Assembly: GCF_900143675.1 (NCBI RefSeq)
Contig: NZ_FRFC01000003.1
Span: forward strand, 248,001 to 312,000
Length of the DNA: 64,000 nucleotides
DNA from: Candidatus Nitrosotalea sinensis
GTDB lineage: Archaea; Thermoproteota; Nitrososphaeria; Nitrososphaerales; Nitrosopumilaceae
Reading direction: 5' to 3'
Each line of letters starts with the position of its first letter. The first letter of the stretch is position 1. Position numbers and translations under genes: made by a program. A model generated the notes under the pieces. That model worked only from the letters and a program-made list of their open reading frames with translations, was not told the DNA's origin and ran no database searches. Below are positions 1-64,000 of this stretch, piece after piece.

Positions 1-351
1 AGCAGGAGTGACAGCGCCCGTTCTGTAATCTATTCTGCTTGCGATAGTTCCTCCTGTTGATAAAAGCAGGATCTTGGGAAGTCTTTGATCTGGCTGAGCA
101 TTGTATGTTGATCCTTTTTTTATTGCTGGTGATGCTTCTATCACTATCTCTTTGATTTTATCTAGATCTAGTCCTATGTTGTATCCATTTTTTAGTTTTA
201 AAACAATATGCTGATCATCACTGTGTTCATATCTTGGCATTATTACTCCTGAGTAAACCAAGTCTGCGTGAATCTTGACTTGACTTCCCACCTCTATCTT
301 ATTGTTTGTAAGAAACTCAAGGCCTTTACCCCTATATCCAAATTGCGACAT
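1..351 (-). CDS. gatD: Glu-tRNA(Gln) amidotransferase subunit D, 5' part
   Basis: The first 117 codons of gatD are present; the rest lies beyond the window edge. GatD is the asparaginase-like subunit of the archaeal GatDE complex. It releases ammonia from glutamine so that GatE can convert Glu-tRNA(Gln) to Gln-tRNA(Gln). The visible part holds the N-terminal beta-barrel-type region and then the asparaginase nucleophile motif LLSTGGTIASR near residues 95-105. The start is the ATG at 351. An A/T-rich box (about 370-383) lies about 25-30 bases upstream, typical of a leaderless archaeal transcript. The inserted element begins only 32 bp upstream of the start. The product call is firm. Confidence 0.9.
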   Translation of the reverse strand, partial: MSQFGYRGKGLEFLTNNKIEVGSQVKIHADLVYSGVIMPRYEHSDDQHIVLKLKNGYNIGLDLDKIKEIVIEASPAIKKGSTYNAQPDQRLPKILLLSTGGTIASRIDYRTGAVTPA

Positions 352-383
352 TTATTGGGATTAGTAACGTTATTTTATTAAAA

Positions 384-465
384 TTACCTATTAGCTATAA
401 AGCTCGTTATTAAAATAATCAGAGGTCTATAGAATAGGCATGGAAAAGAGCCTAGTTGTGTTTGA
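384..465 (+). repeat. Left attachment repeat of E1 (82 bp)
   Basis: This stretch matches 11,167-11,248 at 79 of 82 positions (mismatches at 389, 392 and 423). It contains the octamer TTACCTAT, the putative integrase promoter (A/T-rich box about 407-419), and the integrase start codon with eight codons. To the left, the similarity ends abruptly at the octamer. To the right, it ends inside the integrase gene. This is what an attachment site overlapping the 5' end of an integrase gene should look like. Confidence 0.85.
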
Positions 466-1528
466 AAAGTTTGTCAGATCTGAGGCTACTAAAAAGATGT
501 ATTTTTACTACTTTAACACATTTCTGAAATGGGCTCAAAATAGTGTTGAAAAGCTTCTCACCGCTGATGGGTTTTTACAGCTAAAAGATGAAAAACTTCA
601 GGAAATTGTAGAAGACTATATGATGTATCTACGAAGGAGATTATCACCTAATTCCATGCCTGCAATAATAGCTGCCTTGGAACTGTTCTTCTCTATGAAT
701 GACAAAAATCTCAATTTTAAGAAGATTCGGAGGATGGTTCCAGCATCAATAAAGAAGTCTGGTCATACTGCTTGGACTACAAACGATATACGAAAAATGC
801 TTCAAAATGCTGTATCTGGTAGAGATAGGGCCTTCATTCACCTTCTCTCTTCCACAGGTTGCAGAATAGGTGCATTACAGGAGTTAAAGTTGAAGCATCT
901 GACTAACATGTCTGATAACTGTAAAAGTGTGTTATTCTATGAGGGTTCAGAAGAAGAATATCTTGGATTTCTAACTCCTGAGGCAAGCAAGGCAGTGGAT
1001 GAGTATATTGATGAGAGAAGAAAGGATGGTGAACGTATAGACCAAGATTCTCCTGTATTACGTTCATCATATCAAGTAGGCATGCAAAAAGTAAAATCTA
1101 TGAGTACTGCTTCCGCCAAAATGATTGCTATACGTTTAGCTAAATCTGTAGCAAGGAACAAGCAAGGTAAAAGATACTCCGTAATGGCAGCACATGGTTT
1201 TAGAAAGAGATTCAATACTATTCTAAAAAATAACAAGGAAGGAAATATCTCACTAAAAGAAAAACTAATGGGTCATAAAGGTGTCTTTGTTTTAGATGGG
1301 GTTTATCATGATGCAGATGCACAAACTTTGTTTAATGAATTTAAAATTCATATTGTAAATCTAACTATAGATGAATCTGAAGCATTAAGAATGGAAAATC
1401 TAAAGCTTGCAGCAGAAAAATCTGAACTTGTAAAAACCAATGAAAAACTCTCAGATGCTCTTAGAAAGGTGGATGAGTTATGGGCAGACAAGCAACGAAT
1501 GGAAAACTCAAAACTATCAGGTAGCTGA
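440..1528 (+). CDS. Tyrosine recombinase (element integrase)
   Basis: A 362-residue site-specific integrase with an N-terminal SAM-like DNA-binding half (about 1-105) and a C-terminal catalytic domain. Visible catalytic residues are R142 in TGCRIGAL, H252 and R255 in HGFRKRF, H279 in LMGHKG and the nucleophile Y289 in GVYHDA. After the catalytic domain comes an unusual charged helical tail (about 314-358) with coiled-coil character, unlike short XerA proteins. The promoter and first eight codons lie inside the attachment repeat, so the gene stays intact in the left copy after integration. Its 3' end overlaps the convergent next gene by 12 bp. It is presumably responsible for integration of E1 and perhaps E2. 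Confidence 0.93.
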   Translation: MEKSLVVFEKFVRSEATKKMYFYYFNTFLKWAQNSVEKLLTADGFLQLKDEKLQEIVEDYMMYLRRRLSPNSMPAIIAALELFFSMNDKNLNFKKIRRMVPASIKKSGHTAWTTNDIRKMLQNAVSGRDRAFIHLLSSTGCRIGALQELKLKHLTNMSDNCKSVLFYEGSEEEYLGFLTPEASKAVDEYIDERRKDGERIDQDSPVLRSSYQVGMQKVKSMSTASAKMIAIRLAKSVARNKQGKRYSVMAAHGFRKRFNTILKNNKEGNISLKEKLMGHKGVFVLDGVYHDADAQTLFNEFKIHIVNLTIDESEALRMENLKLAAEKSELVKTNEKLSDALRKVDELWADKQRMENSKLSGS

Positions 1529-2746
1529 CTTACCTGAATTATTCGGTTTTTCTTTTTTATCTCCTGTAGATTCTGGCAAGGAAATAGCTAATTTCATACT
1601 GACTTTATTCTGTTTTGTTCTATATTTTCTAGATCTTGTAAGTAAAGACAGAGTATATTGAATCGGACCTGATTCCAACTCATTCAAAAAATAGCTGAGG
1701 CGATAACCCCATGGTCCTTCGCCAAGATAATACCCGTGATGAAAATAGGGTGGCAATTTCACAAAGAATGAGCCATTCTTAAAAAATTTGGGAACATTTA
1801 CTTCTCCATTCTTCCTTGCCTGCTTCAATATTTTGTCATATTCTCTAATAATTTCTTGATTTGATTCATAGTACTCCTTTAGCTCAGCAAAACAAGTTGT
1901 AAGAAAATCAAAAAGTTCTCTATCTTTTACTATTGATTTTATCCAGTTATTCGCATAGGGTTGATTCAACCTGTAGGGAATTAGAAAATGTAATAAAATG
2001 TCTTTTAGAGCACTATTTTCAAATCTAGCAAAATCGGCATTTAACCATTCGTAGTAATGATTTGCAAGGACCAATGCGTCAAATAGCTGATTGTAAACTA
2101 CATTCTTGTCGTTACTCTTACAAAGATAACTCCATTTTCGCTGAATTATGTCAGGAATTGTAACGGGAAAATCCCATAGATGTGGCAAAACTCTGTCAAG
2201 ATCCTCGTCTGTTATTTTTGATTGTAGTTGGTAGACATTAGGATCTACCTGACCATCTGTGAGAATTATTCTACTAGGCGGAAGCTTACCTTCATCTCGA
2301 AAATGCGAAATTATTCCCCATATTGTAAGACGATAAAGTGATTCGCCAATTTTATTTCCTATGCGTTCATTATAATTTGCAATTCTATACGCATCCAGTG
2401 CTTTTTTCCATCTTTCCTTGCCAATACCAGACGGACGACTATAATCTCTTTTTTTGAAAGCTTCTCTTACTGAAAACCTAAGCTTTGGTTCAAGGGGATC
2501 TAGGTTTGGATGGTCAATATGTAATAATTCTCTGTGAGATTCCTCATGTTGCAGGAGCCTTAATTGCACTAGTGTATCTAGATTTTTGTTATATGAGGTG
2601 CCATGTCTGTGCATGGACTGTTTTTTATTAATACCATATCGCAAATTAGGGCCATTTTCAAAAAATTCCTTTAGAATTTTCTTCTGAGCCTTTGTTAGTT
2701 TGGATTCTGATCTAATGGTCCAGGTCAAACTAGTACATTTTTTCAC
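1517..2746 (-). CDS. Unknown 409-aa protein with N-terminal winged-helix-like region
   Basis: The start is GTG at 2746. Residues about 15-75 read as a winged helix: a K/L-rich first helix, then a recognition-helix-like stretch ending in LDTLVQLRLLQHEE. The remainder is mixed helical and rich in aromatic residues, with no motif I recognise. It is convergent with the integrase (12-bp overlap) and divergent from the small RHH gene, with a 50-bp shared upstream region. It could be an element regulator or a DNA-processing protein; function is unknown. Confidence 0.7.
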   Translation of the reverse strand: MKKCTSLTWTIRSESKLTKAQKKILKEFFENGPNLRYGINKKQSMHRHGTSYNKNLDTLVQLRLLQHEESHRELLHIDHPNLDPLEPKLRFSVREAFKKRDYSRPSGIGKERWKKALDAYRIANYNERIGNKIGESLYRLTIWGIISHFRDEGKLPPSRIILTDGQVDPNVYQLQSKITDEDLDRVLPHLWDFPVTIPDIIQRKWSYLCKSNDKNVVYNQLFDALVLANHYYEWLNADFARFENSALKDILLHFLIPYRLNQPYANNWIKSIVKDRELFDFLTTCFAELKEYYESNQEIIREYDKILKQARKNGEVNVPKFFKNGSFFVKLPPYFHHGYYLGEGPWGYRLSYFLNELESGPIQYTLSLLTRSRKYRTKQNKVSMKLAISLPESTGDKKEKPNNSGKSAT

Positions 2747-2796
2747 ACAAAAATATGTAGTAAATTCGGATATATCTTTTGGTGTATTGTATTATA

Positions 2797-2919
2797 ATGC
2801 GTTACAAAACTATTCGAATATCAAAAGAAAACTGGAATAAACTTGTGCAGAGGAAGGCAGCTACATTTGATGACGTTATATCTGAATTGCTGAATGCTGT
2901 GGTGCATAAAAATGAGTGA
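2797..2919 (+). CDS. Small ribbon-helix-helix protein (40 aa)
   Basis: The 40 residues begin with a short beta strand (MRYKTIRISKENWNKL) and continue with two amphipathic helices (about 11-20 and 24-35, TFDDVISELLNAVV). This is the CopG/VapB-type ribbon-helix-helix layout. The stop overlaps the ATG of the next small gene by 8 bp, and Rep follows. By analogy with CopG-type plasmid copy-number repressors it may autoregulate the RHH-ribbon-Rep cassette. No toxin gene is adjacent, which argues against a simple VapB role. Confidence 0.75.
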   Translation: MRYKTIRISKENWNKLVQRKAATFDDVISELLNAVVHKNE

Positions 2920-3070
2920 AAATAATTCAGTTTTTTCCTGTGGTCATAAAGATCCTATATTTCTCATCACTTTTTCAGTTGCAGGCGAAGAAAAAATGTA
3001 CTCTGTTTGCAAATCATGTGAGAATCTAGAATATTTCAAAAAATACATCATTAAGAAAGTGTCTATCTGA
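2912..3070 (+). CDS. Small putative zinc-binding protein (52 aa)
   Basis: A 52-residue protein with a CGH motif near residue 10 and a CKSC motif near residues 34-37. These could coordinate one zinc ion. It overlaps the RHH gene by 8 bp and ends 2 bp before the Rep start, so the three genes are almost certainly co-transcribed and co-translated. No family is recognised. It could be a DNA-binding accessory to replication. Confidence 0.65.
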   Translation: MSENNSVFSCGHKDPIFLITFSVAGEEKMYSVCKSCENLEYFKKYIIKKVSI

Positions 3071-3072
3071 AA

Positions 3073-4056
3073 ATGAGAAATGAAAATTTAATAAAATATT
3101 TCCGTCCTGCCTCTAAGCCCTCTAAGCAAAGTACCCAAATTTTAGCAGCTGTAGCAGCATTTGTTGCAGATTACAAATTTCGTACAAATTGGCTTACCAT
3201 AGAGCATGATGAATGGAAGCTTCCTTGTACTCTAGAAAAATATGATTGGTGCGGTATATGGACAACTTTTGGTTGTCTGAAAGATAAGCTACATGAAATG
3301 CTAGGGAAGGGAAAACGTGTATACATAAAACAATACCAACGTTCCTGCTATCGAGCATCATGTATGGAGTGCTATGTGAAATGGATTGCAAGACAGGCAA
3401 ACAGGGCAACAACAAGAATTGAAGAATATGCTAAGAAAACAAATCAAAAACCAATTCATCTAATGCTGATGGTTAATACTTCTCAGCATGATCTTCCTTA
3501 CAGTCTATTAAGAAAAAGAATGATGGAAATTCTTAAGATGGCCCAATGGGAAGGAGGTGCAGTCATTTTCCATCCTTTTAGATTCAATAAAAATTCTAGA
3601 CAATGGTACTATTCACCACATTTTCATCTAGTAGGGTTTGGAAATCGGGATAAAATTTCAAGAGCATTTGGAAGGTATGGATGGTATGTGAAAATAGCAG
3701 AAGAGAGAAAATCAGTCTTTCAAACGTTTTGTTATCTTCTCTCGCATTGTGGCATAAGAAAGAAGCATCATGTGCTAACATGGATAGGGGAGTTGTCATA
3801 TAGCAAAGTACCTTCTGAGAAAGAGCCTAAAATCACCTGTTGTCCTGTCTGTGGAGGGGATTTTGTACAAGTTTACTATGAGGGAGTGCATCCAATAGTG
3901 CCACCAGATCGGCATTATGAGGGATTGATTGACTCGGATGATCATTGGAAGACAGTGTCAACTGGAAGATGGATTGAGTCTGAAGACAATCGATTTGATT
4001 ATGCTCCGTTTAGAGATCTGAATGAAATATTGAAATCATTGACGATATCAAATTAA
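3073..4056 (+). CDS. HUH rolling-circle replication initiator (Rep)
   Basis: A 327-residue protein with the HUH metal-binding motif H183-F-H185 inside SPHFHLVGFG and a downstream Tyr motif YLLSH with Y221 as likely nucleophile, resembling archaeal plasmid Rep proteins. A Cys cluster (C92, C97, C100) precedes the catalytic core, and a CPVC zinc-ribbon element (257-260) lies near the C-terminus. Rep nicks one strand at the double-strand origin to start rolling-circle replication. It is last in a cassette with the RHH and zinc-binding genes. Its presence shows the element descends from a self-replicating circle. Confidence 0.82.
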   Translation: MRNENLIKYFRPASKPSKQSTQILAAVAAFVADYKFRTNWLTIEHDEWKLPCTLEKYDWCGIWTTFGCLKDKLHEMLGKGKRVYIKQYQRSCYRASCMECYVKWIARQANRATTRIEEYAKKTNQKPIHLMLMVNTSQHDLPYSLLRKRMMEILKMAQWEGGAVIFHPFRFNKNSRQWYYSPHFHLVGFGNRDKISRAFGRYGWYVKIAEERKSVFQTFCYLLSHCGIRKKHHVLTWIGELSYSKVPSEKEPKITCCPVCGGDFVQVYYEGVHPIVPPDRHYEGLIDSDDHWKTVSTGRWIESEDNRFDYAPFRDLNEILKSLTISN

Positions 4057-4079
4057 TTGTTTTAGAATTAGTCATTTAA

Positions 4080-5138
4080 TTGGAAAAGCTTAATTCAAAA
4101 TACAAGGAAAAAGTAACTATGCTTTTATTTAATAACTTAAATTTTCACATAGAACAACCACAGAACGAGTGGCATTTCATAGGCTACACGACTAAATCCA
4201 CTGATGGTAGAATCATTAACATAAAACCAGTAAATAAACGCCAATTTCGTGAAAGCGGTGTAACTGTATTAATGCATGCGATAATAAAATTAACATCTCT
4301 TCCAACATTATTAGAAGATAAATCCATTGAAATACCCCAGAATGAATTATCAGAATTAGGTAAGACTCTGAGATATTTTTCTCAACTTATATCTATCTCT
4401 GATATGTCTAAAGTAAGTATTTCCAGTCCTCATCCATCACAAGGATTCATACCTGAAAATGAAAGTGAAAGTAGATACCTTACTCAATCTAAAGGATTTG
4501 AATTAAAATTAATCTCAAGAATGGTTTTTCATAATAATTTTTTCAGAGAAATTTATGAGAATCAATTATTGGATAGAACTGAGGGTGTAAAAATCATGGC
4601 TAATGCAAATGGTCAGACTGACAACCTATCAAAGTTCAAAGAATTGGTACGATTATTTGAAAATGCTTTTGGTAATGATGGTAGTAGACTGGCAGAATCA
4701 TTATATGCATTTTTAAAATCTTCAGAGTTTGATTATTCAAAAGATGAAATTGCAGATTGGATGGTAACCAAACGGGATGGAGCAACTCACGCAGATAGGA
4801 GAATAACACAGACTCTTGTTCATAGTGAGGATATGAACCAGCACATAGATAGGATACATCAAGCTGCGTATGATGTTCTTTTTAATAAGAAATCATGGGG
4901 TAATCAAACAATTAATAGACAAACCACATTTGAACCTGCACAAAAATTGGAAAAAAATCACCTAGTGTTTATCAAGTCACGTATTGAAAATGATAGACGT
5001 GTAGGATTGACACAAAACGATGAACCGTTCTATTATACAGGATCTGATGAAGCAAATATTTCAATAGACAAGTTTGTTGCACCAAAAGAATGGTGGACTA
5101 AATATTTTCAAAAAGATCCATTTGAAGTGCAAGTGTGA
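4080..5138 (+). CDS. Unknown protein with C-terminal HEPN-like motif
   Basis: A 352-residue protein starting at TTG 4080; an internal ATG at 4119 is an alternative. The N-terminal half has no recognisable motif. Residues about 190-265 are helical and contain KRDGATH (R232, H237), which fits the R-x4-H pattern of HEPN ribonucleases, and ADRRITQTLVHSED follows. ApeA- and AbiV-like defence HEPN proteins show similar R-N/D...H sites. It lies next to the AbiV-type gene but on the other strand. The HEPN assignment is an inference from a short motif. Confidence 0.55.
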   Translation: MEKLNSKYKEKVTMLLFNNLNFHIEQPQNEWHFIGYTTKSTDGRIINIKPVNKRQFRESGVTVLMHAIIKLTSLPTLLEDKSIEIPQNELSELGKTLRYFSQLISISDMSKVSISSPHPSQGFIPENESESRYLTQSKGFELKLISRMVFHNNFFREIYENQLLDRTEGVKIMANANGQTDNLSKFKELVRLFENAFGNDGSRLAESLYAFLKSSEFDYSKDEIADWMVTKRDGATHADRRITQTLVHSEDMNQHIDRIHQAAYDVLFNKKSWGNQTINRQTTFEPAQKLEKNHLVFIKSRIENDRRVGLTQNDEPFYYTGSDEANISIDKFVAPKEWWTKYFQKDPFEVQV

Positions 5139-5207
5139 TACCAACATAGTATCACATGATCATGTAGAGTTATTTCTCACTGATGTTTTTCTACATGTAA
5201 TCTTAAG

Positions 5208-5852
5208 TCATGACTTCAAAAGATGATCAATTTTTAACATCGACACATAAGGTGATTTCCAAATTTCTAGACATTTAGAATCATCTAACTTGTGAGCAAT
5301 CTCAACTATGTCAATTTGCATATCTGCCATTTCTGCTATTGTTGAAGCTTGTTCTTTTTTGGTTATTTCGTTAGGATTGATTATTCTACCCTCACGTACA
5401 TCTACATATAACGAATCGTTTTTTTTATTATGATATTTTGCTACCATTTGAGTGATTTCTTCTAATTGTTTGATTTTTTCATGATAGTTTTTTGGTATCT
5501 CAATTTCAGTTTTGATATACCCTGCATCCTGAGCCATTTGAGCAAGTCCTACGAATGCTTGTATCAATTTTGGTGAGAGCGAGAGTATCTGAGATGATTG
5601 TTGTAATTTACTTTCGTGATTACGAACAAATTTCATTGTCTTATCCTCATAGACAAGATCAAGTGAGATTAAACGTAATAGAAATGACTTGGCAGACTCT
5701 TCTAAACTAATAATGGATAACGCAAAACCTCGAGCGTAATGATTTTTATCTATCAAAAACTGTGCTTCATCACAAATTAATCTAGAATTATCTAAAGCTA
5801 GTTTTGATGCCTTAAAATACAAATCCCTCTTCCTTTTCTTTTTGAAAATCAT
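5208..5852 (-). CDS. AbiV-family abortive-infection protein
   Basis: A 214-residue helical protein matching the AbiV pattern: ARGFALSIISLEESAKS (about 40-56), a basic/His segment FVRNHESK (75-82) and the characteristic strand NDSLYVDVREG (145-155). Lactococcal AbiV stops phage late protein synthesis, and the family has a HEPN-like fold. Its ATG lies 2 bp after the stop of a two-helix membrane protein (5855-6265), so the two are translationally linked. This suggests a membrane-tethered defence pair. The family call is from recognition of the motifs only. Confidence 0.75.
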   Translation of the reverse strand: MIFKKKRKRDLYFKASKLALDNSRLICDEAQFLIDKNHYARGFALSIISLEESAKSFLLRLISLDLVYEDKTMKFVRNHESKLQQSSQILSLSPKLIQAFVGLAQMAQDAGYIKTEIEIPKNYHEKIKQLEEITQMVAKYHNKKNDSLYVDVREGRIINPNEITKKEQASTIAEMADMQIDIVEIAHKLDDSKCLEIWKSPYVSMLKIDHLLKS

Positions 5853-5854
5853 GA

Positions 5855-6265
5855 CTAGGTAGAAGTTCTTGAATTTAGAATATTCATTAGTTCATTAAAT
5901 TTGTCATCTGTATTTTTTTCTGTAAGGGAAGGGTGAATCAATTCAAGTACCCTTCTCCTTTTTAATGGATTGAATCCATCAATAATATCATGATTTAGCA
6001 TTATTGCGTGTTCTATTTCTAGAACCTTTTTGTTTTCCTTTGGAGCTTTTTTTCCCACATACAAGACTGCAATAAGTAGCATTATAGGTGTAAATGTTAT
6101 TGCAATTATACGTGATAATGCATCAGGTATTTTTTCGGATAATGTAATTATTATAGCAGAAAGTGCTGCGAATCCAGCTATCATGGCAAAGAGAAGATTG
6201 ATGGTTTCATGAGGTTTTGTGTAGTATTTTTGCATGTATTGAAGTAAAATTTCTGAGAAGTTCAC
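5855..6265 (-). CDS. Two-helix membrane protein coupled to AbiV
   Basis: A 136-residue protein with two hydrophobic segments (about 22-43 and 50-69), a basic turn after the second, and a soluble charged tail of about 65 residues. It is directly upstream of the AbiV-type gene with a 2-bp gap. The layout resembles membrane effectors or sensors paired with cytoplasmic defence proteins. The family is not recognised. Confidence 0.65.
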   Translation of the reverse strand: MNFSEILLQYMQKYYTKPHETINLLFAMIAGFAALSAIIITLSEKIPDALSRIIAITFTPIMLLIAVLYVGKKAPKENKKVLEIEHAIMLNHDIIDGFNPLKRRRVLELIHPSLTEKNTDDKFNELMNILNSRTST

Positions 6266-6324
6266 AATGGATTGTTCATTACTAACGTTTTATTCTTTTT
6301 CTATCATGCTCTTACTGCTTTATT

Positions 6325-6807
6325 TTAGGATTTGATCGGTGAAGTTTCTTCATATTCTATCTTTTGATTTCTTAAATTCCAAATCAAGAATATCCCTAGA
6401 ATTGGAAAAATCAAGTGTATGAAAAGCATTTCCAATGGAGATAAACTATTAGCGAAATGAAATGCACTGTTGTAGAAGTTGCCTTCTGTTACAAGTAGTG
6501 TAGTAGCATCTCCTAGAACTATAACTAGAGCTGCAGATGACTTGATTCCATATACGTACCAGTTATGTCTGGTTCTGTTTAATTTTGACCCAAGATTTGA
6601 ATAAGTCGTTAACGTCAAATGAAGAATAAGATATACTCCAATTACCAGAATCACAATAGTAGAAAGATATTGTACAATCCACGGAGGTGGTCCTTGATTT
6701 ATCATATTAGATGGATTCAAAGAGTCTAACCACTTTTCAAAAATTAAATTACCCACCGCTAAACCTACGACGAAAAAACAATTATCTCGTGGTTTTTTAA
6801 AAAGCAT
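6325..6807 (-). CDS. Four-helix membrane protein
   Basis: A 160-residue protein with hydrophobic segments at about 11-24, 45-66, 91-106 and 127-144, so probably four transmembrane helices. It is upstream of the membrane protein/AbiV pair on the same strand with a 59-bp gap, and may belong to the same transcription unit. No family is recognised. A role with AbiV is inferred from position only. Confidence 0.6.
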   Translation of the reverse strand: MLFKKPRDNCFFVVGLAVGNLIFEKWLDSLNPSNMINQGPPPWIVQYLSTIVILVIGVYLILHLTLTTYSNLGSKLNRTRHNWYVYGIKSSAALVIVLGDATTLLVTEGNFYNSAFHFANSLSPLEMLFIHLIFPILGIFLIWNLRNQKIEYEETSPIKS

Positions 6808-7053
6808 GTATATTATAATACAATTCCATCCTATTAAGAAAATTGCTCATAAAAGACCATACGTTCCATGTTGAGCAGTAGACATTGTAATGCATCAGGA
6901 AAAAGAATAACTGTACTAACTGGTTCCTCCACCCCCCAAGCTAATTCATTAAAATAGATAAATCTCTCAAAAGCCATACTACTCATTATAACTACTTTTT
7001 AGCTGGATTGAGATATTTTGATCGAGTTTATCTAAAACAACTTACGCAACAAA

Positions 7054-7419
7054 GTGTTGGTAAGAAGAGGCAAGTTCAAACCAAGTAAAGGAGGACCTAC
7101 CTATCTTCCTAGAGATAATGTTAGATTGAAAGTCATTATGTTTCTTCGTTCAGTCAACCGTTCAAATCAGCACAATATGACACAAGATGAAAGATCGGGT
7201 TTGAGAGGACAAAAGTGGGTATCACTTGCAAACATTCTAGATGAATTATGCGAATGGGGATGGATAACTAAAAAACCATCTGAAGATGCAAAGAATGTAA
7301 CAGTATACGAGTTACTTGACAAAGGAAGAGAATTATCTAACAAGTTGGCTGAATTACAGAGTCAAAATAATGAACTGTGGAAACTGGACAGCTTTCACGA
7401 AGTTAAAGTATCTGACTAG
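7054..7419 (+). CDS. Small winged-helix-like protein
   Basis: A 121-residue basic protein starting at GTG 7054, with a TTG at 7057 as alternative. Residues about 24-95 show a winged-helix pattern: helix VRLKVIMFLRSV, a second helix, then WVSLANILDELCEWGWITKK and a strand pair. The C-terminal helix (about 92-110) could dimerise. It is probably a transcriptional regulator of the element. Its 3' end overlaps the convergent TPR gene by 17 bp. About 245 bp upstream (6808-7053) hold no gene I can support. Confidence 0.6.
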   Translation: MLVRRGKFKPSKGGPTYLPRDNVRLKVIMFLRSVNRSNQHNMTQDERSGLRGQKWVSLANILDELCEWGWITKKPSEDAKNVTVYELLDKGRELSNKLAELQSQNNELWKLDSFHEVKVSD

Positions 7420-8287
7420 CAAGTTTTTTGAATCGATCTAATTTTCTTATATTTTCAAAATCTTCTTCCTCTACCATCTCAAGTAGATTTTCTGGCTCTA
7501 ATGATGTGGCCACAATTAAAGCATCTACAGCGTCTTCACCTCTGTTTAATATGGATAGAGTACAAGCTTTGTTATACCAAGCAAGTTCATCAGTTGGGTC
7601 AAGTTTTGTAGCATGTTCAAAATATGTTAGAGCTTCGTCATTTCTTTTTAAATCTAACATCACAATGCCTTTTTGAACAAGCAAATTCAGATCCTCTTTA
7701 TCTAATTTTAATCCCTCTTCGCATGCAACAAGTGCCTCATCATGATTTCCTAATTCAGACAAAGCATAAGACTTGTCATACCACGCATCAACAATGGCGG
7801 GATCTGATTCTAGAGCCTTTATGCATACTTCCAATGCCTCTTCAAATCTATCTAATTCATTCAATACATATCCCATGTTTGTCCAAGCTAAAGGCAAGTC
7901 CTCTTTTTCTGCATATCTTAGTGCTGTTTCAAAAGATGACAAAGCTTCCTCATATTTCTCAGATTCTATGAGTGTAACTCCTTTAGCATTCCATACTGAG
8001 AAATTTTTAGGGTTTAATTTGATAGACTGTTCAAAAGCTGATAGGGATTCTTTATAATTTTCAATGTGATAATATGCAAGACCTTTGAGCATCAAGAGCG
8101 TAGCCTTTTCTATTTTATCATAACCTTCATTGGTAAGATAAATCGCTCTATCGATCTTTTCAATAGCTTCTTCATAATCCGCATTGAAACCAAGAGCTAA
8201 CGCATCCAGAAAGTGTTCAAAAGGATCTTCTTTCATACGAGCCATGAATTTTTTAAAACCTCCTCCTAATCCCAATTTGCTTGACAA
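7403..8287 (-). CDS. Tetratricopeptide-repeat protein
   Basis: A 294-residue protein built of roughly seven TPR units from about residue 30 to 270. Each has the W/A-x2-G/K-x3-Y/L pattern (for example FSVWNAKGVTLIESEKYEEAL and LAWTNMGYVLNELDRFEEAL). There is no signal peptide or enzyme domain. TPRs mediate protein-protein contacts, and such proteins occur both as host scaffolds and as sensors in archaeal elements. Within E1 it stands alone, convergent with the winged-helix gene. Confidence 0.8.
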   Translation of the reverse strand: MSSKLGLGGGFKKFMARMKEDPFEHFLDALALGFNADYEEAIEKIDRAIYLTNEGYDKIEKATLLMLKGLAYYHIENYKESLSAFEQSIKLNPKNFSVWNAKGVTLIESEKYEEALSSFETALRYAEKEDLPLAWTNMGYVLNELDRFEEALEVCIKALESDPAIVDAWYDKSYALSELGNHDEALVACEEGLKLDKEDLNLLVQKGIVMLDLKRNDEALTYFEHATKLDPTDELAWYNKACTLSILNRGEDAVDALIVATSLEPENLLEMVEEEDFENIRKLDRFKKLASQIL

Positions 8288-8329
8288 ATTTATTCAAAAA
8301 ATGATGTGTTGCTTATTATTTAATGGAAT

Positions 8330-8344
8330 AGTACCAATGGTACT
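8330..8344. promoter_or_regulatory. Palindrome AGTACC-AAT-GGTACT
   Basis: A perfect 6-bp inverted repeat with a 3-base centre, between the divergent TPR gene and the small-gene/ParB operon. The size and position suit a dimeric repressor operator. Binding is inferred only from symmetry. Confidence 0.4.
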
Positions 8345-8415
8345 AATCCTCAGAAGAATGTAACTAGATTTCAAACCAAAGATACTAAGACCGACACAAA
8401 TTCTCCGTTTTGAAT

Positions 8416-8441
8416 GTAGTCTAGTCTGCTGAATAGACTAC
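8416..8441. promoter_or_regulatory. Hairpin touching a start codon
   Basis: GTAGTCTA (8416-8423) and TAGACTAC (8434-8441) form a perfect 8-bp stem with a 10-base loop, ending one base before ATG 8442. It could be an operator, a translational control hairpin, or the hairpin of a rolling-circle double-strand origin. The sequence alone does not choose between these. Confidence 0.4.
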
Positions 8442-8684
8442 ATGAATCACAGATTACAACAATATCTCGTAATTGAGATCGGGAAGCACTCCCCTGTAGA
8501 AAATCCAGTAGGAAGATACCTGGTAAAAGAGGGCAAAAATCTTCCAAACAGTGTAACAGAAGACATAGGTGGTTTTTCTTTATGCCCGTCTTATTCTGCT
8601 AAACAGCAAAGAAGAATCCATCGTATCTCTGTCAGTGCATCAGGGAGAAATTTCAGAAATAAAACAAGAGGTTGGGATCAATGA
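8442..8684 (+). CDS. Possible small protein at head of ParB operon
   Basis: An 80-codon frame whose TGA overlaps the ATG of the following zinc-ribbon gene (ATGA at 8681), the same coupling seen through the rest of this operon. That favours it being real. Against this, the second half is Arg/Ser-rich and looks like an off-frame translation, and a strong hairpin touches its start. A second overlapping frame (8569-8784) is also open. No homology is recognised. Confidence 0.35.
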   Translation: MNHRLQQYLVIEIGKHSPVENPVGRYLVKEGKNLPNSVTEDIGGFSLCPSYSAKQQRRIHRISVSASGRNFRNKTRGWDQ

Positions 8685-8863
8685 AGGAAGTTTTGAAAGA
8701 CCCAACATCATGTCCACACTGTGGAACAGGAACATCAGGCAGATCTGCAATCCAAAGTATTTTTGGACTGAGAAGTATGGGTGATGGAACAGTCAGAGTA
8801 CAATCTTGGTGTAAGAAGTGTAGGAAAAATTCCTCTAGAAAACCAGTGGGAGAGTGGAAATGA
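8681..8863 (+). CDS. Small zinc-ribbon protein (60 aa)
   Basis: The start is the ATG at 8681, preceded by GAGGT at 8669-8673. Two Cys pairs, CPHC near the N-terminus and CKKC near residue 45, form a zinc ribbon. The C-terminus is basic. Its stop overlaps the start of the next gene (ATGA). Small ribbons of this type are common in archaeal plasmids and viruses and are usually nucleic-acid binding. The exact role is unknown. Confidence 0.65.
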   Translation: MKEVLKDPTSCPHCGTGTSGRSAIQSIFGLRSMGDGTVRVQSWCKKCRKNSSRKPVGEWK

Positions 8864-9057
8864 GCATAAGGATATTCAACGGTGAGTTAGCTCATCAAAA
8901 TCCCATCTGTACCGAGTGTAACAATCGTTGCTACTCTCTTTACACTGGAGGAAGAAAAGACAAGATAAATGACATGTATTTTTGTAAAAAATGTCAGATT
9001 ATCTACAAGATGCCTGACAAAAAAATATGTGATATGTTGGGGGTTAAATCGAATTGA
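8860..9057 (+). CDS. Second small zinc-ribbon protein (65 aa)
   Basis: The start is the ATG at 8860, overlapping the previous stop. It has CTECNNRC near residues 16-23 and CKKC near 45-48, again a probable zinc ribbon, but is not obviously a duplicate of its upstream neighbour. Its stop overlaps or adjoins the start of the ParB-like gene. A GTG at 8854 would add two residues. Confidence 0.62.
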   Translation: MSIRIFNGELAHQNPICTECNNRCYSLYTGGRKDKINDMYFCKKCQIIYKMPDKKICDMLGVKSN

Positions 9058-9068
9058 TACTTTCCTCC

Positions 9069-10097
9069 ATGCCGTCAATATATGAAGGTCCAAAGGAAGT
9101 AGCATTGAAAGACCTTCAACTGGATTCAGAGAATGTCAGATTCAAGCATCTAGGAACCCATCTGACAGAATCTCAAATTGAGGAATGGCTCTATGATGAG
9201 GAAGATGTAAGAGCCTTGATGAAACAGATTTTGCGAGATAAAGGTATCCTACAACCCCTCTATGTTAAACAGAAAAATGGCAAGTATGTTGTCAAGGAAG
9301 GTAATAGGAGAACCACAGCTCTTAGGAGAATTAGTAAAGAAATCCTTCTAGGTAAAGAAAAAGGGTTTGAGAAACATCACTTTGAGATAGTGCCAGTAAT
9401 GGTTCTCAAAGGCACTGACCGTGAAATTGACATATTCCTAGGCTCGATTCACGTATCAGGTCCTAAAGCATGGGCAGCAGCAAACAAAGCAGGTCACATA
9501 TTTGATCTAGTCGAAAAACATGGTGAGTCATTTCAAAGTATTGCAGAAGACCTTGCAATGACAAAAAAGACTGTAATGAACTACTATCATGCATTCAAAG
9601 CAACACAGACCTATGGCAAAAGACATCCTGAAGACAAGAACTATCTGCACAAGTATTCTTTCTTTGCAGAGCTATATAGTAGCAAAATATTGACAAGTTG
9701 GGTCAGTGAAGATCCTTCAAGGCTAGATTACTTCATTGACTTGATTGCAAGCAAAAAGTTCACTCTTACTTACAAAGATGTGCGAACCTTTGCAAAAATC
9801 ATTGCTACACCAAACCCAAAGAGTTCACAAGCACTAGCTATCTTGGATGCAGAAGATGGAAACATCGAAAAAGCATACGCCTTCTTAACAGAGAGTCAAA
9901 GAAATCTCAAAGTTGGACCTTGGAAAGATCTAGAATCTATCTTGCAGAATCTGAAACAATTACCCTTTGAGGAATTTCTTGCTGCAATTGAGGACAGATC
10001 CAAACAAAAGATTGTAGAGGAAGTGGCAAATTTTGCAGGTGAGATGCAAGAGAGAATCAAAGAGGAACTGGATAGAAGAGGAGTTACACCAATATGA
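9069..10097 (+). CDS. ParB-like partition/nuclease-domain protein
   Basis: A 342-residue protein from ATG 9069; a TTG at 9054 adds five residues and would overlap the previous stop. The N-terminal ParB/sulfiredoxin fold contains LQPLYVKQKNGKYVVKEG and EGNRRTTALRR (about residue 80), matching the ParB box II pattern. A helix-turn-helix region (about 150-175) includes MTKKTVMNYYHAF. No ParA ATPase gene is visible in E1, so it may act in partition with a host ATPase, as a regulator, or as an ParB-fold CTPase/nuclease. Its stop overlaps the next ATG. Confidence 0.8.
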   Translation: MPSIYEGPKEVALKDLQLDSENVRFKHLGTHLTESQIEEWLYDEEDVRALMKQILRDKGILQPLYVKQKNGKYVVKEGNRRTTALRRISKEILLGKEKGFEKHHFEIVPVMVLKGTDREIDIFLGSIHVSGPKAWAAANKAGHIFDLVEKHGESFQSIAEDLAMTKKTVMNYYHAFKATQTYGKRHPEDKNYLHKYSFFAELYSSKILTSWVSEDPSRLDYFIDLIASKKFTLTYKDVRTFAKIIATPNPKSSQALAILDAEDGNIEKAYAFLTESQRNLKVGPWKDLESILQNLKQLPFEEFLAAIEDRSKQKIVEEVANFAGEMQERIKEELDRRGVTPI

Positions 10098-10444
10098 AAT
10101 CCAGACCTATTTTTGAAATCAGTGTGAATGGTCATGTAAGTACCAACTCTGGAAAGGAAACAATCGAAAATTGGAGATGTATTCTTGAGAGGCATTTTGC
10201 CTCTTTACATTGTAGTACCTGTGAAAAAAGAAAACTCTCTGTGGTGTTACGATTTTGGCTTGCACCTAATAGAATATATCGAATGCAGAGAAATGACTTG
10301 GATAATTTATCAAAACCAGTACTGGATGCAATGAAAAGAATAGGTATCATTTGTGATGATTCCGAGATATTTCATTTAGAGGCTAGTAAATTACCTACTG
10401 AAGGCGAAGAAGGAGTATACGTAAAGGTAAGGGAACTGAATTAA
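10094..10444 (+). CDS. RusA-family Holliday-junction resolvase
   Basis: A 116-residue endonuclease of the RusA family. The signature RNDLDNLSKPVLDAM gives D68, D70, N71, K74 and D78, and IICDDSEI gives D88/D89, matching the acidic catalytic layout of RusA. It resolves four-way junctions produced by recombination or rolling-circle replication. The ATGA overlap with the ParB-like gene shows co-translation. RusA genes typically belong to phages and plasmids, which supports the element assignment. Confidence 0.85.
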   Translation: MKSRPIFEISVNGHVSTNSGKETIENWRCILERHFASLHCSTCEKRKLSVVLRFWLAPNRIYRMQRNDLDNLSKPVLDAMKRIGIICDDSEIFHLEASKLPTEGEEGVYVKVRELN

Positions 10445-10504
10445 GAAATTAATCATCTTTTAATTGGAACATAAGAACAGTTCCAGAACTGTCATTTTAT
10501 TTTA

Positions 10505-10978
10505 ATGCCTATTAACCATACCATGTACAAGAAAGTGGAAGCAATGCAAATCCGTTACTTGGAAAAATCACTTGTAATAGAATTGAATAAAAAAATAATT
10601 GTAGAATGGAATGAACGGCATCCTGAGTTGCCAGAATACATATCTGAGTCAGGATCTGGACTTGACGAAGTTCTTTCTATCGTAGAAAAAACAGGTAATG
10701 ATGAGGTAGATCATAAAGACAAAATAATTGTAAAAGCAGCTCATCTTCTTGGTGGCATACCGTGGGCTCAATCATTTAGTGGGGCAAACAAACGAACTGC
10801 AATACTATCTACCACGATATTCCTACGAAGAAATGGATTATCTATAAAATTCCCACCAGAGGAACAACGTGAATTGAGGCAACTTTTATTTAAAATCCAA
10901 GAAGAGAGAGGAGGACTCCAGACAGAGATAATTGATAGACTAATTTTATATATTAGAAAAAATACTAAACCATTATGA
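10505..10978 (+). CDS. Fic/Doc-family protein lacking catalytic His
   Basis: A 157-residue protein with a Fic core. The family motif HPFxxGN(K/G)R appears as QSFSGANKR (89-97): N95, K96 and R97 are kept, but Q89 replaces the catalytic His. Active Fic/Doc enzymes transfer AMP or phosphate to target proteins. Without the His it is probably inactive or uses altered chemistry. Its stop overlaps the ATG of a 30-residue acidic peptide gene. An inhibitor role for that peptide is only suggested by position. Confidence 0.72.
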   Translation: MPINHTMYKKVEAMQIRYLEKSLVIELNKKIIVEWNERHPELPEYISESGSGLDEVLSIVEKTGNDEVDHKDKIIVKAAHLLGGIPWAQSFSGANKRTAILSTTIFLRRNGLSIKFPPEEQRELRQLLFKIQEERGGLQTEIIDRLILYIRKNTKPL

Positions 10979-11067
10979 GCCAAGATGAATCTGATTTCAT
11001 AGATGCATTCATGAAGGAACATGAACAGCTATTCGAAGATCTTGGAAATGAAATAAAAGACTTTTAG
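10975..11067 (+). CDS. 30-aa acidic peptide downstream of Fic gene
   Basis: The start overlaps the Fic stop (ATGA at 10,975). The peptide has ten Asp or Glu residues in 30 and is predicted to be one or two short helices. It could be a Fic partner or antitoxin-like peptide, or simply the last small gene of the operon. No homology is recognised, and it is too short to judge by coding statistics. Confidence 0.45.
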   Translation: MSQDESDFIDAFMKEHEQLFEDLGNEIKDF

Positions 11068-11166
11068 AAGTTTATTCTGTTCTTGTAATTTTTTTAATAT
11101 ATTGTCTGAAAAAGAAGTAGAAGTATTGCTTGAAAAAATGTAATTTAATACGCTTTTCGTAACTTG

Positions 11167-11248
11167 TTACCGATAAGCTATAAAGCTCGTTATTAAAATA
11201 ATCAGGGGTCTATAGAATAGGCATGGAAAAGAGCCTAGTTGTGTTTGA
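11167..11248 (+). repeat. Junction attachment repeat between E1 and E2 (82 bp)
   Basis: Second copy of the 82-bp repeat, with TTACCGAT as its octamer. It forms the right boundary of E1 and the left boundary of E2. Just upstream sits the right-end block GCTTTTCGTAACTT (11,152-11,165), which is absent upstream of the left copy. Confidence 0.85.
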
Positions 11249-11252
11249 CTAA
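11223..11252 (+). pseudogene. Integrase 5' fragment at left end of E2
   Basis: ATG 11,223 begins the same eight codons as the E1 integrase (MEKSLVVF), then a ninth codon and a stop. The putative integrase promoter just upstream is also copied. The remainder of an integrase gene is absent from E2, so this is a remnant or an attachment site carrying integrase sequence. Confidence 0.8.
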
Positions 11253-11309
11253 CAATCCTGAATGTAATGCACAAAAAAGAACTTTTCTTAAGGGATTTGA
11301 TCATTAATT

Positions 11310-12149
11310 ATGGTGTTTTGTAGACATCAATACCAGTATACTCAAGGCTATTTTGTCTGTGTAAAATGTAGAAAGAGAACATATCAAAAGCGAACTCATT
11401 ATAGAAGACGAAAAAAAGGCCCTTGGATTATTTTATCTATAATTGTAGTTGCTGTAATTGCATATTTTGTATTTCATCCAACTATCAACTCATCATTTGT
11501 AACAATTCAAAAACCAAATTTTATTAACATTCCAGGTAGTCCAGCACCAAAAATAATCAAAGTACCAATGCCAAAACTTCCAGTATCAATACCAATCAAA
11601 TTACCAGATGTTTCAGTACCTAATCTTCCATCAATAATACCACAAGCTGTTCCTCCACCTTCACTTGATGAACTAAAGCAGATTGCATTAGATGACCTCA
11701 ACAAGTACAGGACACAAAATGGATTACACGTACTAACTCTAGGAAACGCAAGATCATCTCAGATATACGCAGAAGAGTTGCTTCAAGAAGGTTGTATTCA
11801 TCATATAGATGCTAAAGGTGAGGGTCCTATGCTGAGATACAAAAATAACGGCGATACTATGTTTCTAGTTTCAGAAAACATTGCTGGTGAATCTGGTACA
11901 ACCTATGGAACTCCTCAATCAAGTATTCTAGATGGAAATAATAGAATGATGTATGATGATGCATCATCTAATTGGGGCCATAAAAGAAACATACTCGACC
12001 CAGAACCTGTGTCCGTCTCAATAGGAATTGCCTATGATTCACAAAGACTAGTTATGGTCCAAGACTTCCAAGCAGTTCTACCTAATGGTTATGAGTATGA
12101 TCCTTCTAGTTTTCAAACAGAACCACAAGATCAAAAGTTCTGCTGGTAA
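11310..12149 (+). CDS. Membrane-anchored CAP/SCP-domain protein
   Basis: A 279-residue protein. The N-terminus holds C4, H6 and CVKC (17-20), possibly a zinc knuckle. It is followed by a very basic stretch (23-36) and one membrane helix (about 38-56). A Pro-rich linker (57-115) leads to a CAP/SCP domain (about 117-265) with HHIDAKG, SENIAG and the SNWGHKRNIL signature. Topology predicts the CAP domain outside the cell. CAP proteins act in secretion, adhesion or proteolysis, but the substrate here is unknown. It is one of two cargo genes of E2. Confidence 0.8.
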   Translation: MVFCRHQYQYTQGYFVCVKCRKRTYQKRTHYRRRKKGPWIILSIIVVAVIAYFVFHPTINSSFVTIQKPNFINIPGSPAPKIIKVPMPKLPVSIPIKLPDVSVPNLPSIIPQAVPPPSLDELKQIALDDLNKYRTQNGLHVLTLGNARSSQIYAEELLQEGCIHHIDAKGEGPMLRYKNNGDTMFLVSENIAGESGTTYGTPQSSILDGNNRMMYDDASSNWGHKRNILDPEPVSVSIGIAYDSQRLVMVQDFQAVLPNGYEYDPSSFQTEPQDQKFCW

Positions 12150-12208
12150 ATTAATTCTAAATTATAATAGAATGCTGAAATACTTGTTACTGAATAATTT
12201 TGTGAAAC

Positions 12209-13477
12209 ATGCCAGATGATGAACCAAATTACTATTGGATATTAAGTCATTCTAATCGGCTTCGTCGTTACAAAAATCCAAATAAATCCAGTTATCTGAT
12301 TGAGTTTAGATTTTCAGGTTATGCAAAAGAAGCCATAAAGGAATTGAAAAAAAACATAGCTAGAAACTATCATGTGAAAAGTCAAAAGGTTCCTCACATT
12401 ACACTTGTTGGACCTGTATCAACACGAGATGAAAAACGACTTGTTAAGGAAGTCAAAGATGTTTGCAAGCACTATGAGCTAGTCAAATTCAAGTTAGACG
12501 GATTTGATAGCTTTGAAGATCGTGTAATCTTTGTAAAAATAAACCCCTCCGAAGAACTCAAACAACTCCGATTGGAACTGTATGAAAAATTAGGAAAATT
12601 CTGTGATGTATCAGAATTTGATAAAGTCCATTTTACTTTTCATGCAACACTTGTAAAAGACATACAAAGAAAGTTTGATCGTATTTGGGATTATCTTCAG
12701 ACTTGGAAGATACCAGAAATGGATCAATATGTAATTAGAGTTACTGTAGTAAAGAATTTCAAAATACTTGCTGAATATGATCTTCTACAAGGAAAAACTC
12801 TGGATCGTTCCAAATCTCTTGACAGAAAAACATATCACAAGACTATGAAGAAACTAGGTGAGAAAAGAGAGCCGTCTGAAATCAAATTTGAGAAAATACC
12901 TAGCACTGAAAGAGTTTTCGTATTAAGCGATACTCATTTTGATCATGGTAACGTTATTCGATTTTCTCACAGACCTTTTGATTCTATAAGACAAATGAAC
13001 TATCAAATGGTTGAAAACTGGAACAATACTGTGAAGGAAGATAGATTGTATTTTCTAGGGGATTTAACGTTTGGTCGAGGAAGAAGACCGATAGACTTTT
13101 GGCTGAAAAAACTCGGTGGAAAGATATACCATTTGAGGGGAAATCATGATACTGACATAATTGAGCATGCTACAGTAATACCAAATAGGTATGGAATACA
13201 GTATAGAGATTACCAATTTTTGCTAATGCATGAACCACGTAGACCTTTTGGATATGATGGATGGATAATTCATGGTGATAAACACAATACAAATTTGATA
13301 GATTATCCATTAATACACCAAAAAAATAAGACAGTTAATGTTTCAGCAGAGCTTGTCAACTATACTCCGTTAAGCTTGGAAAAAATTATCTCACTGATAG
13401 AAACTGGAGATAGTTATAATACATTAAATGAAAAACAAGAAAACATTCCTGAGAATAAATGGAAGTTTTGGAAATAA
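12209..13477 (+). CDS. 2H phosphoesterase / metallophosphoesterase fusion
   Basis: A 422-residue two-enzyme protein. The N-terminal 2H domain (about 28-200) shows the paired motifs H63-x-T65 (PHITLVGP) and H145-x-T147 (FHATLV) of RNA 2',3'-cyclic phosphodiesterases. The C-terminal calcineurin-like phosphoesterase has D241-x-H243, GD (284-285), GNHD (311-314), H341 and HGDKH (355-359), a complete metal-binding set. Together these could open a cyclic phosphate and remove the remaining phosphate from RNA or a cyclic-nucleotide signal. It is cargo in E2; both active sites look intact. Confidence 0.83.
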   Translation: MPDDEPNYYWILSHSNRLRRYKNPNKSSYLIEFRFSGYAKEAIKELKKNIARNYHVKSQKVPHITLVGPVSTRDEKRLVKEVKDVCKHYELVKFKLDGFDSFEDRVIFVKINPSEELKQLRLELYEKLGKFCDVSEFDKVHFTFHATLVKDIQRKFDRIWDYLQTWKIPEMDQYVIRVTVVKNFKILAEYDLLQGKTLDRSKSLDRKTYHKTMKKLGEKREPSEIKFEKIPSTERVFVLSDTHFDHGNVIRFSHRPFDSIRQMNYQMVENWNNTVKEDRLYFLGDLTFGRGRRPIDFWLKKLGGKIYHLRGNHDTDIIEHATVIPNRYGIQYRDYQFLLMHEPRRPFGYDGWIIHGDKHNTNLIDYPLIHQKNKTVNVSAELVNYTPLSLEKIISLIETGDSYNTLNEKQENIPENKWKFWK

Positions 13478-13507
13478 TTGCATATTCCAAGTTTTTTATT
13501 TAATAAT

Positions 13508-13533
13508 GCTTTTCGTAACTTATAATTACCTAT
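13508..13533 (+). repeat. Right boundary of E2 and target octamer at the cdc48 stop
   Basis: GCTTTTCGTAACTT at 13,508-13,521 repeats the block at the right end of E1. It is followed four bases later by TTACCTAT at 13,526-13,533. The first three bases of that octamer are the complement of the cdc48 stop codon, so the integration target is the 3' end of cdc48 and the coding sequence stays intact. Confidence 0.7.
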
Positions 13534-15727
13534 AGTATGGAACTGCTACCTTTTCGCCTATCTTCAATTCCTTCTGTGTCTTGACTTTTCTTACTGCTTC
13601 TTCAAAATGCCTCATAGTTACTTTTGCCTCTGTTGCTTGTTTTTCTGCCTCTTTTTGATCTGGATATTTATCAAGAAACTCATGTATGACAAGTGACACT
13701 GCAGTGTTTGCTATTGATGCAACATCAGCACCACTCATTCCATCTGTTGCTTCTGCAATCTTGTCAATGTCTACATAATCTGTATTCTTTATTCCATTTG
13801 TCATAGGTTCTCTGACTACTGGAATCTCCTTTGTGTTTATCTCTAAGATCTTCCTCCTTCCTTCTTTGTCTGGAAGTGGCACAAGTATGATTTTATCAAA
13901 TCTGCCTGGTCTTAACAATGCGGTATCAATCATGTCTGCTCTGTTAGTTGCAGCAAGAACTACTACACCATGTAAACTCTCTATACCATCTAATTCTGTC
14001 AAAAGCTGACTTACTACTCTTTCTGTAACTGCCGTCTCTCCTCCTACACCACGTATTGGTGCAATTGAATCAATTTCATCGAAAAATATTACACATGGAG
14101 ATGCCTGTCTTGCTCGTCTGAAGATCTCTCTTATTCCACGCTCTGATTCTCCAACCCATTTTGATAATAATTCTGGTCCTCTAACTGAAATGAAGTTTGC
14201 TTCACTCTCAGTTGCTACTGCTTTTGCCATCAATGTTTTTCCAGTACCACTTGGTCCATGCAACAATATTCCTCTAGGCATACGATGTCCAAGTTTTGAG
14301 TATAATGTGGGATATTTCATTGGCCATTCTACGGCTTCTTGAAGTTCACGTTTGACATTTTCAAGTCCTCCTACCTCGTCCCAACTAACATCTGGATTTT
14401 CAATGAAAACTTCACGCATTCCTGATGGAGTGACTTCTCTTATTGCATTTTGAAAGTCCTCTGCATTTACTACTAATTTATCTAATGTTTCGGGTGGGAG
14501 TTTTTCATCTTCCAAGTTTAGCTCTGGAAGTAGTCTTCGCAGACACTTCATTGCCGCCTCTTTACATAGATACTCCAAATCTGCTCCTACATATCCATGG
14601 CTAATTGATGCAATCTTGTCTGCATTCACATCATCGCTTAATGGCATGTTTCTTGTATGTATCATCAAAATGTCTTTTCTGCCCTTTTTGTCAGGTACTT
14701 TGATCTCTATCTCTCTGTCAAATCTGCCAGGTCTTCTAAGTGCAGGATCGATTGCATTAGGTCTGTTGGTTGCAGATATGACAATTACTTTTCCTCTGGC
14801 CTCAAGTCCATCCATCAGGGAAAGTAATTGGGAAACAACTCTTCGCTCTACTTCTCCTGTGACCTCTTCTCTTTTTGGTGCAATTGAATCAATTTCATCG
14901 ATAAATATTATTGATGGAGACTTTTCTTTTGCCTCTTTGAAGATCTCTCTTAATCTTGCCTCACTTTCACCGTAAAACTTACTCATTATCTCTGGACCTG
15001 ATATGCTTATGAAATGTGCATTACTTTCATTTGCAACTGCTTTTGCAAGTAGTGTTTTACCTGTTCCTGGAGGTCCGTATAACAAAACGCCTTTTGGAGC
15101 TTCAATCCCTAATTTTTCAAAAATCTCGGGATGTCTTAGAGGGAGTTCTATCATTTCACGAACTTTCTTAATTTCATCAGTTAATCCTCCGATATCCTCG
15201 TATGTTACCTGTGGTACACCACGCAATGTTTCTCCTTTCTCGGCAATGTGAAATACTGTCTTTTGTGTAACAAGTACTGCATCAGCTGCAGGTGTAACTC
15301 CTATCACTTGAAAAGTTAATCGTCCGCCAAAATACGGCACCATTACGTTGTCTCCTTTTATCAGAGGTACACTTTCTAGGGCATCTGCAAGATATCTTTC
15401 ATCAATTGGAGGTATTGCTTCTAGTGGTGCAACAACTACTTTTTCTGCTGCCACTGCTTTAATTTTTCTTACAGCTACAGTATCACCAATTGCAATACCT
15501 GCATTGTTTCTGACCAATCCGTCTACTCTGATAATCCCTTTTCCTTCATCTGAAGGATACAGTGGTAAACATTTAGCAACAGTTCTTCGTTTTCCCTTTA
15601 TCTCAATAACATCACCTGTAGAAGCTCCCAGTGAATCCATGGAATCATAATCTATACGAGCTACTCCTCTCCCTACGTCACGGGTATAAGCCTCAAGTAC
15701 CTTAAGGGAGAGTGCGTTTTGGCTCAC
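13526..15727 (-). CDS. cdc48: AAA+ ATPase Cdc48/VCP
   Basis: A 733-residue protein with an N-terminal substrate-binding domain (about 1-180) and two AAA modules. D1 has Walker [14 protein letters not shown] and Walker [10 protein letters not shown]2 has [13 protein letters not shown] and VIFFDEID. Archaeal Cdc48 unfolds proteins and feeds the proteasome. The C-terminus VPYYR resembles the HbYX motif used to dock on the 20S core. The stop codon lies within the TTACCTAT integration octamer, so insertion of E1/E2 left the protein intact but removed its native downstream sequence, including gatD. Confidence 0.97.
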
Positions 15728-15826
15728 ATTTTAGCACCCTCAAACTAATTTTTATACCTTTGTCGTCTTTGATCCACGATTTAGATCAGAAGATTAAAAT
15801 TTACAAGATAAATCACAATCGATACT

Positions 15827-16558
15827 TTGGGTAAGCGACCACTAGTAAGAAGACGAGGTAGAGGAGGAATGCAATTCCGAGCAGCTTCTACTGGAAAGTT
15901 ACTTCCTGCTAAATATCCACGATTTCAATTAGGAGAACAACATGAGGCGGAAGTGGTTGACATTGTGCATGAAACAGGACGAGATGCTCCTCTTGCTAAA
16001 GTGAGATTTGAGACTGGACTCTTTTCTTTTGTTCCGTCAGTTCTTGGTACAAAGATTGGTTCTAAATTTCAATTTGGTTTAAAATCTAATATTTCTCCAG
16101 GTAATGTAATCAGTGTTCAAAACATACCTGATGGTACCATTGTATGCAATGTTGAGAAACATTTTGGTGATGGTGGTGCAATAGTAAAATCTGCTGGTAC
16201 ATATGCAACTGTATTTTCACATAGCTCTGAAGGTGTAACAATAAAACTTCCATCTGGCAAATTCACAACTCTTAATCCTCAGAATAGGGCAATGATTGGA
16301 GTTCTTGCAGGCGGAGGTGTTGGAGATAGACCGTTTATGAGGGCTGGACCTGCATGGAGACGAAAGAAATCAAAAGGACACAAATATCCTATAGTACGAG
16401 GTGTTGCTCAAGCAGTTTATGTACACCCCCACGGTGGTGGAAGACACCAACACGTTGGAAGAGGATCAACAGTTTCACGAAACGCACCGCCTGGACGTAA
16501 AGTCGGAAGCATAGCAGCAAGAAAGACTGGACGTTCTAGAATGAAAGAAAGAGAATAA
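15827..16558 (+). CDS. rpl2: 50S ribosomal protein uL2
   Basis: A 243-residue ribosomal protein L2, starting at TTG 15,827. The conserved C-terminal PTC-proximal segment HPHGGGRHQHVG is present, as are RRGRGG near the N-terminus and the GDRPFMRAG region. It binds 23S rRNA and is needed for subunit association and peptidyl transfer. Here it is apart from a large ribosomal operon and divergent from cdc48, with 99 bp between them. Confidence 0.97.
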   Translation: MGKRPLVRRRGRGGMQFRAASTGKLLPAKYPRFQLGEQHEAEVVDIVHETGRDAPLAKVRFETGLFSFVPSVLGTKIGSKFQFGLKSNISPGNVISVQNIPDGTIVCNVEKHFGDGGAIVKSAGTYATVFSHSSEGVTIKLPSGKFTTLNPQNRAMIGVLAGGGVGDRPFMRAGPAWRRKKSKGHKYPIVRGVAQAVYVHPHGGGRHQHVGRGSTVSRNAPPGRKVGSIAARKTGRSRMKERE

Positions 16559-16583
16559 TCCTGGACTAGTCTCTGAATAACAA

Positions 16584-16862
16584 ATGAATACAAAGAGAGT
16601 TCGTATTTTAGTAAGTGGAAAAGTACAAGGTGTATATTTTCGTCAGGGAACTATGGAGACTGCTGAAAAAAATAATGTCTTTGGTTGGGTGAAAAATCTT
16701 CCAGACAATCGAGTAGAAGCCATTTTGGAAGGAGAAGATTCAAACGTTAATGCCGTAATAGACTGGGCTCAATTTGGTCCTGCTGGCGCAATTGTAACGG
16801 AATTACAAGTTTCTGAAGAAAAATATCTTGGAGAATTTTCTGATTTTCAAATTCATTACTAG
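16584..16862 (+). CDS. acyP: Acylphosphatase
   Basis: A 92-residue enzyme that hydrolyses acyl phosphates. The catalytic R20 in GVYFRQG and N38 in GWVKNLPD are both in place, and length fits the family. It follows rpl2 with a 25-bp gap and may be co-transcribed. Its 3' end overlaps the convergent gene by 4 bp. Confidence 0.93.
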   Translation: MNTKRVRILVSGKVQGVYFRQGTMETAEKNNVFGWVKNLPDNRVEAILEGEDSNVNAVIDWAQFGPAGAIVTELQVSEEKYLGEFSDFQIHY

Positions 16863-17188
16863 TGAATATTAGTATAAGCTTCTAGCAGTAATTTTTTGAC
16901 TTCTTCAAGATTGTCATTTGTCTTTACTTGCATCTCTTTTTCTGATTCTTTTCTACCTTTTTTGATCTTTATTACTATATGATCTCTCTGAGGTTCAATA
17001 TCTGCAAAACTACGAAATTTAATTGATTTTGAAAATACAACTCTATGCATACGGACATCTTCGATAACATTTTTTCCAAGCGACAAACAATAATCTCGAA
17101 GCTCATCAAATAATGGAATAATTGTTGCTGGTATGCTAGGCTTGAATTCAGCATAAGTTCTACTTTTACCCGAAATTAGACCTTCCAT
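16859..17188 (-). CDS. DUF5655-like protein
   Basis: A 109-residue soluble protein. It carries PSIPATIIPLFDELRDYCLSL, then strands with VRMHRVVFSKSIKFRSFADI and HIVIKIKKG, resembling the DUF5655 family found in archaea and bacteria. The biochemical role is unknown. It lies between acylphosphatase (convergent) and the SRP RNA gene. Confidence 0.7.
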   Translation of the reverse strand: MEGLISGKSRTYAEFKPSIPATIIPLFDELRDYCLSLGKNVIEDVRMHRVVFSKSIKFRSFADIEPQRDHIVIKIKKGRKESEKEMQVKTNDNLEEVKKLLLEAYTNIH

Positions 17189-17219
17189 AATTTATATGAT
17201 TTTGATTTAAGAATATTAA

Positions 17220-17536
17220 GGTAGTAGATCCGCCAGTTCCAGTCTAAACAAGCGGTCTCATCTCAAGTCAAGCAAGATCCGCCACGTAGACGAAGCAGCG
17301 TGGATGCTCTACCTTAGGATTGCTCCCTCCCGGACCTCATCCCTTTCGGCAGTTAGAACTTGAGAGTTATCCCTTCGGATAACTTCAGTCCTGTATCCAC
17401 CCGCTTCGGCGTGATTTCATATCCGCAAGTCAAGCGAGTACCGTCTATCTAGAGATTTATCCAGCGGTTACTGGTCTCTGCATATAGCCGGTTTCAGAGG
17501 CAGGGCACGGCTAGCGCCCCAACCCTACCTACTACC
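17220..17536 (-). ncRNA. ffs: Signal recognition particle RNA (7S)
   Basis: About 317 nt on the minus strand. Its ends pair: GGTAGTAG at 17,220-17,227 with CTACTACC at 17,529-17,536, the helix-1 closure typical of archaeal SRP RNA. The minus strand contains the helix-8 signature GGTCCGGGAGGGAGCAA (plus positions about 17,320-17,340) and, near the 5' end, a G/C-rich Alu-domain region. It scaffolds SRP19 and SRP54 for membrane targeting. It fills the only stretch over 300 bp without a protein gene. Ends are approximate to a few bases. Confidence 0.9.
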
Positions 17537-17577
17537 GAATTTATTGTAAATACAAGTTCTTTATCTGCATTGGGTTT

Positions 17578-18486
17578 TTAGTTTATTCTTAAATTGGCTA
17601 GTGTGTTGCACACTGAACATGTATTTCCTGTGCATTCACTACCGCATTTAGAACAAATTCTCCACTCTGAATTATTAGATTCTTTGAGAGTTGTTGAAAT
17701 CTTTAGTATTGATTTGTACATGTTATTCTTGATGCCACTATGCGTCTTTTCTAAAGAATTTAGAAAATTACGGATCTCTGTTCTAATACCCTCGTTCATG
17801 TGAGGGCATTCTTCTGACTGGAATGGAATATTATTTGTGAATGCATAAAATACAATCTCATTTTCGTAAATCTCACAAAATGGCTTTATCTTTCTTAATC
17901 TGTTTTGTGATGTATCTGGATTCATCCAGCCAATCTTTTTGGTATCTCCAGAAATTATGTTTATAACAAATGTTTGAAGCATATCATCCAAATTATGTCC
18001 AGTTGCTATTGCGTCAACATTGAGGTCAGTTGCTCCAAAATCAATTGCCCTTCTTCGCAAGACTCCGCATATTGAACAAGAAGAAGTTTTGTCATTATTT
18101 CGAAGATCCAATGTCTGTTCCAGGGTTGTACCGAAAAGGGAACTGTATGGGTACACTTTGTGTTCTACATCTAGTTTCTTACAAAAATCTTCTACAATCT
18201 TGAGTGCCTCGTCTCTATATCCTGGAATTCCTTCATCAACGGTGATTGCCTTTAGGGTAAATCTATGGTCTAGTGAAATTTTTTTCAATACTTGTAATAA
18301 TGAAAGAGAATCTTTTCCACCTGAAACTGCTACTCCTATTGTATCGCCAGATCTTATCATGTTGTATTTTGCTATTGTTCTAGAAGTCTTGTTTACTATG
18401 GAATCTGAGAAACAAATTGAACAAAGATTCTCTCCCGAGTATTTTCTAGAATATGCTGCTATGTTTTCACAACGATCACATTTCAT
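17578..18486 (-). CDS. tRNA 2-thiolation enzyme (TtuA/Ncs6 family)
   Basis: A 302-residue PP-loop enzyme. It has an N-terminal zinc finger (C3, C6, C22, C25), the ATP-binding motif SGGKDS (55-60), CSICG in the central domain for cluster binding, and a C-terminal Cys cluster CSKCGSECTGNTCSVC. The family 2-thiolates U34 or U54 of tRNA using ATP and a sulfur carrier. Which position is modified cannot be told from sequence. It is last in the LSm-L37e-rpiA unit, with a 23-bp gap after rpiA. Confidence 0.9.
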   Translation of the reverse strand: MKCDRCENIAAYSRKYSGENLCSICFSDSIVNKTSRTIAKYNMIRSGDTIGVAVSGGKDSLSLLQVLKKISLDHRFTLKAITVDEGIPGYRDEALKIVEDFCKKLDVEHKVYPYSSLFGTTLEQTLDLRNNDKTSSCSICGVLRRRAIDFGATDLNVDAIATGHNLDDMLQTFVINIISGDTKKIGWMNPDTSQNRLRKIKPFCEIYENEIVFYAFTNNIPFQSEECPHMNEGIRTEIRNFLNSLEKTHSGIKNNMYKSILKISTTLKESNNSEWRICSKCGSECTGNTCSVCNTLANLRIN

Positions 18487-18509
18487 AAAATATTTCTAAT
18501 CCTTGCATA

Positions 18510-19181
18510 TTATACAATTTCATATTTACCGTTTTCTTTTACTTTGTAAATAATGTCTGGTTTGGAAAATATTCCTACTTCTATAACTCCTGGTATCTCA
18601 ATTATTTTTGTTGCAAGCTCCTTAGGATTTCTAATTTGGCCAAAATCACAGTCAAGTATGACATTCCCATTCTCTGTCATAAATGGATAGCCTCTATCCA
18701 ACAATCTTATGTGTGGGTTACCACCTATTTTTCTTATCTGCGATTCTGTTATTTTTCTTGCAAATGGGTGAACCTCAACAGGTACACTCCTGTTTAGTTT
18801 CTTGACAAATTTTGACTCGTCTGCAATGATTACTACTTTGTCTGCAATGCTTATCAGAATCTTTTCTCGTAATAGAGCTCCGCCTCCACCTTTTATCATA
18901 TTACCACTTGCATCTATCTGGTCTGCACCGTCAAAAACTAGATCAATATGGTTTATCTGATCTGCCTCTATTAGTGGAATCTGCCCCCTTTCAGCTTCCA
19001 TTTTGATTTGTAAAGATGTTGGTATTGCTTTTACAGAAAACTTGGTCTTTTTGATGTGGCTTGACAATAGTCTTACTATGGCGGTTGCGGCTCTTCCACT
19101 ACCAAGACCTATCACAAAATTGTTCTTGATCATCTTTAATGCCTGTGGGGACAATGCCTCTATGGCATCATCAACTGTCAA
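18510..19181 (-). CDS. rpiA: Ribose-5-phosphate isomerase A
   Basis: A 223-residue isomerase interconverting ribose-5-phosphate and ribulose-5-phosphate for nucleotide synthesis. Motifs GLGSGRAATA, DGADQID and KGGGGALLREK mark the substrate loop and the catalytic Asp/Glu/Lys set. Its start directly abuts the stop of the upstream gene, so the genes are coupled. Confidence 0.96.
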   Translation of the reverse strand: MTVDDAIEALSPQALKMIKNNFVIGLGSGRAATAIVRLLSSHIKKTKFSVKAIPTSLQIKMEAERGQIPLIEADQINHIDLVFDGADQIDASGNMIKGGGGALLREKILISIADKVVIIADESKFVKKLNRSVPVEVHPFARKITESQIRKIGGNPHIRLLDRGYPFMTENGNVILDCDFGQIRNPKELATKIIEIPGVIEVGIFSKPDIIYKVKENGKYEIV

Positions 19182-20150
19182 TTACTCTACCTCTACTTGT
19201 TCTAGTTTTGACAGTGCCTTCATTATTTCACTTTTTATTTTATCTAAATCCTTGTCGTCATCTTCTAATTTTTCTTCTTCTGGAATCTTAATTGGAGTAG
19301 GTAACTGGATCTTTCTTTCATGTTCCGGTTGGTCGTGTTTTATCTCTGGTAATGTCTCAATTGTATTTTGTATGATAGGTTGGGGAACAGTTACTGTTAT
19401 TTCCTCAACTATTGATTCTGTAATCTTTAACGTTTGTACTGGTTCTATTTTTGGTTCTATGATCTGAGGAGTTTGGGGCTCTGCTTGGACGGGTTTTATT
19501 AATTCAGCAGGAAATTGTGGGGATTTACCTGTGATCTCTGTTAATGTACTCAATTCAACTGTTCTGTGTTTCTCGTGCATTGGCACTTCCATTGGTGGCA
19601 ACCATTCTTGTGTTCTTTCTGGCTTGACAATCTTTTCTTCTTTAACCTCTGTTTTTTCTTTATGAGTATCTAATTTTGGTTCAATTTTTTTCTCTTGTGG
19701 AATCTCAATTATCTGGACGGGTTTTTCTATTTGCTTGGGTTGAATAGTATTTACTGTGATCTTTGAAGAAATTTCATGTAATCTTTGATCTAACTGTGAA
19801 AGCTTGTTGTCCATTAGTGAAATCAAACTGTCTCCTACAGGACCAAGATCTGGATATCTGCTGGCTACTTCTAATTTCTCAATCTTGGCAATTATTATTC
19901 CAAGTTGGTGTTGATAACGCAGTAAAAGCTTGTCTTTTTGTATTTTATTTACGTCTGATTCTTGTTGATGAATCCTTGTAATTGTTTTTGATAAAATCTC
20001 TTTTTCCATTCTCAGTGAATGTAACTGAGATGTGATTGCAGAATTGACAGTGGGCACATGCTTGCTACGTTTGACTTTTGGAATTTTGTCCAGTGCTACC
20101 GCGGTACATGCACCTGCAATAGAACTAAAAGCTAGGACTATTTCTTCCAT
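19182..20150 (-). CDS. Unknown coiled-coil, Pro/Glu-rich protein
   Basis: A 322-residue protein with a weakly hydrophobic N-terminus (1-19), a basic patch (24-30), a long helical region with coiled-coil character (about 45-130) and a low-complexity Pro/Glu/Ile tail (about 130-290). A final short charged helix ends in EQVEVE. It sits directly between rpl37e and rpiA with no gap on either side. It is probably a lineage-specific structural or membrane-associated protein; function is unknown. Confidence 0.7.
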   Translation of the reverse strand: MEEIVLAFSSIAGACTAVALDKIPKVKRSKHVPTVNSAITSQLHSLRMEKEILSKTITRIHQQESDVNKIQKDKLLLRYQHQLGIIIAKIEKLEVASRYPDLGPVGDSLISLMDNKLSQLDQRLHEISSKITVNTIQPKQIEKPVQIIEIPQEKKIEPKLDTHKEKTEVKEEKIVKPERTQEWLPPMEVPMHEKHRTVELSTLTEITGKSPQFPAELIKPVQAEPQTPQIIEPKIEPVQTLKITESIVEEITVTVPQPIIQNTIETLPEIKHDQPEHERKIQLPTPIKIPEEEKLEDDDKDLDKIKSEIMKALSKLEQVEVE

Positions 20151-20318
20151 CTAAGTATACCATTTGATCCAAGTATATTTCCTTATCTTGGCCTCTGGAT
20201 ATCCACAACTTGCACATCTTTTATGTCGTATGTGGTAGGAGTTCTTGCCGCATCGTCTACATCTAATGTGTAAACGCCCTTTTGTGTATCCTCCCATTGA
20301 GGTGGTACCCTTTGTCAT
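20151..20318 (-). CDS. rpl37e: 50S ribosomal protein L37e
   Basis: A 55-residue zinc-ribbon ribosomal protein. Conserved parts are KGTTSMG at the N-terminus, the pair CRRCG (near 20-24), CASCGYP, and the basic C-terminal segment. It lies between the LSm gene and the 322-aa gene; the LSm-L37e pair is a common archaeal arrangement. Confidence 0.93.
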
Positions 20319-20325
20319 AGTATAC

Positions 20326-20556
20326 TCACTTTGGTGGAGGAGATATAATTACTACGTTGTCTCCTCTGACAACTATGGTACCGAGGCTTTTTGTCTCTCC
20401 TTCAGAAGGAATCTCTTCTGAGGATTCAAGTAGCAGATTCATGTGTTGGTCAAAACCGTGAAGATTGCCTCTTATCACTTTGCCGCCTTTCAGCTTGATA
20501 AGCACAACCTTGTTCAGGCTTTCATCAAGTACTTTTACTGCCATATCTACTGACAT
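20326..20556 (-). CDS. LSm/Sm-like archaeal RNA-binding protein
   Basis: A 76-residue Sm-fold protein forming a ring that binds U-rich RNA. The Sm1 motif ([21 protein letters not shown]) and Sm2 motif ([11 protein letters not shown]) are clear. It heads the operon with rpl37e 7 bp downstream. Confidence 0.95.
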
Positions 20557-20616
20557 TTATTTCACTTATTACCCACTCTAAGGAGGGTATATATTAAAAT
20601 TTCATTGGTGAAATTT

Positions 20617-21324
20617 TCAACCTGCTCCAGTGAGGCAAGTTTGACTCTCTTTTGATAAATTTGAGATTATCTCCTTTAGAATCGTTTTTCCTGCTCTTGC
20701 TGTAGCAGTAGTAGGATCTCCCCAAACGCCATTTTTTGTGACAGAAATAAATGACTTGTTAGCTTTTTTACTTATTCTTTTTAGATCGCTAACTGGCATA
20801 TTTTCAGGTACTAATCCCTTTTCGGCTTTGTGCATGGATACCTTATTTGATATTGCTAACATGATGGATGTTTCAACAAATCCTGCATGATCAAATTTTC
20901 TTTTCATAAAACGCCAATACGAATAGACAAAAACTCGTTGTCTAGTTGTCTTGGATATTTTTTCTGGTATTTTTTTTAACGCATTTTGGTTTCCGTGATG
21001 TCCATTGAGGATTATGACTTTTCTTATGTTGTTTTCTGATAACGAATTACATAATTCTATCAAGATCCTCTCCAAGATGCGGCTGGATACACTCATGTTG
21101 AAAAATGGACGATGTTCATAGGAGACGCCATATTCTATGGTAGGTAAAAGCAAAAATTCATTTCTTTCAGCTACTTGCCTTGCTATGTGCGAAACAATAT
21201 CTGTATCTGTGGATATGGGAAGATGTGGACCATGTTGTTCAATTGAACCAACAGGGATTATTGCGACTGTATCTTTTTTTGTTAATTTGATAATGTCTGT
21301 ATTTGTAAGGTCTCTTGCTATCAT
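20617..21324 (-). CDS. Creatininase-family amidohydrolase, ArfB-like
   Basis: A 235-residue metal-dependent hydrolase with PVGSIEQHGPHLPISTDTD (E29, H31, H34, D40) and NGHHGN as metal ligands. Archaeal members include ArfB, which removes the formyl group from a pyrimidine intermediate of riboflavin and F420 synthesis. Other members act on creatinine or related amides. Its start overlaps the stop of purU by 4 bp, pairing two possible deformylases in one operon. Confidence 0.85.
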   Translation of the reverse strand: MIARDLTNTDIIKLTKKDTVAIIPVGSIEQHGPHLPISTDTDIVSHIARQVAERNEFLLLPTIEYGVSYEHRPFFNMSVSSRILERILIELCNSLSENNIRKVIILNGHHGNQNALKKIPEKISKTTRQRVFVYSYWRFMKRKFDHAGFVETSIMLAISNKVSMHKAEKGLVPENMPVSDLKRISKKANKSFISVTKNGVWGDPTTATARAGKTILKEIISNLSKESQTCLTGAG

Positions 21325-22178
21325 TTAGATCTCTTGGGTTTGACATGAACCTTTCCCCAATATACCTCTAGCCTTTCGTCCAAATGCATTTTTACAGCTT
21401 CTAATAGTGTACTTGCTTCTAATTTTTGCCCCTTCTTTTTCAGTGACTCTATGGTTTCATTTTCATTTATTGCAAAAGCATCCTGAAATATTATAGGTCC
21501 TTGATCCAAATCTTCTGTTACGTAATGGGCCGTACAACCTACTATTTTTGCTCCTCTCTCATACGCTTGAACATAAGCAAAGGCACCTGGGAATGCAGGT
21601 AATAATGACGGATGTATGTTGATTACTCTATTGGGATATCTCCAGACAAAGTTAGGTGAAAGTATTCTCATGTATCTTGCAAGTACTATCAGGTCCACAT
21701 TGAATTTTTTTATTATTGAGATTATTTTTTCCTCTGCCTTTTGCTGGTCCTTCTCATCAACTAATACAAAAGGAATTTTGGCTTTTTTTGCTAAGGGGGA
21801 TAAAGTGTCTTCTGTACCTATTATGACTACAATCTCTCCATTGATCTTCCTCTTTGTCCTTGCATCTAAAATTGACTCAAGACAATGAGGTTCTTTTGTA
21901 ACAAGTACTGCAACTTTTTTGCTTTTTGATATTTCATAATGTATGTTTACCTCCATCTTCAGGTTTCTTGCTAAATTCTCTGCTTCTTTACTAAATTTTT
22001 CCATATCTAGTTTCTTTACAAAAGACGCTTCTAGATACATTCCAAAAAGTCCCTTTACCACATTTTGATTAATTTTCTCTATGTTTCCATCATTCTGAAA
22101 TATGAAATTAGTAAAACCAGCCACTACTCCTTCATGATCTTTTCCTACTATGACAAGTTCAACAATGGTTTTGTTCAT
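21321..22178 (-). CDS. purU: Formyltetrahydrofolate deformylase-like protein
   Basis: A 285-residue protein with an N-terminal ACT domain (about 5-75) and a C-terminal formyltransferase fold with INIHPSLLPAFPGA, then GCTAHYVTEDLDQGPII. This carries the catalytic Asn-His-Asp set. PurU hydrolyses 10-formyl-THF to formate and THF. The region between the two domains contains a KKVAVLVTKEPHC linker typical of PurU. Confidence 0.92.
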   Translation of the reverse strand: MNKTIVELVIVGKDHEGVVAGFTNFIFQNDGNIEKINQNVVKGLFGMYLEASFVKKLDMEKFSKEAENLARNLKMEVNIHYEISKSKKVAVLVTKEPHCLESILDARTKRKINGEIVVIIGTEDTLSPLAKKAKIPFVLVDEKDQQKAEEKIISIIKKFNVDLIVLARYMRILSPNFVWRYPNRVINIHPSLLPAFPGAFAYVQAYERGAKIVGCTAHYVTEDLDQGPIIFQDAFAINENETIESLKKKGQKLEASTLLEAVKMHLDERLEVYWGKVHVKPKRSK

Positions 22179-22335
22179 TCTAACTGTTAGACATACTGCA
22201 CTTATTAATACTTAAATAGCCTTTTGGATACGTCGTATTGTAAGAATGCTAGTCCAACTAGATATTATAATTCTGTAATGTGTTGCTAATGGGAGATACT
22301 AGTTTTTCAAATTTCTATACAAATGAGGGATTCTG

Positions 22336-22518
22336 ATGGACAAGCAAAAAAATTCTCATAGATCTCATAATCGTGGAAATAGTTATGATCACAATAATCC
22401 TGTCAAAATTTGCAAGGTTTGTTCCACCATAGGTGATTGGCACTGCTATGAGTGCTCAAACAATTTCTGTAGTGCCCATTTTCACAGTCATAAAGAAATG
22501 CAACTCTGTATTGTTTAG
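22336..22518 (+). CDS. Small zinc-binding (B-box-like) protein
   Basis: A 60-residue protein with CKVC, CYEC and a Cys/His-rich run (NNFCSAHFHSHKE), giving a B-box-like zinc finger. GAGGG lies about 8 bp before the ATG, supporting translation. Its stop ends 1 bp before the 3' end of the tRNA-Leu gene on the other strand. Function is unknown. Confidence 0.6.
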   Translation: MDKQKNSHRSHNRGNSYDHNNPVKICKVCSTIGDWHCYECSNNFCSAHFHSHKEMQLCIV

Positions 22519-22519
22519 G

Positions 22520-22604
22520 TGCGGGAGGTGGGATTTGAACCCACGAACTCCTAAAAGACAGGGTCCTAAGCCCTGCGCCTTTGACCAGGCTTGGCAACTC
22601 CCGC
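22520..22604 (-). tRNA. tRNA-Leu (UAG)
   Basis: An 85-nt type II tRNA with acceptor GCGGGAG/CTCCCGC, anticodon loop CTTAGGA (anticodon UAG, codon CUA), a long variable arm, T-loop TTCAAAT and discriminator A. Confidence 0.95.
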
Positions 22605-22653
22605 ATGCACCATGATTTTTAAGACAAATTTATTCTATTGTCGATGGTAGGGC

Positions 22654-24000
22654 ATGGGGAAGTTATTTGGCACTAATGGGGTTAGGGGGGTATTTGAGGA
22701 AGATCTTACCCTTGATTTCATATCCAAAATAACTGCTTCACTTGCAGCTTTTTTTAAAAAAGGGCCAATTCTTGTAGGTTATGATGGACGAGTATCAAGC
22801 ACAATAATATCAAAAGTAGTAATAGCTACTTTGAGTTCCTCTGGTCTTGATTCTGCTGTATGTGGTCTAGTTCCTACTCCATGTCTACAATATGCTACAA
22901 AGAAACTCGGATATAATGGTGGCATAATGATTACCGCATCACATAATCCTCCGCAATATAATGGACTGAAGGTTATTGCAAAAGATGGGATTGAAATATC
23001 AAGAGAAGATGAGCTCAAAGTAGAAGAGATTTATTTTACGAAAAAATGGAAAATATCTAAAAAATTCGGTATTATTACTACTGAACCAAAAGCAATTGAT
23101 GTCTATCTGTCAGGAATTAAAAAACAAATAAACATAAAAAAAATAAAATCGTTGCATCCTACAATAGTGCTAGATCTTGGTAATGGTGCTCAAGCAGAGG
23201 CTGCACCTATATTGTGCAAAGATCTTGGTTGCAAAACAATTCTAATAAATGAAAAAATTGATGGAGCTTTTCCTGGTAGAGGTTCAGAGCCTACACCTCA
23301 AAATTTAGAAAAATTATCAAAAATGGTTGTAAAATCAAAAGCTGATTTTGGAATAGCTTTTGATGGTGATGGCGACAGAAGCATTTTCTGTGATGAATCA
23401 GGAAAAATTCTTACAGGTGACAGATCTGCATTGTTGTTATCAAAATATATTCTACAAAAATATCCTAAATCAAAACTAATTACTTCTGTCAATTCAACAT
23501 CTGTGATAGAAAAAATAGCTTCTGATTCACAGTCAAATGTTTTACGAACTAAAGTAGGTAGTGTTGAGGTATCACGTAAAATGGTTAAAGAAAAAGCAAT
23601 TATTGGTTTTGAAGAAAATGGTGGTTTTATGTTTGGTAAACATAATCAAGTCAGAGATGGATCTATGACAATGGCAATATTGCTTGATCTTTTGGCAACT
23701 ACTGGGAACTCTTTGTCTAAGGAAATGGATAGTCTTCCTCCATCTTTTACTACAAAAGACAAAATCAACTGTACAAAAGACGAATTCAAGAAAATCATTC
23801 AAATATTACAATCAGAACCATACAAAAAAGATCTTACCGATGGAATCAAGTTATCATTAGATACCTCTAGCTGGATAATGGTAAGACTCAGTGGCACTGA
23901 ACCTATAGCTAGAATATATGCAGAATCTTCGTCACAATCTAAACTTGATGAAATATTTAACAAATACTTGCAAAAAGTAAAGGCAGTACTTGACAGATAA
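22654..24000 (+). CDS. glmM: Phosphoglucosamine mutase / phosphohexomutase
   Basis: A 448-residue alpha-D-phosphohexomutase. It has NGVRGVF at the N-terminus, TASHNPPQYNGLK with the phosphoserine, the metal loop DGDGDRS and the sugar-binding EENGGFMFG. The RLSGTEP phosphate-binding loop is near the C-terminus. It likely converts glucosamine-6-P to glucosamine-1-P for UDP-GlcNAc. Mannose or glucose substrates are not excluded. Confidence 0.9.
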   Translation: MGKLFGTNGVRGVFEEDLTLDFISKITASLAAFFKKGPILVGYDGRVSSTIISKVVIATLSSSGLDSAVCGLVPTPCLQYATKKLGYNGGIMITASHNPPQYNGLKVIAKDGIEISREDELKVEEIYFTKKWKISKKFGIITTEPKAIDVYLSGIKKQINIKKIKSLHPTIVLDLGNGAQAEAAPILCKDLGCKTILINEKIDGAFPGRGSEPTPQNLEKLSKMVVKSKADFGIAFDGDGDRSIFCDESGKILTGDRSALLLSKYILQKYPKSKLITSVNSTSVIEKIASDSQSNVLRTKVGSVEVSRKMVKEKAIIGFEENGGFMFGKHNQVRDGSMTMAILLDLLATTGNSLSKEMDSLPPSFTTKDKINCTKDEFKKIIQILQSEPYKKDLTDGIKLSLDTSSWIMVRLSGTEPIARIYAESSSQSKLDEIFNKYLQKVKAVLDR

Positions 24001-24060
24001 CACTTTTAAAACCAATTGTAAGCACACAAAGAATGGAAATGATCCCAATGGGTGATACAT

Positions 24061-24447
24061 GTGGCTAAGGCTTATTACGTAAAGTTTCAAGTGCCGGCTG
24101 ACTTGGTTAGCCCGATATACGAAGCTGTAAGAGTTGCACATCAAAGTGGCAAAGTAAAGAAAGGTACCAATGAAGTTACAAAAGCAATAGAGAGAGGAAT
24201 AAGTAAACTAGTAATTATTGCAGAAGATGTAGAGCCTGCAGAAGTAGTTGCACATCTTCCTATACTATGTGAAGAACATGGAATTCCATATGGCTTTGTT
24301 CCAAGTAGACAAGATCTAGGTAAATCTTTAGGCATTGATGTTACTTCTGCTGCTGCTGCGATATTAGACGCAGGAGATGCTCAACATATAGTAGACCAAA
24401 TTGTGGCATCATTGTCGCAGATAAAAGGCGGTCAAGCTAACCAATGA
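24061..24447 (+). CDS. rpl7ae: 50S ribosomal protein L7Ae
   Basis: A 128-residue kink-turn-binding protein shared by the ribosome, C/D and H/ACA snoRNPs and RNase P. The motif [16 protein letters not shown] is diagnostic. I place the start at GTG 24,061 (MAKAYYVKF) because GGGTGAT at 24,050-24,056 is well spaced for it. A GTG at 24,052 would add three residues. It leads a conserved archaeal operon through aIF5B. Confidence 0.95.
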
Positions 24448-24650
24448 GTACCGAAGTTCCTACTTCTGCCGAAGTTATACAAATAGTGGGTAGAACTGGA
24501 ATTGCTGGTGAAGTTATACAAGTACGAGTAAAGATACTAGATGGAAAGGATAGAGGTAGAATCCTTACAAGAAATGTTAAAGGATCTGTAAGAATGTCAG
24601 ACATTCTTATGTTGCGAGAGACAGAACGTGAAGCTAGAAAAATAAAGTGA
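24444..24650 (+). CDS. rps28e: 30S ribosomal protein S28e
   Basis: A 68-residue OB-fold ribosomal protein near the mRNA exit. It has [22 protein letters not shown] and the C-terminal LRETEREA. It overlaps the L7Ae stop by 4 bp. Confidence 0.96.
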
Positions 24651-24656
24651 TAAAAA

Positions 24657-24860
24657 TTGAGTGTTCTTGTCAAGCCTTGTAGTTTTTGCAATAAACCTGT
24701 AGCAAAAGGTTCGGGTACTATGCTTGTGAAAAACGATGGTACAGTCTTTTGGTTCTGTTCTTCAAAATGTAAAAAGAACATGCTAGTCCTAAAACGAGAT
24801 CCAAGAAGACTCAAGTGGACCAACAGATATGTAAAAGGCGGAATTAAGGTCAAAAAGTAA
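24657..24860 (+). CDS. rpl24e: 50S ribosomal protein L24e
   Basis: A 67-residue zinc-binding ribosomal protein with CSFCNKPVAKG and CSSKCKKN, and a basic C-terminus. It starts at TTG, 6 bp after rps28e. Its stop directly abuts the ndk start codon. Confidence 0.95.
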   Translation: MSVLVKPCSFCNKPVAKGSGTMLVKNDGTVFWFCSSKCKKNMLVLKRDPRRLKWTNRYVKGGIKVKK

Positions 24861-25262
24861 ATGACTGAACAAACATTATTCATTGTCAAGCCCGACGGAG
24901 TAGAAAGAAAACTCGTTGGAGATATTGTCTCAAGATTTGAACATAAAGGCTTTAAAATTGTAAAATTAAAGATGTTCACTTTTACAAAACAAATGGCTGA
25001 AGAATTTTATGCAGTACATAATACAAGACCTTTCTTTGGTGAATTAGTTTCTTTTATCACATCAGGAAGTGTTGTTGCAGCTATAGTAGAAGGAAATAAT
25101 GCAATTGCTACGACTAGATTGATGATAGGATCTACAAAATCATTTGAGGCAGCACCAGGAACAATAAGAGGAGATTTTGGATTGGGAATATCTGATAACA
25201 TCATCCATGCTTCTGACTCTAAAGAAAGTTTTGAAAAAGAAATAGCTGTGGTATTCAAGTGA
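24861..25262 (+). CDS. ndk: Nucleoside diphosphate kinase
   Basis: A 133-residue kinase keeping nucleoside triphosphate pools balanced. The catalytic H116 lies in NIIHASDS, and [13 protein letters not shown] and the GTIRGDFG loop are conserved. It lies in the L7Ae-aIF5B ribosomal operon, a common archaeal arrangement. Confidence 0.97.
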
Positions 25263-25268
25263 AGATAA

Positions 25269-27053
25269 TTGCAAATACGACAGCCCATAGTCGCAGTTCT
25301 AGGTCATGTAGATTCTGGTAAAACATCACTACTTGACAAGATACGAGGTACTGGCGTACAAGCAAGAGAAGCAGGTGGAATTACACAACATATTGGTGCA
25401 AGCTTTCTCCCTTCTGAGATATTAAAGAAAGTATGTGGACCATTATATGTAAAAATGGGAGGTGCAAACCAGGAGATACCGGGTTTACTTGTGATTGATA
25501 CTCCCGGTCATGAAATATTTACAAATCTCAGGGCACGAGGTGGCTCTGCTGCAGATATTGCAATTCTAGTTATAGATGTCAATAGAGGATTCCAACCACA
25601 GACAAATGAAAGTCTAAAAATCCTCCAGAATAGAAAAGTTCCATTTGTTATAGCATTAAATAAAGTAGATATGATTTCTGGATGGAAAAAGAATCCTAAA
25701 ACAATGTTCATATCACAATCTGTCAAGGAACAAGATTCATTTGTTCAAACTGCTCTTGATGAATTACTCTACAATGTAGTGGGAACATTATCAATTCTTG
25801 GATACAACTCTGAAGCATTTTACAGGGTTAAGGATTTCTCAAAAGAAGTTGCAATAGTCCCAGTCAGTGCACGAAGTGGAGAAGGAATGCCTGAATTGCT
25901 AGCAGTGTTGGTTGGATTAACACAGCAATATATGCAAAAAAAACTAGATCAAACAGAAAAAAAGACGCGTGGTATTGTTCTTGAGGTAAAAGAGGAGATT
26001 GGACTTGGAATGACTGCAAATATGATATTGATTGATGGTACTCTGCGAAAAAGTGATTCTGTTCTAGTCGCTAAAAGAGATTCTGTAATAGTAACAAAGC
26101 CAAAGGCAATTCTTCTTCCAAAACCATTAGATGAGATGCGTGATCCTAGAGATAAATTTAGACCAGTAAATGAAGTAGTTGCAGCGGCTGGTATCAAAAT
26201 TGCATCGCCTGATCTTGATGGTGTACTTCCAGGAAGTCCTGTCTATGCAACTACTGAAGAATCAACAATTGATGATCTCAAAAAACTAATCGAGTCTGAA
26301 ATGAAATCTGTATTCATCAAGACTGATACAAAAGGTGTCATTCTAAAATGTGATACTATTGGATCATTAGAAGCATTAACTGATATGTTGAAAAAACAGA
26401 ACGTTCCTGTGTCTACTGCAGATATTGGACCTGTTACACGACGCGATGTTATGGAAGCACTTGCAATCAAAGAACGAGATAGACATCTGGGTGTGATAAT
26501 AGCATTTAATGTGAAAATTTTAACAGATGCTCAAGAAGAGGCAGAAGCAAATCACATTAAAATTTTCCATGATCAAGTAATCTATAGTCTTATTGATAAT
26601 TACGTAAATTGGGTTCAAGATGATACTGCAAATGAAGAGAATGCCGTATTTTCGGAACTTACACCAATATGCAAATTTACCTTTCTGAAGGGTTTTGTTT
26701 TTAGAAAAAATAATCCTGCTGTATTTGGAGTTTTGATAGATGCGGGAACATTGAAACAAAAAATACCTGTAATGAGTACAGATGGGAGAAAAATTGGAAT
26801 TGTACACCAGATACAAGAAAATGGAAAAAGTGTAGATGTTGCAAAAAAAGGTAAAGAAGTGGCAGTATCAATCCAAAATGTAACAATAGGTAGGCAAATA
26901 TCTGAAGAAGATGTTCTCTATTCTCTGCCGCCATCTCCGGAAGCAAAACAACTGCTCAAAACTTTCTCTCATAAATTGAGCCCTGAAGAATTTCAAACGC
27001 TACAGGAAATAATCGAGATTCAAAGAAAAGTTAACCCACTTTATGCTTACTAG
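25269..27053 (+). CDS. infB: Translation initiation factor aIF5B (IF-2 like)
   Basis: A 594-residue GTPase promoting subunit joining. The G domain begins at the N-terminus with GHVDSGKTSLLDK, DTPGHEIF and NKVD, without the long N-terminal extension of eukaryotic eIF5B. Domains II-IV follow. It starts at TTG 25,269, 6 bp after ndk. No intein is present. Confidence 0.96.
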   Translation: MQIRQPIVAVLGHVDSGKTSLLDKIRGTGVQAREAGGITQHIGASFLPSEILKKVCGPLYVKMGGANQEIPGLLVIDTPGHEIFTNLRARGGSAADIAILVIDVNRGFQPQTNESLKILQNRKVPFVIALNKVDMISGWKKNPKTMFISQSVKEQDSFVQTALDELLYNVVGTLSILGYNSEAFYRVKDFSKEVAIVPVSARSGEGMPELLAVLVGLTQQYMQKKLDQTEKKTRGIVLEVKEEIGLGMTANMILIDGTLRKSDSVLVAKRDSVIVTKPKAILLPKPLDEMRDPRDKFRPVNEVVAAAGIKIASPDLDGVLPGSPVYATTEESTIDDLKKLIESEMKSVFIKTDTKGVILKCDTIGSLEALTDMLKKQNVPVSTADIGPVTRRDVMEALAIKERDRHLGVIIAFNVKILTDAQEEAEANHIKIFHDQVIYSLIDNYVNWVQDDTANEENAVFSELTPICKFTFLKGFVFRKNNPAVFGVLIDAGTLKQKIPVMSTDGRKIGIVHQIQENGKSVDVAKKGKEVAVSIQNVTIGRQISEEDVLYSLPPSPEAKQLLKTFSHKLSPEEFQTLQEIIEIQRKVNPLYAY

Positions 27054-27430
27054 GAGTATTTTTGAGCAAGCATATGTAATCCGGGCTCTCCTACTGCACC
27101 CATTGCCTTGTCAACAGGCTCTCCATTACTAAATACGATGAATGTTGGAATTGAATACACTCCATATCTCTGTGAGATTCCAGGCGCATTATCCACATTT
27201 ACTCTTGCAAATCTAATAGTTTTGTATTTTTTTGCAATCTTCTCAAAAATGGGAGACATGAATTGACATGGACCACACCACGTTGCCCAAAAATCTACGA
27301 TTATTGGTGTATCACCAGTTATGGATTTATCAAAATTAGAATCTGTTAAATCTAAAATTTCAGGTTCCTTGTATGATTTCATCTCTTCTAATTTTCTTTT
27401 CATGATCTTTTCTAATTCTTCATCTACCAA
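27050..27430 (-). CDS. Thioredoxin
   Basis: A 126-residue thioredoxin with active site WCGPC and cis-Pro loop YSIPTFIVF. About 25 residues precede the thioredoxin fold (MKRKLEEMK...), a charged helix. It overlaps the aIF5B stop by 4 bp, convergent. Confidence 0.93.
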   Translation of the reverse strand: MVDEELEKIMKRKLEEMKSYKEPEILDLTDSNFDKSITGDTPIIVDFWATWCGPCQFMSPIFEKIAKKYKTIRFARVNVDNAPGISQRYGVYSIPTFIVFSNGEPVDKAMGAVGEPGLHMLAQKYS

Positions 27431-27470
27431 AACTAGTTTAACTTAGATGCTAGCCATTTAATAATTTAGC

Positions 27471-27887
27471 CTAAAGATCTAAAATGAATCGCATCAAAAC
27501 AGGCTTTTCCTCTATGATTTCCATCAAATGATAAGTTGGTGCCTTGATCTCCATTTTAAAATGATGTTTTTCAACATTTATCTCCTCCCCACTGATATTT
27601 GCTAACAAGTGACATGTGTCATTCTTTGTTATTTTAACATGAAATATTTTTACTGCAAAACCGTCTGTAACTGTGAGAATTATGATTTCTTCAAGCCAGT
27701 TATACAACAAACTCTTCAAATTATCTGCATGAAGTTCCATGGTCCTGTCTTCCTTGACCTCAACTGATTTTATGTCAATGATCGTATCAACAACAGATAT
27801 TCCAGCATTCTCAAAGGCTTCATCTATCGTATCCCCGGTAACCTCAATGAATGCATCTGTCATGTGTTCCAGATATCGATAAGTCAT
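27471..27887 (-). CDS. Archease
   Basis: A 138-residue protein of the archease family, which activates the RNA ligase RtcB for tRNA splicing and repair. The N-terminal YRYLEHMTDAFIEVTG and the C-terminal EIKAPTYHLMEI are family hallmarks, including the metal-binding Asp. rtcB is not in the window. It is relevant to the intron-containing tRNA-Asp nearby. Confidence 0.9.
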   Translation of the reverse strand: MTYRYLEHMTDAFIEVTGDTIDEAFENAGISVVDTIIDIKSVEVKEDRTMELHADNLKSLLYNWLEEIIILTVTDGFAVKIFHVKITKNDTCHLLANISGEEINVEKHHFKMEIKAPTYHLMEIIEEKPVLMRFILDL

Positions 27888-27972
27888 GAATTGGTAGGTG
27901 TGTTACACACTATTTATTCTAACAATGATTTGATAATCAGAAAGTCTAAATGCATTAGAAAAAGAATGAGTC

Positions 27973-29253
27973 TTGAAATTGGAACTACCGCGTGGAATGA
28001 GAGACATTGAATCAAAAGAGTCTTCTAAAATTGAATATGTTCGTCAAAAATTCATAGAAACGTCAACCTTGTTTGGTTTTCAATTTATGGAACCTTCCCC
28101 CATTGAATTACTATCCGTTCTTGAAACAAAAAGCGGTCCGTCAATAAAAAATGAAATCTATCATTTTACTGATAAGGGAGATAGAGAAATCGCATTACGT
28201 TTTGATTTTACAATAGGACTTACCCGCTTTGCTACATCACAAAAATCTATGAGATTACCAGCAAAAATTTCTACATTTGGAGGTGTGTGGCGTTATGATG
28301 AACCACAAAAGGGTAGGTATAGATTTTTCCATCAATGGGATATAGAAATCTACGGTGAACCAAATGTAGAATCTGATGCAGAAATAATAGATTTTACATC
28401 TAAATTCCTATCTAGTCTAGGTCTTGAGAATGTTGTAATTGATGTATGTGATAGAGAATTGGTAGAATCATATGTCAAGAATGTTTTCAATACTGATTCG
28501 CCTGACATTATTGGAGATATTCTTAGAGCTGTTGACAAGATTCAAAAAAAGCGAAAGCAAGACATCGTTAGAGAATATCAAGAAAAAGGATATTCTGTGC
28601 CTGAGTTAGAAAAAATTCTTGATTTCTCTGAGATAAAAGGATCCCCCACTGAAATAGAACAAAGAATTGATACTACACAAATAAAAAACTGGGACAAGAT
28701 TTTACGATTATTTGAGACTCTACAAAATAGAAATGTGGATAATATTAGAATCAATTTTGGTATAGTGAGAGGACTTGACTATTATTCTGGAATTGTATTT
28801 GAGGTATTTGAAAGGAATTTTGATGTAGGTGCACTGGTGGGCGGTGGTAGATATGATACCTTGACTAGGGCCTTTGGGCGAAATGATCTTGGAGCTACTG
28901 GTGCAGCTGGAGGAGTAGAAAGAATTGCATTATTATTAGAAAAACAACAAGTAGAATCAAACAATAAGAAACCTAGGGTATCAGTAGTTTTTGTTAATGA
29001 TGACATGCAAAAAATTGCAATTAATATTGCATCTAAATTACGATTAGAGGGAATAGCTACGGATGTAGAATTATCAGGAAAATCCTTGAAAAAACAAATG
29101 GAGATTGCCTCTGACTCTAAATATGTGATAATAATTGCTCCAAAAGAATATGCTGAAAATTATGTTATATTGAGAAATATGGAAAATGGATCTGAAACCT
29201 CAATAAAAATTGATTCTGTATTGAATGAAATTAAATCTAATCTTGAACTTTAA
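27973..29253 (+). CDS. hisS: Histidyl-tRNA synthetase
   Basis: A 426-residue class II synthetase. Motif 1 lies near LPRGMRD, motif 2 near RYRFFHQWDIEIYG, the His-specific RGLDYYSGIVFE is present, and motif 3 has GGGRYD and AAGGVERI. The start is TTG 27,973. A C-terminal anticodon-binding domain is complete. It overlaps aIF6 by 17 bp, convergent. Confidence 0.96.
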   Translation: MKLELPRGMRDIESKESSKIEYVRQKFIETSTLFGFQFMEPSPIELLSVLETKSGPSIKNEIYHFTDKGDREIALRFDFTIGLTRFATSQKSMRLPAKISTFGGVWRYDEPQKGRYRFFHQWDIEIYGEPNVESDAEIIDFTSKFLSSLGLENVVIDVCDRELVESYVKNVFNTDSPDIIGDILRAVDKIQKKRKQDIVREYQEKGYSVPELEKILDFSEIKGSPTEIEQRIDTTQIKNWDKILRLFETLQNRNVDNIRINFGIVRGLDYYSGIVFEVFERNFDVGALVGGGRYDTLTRAFGRNDLGATGAAGGVERIALLLEKQQVESNNKKPRVSVVFVNDDMQKIAINIASKLRLEGIATDVELSGKSLKKQMEIASDSKYVIIIAPKEYAENYVILRNMENGSETSIKIDSVLNEIKSNLEL

Positions 29254-29908
29254 ATGCTCTAGTTAACATTACAAGTTCTGGGCCATTTGTAAGTACTCCT
29301 ACTACTAGGGCATTATTGTTTGCAAGTATTCCGGAGGAAAGATATGGCGAACCGCCGTTTATGGTTGCTGGCTCTACCTCGACCCCTAGTGTTTGTGATA
29401 TTATTCTAATGTCCTCTTCCTCTGATGATGGATGAATAATTCCTCCGTGTGAGTTTGCAACAATCATAGCACCAGTTTGGTGGTATCCAGCTACTCTTCT
29501 TCTAATTACCTCTACTCCCAAAACATCTTCTATTGTCTTGACATTTTCTGTTGGAATTAATGGTGATACTATAGCTCCCTTATCATTTGCACAAATCAAA
29601 TTTCCTAACGCTGTATGTTTTGTATCTAATATGTCTACATTTAGTCCAGTCGATCTCTTCAAATGCACAACCTCTTCTTCATGACAATTACGTGGGAGCA
29701 AAAGTCCTTTGTTGTTTACTGCCATTAATGGACCAAGTAATCTTGTATTTGCCACTGACGTGAAAACGTATTCTGTTTTTAAGAAATCGGCAAGGTTCTT
29801 TGCTTTTGTTTGAGCAAATCCATTTGGTATGAAAACGAACTTATCGTTACATTTGGCATAAATGCCTACGTTAGGATTGCGATATACATCATACTTGAAA
29901 ATTCCCAA
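29237..29908 (-). CDS. Translation initiation factor 6 (aIF6)
   Basis: A 223-residue anti-association factor that binds the large subunit; the pentein fold has five repeated units. An upstream ATG at 29,992 is open but would add 28 residues unlike the family and overlap the divergent ferredoxin gene and its promoter. I place the start at TTG 29,908 (MGIFKYDVYRNPNVG), which gives the usual aIF6 length. Markers include ANTRLLGPLMAVNNKGLLLP and MIVANSHGGIIHP. Confidence 0.9.
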   Translation of the reverse strand: MGIFKYDVYRNPNVGIYAKCNDKFVFIPNGFAQTKAKNLADFLKTEYVFTSVANTRLLGPLMAVNNKGLLLPRNCHEEEVVHLKRSTGLNVDILDTKHTALGNLICANDKGAIVSPLIPTENVKTIEDVLGVEVIRRRVAGYHQTGAMIVANSHGGIIHPSSEEEDIRIISQTLGVEVEPATINGGSPYLSSGILANNNALVVGVLTNGPELVMLTRAFKVQD

Positions 29909-29954
29909 TAAGCTAGGACGATTTGTGAAAGATATGAATTTATCTTGTATACAC

Positions 29955-29962
29955 TTTAAATA
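29955..29962 (+). promoter_or_regulatory. TATA box of ferredoxin 1
   Basis: TTTAAATA lies 30 bp upstream of the ATG at 29,985, which fits a leaderless archaeal transcript. The same octamer and spacing occur before the paralogue. Confidence 0.7.
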
Positions 29963-29984
29963 AGTAACAGCAATTTCAGATAGT

Positions 29985-30431
29985 ATGCCCATAGATCCAA
30001 ATTTTCCTACAAATCATAAAGTAATTGAAAAATTCAAAGATCCATTAAGTGAAAACTATCACCTAGTTTGGGGTCCTGGACGACTTGCAGAAGCCGCTTC
30101 GGATCCTAAAGTTATAGCTGATTATCAAGCTATAGGTGAAGAAATAAAACCAATTGGAGTACATGGTACGTTTGTAGCAGTAGATTGGGACTCATGTATT
30201 GCAGATGGGATCTGTTTGATGAGTTGTCCTACCAAAGTTTTTGAATGGTACAAAAATCCTGGTGAAACTGGACGAAAAGATAGAAAAGATTACACTGATA
30301 AAGCAAATCCTGTCAAAGAGGCTGACTGTATTTGGTGCATGGCATGTGTTGAAGTATGTCCGACAAAAGCAATCAAAGTTGATCAGCTAAGCCAAGATAT
30401 TCATGAAAGAGAGATTGCAAAACTTGCATAG
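29985..30431 (+). CDS. Ferredoxin with two Fe-S motifs (paralogue 1)
   Basis: A 148-residue ferredoxin. An N-terminal extension of about 60 residues (PGRLAEAASD) precedes the first cluster motif DWDSCIADGICLMSCP. A loop then leads to the second, [12 protein letters not shown]. It is similar to archaeal zinc- or 7Fe-ferredoxins of the thermoacidophile type. It likely carries electrons for 2-oxoacid oxidoreductases or the respiratory chain. Confidence 0.92.
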   Translation: MPIDPNFPTNHKVIEKFKDPLSENYHLVWGPGRLAEAASDPKVIADYQAIGEEIKPIGVHGTFVAVDWDSCIADGICLMSCPTKVFEWYKNPGETGRKDRKDYTDKANPVKEADCIWCMACVEVCPTKAIKVDQLSQDIHEREIAKLA

Positions 30432-30442
30432 CTTTGTCTAGG

Positions 30443-30450
30443 TTTAAATA
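30443..30450 (+). promoter_or_regulatory. TATA box of ferredoxin 2
   Basis: TTTAAATA lies 30 bp before ATG 30,473, identical in sequence and spacing to the box before ferredoxin 1. Confidence 0.7.
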
Positions 30451-30451
30451 A

Positions 30452-31006
<555 letters not shown>

Positions 31007-31115
31007 ATTTTTTCGTCCCTTTTCTTTTTCTTATTGCTAGTCTCTACATGTAATGTCTAAACTTCTCAGTTTGGCAAACTTAACAAATTTTAACAAGTCC
31101 TTATCAAAAAAACTT

Positions 31116-31199
31116 GCAGAGGTCGCCTAGCCCGGCATGGCGTGGGCCTTGAGAGCCTATGTGCGCAAGCACCCGGGGGTTCAAATCCCTCTCTCTGCG
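31116..31199 (+). tRNA. tRNA-Ser (UGA)
   Basis: An 84-nt type II tRNA with acceptor GCAGAGG paired to TCTCTGC, anticodon loop CTTGAGA (anticodon UGA, codon UCA), an extended variable arm, T-loop TTCAAAT and discriminator G. Its 3' end abuts the rfcS stop codon on the opposite strand. Confidence 0.95.
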
Positions 31200-32156
31200 C
31201 TATTCTTTTTCTATACTTCCTAATTCTGCCAATAATGCAGATAGTTGAATTTCAGGATTTGCTCCTATGATTAATCTATAATCATATTTTGCTATGATCT
31301 CAAGCATCTCTGATAGATGCGATGTTTTGGTTTTATAGCATTCTTCATTAAGATATTTCAAAAAATCTGATTCTGACATGCCATATACTTTAATGAGCTC
31401 AATCATCTTGTTTCTTGCCTCTGAAGTTTTTCCAGCAAGCGCAAGCTTGAAGACTGAACTTACATCACTAGTTTTGGCAAGTCCTGCAGAGGATTTTACA
31501 TTATCTTCATTTATCACACCTATGCTCGCTGTTGCTTGTAACATGTTTATTGTATGACGCATGTCTCCCTCTGAATATTGGTATAAAGTTTTCAAACCTC
31601 CTTGTGTATACTTTATTTTCTCTTTTTTACAAATTTCTTCAAGATGGTTGATTATGTCATCTTCTGGTATTCTAGTAAATTTAAAAACAGCACATCTACT
31701 CTGTAACGGTTCTATTATCTTTGATATGTTGTTTGCAATCATTATGAATCTACAATGCTTTGCGGCATCTTCAATAATTCTTCTTAATGCAGTTTGAGCA
31801 TCTGAAGTCATCTCATCAGCTTCATCTAAAATTACAAGTTTGAAAGGTATGTTTGTATCTAAACCTGAAAATCTTGCAAATTTCTTTACTCTTTCTCTGA
31901 CCATGTTTATACCACGCTCATCTGATGCATTCAATTCTAGTGTGTATTCTCTCCACGAATCTCCAAGAATCTCTCTTGCAAGACATAGTGCAGTGGTGGT
32001 CTTACCCACTCCTGCTGATCCAGAAAATAGTAAATGTGGCATCTCTGATGTATTTTTTAAAAGTGATTGTAAACTACCAACAATTTCCTTCTGATTTATG
32101 ATGTCTGAGATCTTTGTTGGACGATATTTTTCTACCCACATTGATGATTCAGTCAT
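31200..32156 (-). CDS. rfcS: Replication factor C small subunit
   Basis: A 318-residue AAA+ clamp-loader subunit that opens PCNA on DNA. It has Walker A GSAGVGKTTTA, Walker B LVILDEADEM and sensor/Arg-finger LQSRCAVF. It has no intein. The large subunit is encoded at 54,276. Confidence 0.96.
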   Translation of the reverse strand: MTESSMWVEKYRPTKISDIINQKEIVGSLQSLLKNTSEMPHLLFSGSAGVGKTTTALCLAREILGDSWREYTLELNASDERGINMVRERVKKFARFSGLDTNIPFKLVILDEADEMTSDAQTALRRIIEDAAKHCRFIMIANNISKIIEPLQSRCAVFKFTRIPEDDIINHLEEICKKEKIKYTQGGLKTLYQYSEGDMRHTINMLQATASIGVINEDNVKSSAGLAKTSDVSSVFKLALAGKTSEARNKMIELIKVYGMSESDFLKYLNEECYKTKTSHLSEMLEIIAKYDYRLIIGANPEIQLSALLAELGSIEKE

Positions 32157-32277
32157 AGGGACATACGTCTTTCACTTACTAATAAAATTAAGTTTGAGGA
32201 TCTACCTTCCAATGTATAGTAGCTAGGGTATTCTGATATGACCTTGCTATTATGAATGAAAAAAAGTTAATTTTTGT

Positions 32278-32403
32278 ATGATTACATTAGGTCAAATTGA
32301 ACATACGTCAGTATATGCAAATAGGAAGAAATTTGTACGGATAAAAGATGGATCAAATGATCAAACAAAATGGTTAACAGAATTGATCGATCGATCCCTT
32401 TAG
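32278..32403 (+). CDS. Possible small protein upstream of GINS
   Basis: A 41-codon frame from ATG 32,278, ending 25 bp before the GINS start. It is basic in the middle and helical at the end (TKWLTELIDRSL). Composition looks protein-like, but no family is recognised and no clear ribosome-binding site precedes it. The rest of 32,157-32,427 holds only regulatory sequence. Confidence 0.35.
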   Translation: MITLGQIEHTSVYANRKKFVRIKDGSNDQTKWLTELIDRSL

Positions 32404-32427
32404 AAGGTCATAGGAGGATCGAGTAAA

Positions 32428-32943
32428 TTGCATGTCTCTGAATTAATCCAAGTACATAGTATGGGATATCGCCTACAGGATGTTAAGGTGAATTTTAGTC
32501 ATGATTTGAAAATAGAAGCTCCATTAGTATCTATGGAATCTAAACAGGGGGAAATATTGAGCATCCCCAGGTGGATAGCCGAAGTACTCTCTACGGAAAA
32601 GCTCGTTGAAGTTCAAGATAATGATATGATTGTAGCACTAAAACAAGCAGTCATGAAAGAGAATGTACAAGGAGATTTTGATCTAGCTACACTAGAACTA
32701 GATTTTTACATTAAAGTAAATTCGTTCACCAAGAGACTACCACAAGATGATCGTGATAAAATAGAAAGCATGTTAAATTCTCTGATTCGTAAAAGACAAG
32801 GAAAGATAATCCGATTGGCAGATTCGTCAAAGATGACAGCTGATCTGGCTAAAAAATTAACAATAGAGGAAAGAGCATTATTTGATTATATTCATAATAA
32901 TAGCTCTGAATTTAAAAAACAGATAATTGGAGATAAAAAATGA
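32428..32943 (+). CDS. GINS complex subunit (Gins23-like)
   Basis: A 171-residue replication factor. The N-terminal B-like domain carries KQGEILSIPRWIAEVL, the GINS signature with G, P and W. A helical A domain (about 85-165) follows. B-before-A order points to Gins23. It starts at TTG 32,428, with GGAGGA at 32,413-32,418. It overlaps mcm by 4 bp; GINS and MCM are partners in the archaeal CMG helicase. Confidence 0.85.
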   Translation: MHVSELIQVHSMGYRLQDVKVNFSHDLKIEAPLVSMESKQGEILSIPRWIAEVLSTEKLVEVQDNDMIVALKQAVMKENVQGDFDLATLELDFYIKVNSFTKRLPQDDRDKIESMLNSLIRKRQGKIIRLADSSKMTADLAKKLTIEERALFDYIHNNSSEFKKQIIGDKK

Positions 32944-35021
32944 CTGCACAGTCTGAATCTATCTCTAAAAGTAAACTGCAAGATCAAGTAAAAGATTTTC
33001 TTAGTCAATTCAAAGACAAATCTGGATCTTACAAGTATGTTGATGAAATAGATCAAATGATGGCAAAAAAAACACAATATATTGTTGTTGATTATAATGA
33101 TCTAGTTTCATATCCTGAGATAGAATCTATGTTTACCATTGATCCTGATGAAATACTCAGAGCTTTTGGAGGTGCAATAAAAGATGTCCTAAAAGAAAGG
33201 TTTCCACAGTATGCAGAAAAGATTCGTCATGATATACGTGTAAGAATCTCCAATTATCCGTCACAGAGAAGCTTACGTGAAGTGAATGCCGAAGTAATTG
33301 GTAAAGTAATTAGTGTGTCTGGAATGGTAGTACGATCTTCTGAAATTAAACCTCTAGCAAAAGAACTAGTATACTATTGTCCTGATAATCATAAAACTGT
33401 CAGAATTCAAGAAAAAGGATTAGAATTCAAAGAACCATTAAAATGTGATAATGGAAAATGTACTCACCGAGATCTAGAGATAAGCCCTGAACAAAGTAAG
33501 TTTATCGATTTCCAAATGGTTAGATTGCAAGAATTGCCAGAAGATCTACCGCCAGGTCAACTACCACATTATCTGGATGTTACAGTTCTACAAGATTTAG
33601 TTGACAATGCAAGACCAGGTGATCGTATCATATTGACTGGGATTGTGAGAATTGAACAAGAACATATCCCATCTATGCGAGGAAAAAGTGGTATCTATAG
33701 ACTACGTGTTCAAGGAAATAACATTGAATTTCATCGTGGGCGTGGAAATAAAACATCTAGAAGTACAGAGCGAGAAGAGATCTCTCCAGACGAAGAGAGA
33801 ATAATAAAATCTCTTGTTAAAAATCCTGATATTTATGACAGACTTGTGGCTTCCTTTGCACCACATGTTAGTGGACATGATATCATCAAAGAAGCAATCT
33901 TGTTGTTGATCGTTGGTTCAACACAAAAAATACTTGCAGATGGAGCTAAAATTCGTGGTGACATCAATGTATTTTTGGTAGGTGATCCTGGTACTGCAAA
34001 AAGTGAAATGCTCAAGTTCTGTGCAAGAATTGCACCAAGGGGATTGTATACATCTGGAAGAGGTTCTACGGCAGCAGGACTTACTGCAGCAGTAGTACGA
34101 GATAAAATTGGTATAATGATGTTAGAGGCAGGTGCAGTCGTATTAGGAGATCAGGGACTTGTCTGTATAGATGAGTTTGATAAAATGAAACCAGAAGATC
34201 GAAGTGCTTTACATGAAACAATGGAGCAGCAATCTGTAAGCATTGCAAAGGGTGGAATTGTTGCAACATTAAATGCTAGAACCTCAATTTTAGCAGCAGC
34301 TAACCCGATGTTTGGAAAATATGATCCATTCAAGAATATAACTGAAAATGTCAATCTTCCGGTTCCTCTCTTGACACGTTTTGATTTAATTTTTGTTGTA
34401 CGAGATATTCCATCAAAAGAAAGAGATACCAGAATTGCCAGACACATCCTGAATTTGCATCATACAACTGGTGTTGATACAAAATCGCTCATTGATGTTG
34501 ATATTCTAACAAAATATTTGTCATATGCAAAAAGATATGATCCAAATCTAACTCCAGAAGCAGAAGATCTTATACTCAACTACTATATGACAATGAGAAA
34601 TGTAGAATCTGAAGGAATGATTACTGTAACACCAAGACAACTAGAAGGACTTGTGAGATTAGCCACTGCAAGAGCTAGATTGTTAATGAAAACTCAAGTT
34701 GATGCAGAAGATGCAGAAAGATCTATTTTTCTTATGCAGAGTATGTTACAAGATGCCGGGGTTGATGTTAATACTGGTAAGGTCGATCTTGGGGTTCTCC
34801 AAGGACGACCCCACAGTGAAGTATCAAAAATGCAACTGTTCATGGATGTTATGAGATCCCTTGAAGGAGATGAAAAGAGACCTGTAGAAGAAAAAGCATT
34901 TGTTAAAGAACTTGCCAAGACTGGTAAATTTACAGAAGATGAAGCAAGAAAATATCTTAAAAAGTTGCAAAGAGAGTCAGCTATTTATGAATCCAAACCT
35001 GGTCATTATAACCGTGTATGA
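32940..35021 (+). CDS. mcm: Replicative helicase MCM
   Basis: A 693-residue hexameric helicase. It has an N-terminal OB/zinc domain (CPDN, then CDNGKCTH), AAA+ core with GDPGTAKS, VCIDEFDK, and the Arg-finger LLTRFDL, and a C-terminal winged helix. No intein is seen. It is coupled to GINS upstream and Hel308 downstream by 4-bp overlaps. Confidence 0.97.
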   Translation: MTAQSESISKSKLQDQVKDFLSQFKDKSGSYKYVDEIDQMMAKKTQYIVVDYNDLVSYPEIESMFTIDPDEILRAFGGAIKDVLKERFPQYAEKIRHDIRVRISNYPSQRSLREVNAEVIGKVISVSGMVVRSSEIKPLAKELVYYCPDNHKTVRIQEKGLEFKEPLKCDNGKCTHRDLEISPEQSKFIDFQMVRLQELPEDLPPGQLPHYLDVTVLQDLVDNARPGDRIILTGIVRIEQEHIPSMRGKSGIYRLRVQGNNIEFHRGRGNKTSRSTEREEISPDEERIIKSLVKNPDIYDRLVASFAPHVSGHDIIKEAILLLIVGSTQKILADGAKIRGDINVFLVGDPGTAKSEMLKFCARIAPRGLYTSGRGSTAAGLTAAVVRDKIGIMMLEAGAVVLGDQGLVCIDEFDKMKPEDRSALHETMEQQSVSIAKGGIVATLNARTSILAAANPMFGKYDPFKNITENVNLPVPLLTRFDLIFVVRDIPSKERDTRIARHILNLHHTTGVDTKSLIDVDILTKYLSYAKRYDPNLTPEAEDLILNYYMTMRNVESEGMITVTPRQLEGLVRLATARARLLMKTQVDAEDAERSIFLMQSMLQDAGVDVNTGKVDLGVLQGRPHSEVSKMQLFMDVMRSLEGDEKRPVEEKAFVKELAKTGKFTEDEARKYLKKLQRESAIYESKPGHYNRV

Positions 35022-37141
35022 AAATAGAGCAACTAGATATTCCTACTTCTGTAATTGAGTTCTTGAAAATACAGGGCTACGTGAGCCTGTATCAACCACA
35101 AGAAAAGACAGTAAAAGCAGGATTGCTTGAAGGAAAAAATATTCTGGTTTCAGCGCCTACTGCTAGTGGTAAGACACTAATTGCGATTCTTGCAATAATA
35201 AAAAATCTATCTGAGAAGAGAGGAAAAATTGTCTATCTTAGTCCACTAAAAGCTCTGGCATCTGAAAAATTTAATGAATTCAAAAAACTAACATCTATTG
35301 ATCTTGGAAAGAATGTGAAAATTCAAATATCTACTGGAGACTTTGATGTGTCTGACAGAAATCTAGGAAATAATGACATATTGGTATTGACTAATGAGAA
35401 AATGGATTCTATCATACGACAAGGAGCTGAATGGGTAGACGAAATAAGTCTTGTAATTGCAGATGAAGTACATCTTCTCGGTGATGATGATAGAGGCCCA
35501 ACTTTGGAAATTGTACTTACAAAATTAAAACTACTGCCATCAAAGCCGCAAATACTTGCTTTGAGTGCAACTGTCACTAACGCTGACGAGATTGCTGATT
35601 GGTTAGAATGTAAACTGGTTCATAGCGAATGGAGACCAGTGCCATTATTCGAGGGAGTCTATGATCAAGGCATAGTAACCATGCAAGATAATAAAACATT
35701 TGAAATAAAAACAAGCATACGAGGACCCCCAGTAGACTTAGGGTTGGATTCATTAAAAAATGGAGGGCAAGCAATATTGTTTGCAGAAACCCGGGCACGC
35801 TCTGTAGCCCTTGCTACAAAAGCGTCTGAAGCAGTATCAAAGATACTACAAAATGAAGAAAAAGAACAACTTGCAGAAACATCACAAAAAATTTTAGATG
35901 ATAATGAACATACTGATCTTGTCAAAACACTTGCTGGTCTAATTAAAAATGGAGTAGCGTTTCATCATGCTGGTCTTAATCCAAATTGTAGAGATGTGGT
36001 GGAATCTGAATTTCGAAATAAGAGAATCAAAATTTTAGCGTCTACTCCAACACTTGCTGCGGGAGTAAACCTTCCCGCTAGAAGAGTAGTTATATCAAAT
36101 GTTACTCGATATGACGCAAAATACGGAGCAAACAAACCAATCAGCATATTAGAGTACAAGCAACTATGTGGTAGAGCAGGAAGGCCACAGTATGACAAAT
36201 ATGGGGAAGCGATAATTGTCAGCAATTCAAATGGTGAGGAAATCTTTGACTATTACATCAACGGAACTCCTGAACCAATACTATCAAAGCTCACAGGAGA
36301 CAAAGCACTACGAATTCATCTTCTGAGTTTTGTATCTACAAGTCCTGGCATTAAAGGTGAAGATATCATAGATTTCTTTTCAAAAACACTATCTGGATCT
36401 CAGGAAAGAAAATCAACTATGAAATTTCATATACAAATATCGTTGAGATATCTAGAATCAGAAGGTCTTGTACAACAAAAAGGAAATAGATACATTGCAA
36501 CAGATTTTGGTAAAAAAACTTCTACTTTGTATATAGATCCTCTTACTGCAGTGCTATTCAAAAAATCTCTAGAGAAAATTTCTACATCTGGACATACTCT
36601 TGGTCTATTACATCTAATTACAAGCTCAGAAGATTTTTTTCCAAAATTCTCATTACGTAATAAAGACTATGAATACATAGGAACTCTGATTGAAAATCAT
36701 GCAGATGAGCTAATAGAGCATATATCAGAATATGATTGTAATCGTAGTCTTCTTGCTCTACGTGCTTGGATTGATGAATCAAATGAAATTTCTCTTTCTG
36801 ATAATTACGGCATAGAGTCTGGGGATATGCACAGAATGGTTGAAACATCAGATTGGCTCATTCATGCACTTTATGAAATTGCAAAATTGGAAAGAAAAGA
36901 CAGCCTGCTACCTGAACTTGATGTCTTACGATCTAGAATATTGTATGGAATAAAGGAAGAACTTATTGATCTAGTAAGAATAAAGGGGATTGGTAGAATA
37001 CGAGCCAGACTCTTGTTCAAAAATGGCATTAAAACAACAGCTGATCTAGCATCAATACCTGTTGAAAAACTTGCAAAAATGGACAAGATAGGGCCAGTTA
37101 TTGCAGAAAACATAAAGACACATCTAAAAAAGATAAGATGA
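35018..37141 (+). CDS. hel308: Hel308-type DNA helicase
   Basis: A 707-residue superfamily 2 helicase of the Hel308/Ski2-like group acting at stalled forks. It has Q-motif YQPQEKTV, Walker A APTASGKT, DEVH box (ADEVHLL), LCGRAGRPQYDK and a C-terminal helix-hairpin-helix (IKGIGRIRARLLF). It is joined to mcm and the next gene by 4-bp overlaps. Confidence 0.93.
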   Translation: MKIEQLDIPTSVIEFLKIQGYVSLYQPQEKTVKAGLLEGKNILVSAPTASGKTLIAILAIIKNLSEKRGKIVYLSPLKALASEKFNEFKKLTSIDLGKNVKIQISTGDFDVSDRNLGNNDILVLTNEKMDSIIRQGAEWVDEISLVIADEVHLLGDDDRGPTLEIVLTKLKLLPSKPQILALSATVTNADEIADWLECKLVHSEWRPVPLFEGVYDQGIVTMQDNKTFEIKTSIRGPPVDLGLDSLKNGGQAILFAETRARSVALATKASEAVSKILQNEEKEQLAETSQKILDDNEHTDLVKTLAGLIKNGVAFHHAGLNPNCRDVVESEFRNKRIKILASTPTLAAGVNLPARRVVISNVTRYDAKYGANKPISILEYKQLCGRAGRPQYDKYGEAIIVSNSNGEEIFDYYINGTPEPILSKLTGDKALRIHLLSFVSTSPGIKGEDIIDFFSKTLSGSQERKSTMKFHIQISLRYLESEGLVQQKGNRYIATDFGKKTSTLYIDPLTAVLFKKSLEKISTSGHTLGLLHLITSSEDFFPKFSLRNKDYEYIGTLIENHADELIEHISEYDCNRSLLALRAWIDESNEISLSDNYGIESGDMHRMVETSDWLIHALYEIAKLERKDSLLPELDVLRSRILYGIKEELIDLVRIKGIGRIRARLLFKNGIKTTADLASIPVEKLAKMDKIGPVIAENIKTHLKKIR

Positions 37142-38136
37142 TGTTAGACAAAACAGTTGTAGCGGTATTAATCTCTGCAATTGCATTTGTTGTTGTTTAT
37201 GGAACAACTCCTCGACTGATTTCTCTTCTTAATAAGAAAAACATGACTGTAAAGGACTACAATAAGGAGACTGCAACAATGGTCGCAAGACCGGGTGGTC
37301 CATCTATTCTTGTAGGTATATTGGCTTCAGAGTTTACTTTGTATGGGTTTTTTCCTTCTGCTTCAATTCTTGCAATAATATCTACAACTTCACTTGCCTT
37401 TCTTGTTGGGCTTGCGGATGATAGAAAAGTACTTGGTGGATGGTTTAAGCCTCTTGCACTTGCTGTATCTGCACTTCCCATTATCTTGCTTGGTGCATAT
37501 GTTCCACCACATCTTGCCTTTCCACTATTTGGTTCAGTCAAGATCCCAGAACTATATCTTGGATTAATAGTAATCATGATTCCTGTTATGGGAAACACCA
37601 TAAACTCTATTGACGTATTAAATGGCGTTGCAAGCGGATTTATGACTATCGCAAGTTTTGCTCTTACTATTTGTCTTGTAATCGTACAAAATTATGACAT
37701 TGCACTGGCCAGTCTGCCTCTTGGTTTTGTTTCATTGGCATTCTACAAATATCACAAAGTTCCAAGTAAAATATTTCCAGGAGATTCTGGTGCTTTGACC
37801 CTTGGTGCAATGTATGGTGTGATATCCATTGTAGGTCATGTGGAAATTATTGCAGCAATTGCTCTTCTTCCTGCTGTGATAAACTCTTTCCTATTTCTCT
37901 CAAGTGTAAAGAGAATAATAGAACACAGACAGATAAAAGCAAAACCGGTAGTTCATACTGCAGACTTTAAGCTCATGGCCAGTGACGATAAATCTGCTCC
38001 TGTAACTCTTGTGAGATTGATTCTTGCAAATGGCCCTCTTACCGAAAAACAAGTGGGGTTTGTTATATTCAAATTGTCGCTATTTTCTGCAGCACTTGCA
38101 ATAATAACATCTTTTATGATGGAAATTAAGCTATGA
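37138..38136 (+). CDS. GlcNAc-1-phosphate transferase family membrane protein
   Basis: A 332-residue multi-pass protein with about nine to ten helices of the WecA/MraY/GPT family. The catalytic loop ADDRKVLGG and NSIDVLNG motifs are present. Family members move sugar-1-phosphate onto a polyprenol phosphate to start glycan or S-layer N-glycan assembly. Substrate is inferred. Confidence 0.9.
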   Translation: MMLDKTVVAVLISAIAFVVVYGTTPRLISLLNKKNMTVKDYNKETATMVARPGGPSILVGILASEFTLYGFFPSASILAIISTTSLAFLVGLADDRKVLGGWFKPLALAVSALPIILLGAYVPPHLAFPLFGSVKIPELYLGLIVIMIPVMGNTINSIDVLNGVASGFMTIASFALTICLVIVQNYDIALASLPLGFVSLAFYKYHKVPSKIFPGDSGALTLGAMYGVISIVGHVEIIAAIALLPAVINSFLFLSSVKRIIEHRQIKAKPVVHTADFKLMASDDKSAPVTLVRLILANGPLTEKQVGFVIFKLSLFSAALAIITSFMMEIKL

Positions 38137-38366
38137 AAGGATCTTTGATTTTCTTTTACATATTCGTAATGTGGATATTGATAATTGCAGGAGGTGCTAT
38201 AGTTGTACCAATAATTGCACACATCTCAATACATGGGTTTGGCAAACTAGATTCCATAGTGGATTCTTCTGTAAAAGCGGGAATCGCAATTATGCTTGTA
38301 ATTATTTGGATTTTGATAATGTCAAAAATAAAGAATTGGATATTTCACAGGCAAATCAATCGTTAA
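38133..38366 (+). CDS. Small two-helix membrane protein
   Basis: A 77-residue protein with two membrane helices (about 5-28 and 47-66). It overlaps the upstream glycosyltransferase by 4 bp and the convergent acyltransferase by 4 bp. The family is not recognised. It may assist the transferase. Confidence 0.65.
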   Translation: MKGSLIFFYIFVMWILIIAGGAIVVPIIAHISIHGFGKLDSIVDSSVKAGIAIMLVIIWILIMSKIKNWIFHRQINR

Positions 38367-38845
38367 CTGTCTTCCCAGTTCTTCTTCTTCTTGTCATATT
38401 CCTCTCTTGAATATTTCACCTTGGCAGGAACTCCTACTGCTACACAATTTTCAGGAATATCTCTTGTTACAACTGCTCCCATTGCTATTACGCTATTCTT
38501 TCCTATTCTGACTCCTGCCTTTATTACTGCTCTTGAACCTATGACTACTCCATCCTCTATGATTACCCCTATCATTTTTTTGCTAGCTGGATAAGGATCA
38601 TTAGTCAATGTAGCAGCTGGTCCAATGAAGACATTCTTTCCGATTCTTGATAGTGGTGGTATGTAAACAAGGCCCTCAATCATTGTATTTTCTCCTATCT
38701 TTACGTTGTAATCAATATGTGCAAGAGAGCCTATTTTGACATTGTCTCCAATTTCTGTATTGTCGCCCACATATGCAAAATGCCATATCCTAACATCCTT
38801 TCCAAGTTTTGCCTTTTCAGAAATAAAATTTGTTACCATTTTCAT
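38363..38845 (-). CDS. Hexapeptide-repeat acyltransferase
   Basis: A 160-residue left-handed beta-helix enzyme, with I/L/V-G-x4 hexads (IGDNVKIG, IGKNVFIG, IGSRAVIK) and catalytic-type NDPYPA region. It resembles WbpD-like N-acetyltransferases. I use ATG 38,845, which overlaps the Trm112-like stop by one base. An upstream ATG at 38,857 adds four residues. It is probably in sugar-nucleotide synthesis with the adjacent dehydrogenase. Confidence 0.88.
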   Translation of the reverse strand: MKMVTNFISEKAKLGKDVRIWHFAYVGDNTEIGDNVKIGSLAHIDYNVKIGENTMIEGLVYIPPLSRIGKNVFIGPAATLTNDPYPASKKMIGVIIEDGVVIGSRAVIKAGVRIGKNSVIAMGAVVTRDIPENCVAVGVPAKVKYSREEYDKKKKNWEDS

Positions 38846-39114
38846 CACAAATGCCACGGCAAGCCTTTTGCAATGATCTTGTCGGGAAGAATGGTTTTGT
38901 ATTTATTCAAAAATTCAATATCTTGATTTTTTTCACGCAGCTCATCTGGTAACATCACCGGAATCTCTTCTAGTATTGGATAATATCTGGAACATTTAGA
39001 ACAAAATATGATGCCCTCTGCAATCACATCTCCATTAGAGGATAACTCTATCAACTCCAATGGGGAATGTTTGTCTATGGGACATGCAAGTATATTCATT
39101 AATTTTCTGTTCAT
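38845..39114 (-). CDS. Trm112-like zinc protein
   Basis: An 89-residue protein with the Trm112 pattern: MNILACPIDKHSPLEL, then IIFCSKCSRYYPILEEIPVML. These bind zinc. Trm112 activates several methyltransferases that modify tRNA, rRNA and proteins, but free-standing members also occur in cell-envelope operons. Its position between the dehydrogenase (4-bp overlap) and acyltransferase favours a role in glycan synthesis. Confidence 0.82.
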   Translation of the reverse strand: MNRKLMNILACPIDKHSPLELIELSSNGDVIAEGIIFCSKCSRYYPILEEIPVMLPDELREKNQDIEFLNKYKTILPDKIIAKGLPWHL

Positions 39115-40046
39115 TTCAGATCTAGATACACTGGGGTTCCCTTTTGACTAGATAAAAGTGCCGCTTCTGCAATCTTTGTAGTGTTGACTGCATCTTCTGC
39201 TTTTACTCTGATGTTGTCTTTACCCTCTATTGCAGATATGAAATTCTTTATCTCTAAAAGCAAAGGCTCTTCCATCTCTTTTCGAGGTATCTCTGCACCT
39301 AAACTGGTTTCAATTTTCACTTCTTGTGTTATGAAATCTGAAGAAATTATTGCATCTCCACACACTGCATTAAATTTTCTCACACGTATGGGCGTTATCC
39401 AATTTGATGATATTATGGCAACCCTATTGTCTTTGAAACCAAGCATAATTGTTGCAAAATCTTCATGCTCATGTCTTATCTTTCCAGATCTGGCAAACAC
39501 TACTTCTGGAACATCATCAAACAACCACATCGCAGTATCTATGTCATGAACAGAGGTATCATAGATTATCCCTACATCCTTTATGTGATTTGGCATTCTG
39601 TTTTCACGATGAAACTCTAGCATTATCAATTCTCCATATTTTTTTGTCTTGACATATTCTTTAACAAGTGAAACTGCAGGATTGAATCTCTCTATGTACC
39701 CACTTGTGAGTATGACTTTGTTTTTCTTTGCTAATTTAAGAAGATCTTCCCCTTCTCTTGAGAGATATGTCATTGGTTTTTCAACAAAGACATTTTTTTT
39801 ATGTTCTAAGAGTTTCTTTGCAAGATCAAAATGAGTAGAAGTAGGAGTGCAGACAAATGCTGCATCAAATTTCTCAGAATTCATAAGTGAATCAAGAGAT
39901 GAATAATGGTTCACAGAATATTTTTTCCCAAAATCTTCTGCTCGTGATTCATCTGCGTCACATATGGCTGATAAAACTCCAAACTGGGAAAGGATTCTTG
40001 CATGATTCTTGCCAAACCCACCTGTTCCTATTTGAATTATATTCAT
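39111..40046 (-). CDS. Gfo/Idh/MocA-family dehydrogenase
   Basis: A 311-residue NAD(P)-dependent oxidoreductase with IGTGGFGKNHARI Rossmann motif, EKPMTYL with the catalytic Lys and a C-terminal alpha/beta domain with HDIDTAMWLF. Paired with a hexapeptide acetyltransferase it recalls WbpB/WbpD-type diacetamido-sugar synthesis. The exact sugar is unknown. Confidence 0.9.
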   Translation of the reverse strand: MNIIQIGTGGFGKNHARILSQFGVLSAICDADESRAEDFGKKYSVNHYSSLDSLMNSEKFDAAFVCTPTSTHFDLAKKLLEHKKNVFVEKPMTYLSREGEDLLKLAKKNKVILTSGYIERFNPAVSLVKEYVKTKKYGELIMLEFHRENRMPNHIKDVGIIYDTSVHDIDTAMWLFDDVPEVVFARSGKIRHEHEDFATIMLGFKDNRVAIISSNWITPIRVRKFNAVCGDAIISSDFITQEVKIETSLGAEIPRKEMEEPLLLEIKNFISAIEGKDNIRVKAEDAVNTTKIAEAALLSSQKGTPVYLDLK

Positions 40047-40047
40047 T

Positions 40048-40965
40048 CTAATACACCGGTGTGATCCATCTTGAGTATTTTTTATTCTTGCCCATTGTAA
40101 TGTCCGAGTATATTTTTCTGATATTGTCTGTTGTCTTTCCTACTATTCCCTCTCCAATTTTTTTACCATCTATGGAAATAACAGGTGTTATCTCTGCTGC
40201 AGTTCCTGTAAGAAATACCTCATCAGCAAAATAGATCTCTGTTCTTGGAATTTCACGCTCCACTACCTGATATCCTAAATTTTCTGCTATCTTTACTACT
40301 GAATCTTTTGTTATTCCCTCTAATGCGGATGAGCTTGGTGGTGGGGTTAACAATTTCTTGTCTCGTACAATGAAAATGTTTTCTCCAGGTGCTTCACTTA
40401 TGTTCCCTAAATAATCTAACAATATCGCTTCATCATATCCATTTCTCTTTGATTCTTGTGTTGCTAATATTGAATTAAGATAATTTCCACCCATTTTTGC
40501 AAGTGGTGGTGTTGATACATCATTAATTCTCCTCCATGAAGATATTCCAGCTTTTATTCCATTTCTGTTAAATAATTCTCCAAAAGGAAACATAACTATT
40601 GCAGCATGTGTTGGGGTATCTTCAGTAACATGCAGGTTGATACCATGTCTGCCTACAAAATAAAATGGTCTTATGTAGCATGATTCTCTAACATTATTTT
40701 TCTTACAAATCTGAATTATCGCATCAGCTATTTCTTTATCTGTAAACTTTAATGATATTGAGTAAACCTTGCCTGAATTTCTGAATCTTTTGATATGATC
40801 CTGTAGTCTAAAGATATTCAAGTTCTTTGAATTCCAATATCCACGTAATCCCTCAAAAACTGATGTGCCATAATGTATGGCATGTGTCATGACTGGCACC
40901 TTTGCATCTTCATCCTTGATTATTTTTCCATCAAACCACACAAACTTTGGGGTAAAAGATTTCAT
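40048..40965 (-). CDS. ilvE: Branched-chain amino acid aminotransferase
   Basis: A 305-residue PLP fold-IV aminotransferase. GYDEAILLDYLGNISEAPGENIF and the C-terminal EVFLTGTAAEITPV are diagnostic, and the PLP Lys lies in AKMGGNYLNS. It forms Val, Leu and Ile from 2-oxo acids. It is first in the minus-strand operon, 1 bp upstream of the Gfo/Idh gene. Confidence 0.95.
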   Translation of the reverse strand: MKSFTPKFVWFDGKIIKDEDAKVPVMTHAIHYGTSVFEGLRGYWNSKNLNIFRLQDHIKRFRNSGKVYSISLKFTDKEIADAIIQICKKNNVRESCYIRPFYFVGRHGINLHVTEDTPTHAAIVMFPFGELFNRNGIKAGISSWRRINDVSTPPLAKMGGNYLNSILATQESKRNGYDEAILLDYLGNISEAPGENIFIVRDKKLLTPPPSSSALEGITKDSVVKIAENLGYQVVEREIPRTEIYFADEVFLTGTAAEITPVISIDGKKIGEGIVGKTTDNIRKIYSDITMGKNKKYSRWITPVY

Positions 40966-41001
40966 AGTGAAAAACCGAGCTTGTCTATAATTAATCTATT
41001 T

Positions 41002-41598
41002 CTACCAAAATCCTGTACTTGGAAACTTCATTCCTAGTATTCTATATGTAAGATCCTGGGCATTTGCAAACTTTTTCACTACATCCCAATTATCGTGTAT
41101 TATCTTGACTACACTGGGTTCTACATAATCTTCCCAATCTGTATCTTCACCCATTGCTGAATCAAACATTTTCTGCTTCACAGATGATGCTGATGTCTCC
41201 TTTCTTTTACCTATTCTGGGATTTAATCCGTATAATCTGAGTACAAATCCTTCAGCTTTGTCTCCGGTGTATGTAAAATAGTCTGTCTTTACCCCTTCTA
41301 AAATCTGCTTTTTAATCTTCCAGGAATATGGTGATAACATTGGTGGCATGTATTTTGCAAATGGGGAATAAAATGTATAATCTGACGCAACCTCCACACT
41401 TTCACCAAATACTGCTTTTAACATTTTTTTTCTTAGTTCGTAACTGAATGGAAAACTTCTACTGTTTATCTCGTTTCCATCTTTCATGAAAATGACTGGT
41501 AAAATTCTCACTTGCTCTTCATTCTTTAATTCTTTGATTATCTCTACATGTGCTTTGGTAACTGGATTCAAATGTGCAAGATATATTGCAACTGTCAA
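41002..41598 (-). CDS. Nucleotidyltransferase-fold protein
   Basis: A 198-residue protein with an adenylyl/cytidylyltransferase-like opening (AIYLAHLNPVTKAHVEII, a variant of the H-x-G-H region) and KETSASSVKQ near the C-terminus, resembling the ISSTxxR nucleotide-binding motif. The first His of the usual HxGH is replaced (NPVTKAH), so substrate and activity are uncertain. Confidence 0.7.
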   Translation of the reverse strand: MTVAIYLAHLNPVTKAHVEIIKELKNEEQVRILPVIFMKDGNEINSRSFPFSYELRKKMLKAVFGESVEVASDYTFYSPFAKYMPPMLSPYSWKIKKQILEGVKTDYFTYTGDKAEGFVLRLYGLNPRIGKRKETSASSVKQKMFDSAMGEDTDWEDYVEPSVVKIIHDNWDVVKKFANAQDLTYRILGMKFPSTGFW

Positions 41599-41665
41599 TA
41601 GGTTTCTCTATTTTCGTGTTATATTTACATCATTTATTTGCAGTCGTGCTAAAATTTCACAGATA

Positions 41666-41739
41666 TAGGGACGATGGGACTTGAACCCACGACATCCAGC
41701 GCCCGAGGCTGGCAGTCTACCAAGCTAACCTACGTCCCT
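41666..41739 (-). tRNA. tRNA-Pro (CGG)
   Basis: A 74-nt tRNA with acceptor AGGGACG/CGTCCCT, anticodon stem-loop CCAGC-CTCGGGC-GCTGG (anticodon CGG, codon CCG), T-loop TTCAAGT and discriminator A. Confidence 0.95.
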
Positions 41740-41781
41740 GTAAGAATCGCTATTGCAATAGAATATTACTCTTTCAAAGAA

Positions 41782-42624
41782 TTATCCGTATGACTCGTAT
41801 TTTATTTCAAAGCTCTTGTCTGCTCTCTTGTTTCTTTCAGTAACAAAGCCCTTTGGAGTCAATACATCTAGGCATCCATCTATAGTTCCCTGCCAGCCAC
41901 AAATAAAGAAAACTGTATTTTCTTTTGTAACTTTTTCACCAACCATTTTTTCAAGAGGTGACATTTCTCCATCTTTTGACTGTAAGAAACTCTCTACTCT
42001 ACCTTTGTGACCATTCCATGTTCTGTTGAACCATTCATCTGGTCTGCTGATTGTAGCTCTATATCTGAAATTCCACTTGTCTCTACCTCTATCAAGACTT
42101 TCTTCTTCAAGTTTTGTTAATTCATCTCTATATCCTAATTCATCAACATAACTTGCACCATGAAATACTACGATCTCTCTATTGCTTCCTACTGCGTGAA
42201 GGTGTCTAGCATAGCTAAGAAACGGTGCAAGACCTGTACCTCCTCCAAGACAAACTATTCTTCTATTATCTGGTTCGCCATTTGGCATCTTTTCTTCTAT
42301 TGTAAATGGACCAGTAGGCTTTAACCAAATTATCTCATCTCCTTCTTTTGCGCTAAATAATACTGTAGTAAGACGACCTGGAAGAGGCTTTCTTACCCAT
42401 CTAATGTATAATTCAATATAGTTTCTATTTTCTGGATTCGAGGCAATTGAATATGCTCTGCGAATTACTTTATTCTCTGATGGCACATGTGCTCCAAGTG
42501 TAAGGAATTGTCCTGCCTTGTATTGTGGAACTTCACCTCCATCTTTTGGTTTGAATCTGAAAACCGCTAAATCTTCTTTCTGAATTTGTATGTATGAAAT
42601 TATTGCTTTGCTGTCTACGACCAC
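41782..42624 (-). CDS. Ferredoxin/flavodoxin-NADP reductase family protein
   Basis: A 280-residue FAD- and NAD(P)-binding reductase. FAD motif RAYSIASNP, nicotinamide motif GGGTGLAPFLSYARH and C-terminal FFICGWQGTIDGCLDVL are present. It may reduce ferredoxin or NADP, linking to the two ferredoxins in the window. The partner is inferred. Confidence 0.9.
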   Translation of the reverse strand: MVVDSKAIISYIQIQKEDLAVFRFKPKDGGEVPQYKAGQFLTLGAHVPSENKVIRRAYSIASNPENRNYIELYIRWVRKPLPGRLTTVLFSAKEGDEIIWLKPTGPFTIEEKMPNGEPDNRRIVCLGGGTGLAPFLSYARHLHAVGSNREIVVFHGASYVDELGYRDELTKLEEESLDRGRDKWNFRYRATISRPDEWFNRTWNGHKGRVESFLQSKDGEMSPLEKMVGEKVTKENTVFFICGWQGTIDGCLDVLTPKGFVTERNKRADKSFEIKYESYG

Positions 42625-42755
42625 GCGGAGATTTTGATTTAGGTGGTTAAATATCTTATGTTATTATTTTTCATTATGTTCTAGACTTACACTAAACGTT
42701 AATAACCTCTCAAAAAAAGTTAATGCAAATCAGATACAATATTCTGGTTGAACAT

Positions 42756-42829
42756 GGGCCGGTCGTCTAGCCTAGTAGGATACGCCCTTGGCATGGGTGA
42801 GATCGTGGGTTCAAATCCCACCCGGTCCA
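42756..42829 (+). tRNA. tRNA-Ala (GGC)
   Basis: A 74-nt tRNA with anticodon loop TTGGCAT (anticodon GGC, codon GCC). The acceptor contains the G3-U70 wobble pair, the alanine identity element, and the discriminator is A. Confidence 0.95.
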
Positions 42830-42972
42830 CTTTATCATTGATTTCAAACAGGTCATAGTCCAACAATTTTTTCCACCACTGATTTGTTTTTTGACAAACC
42901 TCTAGCCTCCTAGAACTCTATTTAGTGAGTTTAGACCATCTTATTTCCAATCAATGTTTTATAATTGCCAGA

Positions 42973-43611
42973 TCAAATTGATGTCCAATATTTCTTGGGA
43001 TCTTTATGCCATTTTAGTAGCTCTTCTTTTTCTTTCTTGCTGATGTAATTTCTTGTCACTGCAACTTCAATAAGATCAGGAAATATGAGTAATGGGTGCA
43101 TTTTACATCTGATTCTCTGAAAATTCTTCTTTGCAGCATCAAGATCGTAGGTGAAAATAAATATGCAATCACTTACCTTTCCTCCATTTCTTCTTACCGC
43201 CTTGATTGCAGATATTGCGCTATTGCCAGTACTTACAAGATCTTCAATTACTAAAATTCTGTCACCCTTTTTCATATCTCCTTCTATCTGTCTTTTTTTA
43301 CCGTAACTCTTGGCCTCAGGTCTTATGTATATCATGGGCTTGTTGAGTCGTTCGGCAATTAGCGCAGCCCATGGAATCCCTGCTGTTGATACTCCTCCAA
43401 CGATATCAAAATCCAGTTTTTTAGCAATCTTAACTACGCTACTAACAACCACTCGTCTTTTATTTGGATAACTTATCAATCGTCTATTATCACAATACAT
43501 GGGTCCTTTGATACCGGAAACAAAAGTGTACAAGTAAGGTTTTGTAAAACTAAAAGTTACTGCTTTTATGTCAAGTAACATTTCAGCTATACGCTTTGAA
43601 GTCTTGATCAC
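42973..43611 (-). CDS. pyrE: Orotate phosphoribosyltransferase
   Basis: A 212-residue enzyme of pyrimidine synthesis. The PRPP-binding motif RILVIEDLVSTGNSAIS and YIRPEAKSYGKKRQIEG, with catalytic Lys/Arg, identify it. Confidence 0.95.
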   Translation of the reverse strand: MIKTSKRIAEMLLDIKAVTFSFTKPYLYTFVSGIKGPMYCDNRRLISYPNKRRVVVSSVVKIAKKLDFDIVGGVSTAGIPWAALIAERLNKPMIYIRPEAKSYGKKRQIEGDMKKGDRILVIEDLVSTGNSAISAIKAVRRNGGKVSDCIFIFTYDLDAAKKNFQRIRCKMHPLLIFPDLIEVAVTRNYISKKEKEELLKWHKDPKKYWTSI

Positions 43612-43822
43612 TTGAACACCTTTAGATATGTATGAAAGGATGATTGATTAAAACTTTGGAGGAGATTAGAATTGAGCATAAATGGAGTCAAGTGACATCT
43701 TGATCTAATTGATAATTGCAATAAATTCAATAACATGAAAATTATGAAGGGAGTTTTGTAGCTAAAAATCAATAATGATAATCATATCTGTACTTTATTA
43801 TGGTAAAGCCGTTACAACTGAC

Positions 43823-44383
43823 ATGCACAAAAAATTCATGAAATTGACATCTCTTATCGCTATTATTCTGTTATCTTCAGCTATTGCAGGACAAAACATG
43901 CCAGCATATGCAGCATATTCTAATCCTCCTTCGTTTGGCAGTGGGAAATTGTTAAAGTATGCCGACGGACTTACAATCAACGGAAACACGATTGACATTT
44001 CAAAGTTTTCTCAACAAATACCAGTACCACAGATTCTTCCAATAGGAAAATCATCTACGATCACTCTTAAGATATTTGACAATGAAGGTCCTGCCACTAT
44101 CAAGTCAGTCTCCCTTTACATGAATATGCAGGGTACGGATTTATCAAACATCGGTGATACTTCAATATCGTATCCTATGAACCACCATCTCTATCTAGTT
44201 GATCCTCACAACCTTTTAGGTAATGTTATTGCTGAATATAAAATAGAACAACCATTTGTATATGTCACATTTCACATAACACCAACTGGTAAAATGGATT
44301 TATCTAACTTGGTTGTCAGTGCAATGGATGATCATAGATCTGCTACCAGTTCTTTGATAATTAACGCAATACAATTTTCCTGA
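43823..44383 (+). CDS. Exported protein of unknown function
   Basis: A 186-residue protein with a signal peptide (MHKKFMKLTSLIAIILLSS), cleavage likely after AYA near residue 30. Starting at ATG 43,823 places the signal at the N-terminus; the longer frame to 43,775 would bury it. The mature part is beta-rich. No family is recognised. It is probably a cell-surface protein specific to this lineage. Confidence 0.65.
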   Translation: MHKKFMKLTSLIAIILLSSAIAGQNMPAYAAYSNPPSFGSGKLLKYADGLTINGNTIDISKFSQQIPVPQILPIGKSSTITLKIFDNEGPATIKSVSLYMNMQGTDLSNIGDTSISYPMNHHLYLVDPHNLLGNVIAEYKIEQPFVYVTFHITPTGKMDLSNLVVSAMDDHRSATSSLIINAIQFS

Positions 44384-44531
44384 TTTTAATTATATCATAA
44401 TCTAACAGATCTGGTCTCTTGTTATTCAAATAAGAAATTGGGAATGGACATAATTTTCATTACTCTGTAAGGTTTTGCTATATGAATGGATTTATCGTAG
44501 GTTTCTTAGGCTCCAGATCCTCCAGTTCACT

Positions 44532-44939
44532 TTAGGTTACTGTCACTGACTGTGTTGACATTGGAGCTAGAGGATTGATGTCACGAAGATTGTCCCACAC
44601 AAATATTTCGATTTTATAATTTCCCTTTTCACTTGGAGTCCATGAAAGTGATGCTGCAAGAGTTTGGTTCTTCACTAGGGATCCTGTAGCGTAATTAAGA
44701 TCAACAATAACTCCATCCGAACTAATTACTTGAACTATGTATGCCCAGTCAATATTTTTTTCACTCGAATTTTTTAATGATGTTTGTAAGTTGAGTTGTT
44801 GGTCAACCACAGGAGATCTTATCTCCTCTCCAAGGGAATTTACTATCTTAAAGTCTGACGTAGAAACTTCTTCATAACCATATGCAGAATCTACTCCTAT
44901 GATTATTAATGCGAAAATTAATGCTAGTAAAAACTTCAT
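44532..44939 (-). CDS. Small exported beta-rich protein
   Basis: A 135-residue protein with an N-terminal signal peptide (1-20) and a beta-sandwich-like mature region (SLKNSSEKNIDWAYIVQV, SWTPSEKGNYKIEIFVWD), as seen in CARDB-type extracellular adhesion domains. Function is unknown. Confidence 0.7.
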   Translation of the reverse strand: MKFLLALIFALIIIGVDSAYGYEEVSTSDFKIVNSLGEEIRSPVVDQQLNLQTSLKNSSEKNIDWAYIVQVISSDGVIVDLNYATGSLVKNQTLAASLSWTPSEKGNYKIEIFVWDNLRDINPLAPMSTQSVTVT

Positions 44940-44992
44940 TGCCTCGAATTTTTCATTCTTAGATTTAAATTATCCCAAATGATAGTTAGCCC

Positions 44993-45277
44993 ATGTCCGA
45001 ATCTAGAGACATTATCTACATTGGAAAAAAGCCACTGATGTCATACGTTACGTCTGCGCTCATACAGTTGGCAAACCAACCAAAAATATCAATCAAGGCA
45101 AGAGGGCTTAGTATCGGTCATGCAGTTGATGTAGCGCAAATCATTGCACGAAAAACAGAAAATGCCGGCTATGCCGTAGGAAACATCAAGATAGGTTCAG
45201 AACAGATGCAATCACAAGATGGACGCTCCAGGAATGTTTCTACTATAGAAATAGAAGTAAAGAGAACAAACTCTTAG
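44993..45277 (+). CDS. albA: Chromatin protein Alba
   Basis: A 94-residue DNA/RNA-binding protein of archaeal chromatin. It has YIGKKPLMSYV with the conserved Lys, KARGLSIGHAVDVAQI and the C-terminal IEIEVKR. Confidence 0.95.
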   Translation: MSESRDIIYIGKKPLMSYVTSALIQLANQPKISIKARGLSIGHAVDVAQIIARKTENAGYAVGNIKIGSEQMQSQDGRSRNVSTIEIEVKRTNS

Positions 45278-45315
45278 ATAGGATTACCTTGAAAAACTCT
45301 TTTCTTTTTTGTAAT

Positions 45316-46197
45316 TTATTTTGTTGAATATCTATTTTCCATTTTCTTAAATTTTGAAAGGTCAACTATATCATTGAATTCATTAAAGTTCACAAGAGAT
45401 TTTTTCAACTTTAACGTTGTTCCATTCTTCTTCAACTCTTTCAAAATCTGTAGAGTAGAAAACGTATTTGCATAAAGAACAGACAATGGATATAAAATAA
45501 GATTGAATCCCATCCTGTGTAATTCTTTGGCTGGGAGTACCGGTGTGGCTCCCCCCTCTATCATATTTGCAACCAATGGTGCTTTGATTGATCTTCCTAT
45601 TTTCTTCATTTCTTCTACTGTTTTTGGAGCCTCGACAAATATGGCGTCTGCACCTATCTTTTTGTAAAGTAGACCCCTCTCTATTGCAGCATCAAGACCT
45701 TCTGTAGCTCTTGCATCTGTCCTTGCAACAATTATGAAATCCTTATTCTTCCTAGCTTCTACTGCAGCTCTGAGTTTTTCCACATATTCTTCTTTTGGAA
45801 TTACTTCTTTACCAGACATGTGTCCACATCTTTTTGGCCACTTTTGATCTTCAAGAAATATTCCTGAAGCTCCTACTGCTTCTAATTCATTGACAAGTTT
45901 CCATACGCTTAATGGATTTCCGTAACCTGTATCTGCATCAACAATGACTGGGACTGACACTGATTTGCATATTCTTCTCGCATTTTCAATTGTTTCAGTT
46001 GATCCTATGAAACCATAGTCTGGCATACCGAGTAATGCTGCGGATGTGCCATACCCAGTTTGAAACATTGCTTCAAATCCTGCTTTTTGAGATATTCTTG
46101 CAGTTATCGCATCGTAGACACCTGGAAACACAAGAGGTTTTGACTTATCTAGTAATAACTTTCTAATATTGGCCACTGTGGCTATGGCGTTATACAA
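45316..46197 (-). CDS. Isocitrate lyase/PEP mutase superfamily enzyme
   Basis: A 293-residue TIM-barrel enzyme with DADTGYGNPLS, EDQKWPKRCGHMSGKEVI (catalytic Cys) and VARTDARA. Members include methylisocitrate lyase, PEP mutase and oxaloacetate decarboxylase. The KRCGH motif is typical of the 2-methylisocitrate lyase/carboxyPEP mutase group. Substrate cannot be assigned. Confidence 0.88.
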   Translation of the reverse strand: MYNAIATVANIRKLLLDKSKPLVFPGVYDAITARISQKAGFEAMFQTGYGTSAALLGMPDYGFIGSTETIENARRICKSVSVPVIVDADTGYGNPLSVWKLVNELEAVGASGIFLEDQKWPKRCGHMSGKEVIPKEEYVEKLRAAVEARKNKDFIIVARTDARATEGLDAAIERGLLYKKIGADAIFVEAPKTVEEMKKIGRSIKAPLVANMIEGGATPVLPAKELHRMGFNLILYPLSVLYANTFSTLQILKELKKNGTTLKLKKSLVNFNEFNDIVDLSKFKKMENRYSTK

Positions 46198-46381
46198 TTA
46201 TTTATTATTTGATTAATCTCAAGCCAGTTATACAACAGATCTTTTTCATAATATGTAAAAATCATTAAAAAATGTCTTGAGTTTTACGGCAGATGGTGTT
46301 GATACTACGATGTATGGTAAATATTAGCAGAAATCCTTCACAAGACATATTTATGAAGCCTGGAAAGGAGAATGTCGAATA

Positions 46382-48094
46382 ATGGTTAACAGCATAGAAC
46401 TTGACCTTTTGATAGTTGGTTCTGGCCTTGCTGGTCTTAGAGCGGCAATTCAAGCGGCAAAAGTCAGTTCAACGATAAAGATTGGAGTTGTATCGAAACT
46501 TCAAGTTATGCGTTCTCATTCTGTATCTGCCGAAGGTGGAACAGCTGCAGTGCTGTATCCTGAAGAAGGAGATTCTCTGGAATCTCATGTTTATGATACT
46601 GTGAAAGGAAGCGACTTTCTTGGAGATCAAGATGTAATTGAAAGACTTGTACAAGAAATGCCCTCTGAAGTATATCAGCTTGAGCATTGGGGCATGCCTT
46701 GGTCAAGAAGAGAAGATGGAAGAATAGGTCAACGAGCATTTGGAGGTTATAGCTTTAATCGTGCAACGTATGCGCAAGATAAAGTTGGATTCTACGAAAT
46801 GCAGACTTTGTATGATACGTGCCAAAAATTTGATAATATTGAATTTTACAATGAGTGGTTTGTTACATCAATAATTCATGATGGTCAACGCTTTTGCGGT
46901 ATTACTGCAATAGAGATGGCAAGTGGCAACTTTTACATGTTCAAAGCTAAAGCGCTCATAATTGCAACGGGTGGAGCTGGACGTGTATACAGTTTCTCAA
47001 CTTATGCACTAGCTTCTACTCCTGATGGCTTAGACATGGCCTATCGTGCAGGTATGGCACTAAAAGATATGGAATTTGTCCAGTTTCATCCTACTGGAAT
47101 ACTTCCATCAGGAATTTTGATTACAGAAGGTGCAAGAGGAGAAGGTGGATATCTACTCAATAAAAATGGAGAAAGATTCATGAAAAAATATGCTCCAACA
47201 AAACTTGAACTTGCATCAAGAGATGTTGTTTCACGTGCAATGATGACTGAAATAAATGAAGGAAGAGGTTTCAAAAACGAGACCGGGGTCGAGTGTCTGA
47301 AATTAGATCTTACACATCTTGGTAAAGAGGTACTAATTGGAAAGCTACCTGCAATTAGAGAAATCTCACTGAAATTCTCAGGCGTAGATCCTATCAATGA
47401 ACCAATTGATGTGAGACCTGTATGTCATTACATGATGGGGGGGATTCACACAAACATTGATGGTGCAACAGAAATACAAGGAATATGGGCAGCAGGGGAA
47501 GCTGCTTGTAACAGTGTACATGGTGCAAATAGACTGGGAGCAAACTCTACTGCAGAATGTCTTGTATGGGGAAAAATAACTGGAGAGTTGGCTGCGAAAT
47601 ATATTCTTGAAGGAAAACCACAACCTCAATTTCCAATACACCTAATCGCAAATGAAGAAAAAAGAATCTACGATGGTATATTCAGAGGAAGTGGAAGTGC
47701 AAATCCATATGAAGTTAGACAAGAATTGACTGATATTATGAACTCAAAAGCATATGTCTTTAGAACAGAAAGTGATCTTGTTGAAGGACTAAAACAAGTA
47801 CGAAAACTACATCAACAAACCTGGAAACATGTTGATGATAAAGCCAAAGAGTACAATACTAATTTTACAAACGTGATGGAATTAGATTCTATGTTTCGTG
47901 TTGCTGAAGTGATTTTAATGGGTGCTATTGCAAGAAAAGAATCTAGGGGAGCTCACGCAAGAGTGGACTATCCTGATAGAGATGATAAGAACTTCTTACA
48001 CCATACCCTTGTTTATTATGACACAAAGGAACCTGTTCTAAAGACTCATCCAGTAACTATCACTAAATACAAGCCAGTGGAGAGGAAATACTAG
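46382..48094 (+). CDS. sdhA: Succinate dehydrogenase flavoprotein subunit
   Basis: A 570-residue flavoprotein. FAD-binding GSGLAGLRAAIQAAK, the histidine for covalent FAD in RSHSVSAEGGTAA, the active-site HPTGI and GARGEGGYLL, and HGANRLGANS are present. It oxidises succinate to fumarate in the respiratory chain and probably in the HP/HB cycle. It is first of four genes with short or overlapping junctions. Confidence 0.97.
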   Translation: MVNSIELDLLIVGSGLAGLRAAIQAAKVSSTIKIGVVSKLQVMRSHSVSAEGGTAAVLYPEEGDSLESHVYDTVKGSDFLGDQDVIERLVQEMPSEVYQLEHWGMPWSRREDGRIGQRAFGGYSFNRATYAQDKVGFYEMQTLYDTCQKFDNIEFYNEWFVTSIIHDGQRFCGITAIEMASGNFYMFKAKALIIATGGAGRVYSFSTYALASTPDGLDMAYRAGMALKDMEFVQFHPTGILPSGILITEGARGEGGYLLNKNGERFMKKYAPTKLELASRDVVSRAMMTEINEGRGFKNETGVECLKLDLTHLGKEVLIGKLPAIREISLKFSGVDPINEPIDVRPVCHYMMGGIHTNIDGATEIQGIWAAGEAACNSVHGANRLGANSTAECLVWGKITGELAAKYILEGKPQPQFPIHLIANEEKRIYDGIFRGSGSANPYEVRQELTDIMNSKAYVFRTESDLVEGLKQVRKLHQQTWKHVDDKAKEYNTNFTNVMELDSMFRVAEVILMGAIARKESRGAHARVDYPDRDDKNFLHHTLVYYDTKEPVLKTHPVTITKYKPVERKY

Positions 48095-48528
48095 TGGCAG
48101 AAAGATTGTCAAACCGTGAAGGCATAAAGGGAATGGCAAATCCGACACGCTATGGAATGGAGCGAGTCGCATATTGGCTTCAGAGACTGACAGGACTTGG
48201 GTTGCTTGCTTACCTGATAGGTCACATTTATGAAACAAGTACAATCGTAAACGGAAAGATTGCATGGGATAAGATGCTTGAATTTACTCAAACTACTCAA
48301 GGCCATCTCTTTCTTACTCTTGTAATCGGCATGTGTGTATTTCATACTGCAAATGGAATAAGAGTGATGCTTGGACATGGAGGTATAGGTGTAGGAAAAC
48401 CTGGGCAACCAGAATACCCCTACAAGGCTGCATCCCTTAATTATAAACAAAGACTTTGCATCTGGGTCTCAATCGCTCTTGCAGCACTAGCTATGATGTA
48501 TGGTGCATCAGTACTATTTGGTGAGTAA
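48094..48528 (+). CDS. sdhC: Succinate dehydrogenase membrane anchor C
   Basis: A 144-residue protein with three membrane helices (about 34-52, 71-92 and 121-141) and conserved His residues (GHIYETS, FHTANGIR) that could hold heme b. It starts at GTG 48,094, overlapping the sdhA stop by one base. Confidence 0.9.
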   Translation: MAERLSNREGIKGMANPTRYGMERVAYWLQRLTGLGLLAYLIGHIYETSTIVNGKIAWDKMLEFTQTTQGHLFLTLVIGMCVFHTANGIRVMLGHGGIGVGKPGQPEYPYKAASLNYKQRLCIWVSIALAALAMMYGASVLFGE

Positions 48529-48529
48529 A

Positions 48530-48874
48530 ATGCGAGAAAGTATCATCATGAAAATACATTATGGGACAGCACTAGGAGCTGTGGCACTCGTAGCAGTACA
48601 TATTTTGATGAGGATGTCGCAAAAATTTTCTGACTCTTTACAATATCAGAATGTCATTGCAAATTATCACTTCCTCCCATATGCATTGATGCTTGAAGCT
48701 GTGTTGATTTTACTTTCTGTACATGGATTTAATGGTCTTCGAGTGATACTCTTAGAATTAAAACAAGGATCAACATATGAGAAAATGATTAACTATGGTT
48801 CTCTTGCTGCAATGGCTGCATTGATTGCTTATGGCTCAAGAACTATATTGATGGCGGGAATGGGAGCTTCGTAG
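48530..48874 (+). CDS. sdhD: Succinate dehydrogenase membrane anchor D
   Basis: A 114-residue membrane protein with three helices. ATG 48,530 starts just after the sdhC stop; an upstream frame to 48,500 would overlap sdhC and is rejected. Helices carry His residues (IHYGTALGAVALVAVHI, VHGFNGLRV) for the heme or quinone site. Confidence 0.88.
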   Translation: MRESIIMKIHYGTALGAVALVAVHILMRMSQKFSDSLQYQNVIANYHFLPYALMLEAVLILLSVHGFNGLRVILLELKQGSTYEKMINYGSLAAMAALIAYGSRTILMAGMGAS

Positions 48875-48876
48875 AT

Positions 48877-49644
48877 ATGGCAGTTGCAGAGACACAAAAA
48901 CCGTCTGAAGATTCAAAAACTACAAATCAACCCAATACTATTACTCTCAGAATTGCTCGATCAAATCCATCTGAAGGACAAGAAGCTTCTTTTGCTGAAT
49001 TTCAAATTCCAATACAAAAATGGACAACAGTTCTTGAAGCAATATTGTATGTAAAGCAGCATTTTGATCACTCTGTGGCAGTACGATATTCTTGCAGACA
49101 AGCATCATGTGGTTCATGTGGTATGAAAATTAATGGCAAGCCTGCCCTAGCTTGTTACACCAAGATTTCCGAATTGAATTCAAATGTGATTACAGTTGAG
49201 CCAATGAACAACTTTCCAATAATTCGGGATCTTGCAGTTGACTTTAAGCAACTAATTTCGAATCACAAAAAAATAAAACCCTTTATCATAAGGGAGGATT
49301 CTGAGATTACTCCTGGTTCTAAGGAATTCATACAAAAACCAGAAGATCTTGAAAAGTTTCTACAATTCTCTTATTGTATCAAATGTGGCTTGTGTAACTC
49401 TGCTTGCCCAACTATGGCTACAGATACCTCATTTATTGGTCCACAGGGACTTGCACAAGCTTATAGGTATGTTGCAGATAATCGTGACAAAGGAAAAGAC
49501 GATAGGCTAAAAGTAATTGATGATTCTCATGGTATCTGGAGATGTCACTTTGCAGGATCTTGTAGTCATGTATGTCCAAAAGGTGTAGACCCAGCAATGG
49601 CAATTCAATTACTTAGAGGATATCTCTTAGGATTCAGAAAATAA
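48877..49644 (+). CDS. sdhB: Succinate dehydrogenase iron-sulfur subunit
   Basis: A 255-residue protein with an N-terminal 2Fe-2S domain (CRQASCGSCG, then CYTK) and a C-terminal domain with CIKCGLCNSACP and CHFAGSCSHVCPKGVDP for the other clusters. It completes the sdh operon, 2 bp after sdhD. Confidence 0.96.
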   Translation: MAVAETQKPSEDSKTTNQPNTITLRIARSNPSEGQEASFAEFQIPIQKWTTVLEAILYVKQHFDHSVAVRYSCRQASCGSCGMKINGKPALACYTKISELNSNVITVEPMNNFPIIRDLAVDFKQLISNHKKIKPFIIREDSEITPGSKEFIQKPEDLEKFLQFSYCIKCGLCNSACPTMATDTSFIGPQGLAQAYRYVADNRDKGKDDRLKVIDDSHGIWRCHFAGSCSHVCPKGVDPAMAIQLLRGYLLGFRK

Positions 49645-49656
49645 TATTTTCTTGTC

Positions 49657-49977
49657 TTAGGGTTTTTTGGGATTCTTACTAGAATTTACCTGATTGTTTA
49701 TGGCTTCTGCCATAAAATGATTCGAGACATTCAATTTTACATCATTTATCCCATCTATCTTGAGCAAACTGTCATGAACATCCTGTGCTATCTTAAATCC
49801 GAATATTGCAGGACAAAATGGACTGGTCAAATGAAGATCAATTTTTACTTCAGACCCTGCAATGTCTATGTTGTCTACTAACTCAAGTTCCATTATTGAG
49901 ACATTTATTTCAGGATCAACTATTTTTGTTAGTTCATCAAAGATTTGTCTCCTCAAGTCTTGAGATGCCTGCGACAT
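49657..49977 (-). CDS. MIP18/DUF59-family Fe-S assembly protein
   Basis: A 106-residue protein of the MIP18/SufT family: IVDPEINVSIMELELV, then TSPFCPAIFG with the conserved Cys. It is involved in Fe-S maturation, fitting next to sdhB. It is divergent from argH. Confidence 0.85.
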   Translation of the reverse strand: MSQASQDLRRQIFDELTKIVDPEINVSIMELELVDNIDIAGSEVKIDLHLTSPFCPAIFGFKIAQDVHDSLLKIDGINDVKLNVSNHFMAEAINNQVNSSKNPKKP

Positions 49978-50027
49978 AATTCAAAAAAGCGTCTATGCTA
50001 TATATAACCATTTTAATTCCTAAATTG

Positions 50028-51497
50028 ATGTACAGATCTAGATTAGAAGGGAAACTAGATGAAAATACGTTAGAATTTCTTTCATCAATCTCTGATGATT
50101 TCCAAATTGCCAAGTATGACATTCTTGGAAGCCAAGCTCACACTCTCATGCTTTTAGAAAATAAAATTATCACAAAAATAGAAGCACAAAAGATTCTTGG
50201 TGCATTAGAGAAACTAAAAAAAGTAAAATTTTCTGCAAAATCTGAGGCAGAAGACATTCATGAGCTAATTGAATCACTGGTGATAAAAAAAGCTGGAAAA
50301 GAAGCAGGCGGAAAAATGCATACTGCACGTTCAAGAAATGATCAAGTTACTCTTGATATGCGAATGAAGATACGTGATGATGTTAACAATATCTGTTTTT
50401 GTTTGACCGAAGTCATATCTACACTAGTCCAGTTATCTGAAAAACACCAAAATACGATTATGCCACTATATACGCATCTTCAACAAGCACAAGTTGGATT
50501 GTTCTCACATTTCCTTCTTGCATATGCTGATGCATTATTTCGAGATCTTGATAGGTTCTATGTGGCATATGGTAGAATCAATGAATCTCCACTTGGAGCA
50601 GGACCTGTGGGAGGAACAAGTATTCCAATTGATAGACAGCTTACTGCAAAAATGCTTGGATTTAAGGGATTGATAGAGAATTCAATTGATGCAACATCAT
50701 CTAGAGATTTTGTAGCGGAATATGTGGGTAATTCCTCAATTCTTATGACAAATCTAAGTCGAATGGCAGAAGATTTCATTATATGGTCTACCTCTGAATT
50801 TTCTTTCATCGAACTATCAGACAAATTCACATCTACATCAAGTGTTATGCCTCAGAAGAAAAATCCTGATATTCTTGAATTAATTCGAGGAAAAACAGCT
50901 CAAGTCATAGGATATCAAATGGCAATTTTGTCAAATCTCAAAGGACTCCCATCTGGATATAACAGAGATCTACAACAAATCAAAGTCTCGATAGGGCCTA
51001 CGACTACAATAGTAATATCGTCATTACTTGTGATCAACTCTCTTCTTCAAACTATGACTATCAATGAAAAAAAATTACGCCAAGCAATAGACGAAGGATT
51101 CTCTATCTCTCTTGATGTTGCAGAACATTTAGTGCGAAAAGGAGTGCCTTTTCGAGTGTCTCATAAAATAGTTGGTCATCTAGTACAACTAGCTGCAAAT
51201 TCAAATAAATCACTAACACAATTGTCCATATCTGAAGTGAAAGAAACCATTCCAACTAATGAAATTGATGTAAAAGAACTCTATCAGATTATACAAACTA
51301 CAACTCCTGAATCTTCACTACAAACAAGAAGATCACAGGGGTCTTCTGGCAAAAGTGAACAGCAAAGAATGATTTCAGAAAGAAGAAGAAAGATCCAAGC
51401 ATATGCAACGGGTACACGTAAGAGAACAAATGAAGTAAGTGAAGCAATTGAAAATCTTGAAAATAACTTGAAGACCTTAATAAAAAACAAAACCTAA
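50028..51497 (+). CDS. argH: Argininosuccinate lyase
   Basis: A 489-residue enzyme splitting argininosuccinate into arginine and fumarate. Signature TSSVMPQKKNPD and HTARSRNDQV near the N-terminus are present. I place the start at ATG 50,028 (MYRSRLEGKLDE), matching the family; an upstream ATG at 49,995 adds 11 residues. The fumarate produced can feed the sdh reaction. Confidence 0.95.
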   Translation: MYRSRLEGKLDENTLEFLSSISDDFQIAKYDILGSQAHTLMLLENKIITKIEAQKILGALEKLKKVKFSAKSEAEDIHELIESLVIKKAGKEAGGKMHTARSRNDQVTLDMRMKIRDDVNNICFCLTEVISTLVQLSEKHQNTIMPLYTHLQQAQVGLFSHFLLAYADALFRDLDRFYVAYGRINESPLGAGPVGGTSIPIDRQLTAKMLGFKGLIENSIDATSSRDFVAEYVGNSSILMTNLSRMAEDFIIWSTSEFSFIELSDKFTSTSSVMPQKKNPDILELIRGKTAQVIGYQMAILSNLKGLPSGYNRDLQQIKVSIGPTTTIVISSLLVINSLLQTMTINEKKLRQAIDEGFSISLDVAEHLVRKGVPFRVSHKIVGHLVQLAANSNKSLTQLSISEVKETIPTNEIDVKELYQIIQTTTPESSLQTRRSQGSSGKSEQQRMISERRRKIQAYATGTRKRTNEVSEAIENLENNLKTLIKNKT

Positions 51498-51639
51498 AAT
51501 ATATCAAAAATGTAGAAAAATTAAGTTATTATACATAAAAGTTAGAAATTATCTAAATTTAATGTGAGAAACTTGACTTTTATATTGATTTTACTTAACA
51601 TATGTACTGATATTCATTTTTTACAACTCATCTGCTAGT

Positions 51640-51849
51640 ATGTACCAATTCGTACAGCCACAAACAAACAACCCTAACTACACTGCGGGTCAGACATGGG
51701 GTGCACTCAAAAAAGCATGGCGTGGATACAAGATAGCCAAAGTGCAGAGTGACAATACCCGAATGGCCGAATATGCAAAGAAAATCAGAACATTGCAGCA
51801 TGATCTGGGAATCAAACAAGCAGAGTTTCCAGAACTGAACCTAAGTTAG
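51640..51849 (+). CDS. Small conserved-looking hypothetical protein
   Basis: A 69-residue soluble, largely helical protein with GQTWGALKKAWRGYKIAKV and a basic centre. It has its own start and stop with clear space on both sides, followed by tRNA-Lys on the opposite strand. No family is recognised. Confidence 0.6.
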   Translation: MYQFVQPQTNNPNYTAGQTWGALKKAWRGYKIAKVQSDNTRMAEYAKKIRTLQHDLGIKQAEFPELNLS

Positions 51850-51948
51850 TTAGAATTCTCCTATTTTTGGGCTGTTTGATGTAAAAATAGTAGTTTTGTT
51901 GATATTGCACGCCTGATTCCATGTAAGGCAATTTTTATTGATTTTAAA

Positions 51949-52022
51949 CGGGTTCGCGGGGATTCGGACCCCGGACAGCCGGATTAAAAGTCCGGTACTC
52001 TACCTGGCTGAGCTACGAACCC
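51949..52022 (-). tRNA. tRNA-Lys (UUU)
   Basis: A 74-nt tRNA with acceptor GGGTTCG/CGAACCC, anticodon stem-loop CCGGA-CTTTTAA-TCCGG (anticodon UUU, codons AAA/AAG) and discriminator G. Confidence 0.95.
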
Positions 52023-52120
52023 ATAGCGAAGGGTCATAGTTGTGTATAATTTAGTCTTTTACAAAATTTCTAGAAGAAAAGAAAGCTTTAAACTCAGATT
52101 TTCTTCCAAAATACTTCAAC

Positions 52121-52226
52121 GCCCTTGTAGTATAGAGGGGATGTGGTTATGCCTATCCTCGTAAAACCCGGTCTAGAATGGGGCCCTGTCACGGCCTCGA
52201 CGCGTGTTCAAATCCCGCCAAGGGCG
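52121..52226 (+). tRNA. tRNA-Asp (GUC) with intervening sequence
   Basis: Acceptor GCCCTTG (52,121-52,127) pairs with CAAGGGC (52,219-52,225), the discriminator is G, and CCA is encoded at 52,227-52,229. The anticodon arm GGGCC-CTGTCAC-GGCCT gives anticodon GUC. The gene is about 33 nt longer than normal, with extra sequence in the D-arm region, about 52,141-52,172. Pairing of TAGA with TCTA and GGTT with AACC around it fits a bulge-helix-bulge intron. The T-stem GCGTG/CCCGC has one U-C mismatch. Exact splice sites are not certain. Confidence 0.8.
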
Positions 52227-52252
52227 CCATAACTTTTTTCCAAGGATATGTT

Positions 52253-53065
52253 TTAGGCATTATTTGGTAATCCGAGCTTTCTCATGGTCTCTGCAAGTGT
52301 TTCCTTGTTTGCGGCAGCAATAAATGAGATCCTTTTGTCGTAGCTCAAATTTGAATCAAGAGGCATGTAATTTTCATCAACAACATATCCACCTGCCTCT
52401 AATGCTATTAGATATCCTGCAGCAATATCCGTGATTCTTAATTTTCTTCTTAAATCAACAAAGACATCAACTAATCCTCGAGCAAATATTGCAAGCTCTA
52501 AAGCTACTGCTCCAAAATGTCTTACATGATTTGATGCTGCAAGAATTGGTGCTAGTCGTGGCAATGCATCAGATGATATTCCTGAAATATCTACTCCAAC
52601 AACAAAGTACACTGGTTTTTCTTTGTGTACCTGAATTTTTTTACCATTCATGTATGCACCTTTCCCTTTTGAGGCCGAATATAGATCACCATTATGTAAA
52701 TCCATTACAACTCCATCCGTGACAGAACCAAGTCTATCTTCTGGAGTAAATGCAAGTGAGCAACAATAGAAAGGCAAACCTCTGACTGCATTAGTGGAAC
52801 CATCTATTGCATCCATTATGACAAAACCCTTTGGATTTGGAGATAACTCTACCATTCCACATTCTTCTCCAAAAACGGTACATTCGAAATTTATTTCACG
52901 TAGATAATCCAGAACTGTCTTTTCTGCAACAATATCAATACGGCGTGAAATGTCTCCTCCCGCTCCTACCCCATGATCTGTTCCAGATTCTTTAGTTCCT
53001 GCAAGGTGTTTGACATTTTTGTGTACTCTTTTTGCAGCTTCTTCCAAAATTTCGATTACTTTCAC
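52253..53065 (-). CDS. Inositol monophosphatase / fructose-1,6-bisphosphatase family
   Basis: A 270-residue metal-dependent sugar phosphatase with FGEECG, DAIDGSTNAVRGLPFYC and a late AGGYVVDE motif. Archaeal members often act on both inositol-1-phosphate and fructose-1,6-bisphosphate, giving a role in gluconeogenesis. The preferred substrate is unknown. Confidence 0.9.
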   Translation of the reverse strand: MKVIEILEEAAKRVHKNVKHLAGTKESGTDHGVGAGGDISRRIDIVAEKTVLDYLREINFECTVFGEECGMVELSPNPKGFVIMDAIDGSTNAVRGLPFYCCSLAFTPEDRLGSVTDGVVMDLHNGDLYSASKGKGAYMNGKKIQVHKEKPVYFVVGVDISGISSDALPRLAPILAASNHVRHFGAVALELAIFARGLVDVFVDLRRKLRITDIAAGYLIALEAGGYVVDENYMPLDSNLSYDKRISFIAAANKETLAETMRKLGLPNNA

Positions 53066-53150
53066 AAGTTTTCTTTTGCTGATCCTAATTTATTTTAAGT
53101 AATAAAAAACAGACTGAATGCATAAATAGCAAAAAAGTGAGTGCCATTGT

Positions 53151-54269
53151 GTGAGCAGTAAAGACGATTCTATCTTTAGTAAGGAGGCTCTTTTGTCCAC
53201 TAAACCCGGTAAAGATATTGTTAAACAAGCCTTGTTCAAGAGTAAGGGATATCGGCTATTTGATAAATACAAAAAAGAGGCAGAGGAAGAATTTCCAAAA
53301 TTTACTAAAAGATTTACCGAAGATCTACTAAATGAAATAAAATCAGATCCTAATCCATTTGAAACCCAGGAAAAATTTGCAAAAGAAGTGGGCTCTACTG
53401 AGATAATCCTACAAAAATCTCAGATTGATGAGGTTCGAAAAAGACTTGAAAATTATGAGACACTTCTTGATAGGGTATCTAGAATACTAAATTCTAATTT
53501 TGTCAAAATGACATTTCCAGTTTTCAGCGCTTTGTATGATGCTTCCGCTCAATATTTCGGTGATGATGATAATCCCAAGAAAAAAACTGACATTATAGAT
53601 GGTCATATCATAGCAATTGATCTCAGTGAACCTATGGATAGAATAATGGATAGAGATGAAGATGTGGAATTTCTTGACGACTATAAACTGATGAACCCAT
53701 ATATTCTAAAACTTGCAAGAGACAAAATTTCTACGGGAGGAAAAGAAGTATTGGAAGAATTTGAGCGAGGATTCAAAGATGCGAGAATAGGTCAATATGT
53801 CGATTACAAATTAAAAATGAATCCCAAATCCATATCTGAAGAAGAAATGATTCAATGTTATAAAAAATACCGTGCAGTTATGGGAACTGCTGGAAAGAAT
53901 ATGACTCTTACAAGATTTCCACTTGGAGAGATATTTTATCTGGGAATGGCAAAGGCAGCAGAATCTGTTGGCTGTGGAAATGAAGTTGAAGATTCTATAA
54001 AAAATAAATTTGTCAAAGTTCCCTCATGGCCGCTTTACTACACATTTCTTACAGGAGATGTTCAAAAAGGATTTGAGTTTACCATGAAGAAAAGTGATAT
54101 CTATCTAGGAGAGGCACGACTTGCCTTGGAATTATTGCCTGAAAATTTTTCACACAGAGATTTTCTGGAATTTCTCTTTCTAACAGTAGAACATTACAAC
54201 ATGTATTGGTTTAACCAACTATCAAAAGAGAAACTATGGAAGGAATTTGAATCAAAAATTCCAAAGTGA
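53151..54269 (+). CDS. Unknown 372-aa protein upstream of rfcL
   Basis: A soluble, charged, mostly helical protein starting at GTG 53,151. It has no membrane segment. Acidic patches (GDDDNPKK, MDRDEDVEFLDD) and conserved-looking aromatic runs (SWPLYYTFLTGDV, EHYNMYWFNQLSKE) appear, but no motif I recognise. Its stop lies 6 bp before rfcL, implying co-transcription and a possible link to replication. Confidence 0.7.
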   Translation: MSSKDDSIFSKEALLSTKPGKDIVKQALFKSKGYRLFDKYKKEAEEEFPKFTKRFTEDLLNEIKSDPNPFETQEKFAKEVGSTEIILQKSQIDEVRKRLENYETLLDRVSRILNSNFVKMTFPVFSALYDASAQYFGDDDNPKKKTDIIDGHIIAIDLSEPMDRIMDRDEDVEFLDDYKLMNPYILKLARDKISTGGKEVLEEFERGFKDARIGQYVDYKLKMNPKSISEEEMIQCYKKYRAVMGTAGKNMTLTRFPLGEIFYLGMAKAAESVGCGNEVEDSIKNKFVKVPSWPLYYTFLTGDVQKGFEFTMKKSDIYLGEARLALELLPENFSHRDFLEFLFLTVEHYNMYWFNQLSKEKLWKEFESKIPK

Positions 54270-54275
54270 TTTCAT

Positions 54276-55436
54276 ATGATGTGGTCTGAAAAATATAGGC
54301 CAACTAATCTACTTGAGATGATTGGGAATGAAGAAGCAAAGGAATCTTTTGTAAAGTGGCTTGGAAAGTGGATTAAAGGAACAAAACCCATCTTACTAGT
54401 TGGTCCTCCCGGAATTGGAAAGACAACCATGGCCGTATTGGGGGCCAAACAATTTGGGTATGATCTTATAAGTATGAATGCAAGTGATGTGAGAAACAAA
54501 CAAAAAATTCAAGAAATTCTCAGTCCAGTACTTGGAAATCGTAGCGTACTTGGCAAACCAATGATCTTCATTGATGAAGTAGATGGGATACATGGACGAT
54601 CTGATTTTGGTGGAGTAGAGGCACTAATTGATATACTCAAGGAACCTACTGTGCCAATAATTCTTGCAGCAAATTTTGATACATCTGACAAGATGAAATC
54701 TATAAAAAAAGTTGCAACAACTGTAAAACTAAAACCGCTTCCTCCTAGATTGATGAGATTCTACCTTGAAAAAATTCTCAAACAAGAAAACAAATCTATA
54801 CCAATTGGCAGTATGATAAAAATTGTAATAGATTCACGTGGAGATATACGCTCAATTTTAAATTCTGCACAGGCACTAGCTGGTGGATTTGAACCACAGC
54901 TCGACAAATCATATGAAACTAATGATGTGGAAGAATCAATAAATAGATTTTTTGATGCCAAATCTAGTGAAGAAGCACAAACAATACTCTATTCATTACG
55001 AACTGATCCTAGAGAAAAAATTAATGCGTTTTATTCTAGCATTATAACAAGCAATATTTCTACGAATGAGCTAAAACAAATGCTAGATGTCCTGTCAGAA
55101 GCTGATATGTTGTATGGAAAAATAATGAAAAATCAAGAATGGCGTCTCTTGAGATATCTTGACAGCATATTGTTAAAACTATACAAACCAGGATTATCTA
55201 TCAAATATTCTAAATTCAATCTTTCTTGGCCCACTCTTAACAGAATAAGGTGGGATGGTGCTGCCATCAAAAAACTCACTAGCATTCTTGCACGGCAAAC
55301 ACATGTATCACGTAGTACATTTGCTACATTTTATCTTCCGTATCTTCTATATTGTATTAAAAATAAATCCATTGAAATGCATCTAGATGAAAATGATACT
55401 GAAATTGTACAAAAGGAAATGGCGCTGTTAAAATGA
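54276..55436 (+). CDS. rfcL: Replication factor C large subunit
   Basis: A 386-residue clamp-loader subunit with WSEKYRPTNLLEMIGN, Walker A GPPGIGKTTMAVLGA and Walker B MIFIDEVDGIHGR. It is shorter than many archaeal RfcL proteins and lacks a long charged C-terminal tail. The start is one of the paired ATGs at 54,276/54,279. It overlaps the next gene by 4 bp. Confidence 0.95.
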   Translation: MMWSEKYRPTNLLEMIGNEEAKESFVKWLGKWIKGTKPILLVGPPGIGKTTMAVLGAKQFGYDLISMNASDVRNKQKIQEILSPVLGNRSVLGKPMIFIDEVDGIHGRSDFGGVEALIDILKEPTVPIILAANFDTSDKMKSIKKVATTVKLKPLPPRLMRFYLEKILKQENKSIPIGSMIKIVIDSRGDIRSILNSAQALAGGFEPQLDKSYETNDVEESINRFFDAKSSEEAQTILYSLRTDPREKINAFYSSIITSNISTNELKQMLDVLSEADMLYGKIMKNQEWRLLRYLDSILLKLYKPGLSIKYSKFNLSWPTLNRIRWDGAAIKKLTSILARQTHVSRSTFATFYLPYLLYCIKNKSIEMHLDENDTEIVQKEMALLK

Positions 55437-55747
55437 GTTGGCGTACAATCCCGATGAAATTTCCTGGTACATGTATTGTCTGTAACAAAAAAATCGAGGT
55501 CAGCGAAATCGCACTCTGGGCCAAGGGTTTGGGAGTAAAGCACCAAGCTTGTGCAGAAGTCAAACAACTCAAATGTCTAGTTTGTGGGGGACCTGCAGGA
55601 TGTCCTGATTGCGAATTTGCAGATAATTGTGATCTAGACAAGGTTTCTCAAATGTGCATATGCAAGAAATGCAGTGATACAAAAGATGCTTTTTCACTGT
55701 ATCAAGTTGCAGTGATAAAGAAATATCCTCTGTTGAACTTGGAATGA
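55433..55747 (+). CDS. Cys-rich zinc-binding protein downstream of rfcL
   Basis: A 104-residue protein with many Cys: CIVCNKK, CLVCGG, CPDCEF, and CICKKC, likely binding two or more zinc ions. HQAC between the first pairs resembles a ribbon. It overlaps rfcL by 4 bp. It could be a nucleic-acid-binding partner of the clamp loader. No family is recognised. Confidence 0.7.
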   Translation: MSWRTIPMKFPGTCIVCNKKIEVSEIALWAKGLGVKHQACAEVKQLKCLVCGGPAGCPDCEFADNCDLDKVSQMCICKKCSDTKDAFSLYQVAVIKKYPLLNLE

Positions 55748-55773
55748 AAAATATCACTGTTTCATTGCAATGT

Positions 55774-56712
55774 TTATTCTATTACATGGATCAAATCTTT
55801 TAGTTTGCGTCTAGACTTTGGTGGTCTATTACGATGTGGATATCCAATACAAAGAATTGATGATGGTATCAAATTAGTATCAATTATCCGCCTAACTTTT
55901 TCTTCATCAATCATTCCAATCCATATAGAGCTCAATCCAAGTGCAGATGCAGCAATTTGTGAATATGCTGCTGCAAGGGTTGCATCCTGTAAAGAAAACT
56001 TGGCAAGAATTTCAGGGCGGAAATTCATTTTTACCCGAGAGGGGTCTTTGCAAAAGACAAGTACTACTGGTGCATTAACATATGGTTGATTGTTTGCTGC
56101 TTCTACGAGACGTTTTTTAACTTCCTTGTTTCTGACATAAAATACTTCAAACCCCTGGAAATTGCCTGCAGTTGGAGCAGTGTCGGCCGCAGCTAGAATC
56201 TTATCAATCTTCCATTGTTCGACCAATCTAGTTGTGTCAAAATTTCTAGTTGATCTACGAATTGCAATAACTCTGAAAAAATCACTCTCTGGTGTCACTG
56301 TCTTGTCCTTGTTACCTAGTATGGAATCAAGCGTCTTGTTATTTTCTGTTCTATCTTCATCTTCTATTGTTATTGACGGAAAATACTCTTTTGGATAAAT
56401 CTTGATTGGTTTTTGCTCCTGGGGTATTTTTTTGTATTCTAAAATTTCCTTTCTAAGTAACTGAGTTTTCACTTCTAACATTTTGTGTTCTTTTAACCTG
56501 AATTGTGTTGTATCTGTATTGACCCATATGGTACTAAATTCGTCTTCAAGTTCTACTTTTCCTGTAGATTCTTTTGATAGTAGTTCAACTAGGGATTCTA
56601 ATTCCTCTTTACTTAGGACTATGACATCTTGGTCATCTTCATCATTTCCTTTCCAGATCAACCTGCATCCTTCTTTGGAAATATAAGCAGGTTCTACTTG
56701 GAAAAAGTCCAT
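55774..56712 (-). CDS. Nitroreductase-family protein with unknown N-terminal domain
   Basis: A 312-residue protein. Residues about 150-300 form a nitroreductase fold (RRSTRNFDTTRL, ADTAPTAGNFQGFEVF, AASALGLSSIWIGM, CIGYPHRNR) that would bind FMN. The first about 130 residues (with VIVLSKEELESLVELL) form an extra domain that I do not recognise. The fusion is odd for a nitroreductase, usually about 200 residues. Substrate is unknown. Confidence 0.82.
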   Translation of the reverse strand: MDFFQVEPAYISKEGCRLIWKGNDEDDQDVIVLSKEELESLVELLSKESTGKVELEDEFSTIWVNTDTTQFRLKEHKMLEVKTQLLRKEILEYKKIPQEQKPIKIYPKEYFPSITIEDEDRTENNKTLDSILGNKDKTVTPESDFFRVIAIRRSTRNFDTTRLVEQWKIDKILAAADTAPTAGNFQGFEVFYVRNKEVKKRLVEAANNQPYVNAPVVLVFCKDPSRVKMNFRPEILAKFSLQDATLAAAYSQIAASALGLSSIWIGMIDEEKVRRIIDTNLIPSSILCIGYPHRNRPPKSRRKLKDLIHVIE

Positions 56713-56851
56713 GATACAATTGTCATAAAGGGGTTAAAAAAAGAATCTTGAATTTTTGTTATTCTATGTTCAAAATACTGGACTAAATTAAGACGTTGGG
56801 ATTGTGGTGTATCTAAAACCTTAAAATCTAACCACTAAAACTAGAAAACAA

Positions 56852-57121
56852 ATGGCAAAATCCACTAAGATAACTCCACTAGATCCAGCTTTTCATGGAG
56901 AATCAAACTATGAGGTAGGTTTGGAGGATCTTCTTGTAGAAAAGAGAAACTTGGTAGCAAAATTAGAATCTGATCCACAGGCTAACAAAGAATCTCTACA
57001 AATTGCAAGAGAAGACCTACAAATAATCGAGGGTTTGTGGGAAAATTATCATGTCGGCATGAATGTTTTTCGAAATGCAAAGGGTGGTCGAGATGGTATT
57101 CGAGAAGTCAAAACTGATTAA
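56852..57121 (+). CDS. Small helical protein upstream of carboxylase operon
   Basis: An 89-residue charged helical protein (LEDLLVEKRNLVAKLESD, SLQIAREDLQIIEGLWEN) with a coiled-coil centre. It ends 36 bp before the carboxyltransferase gene and could be co-transcribed. The family is not recognised. Confidence 0.6.
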   Translation: MAKSTKITPLDPAFHGESNYEVGLEDLLVEKRNLVAKLESDPQANKESLQIAREDLQIIEGLWENYHVGMNVFRNAKGGRDGIREVKTD

Positions 57122-57157
57122 ATTAATATAGGTTAACATTAGTTTCTAATTCGAATC

Positions 57158-58705
57158 ATGCACTCTGAAAAAATTAAAAATTTTTTACATAAAAAGAAAC
57201 AAGCAGAACAAAGCGGTGGAGAGGAAAGAATTCAAAGTCAGCATGATAAAGGTAAGCTCACCGCTAGAGAAAGAATTGATCTTCTTCTTGATGAAGGAAG
57301 TTTCACTGAAATTGATGCAATGACTACACACCATTATTATGAATTTGATATGCAGAACAAGAAATTCTTTGGAGATGGAGTCATAACAGGCTATGGCACA
57401 ATTCATGGAAGACAAGTCTTTCTCTTTGCATATGACTTCACGGTTCTTGGAGGTACACTTAGTGAAATGGGTGCCAAAAAAATCACCAAAGTGATGAATA
57501 ATGCAGTAAAGGTTGGGTGCCCCATCATTGGAATAATTGATTCGGGTGGTGCTAGAATTCAAGAAGGAATTCTAAGTCTTGATGGTTTTGCAAGTATATT
57601 CTATCATAATCAACTGGCATCTGGAGTAGTTCCGCAAATTACAATTAGTGTTGGACCATCTGCAGGTGGAGCAGTATATTCTCCGGCTATGACTGATTTT
57701 GTCATAATGGCAGACAAGATTGCTACAATGTTTGTTACTGGTCCTGAGGTAGTAAAGACAGTACTTGGCGAAGATGTATCTTTTGATGAACTTGGTGGAG
57801 CAATGTCTCATGGAAGAAATAGTGGTGTTGCACACTTTGTAGGTAAAAATGAGTATCAGTGTATGGATATTGCCAAAACACTCTTGTCGTATATTCCACA
57901 GAACAGCACTGAAGAACCTGCCATTGTAGAAACAGGCGATGATCCTAACAGACTTGATAATAGTTTAATAAACATCATACCAGAAAATCCACTTCAACCA
58001 TATGATGTCAAAGAAATAATAAATTCCATAGTTGATAATCATGTATTTTTTGAGATACATGAACTATTTGCACCCAATGTCGTAGTAGGTTTTGCAAGAC
58101 TTCATGGAAGAACAGTTGGAATTGTTGCAAATCAACCCATGGTATTGGCAGGAGCACTTGATATTGATTCGTCTAACAAGGCATCTCGATTTATCAGATT
58201 CTGTGATTGTTATGGAATACCAATCATCACACTAGTGGATACTCCTGGATACATGCCTGGAACCCAACAAGAACATGCTGGAATCATTCGTCACGGAAGC
58301 AAGTTGTTGTATGCTTACTGTGAAGCCACTGTGCCCAAAATAACATTGATTATGGGTAAAGCTTATGGTGGAGCCTACATAGCTATGGCAAGCAAAAATC
58401 TTGGTACTGATGTTAATTATGCATGGCCTACTGCACAAATAGCAGTACTTGGATCCGAAGCTGCTGTGAGGATTATGAACAGAAAGGAACTTGATGCTGC
58501 AAAAGATCCAGTTGCTCTGAAAAAACAACTAGTAGACAACTTTACAGAAAAATTTGCTAATCCTTATGTAGCTGCATCTTATGGTACTATTGATTCAGTA
58601 ATCGACCCTGCCGAAACACGACCAGCTCTTATAAGAGCCCTAGATGCTTTGGCAAATAAAAGGGAACGAAGAATTCCAAGAAAACATGGGAACATTAATC
58701 TCTAG
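57158..58705 (+). CDS. Acetyl/propionyl-CoA carboxylase carboxyltransferase subunit
   Basis: A 515-residue carboxyltransferase. It has GGTLSEMGAKKI, IDSGGARIQEGI, GPSAGGAVYSPA and DTPGYMPGTQQEHAGIIRHG. In thaumarchaea this subunit works with AccC and AccB below to carboxylate acetyl- and propionyl-CoA in the 3-hydroxypropionate/4-hydroxybutyrate CO2-fixation cycle. Confidence 0.94.
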   Translation: MHSEKIKNFLHKKKQAEQSGGEERIQSQHDKGKLTARERIDLLLDEGSFTEIDAMTTHHYYEFDMQNKKFFGDGVITGYGTIHGRQVFLFAYDFTVLGGTLSEMGAKKITKVMNNAVKVGCPIIGIIDSGGARIQEGILSLDGFASIFYHNQLASGVVPQITISVGPSAGGAVYSPAMTDFVIMADKIATMFVTGPEVVKTVLGEDVSFDELGGAMSHGRNSGVAHFVGKNEYQCMDIAKTLLSYIPQNSTEEPAIVETGDDPNRLDNSLINIIPENPLQPYDVKEIINSIVDNHVFFEIHELFAPNVVVGFARLHGRTVGIVANQPMVLAGALDIDSSNKASRFIRFCDCYGIPIITLVDTPGYMPGTQQEHAGIIRHGSKLLYAYCEATVPKITLIMGKAYGGAYIAMASKNLGTDVNYAWPTAQIAVLGSEAAVRIMNRKELDAAKDPVALKKQLVDNFTEKFANPYVAASYGTIDSVIDPAETRPALIRALDALANKRERRIPRKHGNINL

Positions 58706-58711
58706 AAAGAC

Positions 58712-60205
58712 ATGATCAAGAAAATTTTAATCGCAAACAGAGGTGAAATCGCAATACGCGTAATTAAGGCATGTAATGCATTGGGAATAAAATCAGTTGC
58801 AGTTTATTCTGATGAAGACGTAAACTCAAAACATGTAAAGATGGCAACAGAAGCATATCATATTGGTCCAGCCCCTCCGGCTCAAAGTTATCTTAACATG
58901 GAGAAAATAGCAGAAACTGCAATTAGTTCCGGCGCTGACGCTATTCATCCTGGGTATGGATTTCTCTCTGAAAACGCAGACTTTGCAGATCTCTGTGAAA
59001 AAAAGAATCTGAATTTCATTGGACCTTCGGGAAAATCAATGAGACTATGTGGTGATAAAATGGAATGCAAAGCTGCAATGATAAAAGCTAAAGTACCTAC
59101 AGTTCCTGGAAGTCCCGGAATTGTAGAAGAGGTAGAAAAAGCACTAGATATTGCACATAATATTGGATACCCCGTTTTACTAAAATCTGTCTTTGGTGGT
59201 GGAGGAAGAGGAATTAGACTAGTACATAATGAACAGGAATTACGACAAGCCTTTGAACTTGCTTCTGGAGAATCTAAAGCTGCTTTTGGCAAGTCTGCTC
59301 TATTTGTAGAAAAATTTCTGCCAAAAATACGACACATTGAGTTTCAGTTAGCACGTGACAAGCACGGAAATGCGGTGCACATATTTGAACGAGAATGCTC
59401 CATACAGAGAAGACATCAAAAACTCATAGAAATGTCTCCATCTCCTGTAGTAGATCAAAAGACCCGTGATGAGATAGGAGCATTGGCAGTCAATGCCGCA
59501 ATCGCAGTTGATTATCTTAATGCAGGAACTGCAGAGTTTCTAAGATTGGACGATGGAACATTTTACTTTATAGAAATAAATGCAAGACTTCAGGTAGAAC
59601 ACCCAGTAACTGAATTAGTATCCGGTCTTGATCTTGTTAAATTACAAATTGACATTGCAAATGGAGAAGAAATTCCATTCAAACAAAAGGATCTCAAAGT
59701 AAATGGATGTTCAATAGAATGTAGAATAAATGCAGAGGATACATTTTTGGACTTTGCACCTTCTACTGGAAAAATATGGGATACTAGCATACCATCTGGA
59801 CCAGGAGTTAGAGTTGACACATATCTCTATCCAGGCTGTACTGTTTCTCCATATTATGACTCACTTATGGGTAAACTCATCACATGGGGTCAAAACTTTG
59901 AAGAAGCAAGACAACGCATGTCTTTAGCATTGTCTGACTTTTACATCGAAGGAGTTGAAACTGCTATACCATTATACAAAACCATCTTAAACAGCAAGGA
60001 GTTTATTACAGGTGATCTGTCAACAGACTTTCTTGATAGATTCAAGATTCTTGATAGGCTACAAAATGACCTAAAAGATGAGGCAACACAAAAATCTGAG
60101 GCCGGACTTGCTGCTACTCTCATACATTCAGAATTTCTCAAAAATAAAATCAAGACACGTAAAGAACATGGCGTAAGATGGAAAACACAAGTGGACAGGC
60201 ATTGA
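58712..60205 (+). CDS. accC: Biotin carboxylase subunit
   Basis: A 497-residue ATP-grasp biotin carboxylase. It has KILIANRGEIAIRVIKA, the glycine loop FGGGGRGIRLV, EFLRLDDGTFYFIEINARLQ and HPVTELV. It carboxylates the biotin on BCCP using bicarbonate and ATP. It starts 6 bp after the carboxyltransferase gene. Confidence 0.96.
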   Translation: MIKKILIANRGEIAIRVIKACNALGIKSVAVYSDEDVNSKHVKMATEAYHIGPAPPAQSYLNMEKIAETAISSGADAIHPGYGFLSENADFADLCEKKNLNFIGPSGKSMRLCGDKMECKAAMIKAKVPTVPGSPGIVEEVEKALDIAHNIGYPVLLKSVFGGGGRGIRLVHNEQELRQAFELASGESKAAFGKSALFVEKFLPKIRHIEFQLARDKHGNAVHIFERECSIQRRHQKLIEMSPSPVVDQKTRDEIGALAVNAAIAVDYLNAGTAEFLRLDDGTFYFIEINARLQVEHPVTELVSGLDLVKLQIDIANGEEIPFKQKDLKVNGCSIECRINAEDTFLDFAPSTGKIWDTSIPSGPGVRVDTYLYPGCTVSPYYDSLMGKLITWGQNFEEARQRMSLALSDFYIEGVETAIPLYKTILNSKEFITGDLSTDFLDRFKILDRLQNDLKDEATQKSEAGLAATLIHSEFLKNKIKTRKEHGVRWKTQVDRH

Positions 60206-60206
60206 T

Positions 60207-60719
60207 ATGAAATTCAAATTAGAAAATACAGATGAAAACTTGGATGGTGAAATTGTCAAGACTGCAGGCAACAATGAGTTTGTACTAAAAATTAAAGGAA
60301 AAGAAAGAGATCTCAAAGTCATCACAATGACTCATGACAAAGTAGAATTCATGTTAGATAGTGCTTATCATATTACAAAATATCTCGAGAATAGCACTAA
60401 CAAGATAACTCTGGTTATTGATGGTGTAAAACTGACATTTAACAAGCGTCCTGAAATGGATAATATTGTATACAAAAATTCTGGTGCTGACTCTGCTACT
60501 GATTCTCAAGCCAATCTCAAAAGCCAAATTCCTGGAAGAGTTGTATCAGTTAATGTCGAAGCTGGATCTAATGTAAAAAAAGGTGATGTAGTTTGTGTTT
60601 TAGAATCTATGAAAATGCAGATCTCAATTAAATCTCACAAAGATGGAGTTGTAAAATCAATAAAAATGAAACAAGGTGCATCAGTTGCTAAAAATGATGT
60701 ACTTGTAGAAATTGAATAA
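60207..60719 (+). CDS. accB: Biotin carboxyl carrier protein
   Basis: A 170-residue carrier. The C-terminal biotinyl domain ends with the biotinylation motif LESMKMQI (about residue 137), preceded by SQIPGRVVSVNVEAGSNV. A linker and an N-terminal interaction domain come first. It starts 1 bp after accC. Confidence 0.94.
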   Translation: MKFKLENTDENLDGEIVKTAGNNEFVLKIKGKERDLKVITMTHDKVEFMLDSAYHITKYLENSTNKITLVIDGVKLTFNKRPEMDNIVYKNSGADSATDSQANLKSQIPGRVVSVNVEAGSNVKKGDVVCVLESMKMQISIKSHKDGVVKSIKMKQGASVAKNDVLVEIE

Positions 60720-60750
60720 ATTTCTAACTGAAATTTAAAATAAATTATTG

Positions 60751-61584
60751 TTATTTTCGTGATTTTACTATGGTGAATTGACCGTCAAATATAGCACTAT
60801 TTGCAACAGTAATTTCCTTATTTTCACACAAAATAGTTGTAAACTTTGGGCTTATCTTGAATACTACTCCTGAATAGATGTCTGTTGAATTTTTCAGCTC
60901 AATCTCATCACCTTCTGTAAATGGCAGTTGTTCCTTTATTGGGATCTCTTTCATTATTCTGACATTTCCTTGAATTATGGCATTGTTTGGAACGATGTAT
61001 TCTGTATTGTGATCCGTAACTATCTTTGTATACAAGACGTTTACCTCCTCAACCTTTCCACGTACGTTGTCATTTACTATCACTATTTCATCACCAATTT
61101 TCGCTGGAAATGTAGTCAACATTAACCCTCCTGAGATTATGTTTCCTACTATTGTTGATATCCCAATACCTATGATGATTGCTGCTACTCCTCCTCCTAC
61201 TAAGATCTCTTCTGGTGCTACATTCCATTGGTATAGCAACGATATGCTGGAAATCAATGATATCAAAATTATTGCAAAAAATGAAATGCCTGCAGAAAAT
61301 TGTGCAGGTATCTTGTGTGAAAATTCTTTTAGTATGCGTCTAACTGCAATAACTGCTATTAGTGAAAGTGTTATTGTAACAACTGTCTCTGCTGCTTGAA
61401 TATGGGGATGTTTTAATCCTACCATAGGTGCTGCAAATATCTCAAAGATTGTTAACCCAACCCATGATGTCACTGCGATTGATATTATTTTTATTATTAG
61501 GCTGGTAAATTCACGTTGTAGTGATTTTTGTTTTTTAGATCGAGTTTCTAAATTATTTTTGTAATTTTCTTGTTTGAATGTCAC
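60751..61584 (-). CDS. MscS-family mechanosensitive channel
   Basis: A 277-residue membrane protein with about four helices (near 27-55, 69-85, 95-115 and the pore helix 128-155, GGVAAIIIGIGISTIVGNIISGG) followed by the beta domain with NNAIIQGNV. It should release osmolytes under hypo-osmotic stress. It is convergent with the carboxylase operon. Confidence 0.9.
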   Translation of the reverse strand: MTFKQENYKNNLETRSKKQKSLQREFTSLIIKIISIAVTSWVGLTIFEIFAAPMVGLKHPHIQAAETVVTITLSLIAVIAVRRILKEFSHKIPAQFSAGISFFAIILISLISSISLLYQWNVAPEEILVGGGVAAIIIGIGISTIVGNIISGGLMLTTFPAKIGDEIVIVNDNVRGKVEEVNVLYTKIVTDHNTEYIVPNNAIIQGNVRIMKEIPIKEQLPFTEGDEIELKNSTDIYSGVVFKISPKFTTILCENKEITVANSAIFDGQFTIVKSRK

Positions 61585-61671
61585 TCTATCTTAGTTGTTT
61601 TCTTGATATTTAGATTTTAGTTATAAAATATTTGATATGTAATATATTTGTAAAATAAATTGAAAGAGATG

Positions 61672-62139
61672 TTATTTCTTCTTTAGAAAGTCCATGATCT
61701 CTTGATAGTTTGGCTCTAACAACGGATTGTCTGAAACCCATTTATAGACAACAGTTCCTGCCTCATCTACAATAAATACAGATCTCTTTGCTGCATCATA
61801 CCCTTTTACATGCAACAAGTCTGGCATTAGAACATCATAGTCTCTTATGGTTTTACTCTTGTAGTCTCCAAGTACTGGAAAGTTGAGGTGTTGAGCTTCT
61901 GCAAATGCTTTGTTTGCAAATGGTCCATCATTACTAATTCCAATTACATGTGCTCCAAGTTTTGATATTTCATTCCACTCGTCTCTAAAGGTGCACATTT
62001 CCTTTGTACATACAGGAGAACTTGCTGCCACGAAGAATGACAAGACAACTTTTTTTCCTTTAAACTCATCCAAGCTTCGCATTTTTAATTCTGTATCTAC
62101 TAAGGTAAAAGGTGGTGCCTTCTGTCCTACATTTACCAT
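61672..62139 (-). CDS. Peroxiredoxin (BCP/AhpC type)
   Basis: A 155-residue thiol peroxidase. The peroxidatic Cys lies in ASSPVCTKEMCTF, with a second Cys four residues on that could serve as resolving Cys. It has FTLVDTELKMRSL at the N-terminus. It reduces peroxides, probably with thioredoxin. Confidence 0.92.
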   Translation of the reverse strand: MVNVGQKAPPFTLVDTELKMRSLDEFKGKKVVLSFFVAASSPVCTKEMCTFRDEWNEISKLGAHVIGISNDGPFANKAFAEAQHLNFPVLGDYKSKTIRDYDVLMPDLLHVKGYDAAKRSVFIVDEAGTVVYKWVSDNPLLEPNYQEIMDFLKKK

Positions 62140-62282
62140 ATTGATACTCTCCTGCTGTCATATATCAATCATTTTAGAAATCATGTAGTCAATTTGAGGA
62201 TATTTGAACAATTGAATATATTATTTAATTTTGATAAAATTCTTGAAAATTTTGTTTACAATGAAAATTATGATCGTAGAAT

Positions 62283-62699
62283 GTGCATAGATTTTTATAC
62301 TCTCCGACTGGCTTGTTAGCTACTTTGGTAGGAGAAGCTGCTGGTAGTTTCAGTCCAATTTTATTATTATTCACTTTTGCAATAGTGGCAACAGGACCAA
62401 CTCTAATCCTATCTAGAATGATCGCTCCAAGACGTACTCCTAACCCTGTCAAGTTCCTGCCTATGGAGTCTGGTCAGGTTCCAAAGGGCGAAGGACGTAC
62501 CCACTTTATGATGCAATATTACTCATTTGTGCTCATGTTTGTAGTCTTTGATGTAGCAGCGATCTTTTTGTATGCCTGGGGCAGCAGTATACTAAATCTT
62601 CCAAAGTCCGCAACTCTTCCAATAATTGGATTTCTTGCTATAATCTTTGCAGCCTTTGCCTTTGCATTATATCAAGCTGGGAGGAAAGACATTTGGTAA
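62283..62699 (+). CDS. nuoA: NADH-quinone oxidoreductase subunit A-like
   Basis: A 138-residue membrane protein with three helices and the complex I loop between helices 1 and 2 (NPVKFLPMESGQVP), then QYYSFVLMFVVFDVAAIFLYAW. The start is taken as GTG 62,283; a later TTG would shorten it by 11 residues. It leads the complex I operon. Confidence 0.88.
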   Translation: MHRFLYSPTGLLATLVGEAAGSFSPILLLFTFAIVATGPTLILSRMIAPRRTPNPVKFLPMESGQVPKGEGRTHFMMQYYSFVLMFVVFDVAAIFLYAWGSSILNLPKSATLPIIGFLAIIFAAFAFALYQAGRKDIW

Positions 62700-62742
62700 C
62701 TTTTAAATCGAATATAACAAAGATTCGGGATGGGAAGCAATA

Positions 62743-63270
62743 ATGTTAAAAGAATTAGTTAGTCCGGAAAATTCTCCTCATGCTACAAACGTTCTGGTAG
62801 GAAAACTTGGTGATATTCTAGTTAGAGCAGTAGGAAAACCATTTGATTATGCAATAAACTGGGGTAGGATCTACTCTCTGTGGCCTGTCCATCTTGAGAC
62901 TGCTTGTTGCAGTGTAGAATTTGGTGCTGCATCCAGTCCTAGATATGATGTTGAAAGATTTGGTATCATCGAAGCATTTGGTTCTCTTCGACAATGTGAT
63001 CTAATTGTAGTGATGGGAACAATTACCAGAAAAATGGCTCCTAGATTGAGAATGGTGTATGATCAGATGCCTGATCCAAAATATGTGATTGCAATGGGTG
63101 CCTGTGCTATAACTGGAGGATTATACTTTGACTCATATAACGTGCTTCCAGGAATTGATGGGGTTCTTCCTGTTGATGTCTATGTTCCGGGATGTCCTCC
63201 AAGACCTGAAACTTTGATTCAAGGATGCATGTTACTTCAAGAAAAAATTAAACGGACAAAGGCCAAATAG
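62743..63270 (+). CDS. nuoB: NADH-quinone oxidoreductase subunit B
   Basis: A 175-residue subunit holding the N2 cluster ligands. ETACCSVEFGAA has the vicinal Cys, MGACAITGG and VPGCPPRPETL supply the other two. It is 2 bp upstream of nuoC. Confidence 0.96.
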   Translation: MLKELVSPENSPHATNVLVGKLGDILVRAVGKPFDYAINWGRIYSLWPVHLETACCSVEFGAASSPRYDVERFGIIEAFGSLRQCDLIVVMGTITRKMAPRLRMVYDQMPDPKYVIAMGACAITGGLYFDSYNVLPGIDGVLPVDVYVPGCPPRPETLIQGCMLLQEKIKRTKAK

Positions 63271-63272
63271 CA

Positions 63273-63926
63273 ATGAGCTCTGGAATTGACAAGGACGTAG
63301 AGGCTAAGGATACTGGCGAGGAGAAAACTACGGGCAATAAGCCAGAGTCCATGTCAAAAGATGAAGCAAAAAAATTCTATGAAGAAAAGGGACTTGATTT
63401 ATCTCCTGATGTACCTGTCAAACCAAAACCAATTCCAGAATTTGAAAAATCTTTGGCAGACAAAATTTCTTCAAAGTTTGGAGACAAGGTGCGTGTTGAT
63501 TATGTACGGTCTGATCGAATTAGGGTTACATCTAAAAGAGAAGATATTATATCAGTTGCCAAGTTTATCCGGGATGAATTAAAATATGATCATGCAGAAT
63601 CTGTATCCGGCGTTGATTATCCTGATTCAAAAGAAATTGAGGTAATCTATCACTTGGGATCTTATACTGATGAAAAGCTTGGACGACAAATATTTGCTCT
63701 TGCAACTCGAGTTCCAAGAGAAGATGTTCCAAATCCAGGATCTGATATGTCTAGAACTCCTTCATTGCGTGACATATTCTATAGTGTAGAATTTCATGAA
63801 AGAGAGTGTTTTGAAATGTTTGGTGTATACTTTGAAGGACATCCTGATATGCGACGATTGCTTTTACCAGAAGATTGGGCAGATATACCTCCATTTAGAA
63901 AGGACTTCAAGATAAAGGGAAGATAA
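63273..63926 (+). CDS. nuoC: NADH-quinone oxidoreductase subunit C
   Basis: A 217-residue peripheral arm subunit. An N-terminal charged, likely disordered tail (about 1-50) precedes the NuoC fold. The signature FHERECFEMFGVYFEGHPDMRRLLLPEDW is characteristic, quoted here only in part: HERECFEMFGV. Confidence 0.94.
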   Translation: MSSGIDKDVEAKDTGEEKTTGNKPESMSKDEAKKFYEEKGLDLSPDVPVKPKPIPEFEKSLADKISSKFGDKVRVDYVRSDRIRVTSKREDIISVAKFIRDELKYDHAESVSGVDYPDSKEIEVIYHLGSYTDEKLGRQIFALATRVPREDVPNPGSDMSRTPSLRDIFYSVEFHERECFEMFGVYFEGHPDMRRLLLPEDWADIPPFRKDFKIKGR

Positions 63927-63927
63927 A

Positions 63928-64000
63928 ATGACTACACAACTACCACCCGGAATGCATATTGAAACTGTGGATGAGAAGATAATGACGCTCAACGTAGGTC
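63928..64000 (+). CDS. nuoD: NADH-quinone oxidoreductase subunit D, 5' end
   Basis: The first 24 codons of the next complex I gene are present before the window ends, starting one base after the nuoC stop. MTTQLPPGMHIETVDEK fits a NuoD N-terminus by position. Assignment rests mostly on operon order. Confidence 0.7.
   Translation, partial: MTTQLPPGMHIETVDEKIMTLNVG

Follow-up and report, generated by a model that had tools for sequence, protein, structure and literature searches.

A 2H phosphoesterase–metallophosphoesterase fusion on an integrated element at cdc48 of Candidatus Nitrosotalea sinensis: a candidate bifunctional enzyme for the removal of cyclic phosphates

The window, that is, the whole 64,000-nucleotide stretch of the genome of the ammonia-oxidising archaeon Candidatus Nitrosotalea sinensis that was analysed here (contig NZ_FRFC01000003.1, positions 248,001 to 312,000), contains at positions 12209–13477 of its forward strand a gene (ATG start, TAA stop) for a protein of 422 amino acids in which two phosphoesterase domains are joined. 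The N-terminal 2H phosphoesterase domain (residues 27–205, window 12287–12823, forward strand) has the motifs H63-I-T and H145-A-T together with R177 and E189-Y-D191, and the C-terminal domain (residues 230–400, window 12896–13408, forward strand) is a calcineurin-like metallophosphoesterase (MPE) of the COG4186 type. The former matches Pfam PF13563 over residues 43–167 (E 3.1e-18; 66.7 bits against a cut-off of 27), and the latter matches phrog_547, "phosphoesterase", of the PHROGs over residues 226–411 (E 4.6e-33) as well as Pfam PF00149 (23.7 bits against a cut-off of 21.5). A sequence-only reading of this DNA had described a single polypeptide of a 2H enzyme and a metallophosphoesterase with exactly these gene boundaries, and the matches bear it out; the fusion protein is real and intact. 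Its first 26 residues are an extension of low pLDDT that has no counterpart in the nearest relatives.

The protein belongs to the 2H superfamily by its two motifs, its PF13563 score and its 2H fold matches, and to the calcineurin-like MPEs (PF00149, COG4186 subgroup) by having all of the metal-binding motifs, namely D241-x-H243, G284-D285, G311-N312-H313-D314, H341 and G356-D357-x-H359, with GDKH in place of GHxH in the last of them. The Asp (D357) there replaces a first His that relatives usually keep, and Asp is likewise able to bind metal. The earlier statement that both active sites are complete thus holds as to the conserved catalytic residues, but not as to the first His of the fifth MPE motif. 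H63, H145, R177, D241, D285, H313, H341 and H359 show no or almost no variation across 49–53 fusion proteins from several phyla, and R177 and E189-x-D191, which lie C-terminal to the second 2H motif, are conserved and common to single-domain archaeal relatives. In one small clade of fusions (loci L034, L036, L069 and L077) the second 2H motif is HAA and not HxT, so activity may vary within the family. The fusion scores below the curated cut-offs of the RNA 2',3'-cyclic phosphodiesterase equivalog TIGR02258 (ThpR; 42.2 against 65.7 bits) and of the PdeM ligase-associated endonuclease TIGR04123 (21.6 against 150 bits).

The structure of the fusion was predicted by AlphaFold2 with 49 relatives at a mean pLDDT of 88.6, superseding an earlier model that was built with 9 relatives (65.6). 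The best fold matches of the 2H half, at Z 14–16 (best 16.1), are a Deinococcus CPDase, YjcG, Pyrococcus LigT, E. coli LigT and an Arabidopsis CPDase; the top structural matches are RNA or nucleotide cyclic phosphodiesterases. For the MPE half, Aquifex Aq_665 (PDB 1xm7) scores Z 17.7, and LpxH follows at about 12.5. Acb1 is a weak fold match to the fusion (E 3e-4), and matches of the Acb1 and poxin type are weaker than those to LigT and CPDase. The chemistry predicted for the fusion is well supported by its domain anatomy.

The gene lies inside a 13.1-kb island (window 382–13533) at the 3' end of the host gene for the cdc48/VAT AAA ATPase (13526–15727, reverse strand), which is the integration site. 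In nine congeneric genomes the site is empty, with window 1–391 (or 389) running straight into the sequence from 13520 on, and the previous claim that the fusion is element cargo is thereby supported. The left attachment core AATTACCTAT (382–391) is the junction with the relatives' empty site, and the right attachment core AATTACCTAT (13524–13533) at the cdc48 3' end includes the cdc48 stop codon. The island looks like two tandem, related elements, A and B, with the fusion in the second; this division follows from the duplication of both end repeats. The left-end repeat of element A (82 nt, 384–465), which extends into the start of the integrase gene, is 96% identical to 11167–11248, the left end of element B, where an integrase remnant (MEKSLVVFD*) is found, and the right-end repeat of element A (25 nt, 11141–11165) is 80% identical to that of element B (13497–13521) beside the cdc48 3' end. 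Alternatively, the island may be one element with an internal duplication. A position of the fusion outside the element, beyond the repeat at 11167–11248, was dismissed, as the relatives join window 1–391 straight to 13520.

Element A encodes a tyrosine recombinase (integrase; 440–1528, forward strand, PF00589 E 4e-10) and ParB-like, RusA, Doc-like and HEPN_AbiV proteins. The HEPN_AbiV protein lies at 5208–5852 (PF18728 E 1e-24), the ParB-like protein at 9054–10097 matches the PADLOC candidate models PDC-M38A and PD-Lambda-5_A, and the gene resembling Fic/Doc-type toxins is at 10505–10978, near the right end of the element. Element B has the nine-codon integrase remnant, a CAP-domain gene and the fusion gene, and no further genes; it is non-autonomous and would be moved in trans. 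The genome G263 has at the same cdc48 site a diverged 5' remnant of the integrase and other cargo, DUF2283 and DUF3800 genes, and a DUF3800 gene also adjoins the fusion in G338.

The CAP gene (11310–12149, forward strand) ends 59 bp upstream of the fusion, with which it is probably co-transcribed, and its product has an N-terminal Cys-rich ribbon, a predicted transmembrane segment and a CAP domain (PF00188). Such a gene directly adjoins a 2H gene in 13 loci of ammonia-oxidising archaea, including window 11310–12149, L041–L045, L047, L008, L034 and L069, at gaps of −103 to +135 bp; it stands upstream in 12 of them and downstream in one. The 2H protein beside it is single, or fused to MPE, to MPE-NUDIX or to DnaJ, so the link between 2H and CAP is independent of the MPE. 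In addition, when 17 genomes were tested with the Pfam CAP model, 11 of the 13 positive ones had one CAP copy, which makes chance adjacency to 2H unlikely. These CAP proteins are more widespread than 2H, being found in 63 of 250 genomes. No flanking repeats of at least 18 bases were found around the other CAP-2H loci except one pair in L047, and no description of the CAP-2H pair was found in the literature. Variants of the arrangement include L044 (9793–10824), where a 2H protein with a C-terminal DnaJ domain confirmed by Pfam follows the CAP gene, L045 (2477–3334), with a candidate DnaJ that is C-terminally fused to the 2H protein or follows it, again behind a CAP gene, and L289 (1504–3287), where an HD-domain (HD_4) gene follows the CAP gene in place of 2H.

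Single-sequence scans of genomes and viral contigs gave nothing, and a nine-row profile (A1) was required to find relatives. With it, at least 80 loci were found in 84,980 species genomes, and among the matches listed from the profile scan and the genome search, in which the same loci are partly repeated, 73 reading frames have both domains. Fusions occur in Methanomicrobiales, Methanosarcina, Diapherotrites, Woesearchaeota, Aenigmarchaeota, Micrarchaeota, Nanobsidianus, Nitrososphaeria (Thermoproteota) and Dehalococcoidia. The profile matched 102 of 199 sampled genomes of Methanomicrobiales (in about 54, by row count, the match spans both domains), 10 of 150 in the order of Methanosarcina and 6 of 148 in the class to which the Dehalococcoidia locus belongs. 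Within the family of the window, matches of any kind are few and scattered, with 22 of 250 genomes positive and fusions in 8 of these. The closest relative of the window's fusion, in G045, is 68% identical to it; beside it lies an island (L029, 2251–9325) with a probable tyrosine recombinase, a TIR-effector-like protein, a DACNG-DACNH-DAC protein and HEPN_Swt1 (RxxxxH). The fusion gene of G263 (L032, 9083–11650) is split by an insert some 1.1 kb long that has its own open reading frame.

The phylogenetic tree consists of a Methanomicrobiales clade and a mixed clade, and because the fusions of the window's family stand at three places within the latter, their inheritance there is patchy, with likely transfer. 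L036 and L077, from a Thermoproteota genome and from Nanobsidianus stetteri, cluster together, possibly owing to transfer between host and symbiont. In Methanomicrobiales, the fusions sit in conserved chromosomal contexts with metabolic genes as recurrent neighbours. A fusion that is widespread, vertically inherited and of housekeeping character, which the sequence-only reading had set against its own proposal, is consequently approached in Methanomicrobiales, but not in the family of the window. The fusion was found described nowhere in the literature, of which the subscription part was thinly covered.

That reading had also named the fusion a candidate for anti-defence or RNA repair, and had proposed to look for it in viruses and next to RNA ligase genes. 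Among 50,697 phage records and 72,556 plasmids there was no fusion, the best coverage being about 55% and of the MPE half only; the 2H half was absent from all of the 80 best-listed IMG/VR loci in a profile scan that gave at least 80, and a 2H-directed viral scan found nothing. The fusion family is therefore treated as cellular, though it is element-borne in this genome. A viral origin was set aside, with no viral fusion among the matches listed, although rare viral cases may exist. Moreover, neither the fusion nor the CAP protein matched PADLOC models of anti-phage defence proteins, and no RNA ligase or kinase was recognised among the annotated neighbours of the fusion. In Methanomicrobiales, too, the gene keeps to stable chromosomal settings. 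A viral or anti-defence role, such as that of an antiviral countermeasure, is not supported.

The strongest argument on function is that the two domains are found both fused and as adjacent separate genes in both orders, 2H before MPE in G656 (73 bp apart) and G794 (53 bp apart), and MPE before 2H in G1050 (6 bp apart), which points to consecutive reactions from cyclic phosphate through monoester to hydroxyl. In the explanation that we prefer, and to which we give roughly an even chance, the fusion is a bifunctional enzyme that fully strips a cyclic phosphate. The folds and active sites are established computationally; beyond them, the 2H domain, with its two His-x-Thr motifs, would open a 2',3'-cyclic phosphate by hydrolysis and yield a 2'-phosphomonoester, and the MPE domain would then remove the 2'-phosphate to leave a free hydroxyl. 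The likeliest substrates would be RNA 3' ends that metal-independent RNases leave behind, or 2',3'-cyclic nucleotides that come from such ends. One chain would then do a job that is otherwise split between a 2H enzyme and KptA/Tpt1 or a separate phosphatase, and in this host the fusion would be an accessory function, carried at the 3' end of cdc48 by an integrated element that is non-autonomous, and its gene probably shares a transcript with that of the CAP-domain membrane protein. In published work, 2H enzymes are placed upstream of phosphate removal by HAD, calcineurin-like or KptA enzymes (PMC9503650, PMC7824862), so the opening of a cyclic phosphate by one enzyme and its dephosphorylation by another, as foreseen in the sequence-only reading, agrees with published pairs of 2H and linear phosphatases.

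The host lacks KptA/Tpt1, as do 24 of the 25 genomes tested, so that removal of the 2'-phosphate there would call for some other enzyme; KptA is also missing from genomes without the fusion, and its absence is thus not specific. In G045, the next gene after the fusion encodes an HEPN_Swt1 protein with an RxxxxH motif, which counts for the preferred explanation. NUDIX hydrolase is a third fused domain in L069 (2H-MPE-NUDIX), and a NUDIX gene lies 3 bp upstream of the fusion in L050; these links extend the theme of phosphoester clearing. On the other hand, the CAP and NUDIX links are not obviously related to RNA. RNA-end healing or nucleotide clearing is plausible.

It is possible, if rather unlikely, that the fusion instead degrades a signalling nucleotide (a cyclic oligonucleotide, a cyclic dinucleotide or an alarmone), with 2H opening or cutting it and MPE finishing. 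It could then serve a conflict system as off-switch or for self-protection, or be an element-borne countermeasure. Degradation of such compounds is known or predicted for 2H enzymes as well as for calcineurin-like ones (PMC7824862). Furthermore, a nucleotide-cyclase protein (DACNG-DACNH-DAC) and a protein resembling TIR effectors are encoded two to four genes from the fusion in G045, ubiquitin-like E1 genes lie near CAP-2H pairs in G156 and G239, and NUDIX and HD neighbours occur at other loci; however, the signalling neighbours were seen in single genomes. The lack of a viral fusion in the collections searched, the weaker Acb1- and poxin-type fold matches and the conserved metabolic context in Methanomicrobiales also speak against a signalling substrate. 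It is improbable that each domain has a substrate of its own and that their fusion or co-transcription serves some other end, for example control of the CAP protein at the membrane, or control by it: 2H alone, with MPE or with DnaJ behind the same CAP gene would fit it, but 2H-MPE adjacency recurs in both gene orders and both active sites are conserved in distant lineages.

Still more speculatively, and with little expectation of its being right, CAP-2H(-MPE) might be an undescribed mobile module of ammonia-oxidising archaea, in which a membrane CAP protein is paired with a cytoplasmic enzyme that clears cyclic-phosphate RNA ends or messengers. Elements lacking an integrase would spread this module with the help of one resident at the cdc48 site, and it would act under stress or in conflicts between element and host. 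ADP-ribose 1'',2''-cyclic phosphate, a product of KptA/Tpt1, is a very improbable substrate, to be converted to ADP-ribose with NUDIX enzymes completing its breakdown; the Arabidopsis CPDase among the fold matches is active on that compound and the NUDIX links in L069 and L050 would suit it, but its source enzyme is absent in the host and in 24 of the 25 genomes, which weakens this reading.

If the reactions are coupled as we prefer, a single chain would convert an end with a cyclic phosphate to a free hydroxyl independently of NAD in archaea without KptA, and the distribution of fused, split and order-swapped forms makes the coupling directly testable. In addition, CAP as the constant partner offers a first way into the genetics of archaeal CAP proteins, and the apparently tandem element at cdc48 would clearly exemplify the exchange of integrase-less cargo in thaumarchaea.

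Among known systems, LigT/ThpR and other 2H CPDases (PF13563/PF02834) have the 2H fold and the two HxT motifs in common with the window protein, whereas the latter is joined to a phosphatase, scores below the TIGR02258 cut-off and has R177 and E189-x-D191. The COG4186/phrog_547 phosphoesterases, with Aq_665 (1xm7), have the same MPE domain; the stand-alone family is frequent among phages (630 records), while here the domain is fused to 2H and the first His of motif V is Asp. In the 2',3'-cyclic phosphodiesterase/3'-nucleotidase of the CpdB type, a single calcineurin-like enzyme performs both steps; the same net reaction would be expected here on free 2',3'-cyclic nucleotides, with a separate 2H domain added. 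Phage clean-up of RNA ends by 2H and KptA, or by 2H and a HAD or calcineurin phosphatase (PMC9503650, PMC7824862), follows the same order of chemistry as proposed here, but the present enzyme is one polypeptide of cellular archaea, with no ligase or KptA recognised nearby. Finally, the integrated mobile elements of thaumarchaea (PMC6563490), in whose description phosphoesterase, LigT and Cdc48 are not mentioned, are tyrosine recombinase elements in a host gene, as here; the present island differs from them in that its second element is integrase-less and carries a cargo of two genes.
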